A stretch of DNA of 35,979 bases from assembly GCA_018780145.1 (NCBI GenBank), contig JADMKA010000179.1:1-35979 (forward strand), read 5' to 3'. Shown in pieces: positions 1 through 35,979 of this stretch (positions are counted from its first letter, which is position 1; every line of letters begins with the position of its first letter). Below the pieces are notes generated by a model, which saw nothing but the letters and a program-made list of their open reading frames with translations, ran no database searches and had not been told where the DNA came from. A program made the translations under genes and the position numbers. The DNA is from Vitreoscilla sp. GTDB lineage: Bacteria > Pseudomonadota > Gammaproteobacteria > Burkholderiales > Burkholderiaceae_C.

Positions 1-719
<719 letters not shown>

Positions 720-740
720 TCGGCACCCCGCCGAATGAGA

Positions 741-766
741 AAGGCCGCCCGAGGGCGGCCTTTTTT
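741..766 (+). terminator. Rho-independent terminator after ettA
   Basis: An 8-bp perfect stem, GGCCGCCC (743-750) and GGGCGGCC (753-760), closes a 2-base loop and is followed by six T residues (761-766). It lies between two convergent genes. The other strand has only a poor T tract, so it should mainly serve ettA. Confidence 0.92.
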
Positions 767-786
767 GTTGGTGCGGACGGTTTCGA

Positions 787-1239
787 TTACATCGGCATGA
801 TCACGCTGTCGATGACGTGGATGACGCCGTTGTCGGCCACGATGTCGGTCTTCACGACCTTGGCCGCGTCGACGGTGACGCCGCCCATGGTGCCCACGGT
901 GAACTCCGAGCCTTGCACGGTCTTGACCTTGCCGGCCTTGACATCGGCGGCCATCACCTTGCCCGCGACCACGTGGTAGGTCAGAACCTTGGTGAGTGCG
1001 GCCTTGTCAGCGAGCAGTGCATCCAACTTCGCCTTGGGGATCTTGGCAAATGCTTCATCGGTGGGCGCAAAGACCGTGAACGGGCCCTTGCCCTTCAGGG
1101 TGTCCACCAGGCCGGCGGCCTGCAGTGCAGTCGCCAGGGTCTTGAAGTTGCCGGCCGCGACGGCCGTGTCGACGATGTCCTTGGCCTGCGCCGAGAAGGC
1201 GGCAACCGACAGAACGGCAAGGGAGATGTACTTTTTCAT
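787..1239 (-). CDS. Secreted single-domain fasciclin (FAS1) protein
   Basis: A 150-residue protein with a signal peptide ([19 protein letters not shown]) and one FAS1/beta-Ig-H3 domain filling the rest. The two FAS1 hallmark boxes are visible: [11 protein letters not shown] near residues 54-64 and the TYHVV box followed by [13 protein letters not shown] at the end. FAS1 domains mediate adhesion or surface interactions; the partner here is unknown. AAGGA lies about 7 bases before the ATG. Only 35 bases separate it from the upstream two-domain FAS1 lipoprotein, so the two probably form one operon. Confidence 0.9.
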
Positions 1240-1274
1240 GGTGAGTCCTTGGAGGGGTGAGGAGGCAGGGAGGC

Positions 1275-2231
1275 TCAGGGAGCCGGGAGGATGACCTTGT
1301 CGATCACATGGATCACGCCGTTGCTGGCCAGCACGTCGGTGGCGGCAATTCCGGCCTGGCGGTCGCGCTGGTCAGTGATGGTCAGCGTCGCGTCGATCGT
1401 GAAGGTCTCGCCTTGCACGGTGGTGATGGCGGGGCCCACCGGCACGTCGGCCTTCAGCACCAGGCCGGGCACCACGTGGTACGTCAGGACGCTGGTCAAC
1501 AGGGGGGTGTCGGCCAGAAGCGCTTCCTTGGAGATCCCCAGCTCTTCGAGCAAGGCGGCGAACGCGGCGTCGGTCGGCGCGAACACCGTGAACGGCCCCG
1601 TGCCGCTCAACGTGTCGGTCAGGCCGGCTGCAACGAGGGCCTCGACCAGGATCGTGAACTCCGGAGTCGCACTGGTGGACAGGGCCACGGCGGTCTGGAC
1701 GATGTTCTTGTCGGCGGGCAGCAGCACGGTGTCGACGATGTGGATCACGCCGTTGGTGGCGTCCACGTCGGTGGCGGTGATCTTGCCGGTGCGGTTGCGG
1801 CCATCGGTGAAGACCAGATCAGAGCCGACCACGTCGATCTTGAAATAGCCGCCTTGAAGCGTGGTGATCGGGCTGCCGACCGGCACGCTGGCCTTCGGCA
1901 CCTCGGCACCGAGCACGTGGTAGGTCAGCACGGCGGTCAGCAGGTCCTTGTCGGCAAACAGGGCTTCCTTGGTGATGCCCAGCTCGGCCAGCAGCGCGCC
2001 GAGTGCCGCGTTGGTCGGGGCAAAGACGGTGAAGGGGCCGGCGCCTTTCAAGGTGTCGGTCAGGTCGGCGGCGTCCAGTGCCTCGGCCAGGATGCTCAGT
2101 TCGGGGGTGAGGGCGGCGGTGGTGGCGATGTCCGCCGGCGGCGCGTCGTCCGAGCCGCCGCACGCGGCGACCAGGGCCGACAGGCCGAGCAGCGAAATCA
2201 GGCCGATGCGTCGAAACCAATGGAAATTCAT
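1275..2231 (-). CDS. Two-domain fasciclin (FAS1) lipoprotein
   Basis: A 318-residue lipoprotein. The signal sequence ends in the lipobox LVAAC with Cys24 followed by GGSDD; no Lol-avoidance Asp sits at +2, so outer-membrane sorting is likely. Two FAS1 domains follow in tandem (about 45-175 and 185-318). Each has an FTVFAPT box, a TYHV box and a terminal NGVIHxxDxVxLP strand, so the gene looks like an internal duplication. The ATG at 2231 was chosen over an upstream in-frame start because AGGAG stands 8 bases before it and the hydrophobic core then begins at once. It is probably the first gene of the FAS1 operon, transcribed divergently from a TetR gene. Confidence 0.9.
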
Positions 2232-2310
2232 GGGCAGATCTCCTGCGATGAGTGGATGGCGATGGGGCGACAGCAACTGCTGGATGCCAGCAATAAAACT
2301 ATCTGGTCCT

Positions 2311-2339
2311 ACTGTGAACTGATGAGTTCACAATGTCAA
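2311..2339 (-). promoter_or_regulatory. FAS1 operon promoter with embedded palindromic operator
   Basis: On the minus strand there is a perfect -35 TTGACA (2339-2334) and, 17 bases on, a weak -10 CACAGT (2316-2311). The spacer contains most of a perfect inverted repeat TGTGAACT-N4-AGTTCACA (2313-2332). A further TGTGA at 2341-2345 pairs with TCACA at 2328-2332. A palindrome between -35 and -10, next to a divergent TetR gene, is the usual layout of a TetR operator. Binding by the neighbouring TetR is inferred. Confidence 0.65.
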
Positions 2340-2408
2340 CTGTGAGGTAATTATCGGACTGAAGGGTCGCATTCGAACCGTGGAGTTCTGATCCCACCTG
2401 GTCCAGCC

Positions 2409-2414
2409 TAGAAT
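2409..2414 (+). promoter_or_regulatory. -10 element of the TetR gene, leaderless geometry
   Basis: TAGAAT ends 6 bases before the ATG at 2421, placing the expected transcription start at the A of the ATG. No Shine-Dalgarno sequence precedes the start codon. No good -35 is visible at 17-18 bases. Confidence 0.5.
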
Positions 2415-2420
2415 GGGCGC

Positions 2421-3062
2421 ATGGCCAAGGTGTCTTTTCGTGAGCAGGTGCTGCGCGTCCGCGAGGACGCGATCGTGGCGTCGGTCAATCGGCTGCTGGC
2501 CGAAAAGGGCTTCGACCTGATGACGGTCGACGAGGTTGCCGCGGATGTCGGCATCGCCAAGGCCAGCCTCTACAAGCACTTCCCGTCGAAGGAGGCGCTG
2601 GCTGCCGAAGCCATGGTGCGCGTGCTGGATCGGGCACTGGCCTTCGTGGCCACGCTCGACGGGCTGCCGACCGCGATCGAGCGCCTGCACGCCGTGGCGC
2701 GTTGGACCATGCAGGTGCAATTGGCCGGCGAGATGCCGTCCCTGCCGGCCCAGAACTCCAGCCTGCGTACCGCGCTGGTCGGGCACCGTGCCTACATGGA
2801 CCGGCTGATGGAGGTCAGTGACAAGCTGGGCGACTGGATCACCGAGTCGCAGTCACGCGGTGACCTGGATCCGGCGCTACCGCCCGAACTGATCCTCTAC
2901 ACCTTGTTTGCCCGAGCCTGCGACCCGGTGCTGGGCGTGATGAAGGCCGGCGGCCGCTTCAGCGACGAGCAGATCATCGCGATGCTGTTGCAGACATGCT
3001 TCGGCGGTCTGGCCCGGCCGGCCAGCGCCACCCGCCAGGACGCCGCGGTCTCGGCAGGTTGA
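2421..3062 (+). CDS. TetR/AcrR family transcriptional regulator
   Basis: A 213-residue TetR-type repressor. The N-terminal helix-turn-helix spans about residues 15-60 and shows the typical pattern TVDEVAADVGIAKASLYKHF followed by SKEAL. The all-helical C-terminal ligand/dimer domain (65-205) is not recognisable in detail. It is divergent from the FAS1 operon across 189 bases that contain a perfect 8-4-8 palindrome overlapping the FAS1 promoter, so FAS1 control and autoregulation are likely (inference). The ligand is unknown. The ATG follows a -10-like TAGAAT at 6 bases with no ribosome binding site, which suggests a leaderless message. Confidence 0.88.
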   Translation: MAKVSFREQVLRVREDAIVASVNRLLAEKGFDLMTVDEVAADVGIAKASLYKHFPSKEALAAEAMVRVLDRALAFVATLDGLPTAIERLHAVARWTMQVQLAGEMPSLPAQNSSLRTALVGHRAYMDRLMEVSDKLGDWITESQSRGDLDPALPPELILYTLFARACDPVLGVMKAGGRFSDEQIIAMLLQTCFGGLARPASATRQDAAVSAG

Positions 3063-3159
3063 GCGCGGCGGCCGAGCGCCGCAGTTTCGGTACCATTCGC
3101 GCCTTTGCCGAGCCGCCTGGCGGCCGGCCCACCCCGATGAAAGGGCAAAGGAGCAAGCC

Positions 3160-3972
3160 ATGGCCATGGATGTTGTCGACTACGAGATCAAGGGTTCGGA
3201 GATGCAGTTCGTCGAGGTCGAACTCGACCCCGGCGAAGCAGCCGTCGGCGAAGCCGGCAGCCTGTTCTACATGGACGCCACGATCGGCATGGACACCATC
3301 TTCGGTGATGGCTCGAAGCAGTCCGGCGGCCTGTTCGGCAAGCTGCTGGGTGCCGGCAAGCGGCTGATCACCGGCGAGTCGCTGTTCACCACGGTCTACA
3401 CCAACCAGGGTGCCATCAAGCAGTGCGTGGCCTTCGCCGCGCCCTACCCGGGCAAGATCATCCCGATGGATCTGCGCCAGTTGGGCGGCATGATCATCTG
3501 CCAGAAGGACGCCTTCCTGTGCGCCGCGCGCGGCGTGTCCATCGGCCTGCATTTCCAGCAGAAGCTGTCGGTGGGCTTCTTCGGCGGCGAGGGCTTCATC
3601 ATGCAGAAGCTCGAGGGCGACGGCCTGGCCTTCGTGCATGCCGGCGGTACGGTGGTCAAGCGTGAGCTGCAGGCTGGCCAGACCCTGATGGTCGACACCG
3701 GTTGCGTGGTGGCCTACACGCCGAACGTGAACTTCGAGATCCAGTACGTCGGCAAGATCAAGACCGCGCTGTTCGGCGGCGAGGGCCTGTTCTTCGCCAA
3801 GATGAGCGGCCCTGGCACGGTCTGGCTGCAGAGCCTGCCGTTCTCGCGTCTGGCCAGCCGCGTGTTCGCCGCCGCGCCACAAACCGGCGGCTCGCGTGAG
3901 GAGGGTTCGGTGCTGGGCGGTTTTGCCGGGGGTGGCTTGCTGGGTGCGGTGTTGGGCGGCGACGACGATTGA
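3160..3972 (+). CDS. AIM24 / TIGR00266 family protein (DUF124)
   Basis: A 270-residue protein of the AIM24/DUF124 family: beta-sandwich, glycine-rich, with repeated segments such as GGEGFIMQKLEGDG and GGEGLFFAKMSGPG, and PNVNFEIQYVGKIKTALFGGEG. It starts with the usual MDVVDYEIKGSEMQFVEVEL and has no signal peptide. The C-terminus is a Gly-rich hydrophobic stretch (about 250-266) ending GGDDD, which could associate with a membrane. A strong AAAGGAG lies about 7 bases before the ATG at 3160. The biochemical role of bacterial members is not established. It is preceded by 97 bases without a recognisable element and stands alone. Confidence 0.88.
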   Translation: MAMDVVDYEIKGSEMQFVEVELDPGEAAVGEAGSLFYMDATIGMDTIFGDGSKQSGGLFGKLLGAGKRLITGESLFTTVYTNQGAIKQCVAFAAPYPGKIIPMDLRQLGGMIICQKDAFLCAARGVSIGLHFQQKLSVGFFGGEGFIMQKLEGDGLAFVHAGGTVVKRELQAGQTLMVDTGCVVAYTPNVNFEIQYVGKIKTALFGGEGLFFAKMSGPGTVWLQSLPFSRLASRVFAAAPQTGGSREEGSVLGGFAGGGLLGAVLGGDDD

Positions 3973-4081
3973 TCCCGCTTTTGTGCCGTATCAAGCCGGC
4001 ACGAGGCGCCGGGGGCGGAGCTCCAGCACACGCCACCTACACTGGCGGATTGCGCTTGTGCCTGCTGCCGGTCCGAACCCT

Positions 4082-5119
4082 GTGAACCTGTCGATTTACC
4101 TGCTTGCCCGGCGCGCCCTGCCGGTGCTGGCCCTGCTGGCCTGTGCCTCCTCGGGCTGGGCCCAGGGGCCCGCCAGTTCGGCTGGCCCGGCCAAGCCGTT
4201 GCGGCCGATCTTCGTGCTGAACTCGCTGGACGCCACCGTCAGCGTGATCGATCCGGTCAGCTACCTCGAGCGTAGCCGCATCCCGGTCGGCAAGGAGCCG
4301 CACCACCTGTACCTGAGCCCGGACGAGAAGTCGCTGCTGGTGGCCAATGCGGTGGGTGACACGCTGACCTTCATCGACCCGGTGAGCGCCAAGGTCCAGC
4401 GCACGATCCCCGACATCCTCGACCCGTATCAGCTGCGCTTTTCGCCCGACATGAAGTGGTTCGTCACGCTGGCGAACCGCCTCAACCACGTGGACATCTA
4501 CCGCTGGCAGCCGGCCAATGAGGCCCAGCCGCTGCAACTCGTCAAGCGCATCGCCACAGGCCAGACGCCCAGCCACCAATGGATCGACAGCAAGAGCAGC
4601 GTCGTCTACGCCACCATGCAGGACAGCGACGAGCTGGTCGCCATCGACCTGGCCACGCAGGCGATCCGTTGGCGCGTGAAGACAGGCAAGCTGCCGGCGG
4701 ATGTCTACCTGACGGCCGATGACAGGCTGCTGCTGGTCGGCCTGACCGGTGACCGCTTCGTCGAGGCCTACGATGTGTCCAACGGCCCGGCGCGGCTGGT
4801 CAAGCGCATCGAGACCGGCGAGGGCGCACACGCGTTCAGGGCCCGCGGCGACAAGCGCCATGTGTTCGTCAGCAACCGGGTGGCCAACACCATCAGCCTG
4901 ATCGACACCCAGACGCTGGCGGTGGTGGCCGAGGTGCCCGGCCCCGGCGGCCCCGATTGCCTGGAGGTCACCGCCGACGGCAAGACCCTGCTCATCAGCT
5001 CGCGCTGGGCACGCAAGCTCAGTGTGGTCGACCTGGAGACCCGGCAGGTGGTGCGGCAGGTGGCGGTGGGGCGCTCGCCGCACGGTGTCTGGACGCTCGA
5101 CCATGCGCCGCGCCAGTGA
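4082..5119 (+). CDS. Secreted YncE-like beta-propeller protein (YVTN repeats)
   Basis: About 345 residues: an N-terminal signal peptide with a hydrophobic core (ALPVLALLACASSGWAQG), then six to seven beta-propeller blades of the YVTN/YncE type. Blade repeats include LNSLDATVSVIDPVS, LLVANAVGDTLTFIDP, HVFVSNRVANTISLIDT and LLISSRWARKLSVVDLET. The fold also resembles cytochrome d1 propellers, but no heme-binding cysteines are present. The frame is open much further upstream. GTG at 4082 is preferred because the signal peptide follows directly; GTG at 4058 is an alternative. The stop overlaps the start of the next gene by 17 bases, so the two are probably translationally coupled. The ligand is unknown. 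Confidence 0.82.
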   Translation: MNLSIYLLARRALPVLALLACASSGWAQGPASSAGPAKPLRPIFVLNSLDATVSVIDPVSYLERSRIPVGKEPHHLYLSPDEKSLLVANAVGDTLTFIDPVSAKVQRTIPDILDPYQLRFSPDMKWFVTLANRLNHVDIYRWQPANEAQPLQLVKRIATGQTPSHQWIDSKSSVVYATMQDSDELVAIDLATQAIRWRVKTGKLPADVYLTADDRLLLVGLTGDRFVEAYDVSNGPARLVKRIETGEGAHAFRARGDKRHVFVSNRVANTISLIDTQTLAVVAEVPGPGGPDCLEVTADGKTLLISSRWARKLSVVDLETRQVVRQVAVGRSPHGVWTLDHAPRQ

Positions 5120-5897
5120 GTGGTGGGCCCTGCTCGCGCTGGCGCTGTCGGCCGGCGCTGCCCTCGCCGCGCCAGCCTGCGACAAACCGGTCTACCTGAC
5201 CTTCGACACCGGCCACATGGGTGTGGCGCCGCTGGTGGCCGAGGTCCTGCAGCGCCAGCAGATCGAGGCCACCTTCTTCCTCGCCAACGAACGCACCCAG
5301 GACGGCGGCAGCAGCCTGGACGAGCGCTGGGCGCCGTGGTGGAAGGCCCGCGTTGCCGAGGGGCACGCGTTCGGCAGCCATACCTTCGACCATGTCGTCT
5401 GGCAGGCAGACCGACCGGGTGGCCGCCTGGCCGTCAAGCCCGGGTTCGGTTCGCAGGCGGGGCGCCTGCTCGATTGGTCGGCGGCCGACTACTGCGCCGA
5501 GTTGCAGCGCAGTGCCACCCGCTTCACCGCGATCACCGGCGCCACGATGGCGCCGCTGTTCCGTGCACCCGGTGGCAAGACCTCGCCCAACCTGTTGGCG
5601 GCGGCGCGCAGCTGCGGCTACACCCACGTCGGGTGGGCGCCAGCCGGCTTCCTGGGCGACGAGCTGGCCAGCGACCGCCATCCCAACGCCCGGTTGCTGG
5701 CCCAGGCACTGAAGACCGTGAAGGCCGGTGACATCCTGCTGGCACACCTGGGCATCTGGTCGCGCCAGGATCCCTGGGCGCCGACCGTGCTGGAGCCCCT
5801 GATCGCCGGGCTGAAGGCGCGCGGCCTGTGTTTCGCCACCTTGCGCGAGCACCCGGACTACCGCGCGGCATTCGCCGCCATTCCGCTGGCGCGTTGA
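5103..5897 (+). CDS. Polysaccharide deacetylase (NodB-fold, carbohydrate esterase 4-like)
   Basis: A 264-residue exported protein with signal peptide MRRASEWWALLALALSAGAALA. NodB motif 1 reads TFDTGHM: the catalytic-base Asp35 is kept, but the second Asp that normally binds metal is Thr36. Motif 2 is intact as SHTFDH (His93 and His97), motif 3 as RAPGG (Arg154), and a degenerate motif 5 appears as LLAHLGIW. Such enzymes remove N-acetyl groups from peptidoglycan or exopolysaccharide. The substituted metal ligand makes the exact chemistry uncertain, as in other TFDxG variants. The ATG lies inside the 3' end of the propeller gene and the stop is 6 bases before the next gene. Confidence 0.83.
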   Translation: MRRASEWWALLALALSAGAALAAPACDKPVYLTFDTGHMGVAPLVAEVLQRQQIEATFFLANERTQDGGSSLDERWAPWWKARVAEGHAFGSHTFDHVVWQADRPGGRLAVKPGFGSQAGRLLDWSAADYCAELQRSATRFTAITGATMAPLFRAPGGKTSPNLLAAARSCGYTHVGWAPAGFLGDELASDRHPNARLLAQALKTVKAGDILLAHLGIWSRQDPWAPTVLEPLIAGLKARGLCFATLREHPDYRAAFAAIPLAR

Positions 5898-5903
5898 AGC
5901 CGC

Positions 5904-6902
5904 ATGGACACTCTTGCGGCACTCTTTGGCCAGGCTCAGCAAAGCCTCTTCGAGGGTCTGATCCAGCCCCTGCTCTTCGCCATCGGCGCGGCCAACGTGC
6001 TGGAGGACGCCTATGCGGCCACCGGCTGGCTGCTGGTGGGCCTGCTTCAGATCGTCTTGATGCTGGTGGTGCTCGGGCCGTTGGAGCGCCTTCGCCCGAT
6101 CGAGCCCTTGCCGTCCGAACCCGAGGGTCGCCGTGTACGCCGTCTTGCCGTGGCCACCGACGTGCTCTACACGGTGATCCACCGCCTTGGGCTCTTCCGC
6201 GTGCTGCTGTTCTTCGCCGTGGAGCCGGCGTGGAACGGTTTGTTCGGCTGGCTGGCCGTGCAAGGGCTGGACGGCTGGCACCTCGACCAGGCCATCGCGC
6301 CGTGGCTGCCGGGCCTCACCGACACCGCCTTGGCCGGCTTCCTCGCGTACCTGGTGGTGTTCGACTTCGCCGACTACCTGCTGCACCGCGCCCAGCATCG
6401 CTTCGGCTGGTGGTGGGCATTGCATGCCCTGCACCACAGCCAGCGCCACATGACGATGTGGACGGACAGCCGCAATCATCTGCTGGACGACCTGATCCGC
6501 GACTGCCTGTTCGTGCTGCTGGCCCGCACCATCGGTGTCGCGCCGGGTCAGTTCGTCGCGCTGGTGGCCTGCTCGCAGCTGGTGGAAAACCTGTCGCACG
6601 CCAACCTGCGCCTGTCCTTCGGCTGGCTCGGCGAGCGTCTGCTGGTCGGGCCAAACTTCCACCGGCTGCACCATGGCATTGGCCTGGGGCATGAGTCGGC
6701 CGGGCCGGGCAGCCTGGGTGGCCACAACTTCGCCGTGCTGTTTCCGGTCTGGGATCTGCTCTTCCGCACGGCGCGCTTCGGCGGCGCGGTGGAGCCCACC
6801 GGCATCCGCGACCAGCTGATCGACCAGGGGGGTCGCGACTACGGCCAGGGCTTCTGGGCCCAGCAGTGGCTGGGGTTGAAGCGGCTCGTCGGGCGCGGGT
6901 GA
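5904..6902 (+). CDS. Sterol desaturase / fatty acid hydroxylase family membrane protein
   Basis: A 332-residue integral membrane di-iron oxygenase-type protein. Three histidine boxes are visible: HRAQH (161-165), HALHHSQRH (174-182) and HRLHH (253-257), with SHAN near 231-234. These match the PF04116 (FA_hydroxylase) pattern. Hydrophobic segments lie at about 42-60, 92-110, 140-160 and 200-222. Members hydroxylate or desaturate lipids or cleave ether lipids; the substrate cannot be read from sequence. It starts 6 bases after the deacetylase stop and is likely the last gene of the 4082-6902 operon, hinting at an envelope-modification role (inference). Confidence 0.87.
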   Translation: MDTLAALFGQAQQSLFEGLIQPLLFAIGAANVLEDAYAATGWLLVGLLQIVLMLVVLGPLERLRPIEPLPSEPEGRRVRRLAVATDVLYTVIHRLGLFRVLLFFAVEPAWNGLFGWLAVQGLDGWHLDQAIAPWLPGLTDTALAGFLAYLVVFDFADYLLHRAQHRFGWWWALHALHHSQRHMTMWTDSRNHLLDDLIRDCLFVLLARTIGVAPGQFVALVACSQLVENLSHANLRLSFGWLGERLLVGPNFHRLHHGIGLGHESAGPGSLGGHNFAVLFPVWDLLFRTARFGGAVEPTGIRDQLIDQGGRDYGQGFWAQQWLGLKRLVGRG

Positions 6903-6907
6903 GATAT

Positions 6908-6949
6908 GGCACCCGGTGCCGGGGTACCGGCCCCACCCGCCGAGCGGGT
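6908..6949. repeat. Cluster of short palindromes in the 6903-7009 spacer
   Basis: Consecutive inverted repeats: GGCACC-C-GGTGCC (6908-6920), a GGTACC-centred segment flanked by G4 and C4 (6921-6934), and ACCCGC-CGA-GCGGGT (6935-6949). They run directly into the dispersed repeat at 6950-6987. There is no U tract, so a simple terminator is not shown, though the structures could end or stabilise the upstream mRNA. Confidence 0.6.
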
Positions 6950-6987
6950 GCTCAGCCGGCTTGGGGCGGCCCGGCGCTCGGCTGAGC
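6950..6987 (-). repeat. Dispersed intergenic repeat, copy 1 (hairpin form)
   Basis: Read on the minus strand, bases 6987-6966 start GCTCAGCCGAGCGCCGGGC and continue CGC, shared with copies at 14136 and 34351. The full unit closes as a hairpin through GCTCAGCCG (6950-6958) and CGGCTGAGC (6979-6987). A direct repeat GCGGCCCGGCG follows at 6986-6996. Confidence 0.7.
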
Positions 6988-6997
6988 GGCCCGGCGT

Positions 6998-7003
6998 TAT
7001 GCT
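6998..7003 (+). promoter_or_regulatory. -10 element before the EI24-like gene, leaderless geometry
   Basis: TATGCT ends 6 bases before the ATG at 7010. No Shine-Dalgarno sequence is present. The -35 region lies in the dispersed repeat and is not consensus. Confidence 0.45.
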
Positions 7004-7009
7004 GGCCGG

Positions 7010-7876
7010 ATGAAACTCCTGCTCGATTCATTCTGGCGCGCGGCAGCCTATCTGCTGATGCCCCGCGTCATCGGCCTGTCCCTGCTGCCGCTGCTGATCG
7101 CCGGTGGCCTGGCGCTGGTGCTGGGCTACTTCTTCTGGGAGGCGGCCGTGGCCGCGGTGCGCGCCACGCTCGAGAGCTGGTCGTTGGTCGAGTCGATGCT
7201 GAAGTGGCTCGACGGCTCGCTGGGCCCGACCTTCCGCGCGATGATCGCGCCGCTGATCGTGGTGGCGCTGGCCGCTCCGGTGGTGGTGGTGCTGTCGCTG
7301 CTGCTGGTGGCCTGGCTGATGACGCCGGCGATCGTCAGCCTGGTGGCCGAGCGGCGCTTTGCCAACCTGGAGCGCAAGCATGGCGCGCCGTTCTGGGTCA
7401 GTGCCTTGTGGTCGCTGGGCGTGACACTGCTGGCTCTTGTGGGGTTGTTCGTGACCATGCCGCTGTGGTTGATCCCCGGCGTGGTGCTGGTGGTGCCGCC
7501 GCTGATCTGGGGCTGGTTGACGACCCGCGTCATGAGCTTCGATGTGCTGGCCGAACACGCCAGCCGCGACGAGCGCCGGCTGCTGGTGGCCACCCACGGC
7601 TGGCAGCTGCTGCTGATCGGCATCGTCACCGGCTTTCTCGGTGCGGCGCCGTCGCTGATCTGGGCGGTGAGCGCCGCCACGCTGATCTTCGCGCCCATCC
7701 TGATGGCGGTCTCGGTCTGGCTCTACACGTTGGTGTTCGCCTTCGCGGCGCTGTGGTTCACCCACTATGCCCTGGCGGCGCTGGCGGCCCAGCGGGCGGT
7801 GGTGGTCACCGAGGTGGTCGTCGAGGCGCCGCCCCCGGCGCTGCCGCCTTCCAGCCCGGAGGGCCTGCTGCCATGA
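7010..7876 (+). CDS. EI24 domain-containing (CysZ-like) integral membrane protein
   Basis: A 288-residue polytopic membrane protein with long hydrophobic stretches at about 20-45, 80-106, 128-170 and 197-258. It resembles the EI24/CysZ superfamily (PF07264): an N-terminal FWRAAAYL segment, a central LVxERRFANLE cytosolic loop and the hydrophobic SFDVLAEHASRDE region. CysZ proper imports sulfate, but no sulfur genes are near and the role here is unknown. The C-terminus is a proline-rich cytosolic tail. It overlaps the next gene by four bases (ATGA), so the two are translationally coupled. The start lacks a ribosome binding site and is preceded by a -10-like element. Confidence 0.78.
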   Translation: MKLLLDSFWRAAAYLLMPRVIGLSLLPLLIAGGLALVLGYFFWEAAVAAVRATLESWSLVESMLKWLDGSLGPTFRAMIAPLIVVALAAPVVVVLSLLLVAWLMTPAIVSLVAERRFANLERKHGAPFWVSALWSLGVTLLALVGLFVTMPLWLIPGVVLVVPPLIWGWLTTRVMSFDVLAEHASRDERRLLVATHGWQLLLIGIVTGFLGAAPSLIWAVSAATLIFAPILMAVSVWLYTLVFAFAALWFTHYALAALAAQRAVVVTEVVVEAPPPALPPSSPEGLLP

Positions 7877-8658
7877 GCTTCGGGATGATCATCATCGGCG
7901 ACGAGATCCTCAGCGGCCGGCGCCAGGACAAGCACCTGGCCAAGGTCATCGAACTGCTCGGCGCGCGCGGCCACGCGCTGTCCTGGGCCCGCTACATCGG
8001 CGACGAGCGCCCGCGCATCACCGCGGCGCTGCGTGAGGCCATGGCCTCGGGCGACGTGGTCTTCTCCTGCGGCGGCATCGGCGCCACGCCGGACGACCAC
8101 ACCCGCCAATGCGCCGCCGCCGCCAGCGGGCGCGCCCTGGCCCTGCACCCGCAAGCCAAGCTGCTGATCGAGCAGCGCATGCGCGAGACCGCGGCCGAAC
8201 AGGGGGTGACCTTCGAACCCGACCGGCCGGACAACATCCATCGCCTGAACATGGGCGTGTTCCCCGAGGGGGTCACGGTCATCCCGAACCCGTACAACAA
8301 GATCCCGGGCTTCAGTCTGGGCGATGTGCATTTCGTCCCGGGCTTCCCGGTCATGGCCCACCCGATGATCGAGTGGGTGCTGGACCAACGCTACAGCCAC
8401 CTCCGCCCGGTTGCCCATGCCGAGCGGGCACTGTTCGTCCAGGGCGGCATGGAGGCCACCCTGACCCCCCTGATGGAGGCCATCGAGGCCGAGCACCCCG
8501 GCGTTCGGGTCTTCAGCCTGCCGAGTGTCGACCACCCGACGCGTGGCCGGCACATCGAGCTCGGCGTCAAGGGCGAGCCCAGCGCGGTCGACATGGCCTT
8601 CGCCGCCCTCCGGTCGGGCCTGGCCGCCTTCCCGGGCTTGCAGGTGAGCACCGAATAG
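7873..8658 (+). CDS. CinA-type MoCF (molybdopterin-binding) domain protein
   Basis: A 261-residue cytoplasmic protein with the MoCF/MoaB fold. MIIIGDEILSGRRQDKH is the N-terminal motif of CinA/MoCF proteins and SCGGIGATPDDHT is the family's nucleotide/molybdopterin pocket. Full-length CinA (about 400 residues) carries a C-terminal nicotinamide-nucleotide amidase domain, which is absent here. MoCF-only relatives are common in Proteobacteria, so this is not a truncation. The segment NPYNKIPGF and FVPGFPVM are conserved in the group. The start codon overlaps the stop of the EI24-like gene. A competence or damage role is not shown. Confidence 0.85.
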   Translation: MSFGMIIIGDEILSGRRQDKHLAKVIELLGARGHALSWARYIGDERPRITAALREAMASGDVVFSCGGIGATPDDHTRQCAAAASGRALALHPQAKLLIEQRMRETAAEQGVTFEPDRPDNIHRLNMGVFPEGVTVIPNPYNKIPGFSLGDVHFVPGFPVMAHPMIEWVLDQRYSHLRPVAHAERALFVQGGMEATLTPLMEAIEAEHPGVRVFSLPSVDHPTRGRHIELGVKGEPSAVDMAFAALRSGLAAFPGLQVSTE

Positions 8659-8670
8659 GTGCAACCTGGA

Positions 8671-8687
8671 TGCTTTAAAGTGGTGCA
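8671..8687 (+). promoter_or_regulatory. NtrC-like binding site
   Basis: TGCTTTAAAGTGGTGCA resembles the enteric NtrC site pattern TGC-N7-TGGTGCA, with the strong half-site complete. A second half-site TGGTGCA is at 8704-8710, about two helical turns away, and GGTGCA also occurs at 8658-8663. The site lies upstream of the GNAT gene and about 590 bases before the glnA sigma54 promoter. The assignment is by recall of the consensus. Confidence 0.45.
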
Positions 8688-8705
8688 TCCGATGGGGCCA
8701 ACTTG

Positions 8706-9254
8706 GTGCACACCGTCCTGAAAACGCCCCGACTTCGGCTCCGCTGGTTTGAGCCCGGGGAAGCAGGTGACCAGCAGTTCCTGATCGACATGGTCAACGA
8801 CCCGGACTGGATCGCGCACATCGGCAAGCGCGATGTGAGCACCCGCGAACAGGCTGAAGCGTATCTGCGTCAGGGGCCGCGTGCGATGTGCGAGCGCCTC
8901 GGCCACGGCCTGTTTCTGGTCGAGCGGCGCGACACGTCGGAGGCGGTGGGCATGTGCGGTCTCGTGCGGCGTGAGGGGCTGGACAGTGTGGATCTGGGCT
9001 TTGCCTTCCTGCCGGCCTGGCGCGGCCAGGGTCTGGCCCGCGAGGCCGCCCAGGGGGTGTTGCGCTGGGCCCGCGACGACCTGAAGCTCGAGCGTCTGCT
9101 GGCGATCGTGACGCCAGAGAACGACCGGTCGCTCGGCCTGCTGAAGCGTCTGGGCTTCGTGCTTGAGGGCACGGTGACCCTGCCGGGCGGGCACGAAACG
9201 CTGTTGAGCCTGGTTTGGTCGGCCAGACCGGTGGGCGACGTGGCTCCCGGGTAA
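8706..9254 (+). CDS. GNAT family N-acetyltransferase (RimJ/RimL-like)
   Basis: About 182 residues with the Acetyltransf_3 layout: [15 protein letters not shown] at the N-terminus, then [18 protein letters not shown] carrying the RGQGLA acetyl-CoA loop, and [16 protein letters not shown] near the C-terminus. The substrate is unknown; RimJ/RimL relatives acetylate protein N-termini or small molecules. GTG at 8706 is chosen because family homology begins at once; TTG at 8703 is in frame. There is no clear ribosome binding site. It sits between an NtrC-like site and the glnA promoter. Confidence 0.85.
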
Positions 9255-9265
9255 TCACCATTTGT

Positions 9266-9281
9266 GGGCATGCTTTCTGCT
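9266..9281 (+). promoter_or_regulatory. sigma54 promoter of glnA
   Basis: GGGCATGCTTTCTGCT against consensus TGGCACG-N4-TTGCW keeps the invariant GG (9267-9268) and GC (9279-9280) at the right spacing and matches 9 of 12 defined positions. The expected start is near 9292, giving a leader of about 105 bases. The adjacent ntrBC genes make sigma54/NtrC control likely. Confidence 0.75.
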
Positions 9282-9311
9282 ACATTCCCCGCGCCGGGGT
9301 CGCCACGACGG

Positions 9312-9331
9312 GCCTGCCTTTGCGGGCAGGC
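9312..9331 (+). promoter_or_regulatory. Hairpin in the glnA leader
   Basis: GCCTGCC (9312-9318) and GGCAGGC (9325-9331) form a 7-bp stem with a 6-base loop in the predicted 5' UTR, well before the ribosome binding site. There is no T tract. Its function is unknown. Confidence 0.4.
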
Positions 9332-9397
9332 ACGGTCTTCGTGCGACATCGACCCCTCGGACCCCCGTTGACAACTCATCCGCCAGGAGCCCTTTTG

Positions 9398-10813
9398 ATG
9401 GCCAAGACCGTCGCCGATGTGATGCAGATGGTGAAGGACAACGAAGTCAAGTTCGTTGACTTCCGCTTCACCGACACCCGTGGCAAGGAACAGCACGTCA
9501 GCGTGCCGGTTTCCCACTTTGACGAAGACAAGTTCACCTCGGGCCATGCGTTCGACGGTTCCTCCATCGCTGGTTGGAAGGGCATCGAAGCCTCCGACAT
9601 GCTGCTGATCCCGGATCCGAACACCGCCAACATCGACCCCTTCTTCGAAGAGCCGACGTTGATCCTGTCCTGCGACGTGATCGACCCGACCGACGGCAAG
9701 CCATACGAGCGCGACCCGCGTTCGCTGGCCAAGCGCGCCGAGGCCTACATGAAGGCGTCGGGCCTGGGCGACGTGGCCTACTTCGGCCCGGAACCCGAGT
9801 TCTTCGTGTTCGACAGCGTGCGCTGGGGCAACGAGATGTCCGGCTGCTTCGCCAAGATCGAATCCGAGGAAGCCGCCTGGAACAGCAGCAAGGAATACGA
9901 GCACGGCAACACCGGTTACCGCCCCACCGTCAAGGGTGGCTACTTCCCGGTGCCGCCTGTCGACTCCGGCCAGGACATGCGCTCGGAGATGTGCCTGCTG
10001 CTCGAGCAGATGGGCATCCCGGTCGAGGTGCACCACCACGAGGTGGCGAACGCCGGCCAGATGGAGATCGGCACCAAGTTCAGCTCGTTGGTCGAGCGCG
10101 CGGATTGGGTCCAGCTGCAGAAGTACATCATCGTCAACGTGGCGCATGCCTACGGCAAGACGGCGACCTTCATGCCCAAGCCCATCGTCGGCGACAACGG
10201 CTCGGGCATGCACGTGCACCAGTCGGTCTGGAAGGACGGCAAGAACCTGTTCGCCGGTGACGGCTATGCCGGCCTCTCCGACTTCGCGCTGTACTACATC
10301 GGCGGCATCATCAAGCACGCCCGCGCGCTGAACGCCATCACCAACCCCGGCACGAACTCGTACAAGCGCCTGGTGCCCGGCTTCGAAGCCCCGGTGAAGC
10401 TGGCCTACTCGGCCAAGAACCGCTCGGCCTCGATCCGCATCCCCTACGTGGCCAACCCCAAGGGCCGCCGCGTCGAAGCGCGTTTCCCGGATCCTTCCGC
10501 CAACCCCTACCTGGCCTTCGCCGCGCTGCTGATGGCCGGCCTGGACGGCGTCGAGAACAAGATCCACCCGGGCGAAGCCGCCACGAAGGATCTGTACCAC
10601 CTGCCCCCGGAAGAAGACGCGAAGATCCCGACCGTTTGCCACAGCCTGGATCAGGCGCTCGAGTACCTCGACAAGGACCGCGCGTTCCTGACCAAGGGTG
10701 GTGTGTTCACCGATGCCTACATCGATGCCTACATCGAACTGAAGATGCAGGAAGTCACCCGTTTCCGCATGGCCACCCACCCGGTCGAGTTCGACATGTA
10801 CTACGCGCTGTGA
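9398..10813 (+). CDS. glnA: Glutamine synthetase type I (GSI-beta)
   Basis: A 471-residue enzyme, the usual length for dodecameric GSI, forming glutamine from glutamate, ammonia and ATP in the cytoplasm. Signature segments are FDGSSIAGW, the metal-binding [21 protein letters not shown], the glutamate-binding [25 protein letters not shown] and [15 protein letters not shown]. The adenylylation loop [10 protein letters not shown] contains Tyr400, so regulation by GlnE-type adenylylation is expected. AGGAG precedes the ATG at 9398. A sigma54 promoter lies about 120 bases upstream and ntrBC follow, so nitrogen-limitation control is likely. A strong terminator follows the gene. Confidence 0.98.
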
Positions 10814-10834
10814 GGCTTCGGCCTTCGGCATCAG

Positions 10835-10859
10835 AGGGCGGCTTCGGCCGCCCTTTTTT
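10835..10859 (+). terminator. Rho-independent terminator after glnA
   Basis: AGGGCGGC (10835-10842), tetraloop TTCG and GCCGCCCT (10847-10854) form a perfect 8-bp stem, followed by six T. It should separate most glnA transcription from the ntrBC genes. Confidence 0.93.
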
Positions 10860-10914
10860 GTTGGTGCGCCCGGTCGGCGCCTGGGGCCTTGCCGGCGTTG
10901 CAGGGGATTCGCGT

Positions 10915-10920
10915 CACAAT
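10915..10920 (+). promoter_or_regulatory. -10-like element before the coiled-coil gene, leaderless geometry
   Basis: CACAAT ends 6 bases before the ATG at 10927. It would drive the secreted coiled-coil gene and ntrBC independently of the terminated glnA transcript. No ribosome binding site and no good -35 are visible. Confidence 0.4.
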
Positions 10921-10926
10921 CTGCCG

Positions 10927-11433
10927 ATGATGACCCAGGCCATCTTTCGTCTCTCCCTGATCGCCGCGGCCGGTGCGCTGCCGGCGTTGGTGTCCGCCCA
11001 GGCGGGCTCGGTGTACTACGTCTGCCCAGGCAACGTGTTCACCAACACCATCAGCGCCAAGGAAGCCGAGTCGCGTGGCTGCAAGGCGCGCGAGGCTCAG
11101 CAGCCCACCACCATCGCCGGCCCCAAGCCGCGGCCGGTGGCCAGCCCGCCGGCCTCCGGTGCGAAGCCAGCCACCGACCGTGTCGATTCGGCCGACCAAC
11201 GAGCCCGCGACAGCGACGCCCGCCGCATCCTCGAGGCCGAGCTGAAACGCGCCGAAGAGCAGCTCGACACCTTGCGGCGTGAGTTCAACAACGGCGAGCC
11301 CGACCGCCGGGGCGACGAATCGCGCAATGCCCAGAAGTACCTCGACCGGGTCGCCGAGATGCGCGCCGCCATCTCGCGCCAGGAGGCCGATATCGCGGCG
11401 ATCAAGCGCGAGATTGCCAAGCTGCCGCCGTGA
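10927..11433 (+). CDS. Exported coiled-coil protein between glnA and ntrB
   Basis: A 168-residue protein with a signal peptide (hydrophobic IAAAGALPALV, cleavage near SAQA). A short cysteine-containing head follows (VYYVCPGNVFTN...ESRGCKARE, two Cys), then a Pro/Ala-rich linker (about 60-85) and a charged coiled coil (about 90-165: AELKRAEEQLDTLRREF, AISRQEADIAAIKREIAKL). The head resembles DUF4124-type domains found in Burkholderiales, but I cannot assign a function. Its last codons overlap the GTG start of ntrB (GTGA), so it is translationally coupled to the sensor kinase gene. A role in nitrogen sensing is only suggested by position. Confidence 0.75.
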   Translation: MMTQAIFRLSLIAAAGALPALVSAQAGSVYYVCPGNVFTNTISAKEAESRGCKAREAQQPTTIAGPKPRPVASPPASGAKPATDRVDSADQRARDSDARRILEAELKRAEEQLDTLRREFNNGEPDRRGDESRNAQKYLDRVAEMRAAISRQEADIAAIKREIAKLPP

Positions 11434-12533
11434 GCCGCCGTCCTCTGCCACCCCAGGCGCGGCCCGACGACGCGCCGAGCTGGGAGGCGCTCGACCTGCT
11501 GGCCACGATGGTGGCCGTGGTGAACCGCGCTGGTGAATGCCTGTTCGTCAACGCCGTGCTGGAGTCGGTGATCGGCTTGTCGCGCCGCACGCTGACCCAA
11601 CGCCACCTGCACGAGTGGTTCCGTGAGCCGGCCGCGCTCGGCGAGGCGATCGATGGGGTGGCCCGAAACGAGTTCTCCACCCGCCGCTTCGAGGGCGCCC
11701 TGCGCCGGGCGGTGGTCGGCCATGTCGAGTCGCTGCCGGTGCACATCATCGTCAGCCAGACCGAACCCACCGGCCAGCGCATCCTGGTCGAGATGATCGA
11801 GATCGAGCAGCAGACCCGGCAGGACCGGGAGGAGCGCGCCTTCGGCCAGGCCGAGGTCACCAAGGAGCTCATCCGCAATCTGGCCCACGAGATCAAGAAC
11901 CCGCTCGGCGGCATCCGTGGTGCGGCGCAGCTGCTGGCGCTGGAGGTACCGTCCCAGGAGCTGACCGAGTACACCCAGGTCATCATCCACGAGGCCGACC
12001 GCTTGCAGTCGCTGGTGGACCGCCTGCTGGCGCCGCACCGCAAGCCGCACGTGGTGGGTGACGTCAACATCCACGAGGTCTGCGAGCGTGTCCGCTCGCT
12101 GGCTCTTCTCGAACACCCGCGTGGCCTGCGGGTGGTGCGCGACTACGACGCCTCGATCCCCGAGTTCCGGGGTGACCGCGAGCAGCTCATCCAGGCGGTG
12201 CTGAACATCGTCCAGAACGCCACGCAGGCCTTGAGCGAACGCATCGAACAGGGCGACGCGCAGATCCAGCTGCGTACGCGCATCGCGCGGCAGGTCACGA
12301 TTGGTAAGCAGCGCTTTCGACTGGCACTGGAATTGCATATCGAGGACAACGGACCGGGCGTCCCCGAGCACCTGAGAGAACGCATCTTCTACCCGCTGGT
12401 GTCAGGGCGGGAAGGCGGCTCAGGACTCGGGCTCACACTGGCTCAGACGTTCGTGCAGCAGCATCAGGGCACGATCGAATGCGACAGCGAGCCGGGACGC
12501 ACGGTCTTCAAGATCGTGATTCCGTTGCCCTGA
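11430..12533 (+). CDS. ntrB: Nitrogen regulation sensor histidine kinase NtrB (GlnL)
   Basis: A 367-residue cytoplasmic kinase/phosphatase for NtrC. It has an N-terminal PAS-like domain (about 18-130: LLATMVAVVNRAGECLFVN), a dimerisation/H-box NLAHEIKNPLGG with His153, an N-box NIVQNATQAL and G-boxes EDNGPGVP and GGSGLGLTLA. There are no membrane segments, matching the soluble GlnL family that is controlled by PII. GTG at 11430 overlaps the preceding stop. The gene is followed by a 98-base spacer filled with palindromes, then ntrC. Confidence 0.94.
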   Translation: MSRRPLPPQARPDDAPSWEALDLLATMVAVVNRAGECLFVNAVLESVIGLSRRTLTQRHLHEWFREPAALGEAIDGVARNEFSTRRFEGALRRAVVGHVESLPVHIIVSQTEPTGQRILVEMIEIEQQTRQDREERAFGQAEVTKELIRNLAHEIKNPLGGIRGAAQLLALEVPSQELTEYTQVIIHEADRLQSLVDRLLAPHRKPHVVGDVNIHEVCERVRSLALLEHPRGLRVVRDYDASIPEFRGDREQLIQAVLNIVQNATQALSERIEQGDAQIQLRTRIARQVTIGKQRFRLALELHIEDNGPGVPEHLRERIFYPLVSGREGGSGLGLTLAQTFVQQHQGTIECDSEPGRTVFKIVIPLP

Positions 12534-12549
12534 AGAAAGGGTGCCCCGA

Positions 12550-12599
12550 GGCCACCGCACGCGGTGGCCACCCCCGAGGGGGTTGAGCCAACTCGGGGG
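12550..12599. repeat. Paired palindromes in the ntrB-ntrC spacer
   Basis: A perfect GGCCACCGC-AC-GCGGTGGCC hairpin (12550-12569) is followed by CCCCCGAG (12571-12578) pairing with CTCGGGGG (12592-12599) across 13 bases. No T tract follows. Placement between the two operon genes suggests an mRNA stability or polarity element, or an interspersed repeat common in Comamonadaceae-type genomes. Confidence 0.75.
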
Positions 12600-12631
12600 C
12601 GGCCCTTCGTTGACTCAAGCAAGCTCCCTCA

Positions 12632-14131
<1,500 letters not shown>

Positions 14132-14135
14132 GGGC

Positions 14136-14156
14136 CTCAGCCGAGCGCCGGGCCGC
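14136..14156 (+). repeat. Dispersed intergenic repeat, copy 2
   Basis: CTCAGCCGAGCGCCGGGC then CGC sits between the convergent ntrC and exonuclease III genes. It is identical over 21 bases to copy 1 (reverse strand). The end of the exonuclease gene happens to read CTCAGCCGAG on the plus strand just after it (14163-14172). Confidence 0.7.
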
Positions 14157-14163
14157 TCCCGGC

Positions 14164-14928
14164 TCAGCCGAGTTCCACCACCACCGGAGCGTGGTCGCTC
14201 GGCCGCTCGTTCTTGCGCGGCAGCTTGTCGATCGCGCAGGCCTGCACGCTGGCCTTCAGCGCGTCGCTGACCAGGATGATGTCGATGCGCAGCCCCTGGT
14301 TCTTGCGAAAGGCCAGATTGCGGTAATCCCACCAGCTCCAGCACTTGAGTGGCTGTTCGAACATCCGGTAGGCGTCGTGCAGGCCCAGGCCCACCAGCGC
14401 GCGGAACTGGTTCCGCTCTTCGACCGTGCAATGGATCTGGCCGGCCAGGCCGATCGGGTCGTAGACATCGCGGTCGTCCGGCGTGATGTTGAAGTCCCCC
14501 ATCAGCACCAGCTTCGGGTGGGCGGCCAGTTCCTCGCGCAGCCAAGCGCGCAGCGCATCCAGCCACTGCATCTTGTAGGCGAACTTGTCGGTGCCGGGGG
14601 CCTGGCCGTTGGGGAAGTAGCCGCCAACGACGCGGATGCCGGCCACCGTGCCGGCGATCACGCGGGCCTGGTCGTCGGCGAAGCCCGGGATGTTGCGCAC
14701 CACCGCGTCGGCCGGCTCGCGCGACAGCAGCGCCACGCCGTTGTAGGTCTTCTGGCCATGGAAGACGACGCGGTAGCCGGCGGCCTCGATCTCGGCGGCC
14801 GGAAACTTGCCATCCACGAGCTTGGTTTCCTGCAGCACCATCGCGTCCACCGGGTTGGCAGCCAGCCAATCCAGCAGTTGCGGCAGGCGCACGGCCAGCG
14901 AATTGACGTTCCAGGTGGCGAGTTTCAC
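14164..14928 (-). CDS. xth: Exodeoxyribonuclease III
   Basis: A 254-residue AP endonuclease/3'-5' exonuclease of the ExoIII family, acting in base excision repair. Visible motifs are ATWNVNSL at the N-terminus, the metal-binding QETK, the catalytic GDFNITP and the C-terminal SDHAPVVV, with RIDIILVS before it. Length and motifs are normal. The GTG start at 14928 has AGGAG 4 bases upstream. The gene is divergent from umuD (123 bases apart), grouping two DNA repair functions. Confidence 0.95.
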   Translation of the reverse strand: MKLATWNVNSLAVRLPQLLDWLAANPVDAMVLQETKLVDGKFPAAEIEAAGYRVVFHGQKTYNGVALLSREPADAVVRNIPGFADDQARVIAGTVAGIRVVGGYFPNGQAPGTDKFAYKMQWLDALRAWLREELAAHPKLVLMGDFNITPDDRDVYDPIGLAGQIHCTVEERNQFRALVGLGLHDAYRMFEQPLKCWSWWDYRNLAFRKNQGLRIDIILVSDALKASVQACAIDKLPRKNERPSDHAPVVVELG

Positions 14929-15039
14929 GATGCTCCTAGGCTGCTGGTTTTGTAGGTTGTCGTCTGTCGTCCGGTGCGCACGGCATCGTACAAGGCGCCA
15001 GCGCCGGTTCGGGTGAGGCGATGGATCCGCGAGGCTCGA

Positions 15040-15045
15040 TATACT
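15040..15045 (+). promoter_or_regulatory. -10 element of umuD, leaderless geometry
   Basis: TATACT ends 6 bases before the ATG at 15052, placing transcription start at the start codon. No ribosome binding site is present. The element overlaps the first half of the LexA-like box. Confidence 0.55.
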
Positions 15046-15059
15046 GTGGATATGTCCAG
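15044..15059 (+). promoter_or_regulatory. LexA (SOS) box candidate over the umuD start
   Basis: CTGT-N8-CCAG matches the proteobacterial LexA box CTGT-N8-ACAG at 7 of 8 defined bases. It covers the end of the -10 and the start codon, where repressor binding would block transcription. SOS control is expected for umuDC. Confidence 0.6.
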
Positions 15060-15495
15060 CTCACTGAATCCCGGCGAAGCGGTCCAGGTGGGGCGCGACC
15101 CGGCCGTGCCGGCAGCCGCGCCACGAGCCAGCGTCGCCATTGGCTTCGGGTCGCCATCGCAGGACACCGGTGTCACAAGGCTGGATCTCAACGAGGTGCT
15201 GATCAAGCACCCCCAGGCCACCTATCTGATGCGCGTGGCCGGCGGCGCGATGCGCGAGGCGGGTATCGATTCGGGCGACATCGTCCTCGTCGACCGCGCC
15301 GTCACGCCGGCGCACGGCCACGTGGTGATCGCCATCGTCAACGACGAATGCGTGTGCCGCCGCTTGCTCAAGCAGGGGTTGCAGATCCGGCTGCAGGCGG
15401 CCACACCAGACAACCCCGACATCGTTCCACGCGAGGGCGAGGAGGTGCAGATCTGGGGTGTCGTGACCAGCGCCATCAAGTCGATGCCGGTCTGA
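15052..15495 (+). CDS. umuD: UmuD-like subunit of DNA polymerase V, catalytic residues missing
   Basis: A 147-residue S24-type UmuD homologue. The core aligns with E. coli UmuD: LDLNEVLIKHPQATYLMRV corresponds to the segment before the active site, and DSGDIVLVDRAVTPAHGHVVIAIV follows it. The nucleophile motif SGDSM reads AGGAM (Ala66 for Ser60), and the general-base Lys97 position is Arg103 (VCRRL for VKKL). The Cys24-Gly25 cleavage site corresponds to Ile30-Gly31. Self-cleavage to UmuD' therefore looks impossible, though the fold and umuC neighbour are normal. ATG at 15052 is chosen because the TATACT/LexA box ends at it; the frame is open further upstream. The stop is 15 bases before umuC. 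Confidence 0.88.
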   Translation: MSSSLNPGEAVQVGRDPAVPAAAPRASVAIGFGSPSQDTGVTRLDLNEVLIKHPQATYLMRVAGGAMREAGIDSGDIVLVDRAVTPAHGHVVIAIVNDECVCRRLLKQGLQIRLQAATPDNPDIVPREGEEVQIWGVVTSAIKSMPV

Positions 15496-15510
15496 GGCTG
15501 AGGCGGCACA

Positions 15511-16836
15511 GTGTTCGCTCTCGTCGACGTCAACAACATGTATGTGAGCTGCGAGCGGGTGTTCCGCCCGTCGCTCCTGGGCCGCCCGGTGGTGGTGCTG
15601 TCCAACAACGATGGCTGTGCCATCGCCCGCTCCAACGAGGCCAAGGACCTGGGCATCAAGATGGCCCAGCCCTGGTTCCAGATCCGGCACTTGCGGCGCG
15701 AGGCGGGGTTGATGGCCTTGTCGGCCAACTTCGAGCTGTACGGCGACATGTCCAGCCGCATGATGGCGCTGGTCGGTGAATACGCGCCGCGCCAGGAGAT
15801 CTACTCGATCGACGAGTGCTTTCTCGACTTCGACGGCGTGCGCGACCACCTGGCCGGCATCGGCCGTGACATGCGCGCCAAGGTGCTTCAATGGACGGGT
15901 CTGCCGACCAGCGTCGGCTTCGGGCCCACCAAGACGCTCGCCAAGCTGGCCAACCATGTGGCCAAGACAGCCGATCGCAAGCCGGGCAGCTACCCGGCGC
16001 AGTGGGCCCAGGTCTGCAACCTGGCCGAGCTGAGCGCCCTGGACCTCGAGCTGTTGATGCGGGCCACCGAGGTGGGCAACGTCTGGGGCGTCGGCCGCAA
16101 GACCAGTGCGAGGCTGAACGAGCAGGGCATCCGCAGCGTGCTCGATCTGGTGAACGCCGATGCCAACACACTGCGCGGCCAGTTCAGCGTGGTGCTGGAG
16201 AAGACCGTGCTGGAGCTGCGCGGCACGTGCTGCATGGGCGTCGACGAAGCGCCGGCGGCCAACCAGCAGATCATGTGCTCGCGCTCCTTCGGGGCGCCCG
16301 TGACCGAGCTGTCCGTTTTGGTGGAGCTGGTCAGCCAGTTCGCCTCCCGCGTCGCCGAGAAGGCCCGCCAGCAGCGCAGTGTCGCCGGCGCCGTGCACGT
16401 GTTCGTCTCGACCAGCCCGTTTCGCCAGCAGGACAGGCAACACAGCCCGAGCGGGACGCTGCCGCTGAGCCGCCCCACGGCCGACACGCGCGGGCTCGTC
16501 GCCGCCGCAGTTCGGCTGGTGCAGGGGCTGGTGCGGCCCGGCTTCAACTACGTCAAGGCCGGTGTCATGCTGGTGGACCTGCAGCCGGAAGGCCAGGTGC
16601 AGCAGGAACTGGATCTGTTCGCCGGCATGGAGGACGCGGGGGCGCCGACACGGGGCCGCGATCAGCTGATGGGTGCGCTCGACACCCTCAACCAGCGGTT
16701 CGGCAAGGGGGCCGTGTCGGTGGCCAGTGCGGCCCGGCTGGAGGCACGCGGTGGCTCTGTGGCCGCTGCCAGGCAGGCGTGGCGCTCTGCACGCTACACC
16801 ACCCGCCTCGACGAGATCCCAACGGTACATGCTTGA
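15511..16836 (+). CDS. umuC: UmuC, catalytic Y-family subunit of DNA polymerase V
   Basis: A 441-residue translesion polymerase. The N-terminus ALVDVNNMYVSCE carries Asp6; YSIDECFLDF carries Asp101 and Glu102, so all three catalytic acids are present at E. coli numbering. SNNDGCAIARSNEAK and VGFGPTKTLAKLANH are conserved finger and thumb segments, with helix-hairpin-helix VWGVGRKTSARL. A beta-clamp motif QQELDLF lies at 364-370 in the C-terminal region. The start is GTG at 15511. It forms an operon with umuD, presumably under LexA control. Length is slightly above E. coli UmuC (422). Confidence 0.95.
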   Translation: MFALVDVNNMYVSCERVFRPSLLGRPVVVLSNNDGCAIARSNEAKDLGIKMAQPWFQIRHLRREAGLMALSANFELYGDMSSRMMALVGEYAPRQEIYSIDECFLDFDGVRDHLAGIGRDMRAKVLQWTGLPTSVGFGPTKTLAKLANHVAKTADRKPGSYPAQWAQVCNLAELSALDLELLMRATEVGNVWGVGRKTSARLNEQGIRSVLDLVNADANTLRGQFSVVLEKTVLELRGTCCMGVDEAPAANQQIMCSRSFGAPVTELSVLVELVSQFASRVAEKARQQRSVAGAVHVFVSTSPFRQQDRQHSPSGTLPLSRPTADTRGLVAAAVRLVQGLVRPGFNYVKAGVMLVDLQPEGQVQQELDLFAGMEDAGAPTRGRDQLMGALDTLNQRFGKGAVSVASAARLEARGGSVAAARQAWRSARYTTRLDEIPTVHA

Positions 16837-16844
16837 GGCCCTCG

Positions 16845-17156
16845 ATGGTGCTGCACATGACTGAAGACCATTCCTTCGCCTTGCCACCCTCGTTCGTGGC
16901 CCTGTTCACCGAGCCTGGGCGGGCCAGGCCCAGCCAGTCGCGCGAGTTCATCCAGCAGCGCTATGGGTTCTGCGAAGACCTCGCCAACCTGCTCGTCGAC
17001 ACGGCCAGGGCGAAGCTGTGGGAGTTGCAGATCGCCGAATCCGACGTTCTCGCCCGCATCCATGCCGGGCTGGTCGCCGGCGCGATCGACATCACCGAAC
17101 ACGAAGCGGCTTGGGTCCGCCGGCGGCTGGCCGAGCTGCTGGGCTGGGAGCACTAG
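16845..17156 (+). CDS. Small hypothetical protein downstream of umuC
   Basis: A 103-residue soluble protein (99 if the second ATG at 16857 is used) that I do not recognise. It is predicted mostly helical with several Trp residues (KLWELQ, AAWVRRRLAELLGWEH) and no signal peptide or membrane segment. GAGG lies 6 bases before the ATG at 16845, which favours the longer form. It starts 8 bases after the umuC stop, so it is probably co-transcribed and SOS-regulated. The frame is also open upstream inside umuC, but in a non-coding phase. A link to DNA polymerase V function is only positional. Confidence 0.7.
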   Translation: MVLHMTEDHSFALPPSFVALFTEPGRARPSQSREFIQQRYGFCEDLANLLVDTARAKLWELQIAESDVLARIHAGLVAGAIDITEHEAAWVRRRLAELLGWEH

Positions 17157-17220
17157 CGGGGCGCCCGGCGCCAGGCGAACCTGCCGTCACCCGACGAGCG
17201 CTCGCCACGCGCTCGCCCAA

Positions 17221-17236
17221 TGGCATGGCCCTTGCA
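17221..17236 (+). promoter_or_regulatory. Near-consensus sigma54 promoter of the GGDEF-EAL gene
   Basis: TGGCATGGCCCTTGCA matches TGGCACG-N4-TTGCW at 11 of 12 defined positions, with GG at 17222-17223 and GC at 17234-17235. The predicted start near 17247 leaves a leader of about 14 bases containing CAGGGA before the ATG. The activator is not evident. Confidence 0.82.
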
Positions 17237-17260
17237 TCGATCAGCGATAGCCAGGGATCC

Positions 17261-20200
17261 ATGCCGCACCCTTTCATTCGCCTGCTCTCCCGCCTCAGCG
17301 TCGGCCGCAAGCTGCTGCTGATCTACCTGCTCGACCTGTGCGCGGTGATCTACATCAGCGGCATCCTGGTCAACGAGAAGTTCATCGCGATCGACTTCAC
17401 CCGCAAGGAGATCGCGGGCAACAGCTACATCGCCACGCTGCGCGACACCCTGGTCGGCGCGGCCCGGCTGGATCTGCCTGGCGCCGCATCGCCTGCACCC
17501 GGCGACCAGGCCGCCCTGCTTCGCGCCGCCCAATCCGCCCATGGCGAGGGCATGCAGAGTGCCGAGGCCAGCGAGCGGCTGATCCGCACGCTGGCCGAGC
17601 AACCCACCCCCGCCGCCCTGGTGCGCGATGCGCGCGCGCTGCTGACCCGCCTGGGCAATCAGTCCAACCTGATCCTCGACCCGGACCTGGACAGCTACTA
17701 CACGATGTCGCTGGTGGTGCTGCGCCTGCCTGAGTTGCTGGAACTGCAGCAGCGGGTGGGCGCCCACCTGCGCCAGGCGGCCGAGCCTGCCGAGCGCCGC
17801 ACGCAGTACCTGGTGCTGGAAGGCCAGCTCGACGGCACCACCCGCGGCATCGTCGCCGACTGGGCCGAAGCCACCGCCGCCCGGCCGGCGTTGAAGGGCG
17901 AGCTGGACACGGCGATGGCCAACCTGTCGGCGCGGATCGCGGCCTTCCAGCATGCCGCCCGCACCGCCATCGACCAACCCGACACCGGCACCGCCCAGGC
18001 CGACCTGTCCGCCGCCCAGGCGGCCCTGCTCGACCAGATCGAGGCCACCTGGCAAGGGGGCGCCGGGGCGCTTGGCCGCCTGCTGGCCGAGCGCGAATCA
18101 GCGCTCTACACCCGCATGTGGCTGCACCTTGGCACGGCGTTGTCGGTGCTGGTCGGCATCCTCAGCCTGGTCTACCTGGTGGCCCAGCAGATCCGCGTGC
18201 CGCTGCGCCGCCTGTCGCAAGTGGTCGACACCGTCGGCCGGACCGGCGACCACAGCCAGCGCGCCCAATGGACCAGCCAGGACGAGATCGGCCGCCTGGT
18301 CAGCGGTTTCAACGGCATGCTGGAGGAGCTCGACCGGGCCCGCCACGAGCAGCAGGAGCTGGCCGCCAGCGCACGCGCCGCCGAGGCCCAGCACGCCCTG
18401 CTGGAGGCCACGCCCATCGCCATCGTGGTCACCGCGGTGCCGGGCCACGAGGTGCTGCATGCCAATGCGCCGGCAGACACCTGGCTGGCCGGCCGCCGCA
18501 TGGACCCCTGGGCCGTCGGCCTGGATCCGAAGCTGCGCGTGCGCTTCTTCCAGCAGCTGTCGGACCGCGGCAAGGTCGACGAGTTCGAGGTCCGTTGGCT
18601 GGGCGGCGCCGAACCTGGCTGGGCCGTGCTGTCGGCGCGCCGCCTGTTCTACCAGGGCCAGGACGCGGTGCTGACCGCCTTCACGCCGATCAACCACCTC
18701 AAGCTGATGGAGCGCCGGCTGGAGTTGTGGGCCAAGGTCTACGAGGCCTCGTCGGAAGGCATCCTGATCGTCGACGCGGAGCGCCGCGTGCTGTCGGCCA
18801 ACCAGGCCTTCTACCGCTCCACCGGGCATGACGTGGTCGATGTCATCGGCACGCGGCCCGAGGCCTTGTTCACCGAGGACGAACAGGAGTTCGACGCCAT
18901 GTGGGCGGCGGTGATGCAGCGCGGCACCTGGCAGGGCGAGCTGAGCCTGCGGCGGCGCAACGGCAGCGACTACCCAGCCTGGCTGATGGTCAGTGCGGTG
19001 CGCGAGCCGCAGGGCGGCGTGTCGCACCACATCGTCACCTCGATCGACATCAGCGACAGGAAGAAGAGCGAGGAGCGTATCCAGTACCTGGCCCATCACG
19101 ATGTGCTGACCGGCCTGCCCAACCGGGCGCTGTGCGTCGAGCGCCTGCGCCTGGCCTTGTTGCAGGCGCAGCGCGCCGGGCAGCAGGTGGCCGTGCTGTT
19201 CATCGATCTGGACCGCTTCAAGGACATCAACGACTCGTTGGGCCACCACGTGGGCGACGGCCTGCTGCGTTCGGTGGCCCGGCGCCTGAGCGACACCGTG
19301 CGTGCGGTGGACACCGTGAGCCGGCTGGGTGGCGACGAGTTCGTGGTGGTGCTCAACGGCGTCCACGGGGTGGACGAGGTGGCGCACCTGGTCGAGCAGC
19401 GCCTGATCCCGCAGATCCGCCTGCCGCACGACGTGGACGGCGCCGAGCTGCATGTCTCGTGCAGCGTCGGCATCGCGCTGTACCCCGACGACGCACGCGA
19501 GCTCGACACCTTGATGCGGCACGCCGACGCGGCGATGTACCACGCCAAGGCCGAGGGCCGCGACGGCGCGCAGTTCTTCAGCCAGGAGATGACCGACCGC
19601 GCCCAGCAGCGCCTGCGCCTGGAGACCGCGCTGCGCCAGGCGGCGGCAGCCGGCCAGTTCGCCCTGCACTGGCAGCCGAGGGTGGCCGCCGAGGGCGGCG
19701 CGCTGGTCGGTGTCGAGGGCCTGCTGCGCTGGACCCACCCCGACCTCGGCAGCGTGCCGCCGGTGCGGTTCATCCCGATCGCCGAGGAGAGCGGGCTGAT
19801 CGTGCCCATCGGCGCCTGGGTCATCGAGGAAGCCTGTCGCCAGATCGGCGCCTGGCGGGCCGCAGGCAGCATGCCGCCCGAGGTGTCCATCAACCTGTCG
19901 GCCATCCAGCTGCGCGACCCCGGCCTGCTGGGGCAGTTGCAGGCCAGCATGCTGCGCCACGGGGTGCCCCCGGGCGTGTTGGAACTGGAGCTGACCGAAT
20001 CGATGCTGATGGACAGCGCCGAGGCCAGCCTGGGCGTGCTGCACGAGATCCGCCGGCTGGGCATCGGGCTGGCGATCGACGACTTCGGCACCGGCTACTC
20101 GAGCCTGAACTACCTCAACCGCTTCCCGATCGATCGCCTGAAGATCGACCGTTCCTTCGTGCGTGGCATGCTGGACGACAGCACCCACCGCGCCGTGACC

Positions 20201-20401
20201 ACCGCGGTGATCGGCCTGGGCCACACGCTGGGCCTGACCGTGGTGGCCGAAGGCGTGGAGACCGAGGACCAGGCGGCGGCGTTGCGCGCCGCTCGCTGCG
20301 ACGAACTGCAGGGCTACCTGTACGCGCGGCCGATGAGCGCCGAGGCCCTGGCCGGGTGGCAGGCGGCCGGGGCCGCGCTCAGTGCTGCCGGCGGTAGGTG
20401 A
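17261..20401 (+). CDS. Membrane HAMP-PAS-PAS-GGDEF-EAL cyclic-di-GMP enzyme
   Basis: A 1046-residue inner-membrane protein. TM1 is at about 17-37, a helical periplasmic sensor at 38-285 (Ala-rich, no recognised family) and TM2 at about 287-311, then HAMP, two PAS-like domains (about 375-480 and 490-605), GGDEF and EAL. GGDEF is intact at 690-694 with the inhibitory RAVD I-site five residues before it. The EAL core has EGL at 819-821 plus NLS, ELTES, DDFGTGYSS, KIDRSF and AEGVETE, so phosphodiesterase residues appear complete; net activity cannot be told. ATG at 17261 is set by the sigma54 promoter and TM1. The 3' end overlaps folA convergently by 23 bases. Confidence 0.92.
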   Translation: MPHPFIRLLSRLSVGRKLLLIYLLDLCAVIYISGILVNEKFIAIDFTRKEIAGNSYIATLRDTLVGAARLDLPGAASPAPGDQAALLRAAQSAHGEGMQSAEASERLIRTLAEQPTPAALVRDARALLTRLGNQSNLILDPDLDSYYTMSLVVLRLPELLELQQRVGAHLRQAAEPAERRTQYLVLEGQLDGTTRGIVADWAEATAARPALKGELDTAMANLSARIAAFQHAARTAIDQPDTGTAQADLSAAQAALLDQIEATWQGGAGALGRLLAERESALYTRMWLHLGTALSVLVGILSLVYLVAQQIRVPLRRLSQVVDTVGRTGDHSQRAQWTSQDEIGRLVSGFNGMLEELDRARHEQQELAASARAAEAQHALLEATPIAIVVTAVPGHEVLHANAPADTWLAGRRMDPWAVGLDPKLRVRFFQQLSDRGKVDEFEVRWLGGAEPGWAVLSARRLFYQGQDAVLTAFTPINHLKLMERRLELWAKVYEASSEGILIVDAERRVLSANQAFYRSTGHDVVDVIGTRPEALFTEDEQEFDAMWAAVMQRGTWQGELSLRRRNGSDYPAWLMVSAVREPQGGVSHHIVTSIDISDRKKSEERIQYLAHHDVLTGLPNRALCVERLRLALLQAQRAGQQVAVLFIDLDRFKDINDSLGHHVGDGLLRSVARRLSDTVRAVDTVSRLGGDEFVVVLNGVHGVDEVAHLVEQRLIPQIRLPHDVDGAELHVSCSVGIALYPDDARELDTLMRHADAAMYHAKAEGRDGAQFFSQEMTDRAQQRLRLETALRQAAAAGQFALHWQPRVAAEGGALVGVEGLLRWTHPDLGSVPPVRFIPIAEESGLIVPIGAWVIEEACRQIGAWRAAGSMPPEVSINLSAIQLRDPGLLGQLQASMLRHGVPPGVLELELTESMLMDSAEASLGVLHEIRRLGIGLAIDDFGTGYSSLNYLNRFPIDRLKIDRSFVRGMLDDSTHRAVTTAVIGLGHTLGLTVVAEGVETEDQAAALRAARCDELQGYLYARPMSAEALAGWQAAGAALSAAGGR

Positions 20402-20876
20402 CGAAGGCGAAGCCGAAGTCGTTCGGCGCGGCCGCCTGGTGCGGCTGGCGATCGACCTCCACGAAGGCCTCGCGGCTGAAGGCCGGGAAGTGGGCGTCGC
20501 CGTCGAACGCCCGGTCGATCTCGGTCAGCACCAGCTCGTCGGCCAGCGGCATGGCGTCACGGTAGACCTGCTCGCCGCCGATGACGTACACGCGGGGCGC
20601 GGCGCCCGCCGCGGCCAGGGCCTGGGCCAGGTCGGCCGCGACGGTGGCACCGGCCGGCACGAAACCGGGCTGCCGGCTCAGCACGATGTTGTGCCGCCCC
20701 GGCAGCGGCCGAAAGCGCTCGGGCAGCGACTCCCAGGTCTTGCGGCCCATGATCACCGGCGCGCCGGCCGTCACGGTGCGGAAGTGCTTCATGTCCTCCG
20801 GCAGGCGCCACAGCAGCCGGTTGTCGCCACCGATCACACCGTGGTGTGCCACCGCCGCGACCAGCACCAGCGCCAT
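20379..20876 (-). CDS. folA: Dihydrofolate reductase
   Basis: A 165-residue NADPH-dependent enzyme regenerating tetrahydrofolate. Motifs: AAVAHHGVIGGDNRLLWRLPEDMKHF (Trp and the catalytic Asp/Glu-type position in LPEDM), VIMGRKTWESLP, the NADPH-binding RHNIVLSRQPG and YVIGGEQVYRDAMP. Length is normal. Its ATG overlaps the thyA stop by four bases, matching the functional pair in which thymidylate synthase makes dihydrofolate and FolA recycles it. The 3' end overlaps the GGDEF-EAL gene on the other strand. Confidence 0.96.
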   Translation of the reverse strand: MALVLVAAVAHHGVIGGDNRLLWRLPEDMKHFRTVTAGAPVIMGRKTWESLPERFRPLPGRHNIVLSRQPGFVPAGATVAADLAQALAAAGAAPRVYVIGGEQVYRDAMPLADELVLTEIDRAFDGDAHFPAFSREAFVEVDRQPHQAAAPNDFGFAFVTYRRQH

Positions 20877-21688
20877 CAGACGGCCACCGGCGCCTTGATC
20901 GGCGCGTGGTGCTGGTACTCCAGCACTTCGAAATCCTCGAACTCGTAGTCGAAGATCGACGCCGGCCGCCGGCGGATGTTCAGCAGCGGGTAGGGGAAAG
21001 GTGTTCGCGCGAGCTGGGTCTCGACCTGCTCAAGATGGTTGTCGTAGAGGTGGCAATCGCCGCCGGTCCAGATGAAATCGCCCACCTGCAGATCGCACTG
21101 CTGGGCCAGCATGTGGGTCAGCAGCGCGTAGCTGGCGATGTTGAACGGCACGCCGAGGAAGATGTCCGCACTGCGCTGGTAGAGCTGGCAGCTGAGCCGC
21201 CCCTCGGCCACGTAGAACTGGAAGAAGGCGTGGCAGGGCATCAGCGCCATCTTGGGCAGATCGGCCACGTTCCAGGCGCTGACGATCAGCCGGCGCGAAT
21301 CCGGGTTGCTCTTGAGCTGCTCGACGAGCTGGGCGATCTGGTCGATGTGGCCGCCCTCGGGTGTCGGCCAGGTGCGCCACTGCACGCCGTAGACCGGCCC
21401 CAGATCGCCGTCGTCGCCCGCCCATTCGTCCCAGATGCTGCAGCCGCGCTCCTGCAGCCAGGCCACGTTGGAGTCACCTCGCAGGAACCACAGCAGCTCC
21501 AGGATGATGGACTTCAGGTGGACCTTCTTGGTCGTCACCAGCGGGAAGCCTTCGTTCAGGTCGAAGCGCATCTGGTGGCCGAACACGCTGCGCGTGCCGG
21601 TGCCGGTGCGATCACCCTTGGCCACACCCGTGGTGTGGACGTGGCGCATGAAATCTTCGTACTGGGACCGGACGGGGCGAATGCTCAT
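20876..21688 (-). CDS. thyA: Thymidylate synthase
   Basis: A 270-residue enzyme that methylates dUMP with methylene-tetrahydrofolate. Motifs: [17 protein letters not shown], the nucleophile Cys152 in [12 protein letters not shown], the phosphate-binding [10 protein letters not shown], and [16 protein letters not shown] with [16 protein letters not shown] at 21688 is chosen over a later Met because a TAAAAT -10 element stands exactly 6 bases before it, with no Shine-Dalgarno, suggesting a leaderless mRNA. It is the first gene of the thyA-folA operon; the OmpA-type lipoprotein gene ends 25 bases upstream. Confidence 0.97.
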
Positions 21689-21690
21689 GA

Positions 21691-21705
21691 GCCGATTTTA
21701 TCGGC
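21691..21705 (-). promoter_or_regulatory. thyA -10 element inside a small hairpin
   Basis: On the minus strand TAAAAT (21700-21695) lies 6 bases before the thyA ATG, giving leaderless geometry. It sits in a perfect GCCGAT-TTT-ATCGGC inverted repeat. GCCGATAA on this strand looks like a sigma28 -10, but no TCAA box lies 15 bases upstream. Confidence 0.5.
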
Positions 21706-21713
21706 CGCAGGGT

Positions 21714-22364
21714 TCAGGACGGCTTCTGCGGTTCGCGCAGGAAGATCTCCACCCGGCGGTTGCGGGAGCGGCCGTCGGCCGTGCCGTTGTCGGCGATCGG
21801 CTGGCGAGCGCCCTCGCCGGAGATCTCCACCCGCTGGCTGGCCACGCCCTTGGAGGCCAGGTACTCGCGCACGCTGCGGGCCCGCTCGACCGACAGCGGG
21901 TCGTTGACGGCATCGCTGCCGGTGCTGTCGGTGTGGCCGACGACGCGCACGTGCATCGTCGCGTCCAGGCCCTGGGCGAACTGGTCCAGCACCGGCCGCA
22001 GCTCGGCCCGGATGTCCGAACGGCCGGTGTCGAACGAGATGTCGCTGGGCACGTTGACCTTGAGCTGGTTGTCCGCGGTGCGGTCGACGGTGACACCGGT
22101 GCCGGCGGTGGCCTTCTCCATCGCCTTGCGCTTGTCTTCCATGCGCTTGGACCACAGGTTGCCGGCGGCTGCACCCAGCACGCCGCCGATCAGCGCGCCG
22201 CTGCCGGCCTTGCCGCCGGTGGTGGTGCTGATGATCGCGCCGGCGGCAGCGCCGATGCCCGCGCCGGCCGCGGTGCCGCGTTCACGTTCCCCCATGTTGG
22301 CGCAGCCGGTGGCGAGCAGCGAGGTGGCGATCAGCCAGGGCAGGGGACGAAGTCGGGTGTTCAT
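21714..22364 (-). CDS. OmpA-family outer-membrane lipoprotein with glycine zipper
   Basis: A 216-residue lipoprotein. The signal peptide ends in LLATGC (Cys21). A glycine-zipper segment (about 29-70: GTAAGAGIGAAAGAII, GALIGGVLGAAAGN) could insert into or associate with membrane. A C-terminal OmpA/Pal peptidoglycan-binding domain (about 100-210) follows, with SDISFDTGRSDI, VVGHTDSTGS, LSVERARSVREYL and RSRNRRVEIFL. This is the YiaD-like architecture that tethers the outer membrane to peptidoglycan. AAGGAGG stands 6 bases before the ATG. The gene lies between an ABC exporter gene and thyA on the same strand. Confidence 0.92.
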   Translation of the reverse strand: MNTRLRPLPWLIATSLLATGCANMGERERGTAAGAGIGAAAGAIISTTTGGKAGSGALIGGVLGAAAGNLWSKRMEDKRKAMEKATAGTGVTVDRTADNQLKVNVPSDISFDTGRSDIRAELRPVLDQFAQGLDATMHVRVVGHTDSTGSDAVNDPLSVERARSVREYLASKGVASQRVEISGEGARQPIADNGTADGRSRNRRVEIFLREPQKPS

Positions 22365-22400
22365 GGGGTACCTCCTTGTGGTTTCCAGGATCGCAGGTTA

Positions 22401-22420
22401 AACCGGCTGCTGGGCCGGTT
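22401..22420 (-). terminator. Weak hairpin between the ABC exporter gene and the OmpA-type gene
   Basis: AACCGGC (22401-22407) and GCCGGTT (22414-22420) form a 7-bp stem just after the ABC exporter stop. Only TTTAA follows on the minus strand, so termination would be inefficient. Confidence 0.4.
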
Positions 22421-22437
22421 CGCAACGGGATGTGACC

Positions 22438-24234
<1,797 letters not shown>

Positions 24235-24342
24235 GTCGGGCAGTGTAGGCAATCGTCAAGGACGGGCACTTCGGCACGAAACGCGGGCCTACGCCAGCAC
24301 CATGCTGGCTACCATCCGAGGATCTTCTGCCCCCACCCGCCG

Positions 24343-25839
24343 ATGACCGCGCTGCACGACATCGACGAACTGCTGCCCCGTCTGCGACTGCTCGGCACCG
24401 CAGAGTTGCATGTGCGCGGCCAGGTCCTGCGCAACTTCGGCGGCCGCGGCGCCGCCCTGCTGCTGGCCCAGCTGGCGTTGGCGCCGCGCAAGGCCCACCC
24501 GCGCGAGACCCTGATCGACCAGCTCTGGCCCGATGCCGACCTGGACGCCGGCCGCAACCGCCTGCGCAATGCCCTGTCGGTCTTGCGCACAGCATTGGCC
24601 GATGCCGGTTGTGAACAGGTCGTGCTGGCCGACCGCGACAGCCTGCGCCTGGCACCCGGCGCCCTGGTCTGCGACGTGCACCACTTCGAGGAGGCGGTGC
24701 AGCGCCAGCAGTGGATCGACGCCCGCCACATCTATGCCGGCGAGTTGCTGCCGGGCCACTACGAAGAGTGGGTGGAGGAGGAACGGCAGCGGCTGGCCCG
24801 CCTGGCGGAGCGCATCCCGCCCCACCTGCCGGCCCTGAACGCCGACGAGCAGCGCGCGATGGCCCTGGTGGACCGCGCCGGCCTGCTGGCGCGGCGCGGA
24901 GCGCCAGGCTTCGAAGCCCGGGCGGTCGAGTTGCTGGAGCAGGCGGTGCGTCAGGCGCCGGCCTTTGCCCTGGCCCGGACCCGGCTGGCCGGCACGCTCT
25001 ACAACCGGGCGCTTCGCCTGGTCGGGCCCGAGCGGCGCAGCCAGTTCCAGCGCGCCCGCGAGGAGGTCGAGGCGGCGGTCAAGCTCGACCCGCTGGACCC
25101 GCGGGCCCGTGCCATGTGGCTGGTCTACCGCTACCGGCACGAGCTGAGCTTTGCACAGACGCGCGACGCGCTGCTCGACCTGGCCGAGCGCTTCCCGGAG
25201 TCGCCCGTGCCGCTGAACGCGCTGGGCATCGTCTACACCGATGTCGGCCACGCCGTCGAGGCCGAGGCCTGCCAGCGCCAGGCTCACCGCCTGGAGCCGC
25301 TCAATGTGATCGGCCTGTACAACATTGGCGCGGCACGCATGAACGGCTACCGCTACGCCAGTGCGCTGGAGGCATTCGACCAGGTGCTGGAACTGGAGCC
25401 CGACCACGGGGTGGCCCAGGTCGGGCGCTTCTTTGCACTGGCCGGCCTGAACCGGCTCGACGAGGCGGCGGCGCAGGCCCGCCGGGCCGCCGAGACCGGT
25501 GCCATCGGTGCCGACGAACTGGGTTTCTACGACGCGCTGTGTGCCCACTGGGCCGGCCGGCCCGAGGAGGCCCGCCGCCTGTACGCGCTGCCCACCACGG
25601 CCGCGCTCTGCGAGCGAGAGGCCGCCTACGCCGTGCTGCGCGACGTGCACCTCGGCCGCTGGGATGCCGCCCTGGCCCGCGTGCAACAGATGCGTGCCGA
25701 CGGTGACCCCAACCTGCTGGTGGTCTTCGGCTCGCGCAACGGCCTGGACACGCGGCGCGACGCCCGCTTCGAGGCCATCGCCCGAGAACTCGGCTGGCGG
25801 CCGCTCGACCAGATGCTTGCCGACGCCGCCCGCGGCTAA
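24343..25839 (+). CDS. SARP/BTAD-like transcriptional regulator with TPR repeats
   Basis: A 498-residue protein. The N-terminus (about 14-105) resembles the winged-helix DNA-binding domain of SARP activators: RLRLLGTAELHV, LLLAQLALAPRKAHPRETLIDQLWPD, GRNRLRNALSVLRTAL. A BTAD-like helical region follows (about 107-155: DVHHFEEAVQ, YAGELLPGHYEEWVEEER), then helical repeats of TPR type to the end (ALARTRLAGTLYNRAL, PLNALGIVYTDVGHAVEAEACQRQA, GYRYASALEAFDQVLELEPDHGVAQ). SARP regulators are best known in actinobacteria; here the target and signal are unknown. ATG at 24343 is the first in-frame Met of the domain. It is convergent with the acetyl-CoA hydrolase gene, sharing CTAA for both stops. Confidence 0.82.
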   Translation: MTALHDIDELLPRLRLLGTAELHVRGQVLRNFGGRGAALLLAQLALAPRKAHPRETLIDQLWPDADLDAGRNRLRNALSVLRTALADAGCEQVVLADRDSLRLAPGALVCDVHHFEEAVQRQQWIDARHIYAGELLPGHYEEWVEEERQRLARLAERIPPHLPALNADEQRAMALVDRAGLLARRGAPGFEARAVELLEQAVRQAPAFALARTRLAGTLYNRALRLVGPERRSQFQRAREEVEAAVKLDPLDPRARAMWLVYRYRHELSFAQTRDALLDLAERFPESPVPLNALGIVYTDVGHAVEAEACQRQAHRLEPLNVIGLYNIGAARMNGYRYASALEAFDQVLELEPDHGVAQVGRFFALAGLNRLDEAAAQARRAAETGAIGADELGFYDALCAHWAGRPEEARRLYALPTTAALCEREAAYAVLRDVHLGRWDAALARVQQMRADGDPNLLVVFGSRNGLDTRRDARFEAIARELGWRPLDQMLADAARG

Positions 25840-27983
25840 AGATTGCCCGCGAAGAGCTTGCGGATGAACATTTTCTTGAAGCTGGTCGCGTCGTCCAGCC
25901 CCAGCCGTTCCAGGTAGGCCGGTGGCGCCTCGCGGCCCTCCCACAGCGAACGCACGGCCATCGAGACCAGTTCCACCGGGTGCTGGGTCGCGCGTTTCAG
26001 GCGCTTCAGGGCCCGAACGATGTGCAACTCGTCATCGGTGAGGTCGGTGCCGAACGGGAAGTCCGGCAGCAGGCCGGCCTGGCTCCAGGGGTGGAGCTTC
26101 TCGTCCAGCATCTCGGGCAGGTTGCGGCGATGCGCCTCGGGGACCTCCCAGGCAGCGTCCAGCTTGCCGTGCGCGCGGGCGCTGGCCACCAGCTCGGCCT
26201 GGAAGCGCGAGTCGGCGATGCAGATCAGGCGTTGCACCACCTCGCTGTCGCTGCGACCGCGCAGGTCGGCCACGCCGTACTCGGTGATGACGATGTCGCG
26301 CAGGTGGCGCGGGATGGTCACATGGCCGTAGTTCCAGACGATGCTGCTGTGCAGGCCGTCCTTGTGTTCGTGGGTGGCGCGCAGCATCAGGATCGAGCGG
26401 GCATCGGGCAGCGCGTGGGCCATCGCGACGAAGTTGTACTGCCCGCCGACGCCGGAGACGACCTGGCCGCTTTCCAACCCGTCGGAGACCGCGGCGCCGA
26501 GCAGCGTGACCATCATCGTGGTGTTCATGAAGGAGGCGCCGCGGCGCTGGGCGCGCTTCAACTCGCTCTCGCCGGGCACACGGCCGTCGAGCTGGTTGAT
26601 GAAGTCGATGCGCGTCATGTCGATCTTGGCCAGCTCGGCTTCCGGCATGCGGCGCAGGCGCTCGTAGAAGTCGTTCGGGCCGAGGAAGAAGCCACCGTGC
26701 ATCACCACGCCGTGGGCCAGCCGCGCGCCCAGCAGGTGGGTGCCGATCGCCTCGGCGTGCGTGGGGTCGTCCAGGTCGTTGCGCAGGCGGTGGTCGCCCA
26801 GCACCAGGTGGTCGCCGTCCAGCGACACGCCGGCGCGCAGCACGCCCCAGTGGACCAGCCAGTCGATCTCGCCCGCATCGAGCGGCGAGCTGATGCGCCC
26901 GGCCCGGCGCAGGGCCGCCAGCGTGGCCGGTCCGACCGCCGGGCTTTCCAGGCTGCCGTCGTTGAGCAGACGCTGCAGCGTGGCATCGCCGAACACCTCA
27001 CGCCGCACGACGCCGGCCGCGATGAGCTGCAGAAAGCCGTTGACGAACATCTCCGAGCAGCCGTAGAGGCCCTGGTCGAAGCGGCCGAGCCGCCGGCCGG
27101 CCAGCTCGCCCGGCGGGCAGATCGAGCCGAGGATGCGCTGGTACTCGTCGCCGTGCCGGTCGCGCACGATCAGCGCCTGGGCGATGGCATCGCCGAGCGA
27201 GCCGATGCCGATCTGCAACGTGCCGCCATCGGCCACCAGGCTGGAGGCGTGCAGGCCGATCGCGTAGTCGGCCGTGCTGATCTTGCCGTTCGGCGGCCCG
27301 AAGAGCGTGTGCGTGGCCGCCGGGTCGGTGACGACGATGTCGAAGAAGCCGGGCTCCACCTGGGCGTGGTTGGGCATGAACGGCATCTGCAGGTTGACCA
27401 CGCCCACCTTCAGCAGCGGCTGGCCGATGGCGGCGTAGCGCTCGGTGACCTCGAAGGTCACGTCCGGGTTCGACGACAACGACAGCTGCCACTCCGCGCT
27501 GCCGGTTTCGCCCCGCGCCGCCACCGCCTGCGCGATCACGTTCATGCCCTGCACGGCCATGTCGCGGGCCACGAACGTGTAGTTGGTGGAGATGAAGTTC
27601 TGCTGCGCTGCCTCGTTGCCGAGGTAGTCGCCGGTCTTCATGAAGAACTCCCGCACTTCGATGTGCGGCGGCAGCAGGCCGGCCCGGCTGTCCTTCACGT
27701 AGTCCAGGTCGGGGTAATCCTGGAACACCCGTTCGACCAGCGGGGCCAGGAAGTGCGCTTCCAGCTCGCTCTTGCCCACCGGTCGCTCCAGCGACAGCGC
27801 GGTGATGATGCGCAGGCGTCGCGTTGGGTTGGCCTTGATGCGCTGGTACAGCGCATTGACGAACGGGTTGGGCTTGCCGATGCCCAGCGGAATGCCCAGC
27901 ACGATGTCGCCGGGCACCCGGTCCAGCACGGCGTCGACGGCGGCGTCCAGGCGGTCGATCAGGGTCGGGGTGGGCAGGGCCAT
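25836..27983 (-). CDS. Acetyl-CoA hydrolase/transferase family protein
   Basis: A 715-residue class I CoA-transferase-type protein. The C-terminal half carries AcetylCoA_hyd_C features: GSEMFVNGFLQL-like GCSEMFVNGF, VVMHGGFFLGPNDFYERL, INQLDG, GAAVSDGLESGQVVSGVGGQYNFV and VITEYGVADLRGRSD. The glutamate expected to form the glutamyl-CoA intermediate is probably in ITEYGVADLRG, by family analogy. The N-terminal third (VLGIPLGIGKPNPFVNALY...) makes it longer than typical 430-550-residue members. Substrate (acetate, succinate or another acyl-CoA) is undetermined. ATG at 27983 precedes the first conserved segment; no Shine-Dalgarno is visible. It is divergent from the GGDEF gene. Confidence 0.87.
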   Translation of the reverse strand: MALPTPTLIDRLDAAVDAVLDRVPGDIVLGIPLGIGKPNPFVNALYQRIKANPTRRLRIITALSLERPVGKSELEAHFLAPLVERVFQDYPDLDYVKDSRAGLLPPHIEVREFFMKTGDYLGNEAAQQNFISTNYTFVARDMAVQGMNVIAQAVAARGETGSAEWQLSLSSNPDVTFEVTERYAAIGQPLLKVGVVNLQMPFMPNHAQVEPGFFDIVVTDPAATHTLFGPPNGKISTADYAIGLHASSLVADGGTLQIGIGSLGDAIAQALIVRDRHGDEYQRILGSICPPGELAGRRLGRFDQGLYGCSEMFVNGFLQLIAAGVVRREVFGDATLQRLLNDGSLESPAVGPATLAALRRAGRISSPLDAGEIDWLVHWGVLRAGVSLDGDHLVLGDHRLRNDLDDPTHAEAIGTHLLGARLAHGVVMHGGFFLGPNDFYERLRRMPEAELAKIDMTRIDFINQLDGRVPGESELKRAQRRGASFMNTTMMVTLLGAAVSDGLESGQVVSGVGGQYNFVAMAHALPDARSILMLRATHEHKDGLHSSIVWNYGHVTIPRHLRDIVITEYGVADLRGRSDSEVVQRLICIADSRFQAELVASARAHGKLDAAWEVPEAHRRNLPEMLDEKLHPWSQAGLLPDFPFGTDLTDDELHIVRALKRLKRATQHPVELVSMAVRSLWEGREAPPAYLERLGLDDATSFKKMFIRKLFAGNL

Positions 27984-28100
27984 GGTGTGCTGTGGGTCGG
28001 GTTGGCGGAAGATCAGTGTCCTCCGGCTGGCACGTCCGGCGCTTGACCCAGGGCAAGACCGGCGGGAGGCCGGCGGGCCGGGGACTTCCGTCACGCCGGT

Positions 28101-28135
28101 CCGATCCCCCCACCCTCAAGGGGGCCCCAGATCGG
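28101..28135. repeat. Nested inverted repeat upstream of the GGDEF gene
   Basis: CCGATC plus a C run (28101-28111) pairs with a G run (28120-28124) and GATCGG (28130-28135). It overlaps the -35 and spacer of the sigma28-like promoter, so it may be a regulator site or a diverged interspersed repeat. Confidence 0.5.
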
Positions 28136-28142
28136 CCGATTT
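28116..28142 (+). promoter_or_regulatory. sigma28 (FliA)-type promoter of the GGDEF gene
   Basis: CTCAAG (TCAA at 28116-28119), N15, then GCCGATTT (28135-28142) matches the flagellar pattern TCAA/TAAA-N15-GCCGATAA in 9 of 12 (TAAA version) defined bases. The predicted start is near 28149, about 29 bases before the ATG. Confidence 0.65.
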
Positions 28143-28177
28143 ATGTTGGAATCTCCTGATCCTCTGACTGGAACCCG

Positions 28178-29005
28178 ATGGCGGCTTCAAGCGACACCGA
28201 GCGCAAGCGCGACGCGCACCCTGGCTGGATGCAGACCCTGGTCCGGCTGGCCAACCGTGTCAGCGTGGGCTCGGCCTGGGCGTTCCAGATCGGGGTGGCC
28301 CTGACCGTGGCCGTGGCCGTGGCGGCGATGCTGGTGCTGCTGGACGGCGCCTCCTGGCTGACCGCGCTGGGCGCTGGCGCCATCGCCCTGCTGCCGGCGC
28401 TGCTGGCCGGTGGCGCGGCCTTGCACCTGGCGCGCGCACTGGCCCAGTCGTCGATGCAGCGCGAGTTGCTGATGGTCGACGACGAGCTCACCGGTGTCAG
28501 CAACCGCCGCCAGTTCCTGCGCCTGTCAGAGCGCGAGTGGGCCCGCTGCCGGCGTTACGGCGACGACGGCGCGCTGCTGCTGATCGACGCCGACCACCTG
28601 CGCAAGATCAACGACAGCATGGGCCAGCGCTGCGGCGATGCCATCCTGCTGGAGGTCACCCGCCGGGTGAACGCCACGCTGCGTCAGTCCGACCTGCTGG
28701 CCCGTTTCGGGGGTGCCGAGCTGGCGGTGTTCCTGCCCCACACCGATCCGCTGGGTGCGCTCGACGCCGCCGAGCGCATCCGCCAACAGGTCGCCTCGGC
28801 GCCGTTCCACTGGGAACAGGCGCATGTGGTGGCCACGGTCAGCGTGGGTGTCGCCCATGTCCACATGGGCCAGGCCTCGCTCGACGGCCTGATCCAGGAC
28901 GCCGAATCGGCCCTGCAGGCCGCCAAGGAAGCCGGCCGCAACTGCGTGCGTGCCGCGCCGATCCAGCCGCGCCGCAGCGGCGAGACCAAGTCGGTGACCT
29001 CCTAG
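28178..29005 (+). CDS. Membrane GGDEF-domain protein with degenerate active site
   Basis: A 275-residue protein with two membrane helices (about 33-58 and 62-85), a short linker and a GGDEF domain (about 100-262). The domain keeps DDELTGVSNRRQF, the metal-site LLLIDADHLRKINDSMG and the inhibitory RQSD I-site, but the signature reads GGAEL (178-182): the metal-binding/catalytic acidic residue is Ala and the Phe is Leu. It is therefore probably not a cyclase and could act as a c-di-GMP receptor through its I-site (inference). It is preceded by a sigma28-type promoter, placing it in the flagellar regulon, and followed by the Cache-chemoreceptor genes. Confidence 0.87.
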   Translation: MAASSDTERKRDAHPGWMQTLVRLANRVSVGSAWAFQIGVALTVAVAVAAMLVLLDGASWLTALGAGAIALLPALLAGGAALHLARALAQSSMQRELLMVDDELTGVSNRRQFLRLSEREWARCRRYGDDGALLLIDADHLRKINDSMGQRCGDAILLEVTRRVNATLRQSDLLARFGGAELAVFLPHTDPLGALDAAERIRQQVASAPFHWEQAHVVATVSVGVAHVHMGQASLDGLIQDAESALQAAKEAGRNCVRAAPIQPRRSGETKSVTS

Positions 29006-29101
29006 GGCGCACCGCACACAGGCCTGAGTTCTCGCCCCGGCGAAATTGCTGGGGTGCGCGGAAAAGCCGCCGGTCGACCCTGCAATTCGGGCTTTGGCAC
29101 C

Positions 29102-29128
29102 TCAAGCTGCCGCCGAAACTGCCGAAAC
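29102..29128 (+). promoter_or_regulatory. sigma28 (FliA)-type promoter of the Cache-chemoreceptor operon
   Basis: CTCAAG (TCAA 29102-29105), N15, then GCCGAAAC (29121-29128), the same architecture as the promoter at 28116. The predicted start is near 29135, giving a leader of about 53 bases to the Cache gene ATG. The rest of the 29006-29187 spacer holds nothing else I can identify. Confidence 0.65.
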
Positions 29129-29187
29129 GCCCCGCAGGCTGCCTGACCGCCGCTGCCAATGCCAAACGCATCAACCGGAGAATCTCC

Positions 29188-29679
29188 ATGAAGTACCTCG
29201 TCTCAGTCGCTACCTTCGTGTCCCTGATCGCTGCTGTGGGCTCGGTCCACGCCTATGACCCCCAGGCCACCATTGCCGACCTGGACGCCCGGCTAGCGAA
29301 GATCGGCGCACCGAAGCTCGAAGGCACCGAGGTCGTGGCCGGCAAGACGGTACCGGCCATCTACTTCGGCGACCGGAAGGTCAACAACAACTACGACGTC
29401 GTGGACGCCGTGCGCAAGGCACATAACGCCACGGCCACCGTCTTCGTCAAGGATGGTGACGAATTCGTGCGCGTCAGCACCAACGTGCTCACCCCCGAAG
29501 GGAAACGCGGCGTGGGCACCCAGCTGGCTCGCAACGCAGCCTATGAGGCTGTCAGCAAGGGCAAGCAGTACTGCGGCCCCATCGACGTACTGGGCACGGC
29601 GTTCGACGCCTGCTACAACCCGATCAAGGACGCAGGCGGCAAGATCATCGGCGTGAGCTACATCGGCCACAAGAAGTGA
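29188..29679 (+). CDS. Secreted stand-alone Cache-domain protein
   Basis: A 163-residue exported protein with signal peptide [22 protein letters not shown] and one Cache-type sensor domain resembling the Cache_3-Cache_2 group: [39 protein letters not shown], then [22 protein letters not shown] and IIGVSYIG. Two cysteines (KQYCG and DACYN) may form a disulfide. There is no membrane helix or signalling domain, so it must act through a partner. GGAG lies 8 bases before the ATG. The chemoreceptor gene starts 49 bases downstream on the same strand, so it is the likely partner (inference). The ligand is unknown. Confidence 0.88.
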
Positions 29680-29728
29680 GCCTGACGAGCCCGCATCACC
29701 ACATCGAACTCCGCCGAGGACGCAGTAC

Positions 29729-31306
29729 ATGAAGAAGATGACCAACCTGCTGGGGGTGTTTTCGCGCTTGGGCGTGGGCAGGCAGCTGACGTGCGCATTC
29801 GCCATGGTGCTGCTGCTCACGGCCGTGGTGGGCGCGGTGTCCCTGTGGTCGATGGGCAAGGAAGACGACCGCGCCTATGAGCTGGCCCACAAGTGGCTGG
29901 CGGGCGTGGGCCACCTCGCGCAGGCCCGGATGTCAGTGGTCGAGATGCGCGAGATGGAGGTCAAGCACAGCCGCACGAGCGACAAGAGCTACCACACCGA
30001 GTACGAAGAGAAAATGGTCGCCTCAGCCAAGGCGGTGACCGAGTCGCTCGCGGCCTACAAGTCATTGGCCGTGGGCGAGGACGATGCCAAACTGCTGGCA
30101 GCCGTCGAGGCAGGCTGGGCTGGCTACCAGAAGTTCAGCCGGCAGGTGATCGCCCTGGGGCGCGAAGCGAAGCAGACCGACGCAGCCGACATCAGCGATG
30201 GCGCCAGCGCGATGGCGCTGGATGAGACGCTGGGCGCCCTGACGGCCATCAGCCAGTTCAACTTCGCAGGCGGCCAGGCCGCCGCCGAGGCCGCCACCGC
30301 CACCTACCAGCAGGCGCGTGCCATGGTGTTGGGCCTGGTGGGGCTGGCGCTCGCCTTGGGCACGGTCATGGCGCTGCTGATGACGCGCGGCATCGTCGGA
30401 CAATTGGGTGGCGAGCCCGCCACAGCCGTCCACCTTGCGCGTGCCGTGGCCGCCGGCGACCTGAGCACGACCATCCATGTGAAATCCGGTGACACCACCA
30501 GCCTCATGGCCAGCCTGCGGGCCATGCAGGACGGCCTGGCCCGCGCTGTGCGCCAGGTGCGCGAGGGATCGGAAAGCGTGGCCACCGCCAGCGCCCAGAT
30601 TGCCGACGGCAACCAGGATCTGTCGAACCGTACCGAACAACAGGCCAGCGCGCTGCAGCAAACAGCGGCGACCATGGACCAACTGGGTTCCACCGTGCGC
30701 AACAACGCCGACAACGCGCGACAGGCCAACCATCTGGCGCAGGGCGCCGCCACCGTGGCGACGAAGGGCGGCGAGGTCGTGGGCCAGGTGGTCCAGACCA
30801 TGAAGGGCATCAACGACAGCAGCCGCAAGATTGCCGACATCATCAGCGTCATCGACGGCATTGCGTTCCAGACCAACATCCTGGCGTTGAATGCGGCCGT
30901 GGAAGCAGCCCGTGCCGGTGAGCAGGGCCGCGGCTTCGCCGTCGTGGCCAGCGAGGTGCGCAGCCTGGCCCAGCGCAGTGCCGCCGCGGCCAAGGAAATC
31001 AACTCGCTCATCAGCGCCAGCGTTGAGCGTGTGGAGACCGGCACCACGCTGGTCGATCAGGCCGGGCACACGATGGAGGAGATCGTCGCCGCCGTCGGCC
31101 GGGTGAGCGCCATCGTCGGCGAGATCAGTTCGGCCAGCGGCGAGCAGAGCAACGGGGTGTCGCAGGTCAGCCAGGCCGTGACGCAGATGGACCAGGCCAC
31201 TCAGCAGAACGCGGCCTTGGTGGAAGAAAGCGCTGCAGCCGCGGAGAGCCTGAGGCAGCAAGCGCAGCAACTCGTGCAGGCCGTGTCGGTGTTCCGCCTG
31301 GCGTGA
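29729..31306 (+). CDS. Methyl-accepting chemotaxis protein (4HB-HAMP-MCP signal)
   Basis: A 525-residue chemoreceptor. TM1 is at about 18-40, the periplasmic region (41-190) is all-helical like four-helix-bundle (4HB_MCP) sensors, TM2 is at about 191-213, HAMP at 214-268 ([20 protein letters not shown]) and the MCP signalling domain to the end. The CheA/CheW-binding hairpin tip is intact ([40 protein letters not shown], about 375-415). There is no C-terminal NWETF-type CheR tether. It follows the secreted Cache protein gene and shares its sigma28-type promoter. A GAGGA ribosome binding site lies about 10 bases before the ATG. Confidence 0.94.
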
Positions 31307-31327
31307 CCGACTGTTGACGCAGCCAGT

Positions 31328-32113
31328 CTAGGCAGGAACGCGATAGTCCGCGGTGCCCATCAGGTCGACACCGCATTTCAGCTCGCGTGCCCAGGCGATG
31401 AACTCGGCCACCGCCGGGCCCACCAACGGCGCGCCGTGCTGCGGCACCATCATGCGGATCGGCAGGCCCTCCACCATGTCCGCCCACAGGCGCAGCACCT
31501 TGTTCGAGACCATGTAGCGGCGGTGGAAGCGCTCCATCGCCGGGAGCAGGCGAGCCAGGCTGTCCACCGGCTGCTGCGCCACCTGCCCGCCGACCAGCGA
31601 AACCCCCAGGTCACCCGAAAACAGGATCTGGCTCACCGGGTCGTAGAACTGGAAGTTGCCCTCGGCGTGCAGGAAGTGCGCGGGCAGGGCGATCAGGTCG
31701 CTGCGCCCGATGCGGATGCGCATCCCGGCGTCGGGGATGCCGACGATCCGGCCTGCGGTCTTCCCGGGCTTGCAGAAGTGCGGCACGAAACGCTCCCAGA
31801 CCGTCGACACGTAGATCTTGGCCTGGGTCGAGGTGGTCCAGCGGTCCAGCGACGCGATGATGTCCGGGTCGGCATGCGAGGCCAGCAGGGCCGACAGCCG
31901 CTGCGGTGGGAAGTGCCGGGTCATCGCGAGGTACAGCTCGCTGTAGGCGAGGTTGCCGCCGGGGTCGATGATGGCCCCGGTGTCCTGGTCGACGATCAGG
32001 AACTGGTTCGACTGCACCGCCTCGTCGGTGTGTTGCTCCTGACCGGGCGCGTGGCCGAGGTCGGTGAACATGAGGCAGCGGTGACCGTCGCGGTCGTACA
32101 GGGTGACAGGCAT
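31328..32113 (-). CDS. Metallo-beta-lactamase-fold di-iron protein (ODP/flavodiiron-like)
   Basis: A 261-residue MBL-fold protein related to the di-iron domain of flavodiiron proteins and to the O2-binding di-iron protein ODP. Ligands can be placed as His80, Asp82 and Asp84 (SHADPDI), His149 (FLHAEGNF), Asp168 (FSGDLG) and His226 (PQHGAP). The first Glu of the classic HxExDH motif is Asp. There is no flavodoxin domain. In Treponema an ODP reports O2 to the chemotaxis kinase; here the gene ends 21 bases from a chemoreceptor gene, convergently. An O2-sensing role is inferred. A TACAGT -10-like hexamer lies 5 bases before the ATG and no ribosome binding site is seen. Confidence 0.85.
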   Translation of the reverse strand: MPVTLYDRDGHRCLMFTDLGHAPGQEQHTDEAVQSNQFLIVDQDTGAIIDPGGNLAYSELYLAMTRHFPPQRLSALLASHADPDIIASLDRWTTSTQAKIYVSTVWERFVPHFCKPGKTAGRIVGIPDAGMRIRIGRSDLIALPAHFLHAEGNFQFYDPVSQILFSGDLGVSLVGGQVAQQPVDSLARLLPAMERFHRRYMVSNKVLRLWADMVEGLPIRMMVPQHGAPLVGPAVAEFIAWARELKCGVDLMGTADYRVPA

Positions 32114-32156
32114 GCGGCACTGTAGGAGCACGCCCCCCGGAGCCAATTGACGCGAA

Positions 32157-33095
32157 TCAAGCCAGCGCCCGGGCGACCTTCTCCTGCACCTGTTGCGCCG
32201 CGCCCGGGTCGTCGGCCCGCACCACCTCGCGGGTCATGCCACGCAGCCAGGTGAGCTGTCGCTTGGCGAGCTGGCGGGTGGCGGCCACGCCGCGCTCGCG
32301 CAGCAGATCCTCCAGCGCGGCGCCTTCCAGGCCGGCGTCCATCGCCTCCCAGGCCTGGCGGTAGCCGACGCAGCGGATCGACGGCAGGCCCGGGTGCAGG
32401 TCGCCGCGCGCGCGCAGGGCCCGCATCTCGTCGAGGAAGCCGCCGGCCAGCATGCTGTCGAAGCGCTGCGCGATGCGGCCGTGCAGCCACGCGCGGTCGG
32501 TGGGTTCGAGCGACAACAGAAGGTGCTTCGGAGGCGGCGCAGGCGTTGTGCCGCGGGAATGGAATCCAGACAGCGGCTGGCCGGTGAGCCGGTGTACCTC
32601 CAGGGCCCGCTGAATGCGCTGTGCGTCGTTCGGCGCCAGGCGGGCCGCCGTGATGGGGTCGACGGCAGCGAGCCGGCCGTGCATCGCCGGCCAACCGAGC
32701 GCGGTGGCCTCGGCGTCGAGTTCGGCCCGCACCGCCGCATCGGCAGCGGGCAGCGGGTCGAAGCCATCGACCAAGGCCTTGAAGTACAGCATCGTGCCGC
32801 CCACCAGCAGGGGCAGCCGGCCGCGGGCGCGGATCTCGCCGATCAGCCGCTGCGCATCGGCGGCGAAGGCCGCGGCCGAGTAGGCATCGCGCGGATCCAG
32901 CAGGTCGATCAGGTGGTGCGGCACGGCGGCCCGCTCGGCCGCGCTGGGCTTGGCGGTGCCGATGTCCATGCCACGGTAGACCAGCGCCGAATCGACGCTG
33001 ACGATCTCCAGCGGCACCTGCTCGGCCAGTTGCAGCGCGAGGCCGGTCTTGCCCGAGGCGGTGGGCCCGGCCAGGCCGATCCATTCCAGCTTCAT
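32157..33095 (-). CDS. miaA: tRNA dimethylallyltransferase
   Basis: A 312-residue enzyme that isopentenylates A37 of tRNAs reading UNN codons. Motifs: P-loop [78 protein letters not shown] and the C-terminal [14 protein letters not shown]. The start ATG at 33095 overlaps the stop of the MFS gene by four bases, so they are translationally coupled; miaA is usually linked to mutL or hfq, and that context is absent here. Confidence 0.96.
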
Positions 33096-34333
33096 GCGGT
33101 TCTCGGCGCGAACCGCTCGCCGTGTCGCTGGACCAGCGTCCAGGCGATGGTGGCGGTGACGATGGCCCAGAAGCCCAGCCCCAGGCCCAACGGCCGCAGC
33201 GTGCCGTCCAGCGCCACGCCCAGCCACAGGCCGGCGCCGAAGGCCGCCAGGGCGAGCAGGAAGCCGGCGAGTGCAGAGGCCACACCGGCCGATTGCGGGA
33301 AGGCGCCCACCGCGCCTGCCTGCCCGCAGGGCTGGTGAATGCCATGGCCGAAGCTGTAGAGCCAGTGCGCCACCAGCACCCCGGCCATCTCGTTGCGGCC
33401 GGCCAGCCCCAGCGCCGCCATGCCCAAGCCGCCGGCCAAGGTGAACAGCGCGCCTTGGCGAACGGCGCCCGTGAGACCCCGCCGCGCCAACAACCGTCGG
33501 CAGTGGAAGGTGCCGAGCAGGTACGACAGCGAGGCCGATGCCATGGCCAGCCCGTAGCCCCAGGGCGACAGGCCGAGCACGCCGATGTAGACGAAGGAGG
33601 AGCCGGCCAGCAGCAGGAACAGGCCACCATAGGTGGCGCTGACCAGGCTGGCCCAGGCGCGAAAGCCGGGGTGTCGCAGCACGGCCAGGCTCGTGCGTGC
33701 CAGCGGCCCGGGCGACAGGGCCCGGGGGTCGCGGCGCAGCACGGTCTCGGGCACCCGCCAGGCCACGACCATGGCCGACAGGCCACCGATCATCGCCACC
33801 GCGGCCAAGGGCGCGCGCCAGCCCAGCCAGCCGGTGAGCGCGCCGCCGAGGATCGGCGACAGCAGCGCGATGACCCCCAGGCCGGACAGGGCCCAGGCCA
33901 TCACGTGGGCGCCTTCGTGCGGCTCGTACAGGTCGCGCACCATGGCCCGTGCGCAGACCACCGAGGCGGCCAGGCCCACGCCCTGTAGTGCGCGGAAGGC
34001 GATCAGCATGCCGATGGTCGTCGACAGCGCGGCACCGGTGCTGGCCAGGGTGTGCAGGGCGAGGCCACCCAGCAGCACCGGGCGGCGGCCGAAGCGGTCC
34101 GACAGCGGGCCCATCAGCAACTGGCCGAAGCCGAAGGCCAGCAGCACCAGCGACATGGTCAGCTGCGCCGCGGACATCGGTGCGGCCAGCTCGCGGGACA
34201 GCAGCGGCAATGCCGGCAGGTACAGGTCGGTGGTGACCGGTTGCAGGCCCAGCATCAGCGCCATCACCAGCGCCGCCAGGGCGTGGCTCATTGGAGCGCG
34301 TGAACGAGTGGTGTCCGGGGGCAGGGCCGTCAT
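33092..34333 (-). CDS. MFS multidrug efflux transporter (Bcr/CflA type)
   Basis: A 413-residue, 12-helix major facilitator. The N-terminal [21 protein letters not shown] is the hallmark of the Bcr/CflA drug-resistance subfamily. Motif A reads [14 protein letters not shown], and the antiporter-type motif region in TM5 has [18 protein letters not shown]. It probably exports drugs or amino acid derivatives by proton antiport. ATG at 34333 is supported by a TAGGCT -10-like element exactly 6 bases upstream; a later Met (MSHALAAL) is possible. Its stop overlaps miaA. Confidence 0.92.
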
Positions 34334-34339
34334 CGGCCG

Positions 34340-34345
34340 AGCCTA
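34340..34345 (-). promoter_or_regulatory. -10-like element of the MFS gene, leaderless geometry
   Basis: On the minus strand TAGGCT lies 6 bases before the ATG at 34333. No Shine-Dalgarno is visible. The upstream promoter region overlaps dispersed repeat copy 3. Confidence 0.4.
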
Positions 34346-34350
34346 ACAGG

Positions 34351-34369
34351 GCTCAGCCGAGCGCCGGGC
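34351..34369 (+). repeat. Dispersed intergenic repeat, copy 3
   Basis: GCTCAGCCGAGCGCCGGGC lies in the 46-base gap between the MFS and TPR genes. It matches copies at 6966-6987 (minus) and 14136-14156; the similarity continues loosely as CCCC-AGCTCA. Confidence 0.7.
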
Positions 34370-34379
34370 ACACCCCAGC

Positions 34380-35153
34380 TCAATCCTCCAGCTCGGCCTT
34401 GGCCATCTCCACGTCCAGCCGCTCCATGGCGTCCAGCGGGGTGCAGGCGGCGGCGTCGGCATAGAGCTTCTCGGCTTCGGCCATGCGCTTGTCGCCTTCG
34501 AGCATCACCAGGCCATTGGCGTACTCGACCATCGCGATGGCGCTGGTCGGATTCAGCCTCAGGGCCTCCTTGTAGAGCTTCAGGCCGGTGGCGGCGTCCG
34601 CGCCCTGGGTCTTGCCCAGCAGCTTGCCGACCTTGTCGATCACCTCGGCATGGAAGGCGCCCAGCGCGATGTGCGCGTCGGCATGCTTGGGCTGCAGCCG
34701 GATGGCGGTCTCCAGCGCATTCTTGACCTTGCTGCCCAGCCCCTGCGCCAGCGCCTTCGCCACGCTGATGCCCTGGCTGTAGCGGCCGAGCGCATAGGCC
34801 ATGAAGTACCAGGCGTTGGGGTTCTTGGGCTCCGCCTCGGCGTGGGCCTCGGCGCGCTCGGCCACCTCGAGGAACAGCGCCAGCTTGGTCTTCTCGCTCT
34901 TCTCCAGGTAGTTGGCGTAGATGCCCTGGGCCTTGTGGGCCACCACCAGGCCGGCGCCACCGGCTTTCAGCCCCGCCTCGGCTGCCTTCTGGAACTGGCC
35001 CGCGTGGAACAGTGCCCAGGCGGCCAGCACCGCCTCGTCCTTGGGCCAGGGCTCGGCGTCACCGGCATGCAAGCGCGACCAGTGCTTCTTCAACGCCGCG
35101 GCGTCGTAGGTGTAGTCGTCGGCGTCGTACGGGAAGGCGGTCCACTTGGCCAT
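34380..35153 (-). CDS. TPR-repeat protein
   Basis: A 257-residue soluble protein with no signal peptide. Helical repeats of TPR/SEL type include AAWALFHAGQFQKAAEAGLKAG, VKNALETAIRLQPKHADAHIALGAFHAEV and LYKEALRLNPTSAIAMVEYANGLV. The N-terminus MAKWTAFPYDADDYTYDAAALKKHW is distinctive, but the family is unnamed to me. AGGAG lies about 8 bases before the ATG. It starts 38 bases after the TetR gene stop, so the two may share a transcript. A scaffold role is the usual assumption for TPR proteins; no specific function can be given. Confidence 0.85.
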   Translation of the reverse strand: MAKWTAFPYDADDYTYDAAALKKHWSRLHAGDAEPWPKDEAVLAAWALFHAGQFQKAAEAGLKAGGAGLVVAHKAQGIYANYLEKSEKTKLALFLEVAERAEAHAEAEPKNPNAWYFMAYALGRYSQGISVAKALAQGLGSKVKNALETAIRLQPKHADAHIALGAFHAEVIDKVGKLLGKTQGADAATGLKLYKEALRLNPTSAIAMVEYANGLVMLEGDKRMAEAEKLYADAAACTPLDAMERLDVEMAKAELED

Positions 35154-35191
35154 GTGTGTCTCCTGTTCTGGTTGGGGGTGGTGATCGGTGT

Positions 35192-35848
35192 TCAGGCGGC
35201 CCGGTAGGGGCCGGCCAGGGTGTGCAGGTGGTCGCGCGCCTCGGGTTCGAGGTAGGGGCCCAGCATCGACAGCACGTGCCAGGCGCCGCGTGCCAGGGTG
35301 GCCGCGGCGTTCTCGGGCTCCAGTGCCTTGCGCGGCTCGCGCACGTACTCGTAGCTCAGCCAGTAGGTGAGCACCACCACCATCGCGGTGGCCACGGCCG
35401 CGGAATCGGCGCGCGCCAGGCGCATCGCGCTGCCGCGGGTCAGTCCGGCGAGCACCGCCTCGACCGCCCGGGTCTTGTTCTTCAGCACGAACTGGAAGTG
35501 GGTTTCGAGCCGGCGGTTCTTGCTGAGCAGGTCGTTGAGGTCGCGGTAGAGGAAGCGGTGGTCCCAGATCAGCTCGAACATCATGTGGAAGAACAGCCAG
35601 GCGTCTTCCACGTTGCGCACGCCGTCGGCGGCGTTCAGCAGCTCGTTGAGGGCCTTTTCGTAGCGGTCGAAGAGCGAGTTGATCAGCTCGTCCTTGGCCG
35701 GGTAGTGGTAGTACAGGTTGCCCGGGCTGATGCCCAGCTCGGCCGAGATCAGTGTGGTCGACACGTTCGGCTCGCCGAAGCGGTTGAACAGCTCGAGCGT
35801 GACCTCGAGGATGCGCTCGGCGGTGCGGCGTGGCTTCTTCGTGGGCAT
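35192..35848 (-). CDS. TetR/AcrR family transcriptional regulator
   Basis: A 218-residue TetR-type repressor. N-terminal helix-turn-helix (about 8-55): AERILEVTLELFNRFGEPNVSTTLISAELGIS then PGNLYYHYPAKDELINSLF. The C-terminal domain (60-210) has the DHRFLYRDLNDLLSKNRRLETHF segment seen in a TetR subgroup of beta- and gammaproteobacteria. ATG at 35848 (MPTKKPRR) is chosen because the domain begins there, although the frame is open upstream. An 8-1-8 perfect palindrome lies about 85 bases upstream and may be its operator. The ligand is unknown. Confidence 0.88.
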   Translation of the reverse strand: MPTKKPRRTAERILEVTLELFNRFGEPNVSTTLISAELGISPGNLYYHYPAKDELINSLFDRYEKALNELLNAADGVRNVEDAWLFFHMMFELIWDHRFLYRDLNDLLSKNRRLETHFQFVLKNKTRAVEAVLAGLTRGSAMRLARADSAAVATAMVVVLTYWLSYEYVREPRKALEPENAAATLARGAWHVLSMLGPYLEPEARDHLHTLAGPYRAA

Positions 35849-35933
35849 GGGCGGCCAATTCAGGAGGCTGTCGGGCTGTGGGTCGGGCCCGCGCCGGGGT
35901 GAGTTGCGGTGCAAGTTTAGGCGCCGGCGAGGC

Positions 35934-35950
35934 GTGTGGCCCGGCCACAC
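35934..35950. promoter_or_regulatory. Palindrome upstream of the TetR gene, operator candidate
   Basis: GTGTGGCC-C-GGCCACAC is a perfect 8-bp inverted repeat around one base, flanked by GCCGGC on both sides. On the minus strand TAAACT (35919-35914), a plausible -10, follows downstream, so the palindrome covers the -35 region. No gene is seen from 35849 to the right edge. Confidence 0.5.
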
Positions 35951-35979
35951 AACGAGCCGGCAACGACGAATGGTGCCGC

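Follow-up and report, generated by a model that had tools for sequence, protein, structure and literature searches.

A naturally occurring UmuD clade without a self-cleavage dyad, found beside UmuC

In the textbook account, the self-cleavage of UmuD holds mutagenic repair back until accurate repair has been given a chance, and the HumD protein of phage P1 is a UmuD' that is made short from birth. The N-terminal arm of E. coli UmuD docks on the core through T14, L17 and F18. Replacing the three residues (T14A/L17A/F18A) undocks the arm and yields a non-cleavable mimic of UmuD' that still has full-length arms, while another non-cleavable variant, UmuD 18, gives low mutagenesis only (both according to parts of PMC5342242). 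Two point mutants indicate that in E. coli pol V is blocked once cleavage alone is lost: with UmuD(K97A), UmuC is kept at the membrane and mutagenesis by pol V is strongly inhibited (PMC4552617, in part), and UmuD S60A lowers UV mutagenesis (PMC3901139, likewise in part).

The locus described here lies in a 35,979-nucleotide stretch of a Vitreoscilla sp. contig, hereafter the window, and its features are collected in Table 1. The protein encoded by the umuD-like gene reaches 123 bits against the NCBIfam model NF007621 (UmuD; cut-off 110) and matches Pfam PF00717 (Peptidase_S24) at 7.7e-22. Its four best PDB sequence matches are UmuD or UmuD' chains (8gmt, 1umu, 1i4v and 1ay9), and UmuD' 1ay9 is also the best fold match of its AF2 model (TM 0.91, by target length). 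That the NCBI model passed by this protein reads “autoproteolytic subunit” illustrates how database naming can mislead. Two other identities were considered and rejected. As a LexA the protein scores 54 bits (cut-off 111); only an S24 domain is matched in its 147 residues, with no N-terminal DNA-binding domain, and the LexA of this genome is another gene, with Ser and Lys. As a HumD, an arm-less UmuD', it scores 61 bits (cut-off 120), and it carries a 30-aa arm.

Table 1. Features of the umuDC locus, in window coordinates
Feature	Position	Strand	Remark
Possible -10 element, TATACT	15040..15045	+	by eye only
LexA-box-like site, CTGTGGATATGTCCAG	15044..15059	+	7 of 8 core bases; contains the ATG
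umuD homologue without self-cleavage dyad	15052..15495	+	ATG to stop, 147 aa
N-terminal arm, residues 2-29, Pro/Ala/Arg-rich, without hydrophobic docking segment	15055..15138	+	
Former cleavage site, Ile30-Gly31	15139..15144	+	alignment
Codon 66, GCG (Ala), nucleophile Ser position (AGGAM)	15247..15249	+	alignment
Codon 103, CGC (Arg), general-base Lys position (CVCRRL)	15358..15360	+	alignment
umuC, GTG start, catalytic residues intact, C-terminal DUF4113/RecA-NT-like region	15511..16836	+	

Both the Ser nucleophile and the Lys general base are absent from the window UmuD, which has Ala66 and Arg103 (the Lys97 position) in their places, and Ile30-Gly31 stands where a Cys/Ala-Gly cleavage site is expected. 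An earlier reading, made from the sequence without database searches, had reported these three changes with correct coordinates and residue numbers. It had named Cys-Gly as the residues replaced; the usual pair in related UmuDs is in fact Ala-Gly (Ala in 90 of 92, Cys in 2 of 92).

The changes are not confined to the window. A search of 399 family genomes, a contig scan of named genomes, genus searches and fetched stretches together provided 28 distinct UmuDs that lack the Lys, spread over 27 genomes and 10 genus groups of one family. UmuDs of this clade occur in at least 13 of those 399 genomes, a lower bound taken from the places that were fetched and read for residues. Because the Lys itself decided whether a protein went into the Lys-less or the comparison group, all 92 comparison UmuDs have it by definition; what the grouping tests is whether the Lys-less proteins form one clade, the Arg in 28 of 28 and the state of the Ser. 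Loci were picked by likeness to the window, and the 92 proteins, like the set of 63 used below, are comparison sets and not random samples. Rows below 115 bits (LexA and others), UmuD-like rows of the KPTSG/TPTSG type and the shortened L124 were dropped before counting.

Arg occupies the Lys position in all 28 clade members. At the nucleophile position Ala is found in 18, Gly in one and Ser in nine, against Ser in 92/92 of the comparison set. The residue before the old bond is Ile in 16, Ala in 5, Ser in 3, Phe in 2, Val in one and Asn in one (comparison: Ala 90, Cys 2), and the one after it is Gly in 15, Ser in 11, Thr in one and Ala in one (comparison: Gly 92). The Pro of the GFPSP motif has become Gly throughout the clade (28/28; comparison: Pro 88, Ala 2, Thr 2). 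The proposed check whether the Ala/Arg pair is conserved in a clade gives Arg in every member and Ala in 18 of the 28. The argument that several losses, and not one random mutation, lie behind the window protein holds: the Lys-less UmuDs are one clade, with Arg in every member and the Ser lost in 19.

Loss of the Ser in none of the 92 proteins that have the Lys and in 19 of the 28 that lack it suggests an order of events. The simplest story would be that the Lys went first and the Ser drifted afterwards, with at least three changes of Ser state needed inside the clade; all clade Ser codons at this position are TCG and the Ala codons GCG or GCC, and some regain of Ser may also have occurred. 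RecA-stimulated self-cleavage has almost certainly been lost in this lineage, although the nine Ser-keeping members could conceivably retain some residual activity with Arg. An error of sequencing or assembly in the window is exceedingly improbable, the same or parallel changes being present in 26 other genomes, the named isolate Rhizobacter sp. Root1238 among them; with such independent genomes at hand, resequencing is unlikely to overturn the loss of the dyad.

When the Ser, Lys and cleavage-site columns were removed, the 28 proteins still fell on one side of a single branch of the UmuD tree (86 rows; bootstrap 100, SH-aLRT 97), from which L050-L078, L047, L048 and L161-L163 were left out. 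The UmuC partners, counted without rows matched over 250 positions or fewer, likewise group together (26 of 102 rows; SH-aLRT 100). The recovery of the same clade on both trees is most simply explained by one origin of the trait and by a history shared between umuD and umuC. A broad origin outside the family was considered and rejected: when 399 genomes of the order were searched, the next score after the 240 bits of the window itself was 162 bits, and the 29 loci read from that search (L050-L078) all have Ser and Lys. Among plasmids (at least 5000 records searched) the best 40 matches are annotated UmuDs of 44-66% identity, and among phages the best identity is 43% for the 20 listed of 66 matching records; both searches bear on overall identity. 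The genes flanking the window's umuDC were not found at the other loci compared, most of which span only about 1.5 kb on each side. A contig of 9.3 kb classed as viral in IMG/VR (L171, 1-5298) carries a dyad-less umuDC (GSAM, CRRL) near a gene that looks by eye like a terminase, so that the pair may travel with prophages. A separate UmuD-like family was also encountered (L109-L114, L117 and L118), with frames of 201-202 aa, intact Ser and Lys, a longer N-terminus, and KPTSG or TPTSG where the others have GFPSP.

The clade differs from its relatives in the arm as well. Large hydrophobic residues at arm positions -6 to -12 are lacking in 25 of the 28 clade members and number one in the other three, whereas 60 of the 63 comparison arms have two or more; none of 20000 label permutations was as extreme, in a comparison uncorrected for relatedness. 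The arm of L014 is too short to span these positions. Arm and box counts were made without L050-L078 (of which L051, L054, L060 and L073 are family members) and without rows lacking GFxSP or a start codon; they still take in the distant L047 and L048. Of the arm residues, 2.8% are Leu in the clade vs 13.1% in the comparison arms. Arm lengths in the clade range up to 43 aa and six are short by their inferred starts, namely those of L014 (7 aa) and of L010, L096, L099, L103 and L126 (13-19 aa). The clade has lost the hydrophobic segment that matches the docking stretch of E. coli UmuD, and the window protein is without it too. In genome G227, the LexA-box-like site of L014 begins 52 bases upstream of the old cleavage site, and its product would be practically a UmuD' from birth.

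Structure prediction points the same way. Over residues 1-40 the mean pLDDT per block in the AF2 model of the window protein is 47, 48, 49 and 50, against 51, 64, 69 and 63 for the canonical UmuD L009 of the same genus; the two AF2 alignments are not equally deep (69 and 41 rows) and low confidence is not proof of disorder. The cores of both are mostly at 95 or above. We infer that the arm is undocked in the cell. SVAI, just before the old site, is kept in most of one subclade, and these conserved residues could mean that the strand is still bound in the cleft.

The partner gene follows directly downstream of umuD. The UmuC-like protein of the window scores 415.6 bits (UmuC cut-off 431) and does retain D6, D101 and E102 and a clamp-type motif (QQELDLF), as had been read from its sequence. 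Long UmuC frames lie beside 27 of the 28 clade umuDs, and D6, Y11, D101 and E102 are present in all 26 that were aligned; L099, outside these 26, has a long frame with insertions and no stop. By a strict pattern the RecA-NT-like motif is found in 24/26 clade UmuCs and in 36/48 of the comparison set; this motif and the UmuC C-tail correspond to the contact regions for RecA and UmuD' (PMC6511836, in part). The tail is shifted in the clade, where a preceding Trp is present in 10 of 26 proteins vs 38 of 48. Residue 10, beside the steric-gate Tyr11, is Met in 25/26 clade UmuCs and Phe in 64/76 others.

These observations bear on what an uncut UmuD does to its polymerase. The sequence-only reading had left three outcomes standing: a polymerase V that works with an uncleaved subunit, one that is constitutively restrained, and processing by another route. 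The first of them is favoured by what the arm shows, by the purifying selection on umuD and umuC, and by an intact UmuC. We lean towards a reading in which the uncut UmuD, its arm undocked, acts like UmuD', so that pol V would be gated by SOS transcription and RecA and not by self-cleavage. The dyad has gone (now Ala66 and Arg103), the old site has drifted and the docking segment has been lost, with the UmuD' fold and the partnership with UmuC kept; the uncut protein would sit permanently “arms up” and behave like UmuD', of which E. coli UmuD 3A, with its non-docking arm, is described as a mimic; an active complex with UmuC would form as soon as the protein is made; and control would pass from a timed cut to LexA-regulated transcription and to activation of the complex by RecA, with a changed timing of mutagenesis. 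An extended version, in which the timer was removed once, the polymerase kept and the arm remodelled to make the uncut subunit the active one, with Phe10 to Met perhaps offsetting the lost restraint through fidelity, is plausible but falls short of probable.

The strongest counter-fact is the block of pol V by UmuD(K97A), yet that mutant retains the E. coli arm; the low mutagenesis seen with UmuD 18 also counts against the favoured reading. The main rival, a restrained and accuracy-favouring pol V, starts from this block. Here the uncut UmuD would permanently bar UmuC from mutagenic bypass and serve a role in damage tolerance or as a checkpoint, perhaps with more accurate bypass, in the manner of uncleavable E. 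coli UmuD (PMC4552617, PMC3901139, both in part). The Met at UmuC residue 10 fits this proposal insofar as E. coli UmuC F10L has higher fidelity, lower UV mutagenesis and an altered choice of sugar (PMC3493448, in part), but Met and Leu are different residues; and the window's genome encodes ImuA, an ImuB-like protein and DnaE2, which could do the mutagenic work. However, what the clade has lost is the very stretch of arm that in E. coli is linked to UmuD-specific functions, and some members are almost arm-less, the opposite of what keeping an inhibitory form needs. We regard permanent restraint as unlikely, if well worth keeping in mind.

A third possibility is that the protein is processed differently, either in trans by another S24 protein or by a host protease, into a UmuD'-like form. 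S24 proteins are capable of this, UmuD 18 being able to cut UmuD S60A (PMC5342242, in part), and one genome (G388) has both a canonical UmuD (L008, identical to L007 over the stretch shown) and a clade UmuD (L126/L130), so that mixed dimers could form in that genome. The genome of the window (96.5% complete, 280 contigs), by contrast, gave no second UmuD in a search with PF00717; besides this umuD the matches were a LexA, its Ser and Lys both present, and an S24 protein of 265 aa, so that no canonical UmuD was found that could cut the window protein in trans. The old site is moreover variable in the clade (I16 A5 S3 F2 V1 N1 / G15 S11 T1 A1). Processing by another route is, in our judgement, improbable. 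The 265-aa protein (L003 1411-2211, minus strand; contig C74) keeps the Ser (GDSM) but in the alignment carries Arg where the Lys would stand (IFRQL), and may be a second S24 protein without self-cleavage. A second umuD and imuA/imuB-dnaE2 had been named earlier as genes to look for in this genome; the former was not found and imuA, an imuB-like gene and dnaE2 were, along with a DinB-type IMS frame (486 aa) and DnaE1. The imuA and imuB-like genes are adjacent (L128 4839-7219, L169), with dnaE2 on another contig.

Finally, the pair could be decaying or without function. Its distribution is patchy: of the 16 genomes searched from the window's genus, 3 have a UmuD-like match (E 1e-20), and the clade kind occurs in the window's genome alone. 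Median pairwise dN/dS lies above that of canonical genes, both for UmuD (clade 0.44, comparison set 0.35) and for UmuC (clade 0.32, comparison set 0.27). In Root1238 (L034 808-870, L006) umuD is intact and umuC is a remnant that ends after 12 matching codons, followed by unrelated residues and a stop; the umuDC pair of this genome is dead or changed, which makes decay slightly likelier and the reading of an active uncut complex slightly less so. Within the same genus as the window, a canonical-type umuD (L124, genome G894; GFPSP) has a match that ends after about 75 residues, and neither the rest of umuD nor a umuC was found when that strand was scanned for simple motifs, the locus being apparently disrupted.

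Against decay stand 28 distinct stop-free UmuD frames in 10 genus groups, the long UmuC frames beside 27 of them with invariant catalytic residues in the 26 aligned, and dN/dS values well below 1. For the window and its nearest relative dN/dS is 0.28 for UmuD (95% interval 0.18-0.42) and 0.28 for UmuC (0.21-0.35). Both umuD and umuC are under purifying selection. Within clade UmuDs the core has 0.40 and the arm 0.76, the arm being less constrained. General decay thus looks quite improbable to us. The umuC remnant of Root1238, the weaker selection on clade UmuD (0.44 vs 0.35) and the weak selection on its arm (0.76) nevertheless count against an uncut UmuD that works as UmuD'.

A LexA-box-like site overlies the ATG in the window, and the layout CTG-N5-(A/G)TG-N2-CAG, in frame and at most 150 bases upstream of the GF motif, recurs in 14/28 clade and 40/63 comparison genes; when the bases of these stretches are shuffled, 0.04 such layouts, in any frame, are expected for either set. 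The layout is thus an inherited one that was lost or moved in half of the clade, and the window umuD may be under LexA control. The window pattern taken alone is not significant: CTGTN9CAG occurs four times in the window vs 5.6 times in shuffles, and it is the position and the conservation that count. The TATACT seen by eye would place +1 at or near the ATG, making a leaderless transcript possible; a sigma-70 promoter scan found none at the umuD start at its threshold. A gene of the exonuclease III type (Exo_endo_phos; 14164-14928, minus strand) is divergent from umuD and starts about 120 bases from it.

The claim that self-cleavage was lost through several concerted changes can accordingly be widened, the loss being a clade trait that includes the docking segment of the arm. 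HumD, short from birth, and the engineered non-docking UmuD were already known; a search of titles and abstract openings in the open-access literature turned up no natural lineage of UmuD lacking the dyad, which is weak evidence that none has been reported. Whether mutagenic repair needs to be delayed, and which arm regions are responsible for the inhibition, can be put to a direct test in a natural lineage without self-cleavage. A dyad-less UmuD still paired with its polymerase suggests that the emergency error-prone polymerase can run without the cutting step, and a cleavage-independent pol V, if true, would remove a textbook step of SOS mutagenesis.

Set beside the described systems, the window protein resembles the UmuD of E. 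coli pol V in its UmuD' fold, the umuD-umuC order, the LexA-box-like site at the start and the RecA-NT-like motif of UmuC, and differs from it in having neither Ser, Lys, Ala/Cys-Gly site nor hydrophobic docking segment. With S60A and K97A it shares the loss of the same catalytic residues, of which each mutant lacks one; those mutants keep the E. coli arm and, in the parts of the reports cited above, block pol V, whereas the clade arm has changed as well. Like HumD it would be a UmuD'-like partner that needs no cut, and some clade arms are nearly absent (7 aa in L014); unlike HumD, the window protein retains 30 residues of arm and scores only 61 of the 120 bits required. UmuD 3A (T14A L17A F18A) is likewise uncuttable, with a full-length arm devoid of docking residues (PMC5342242, in part). 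That protein is a laboratory variant, whereas the type described here, known from its sequence, is natural, fixed in a clade and deprived of the dyad too.
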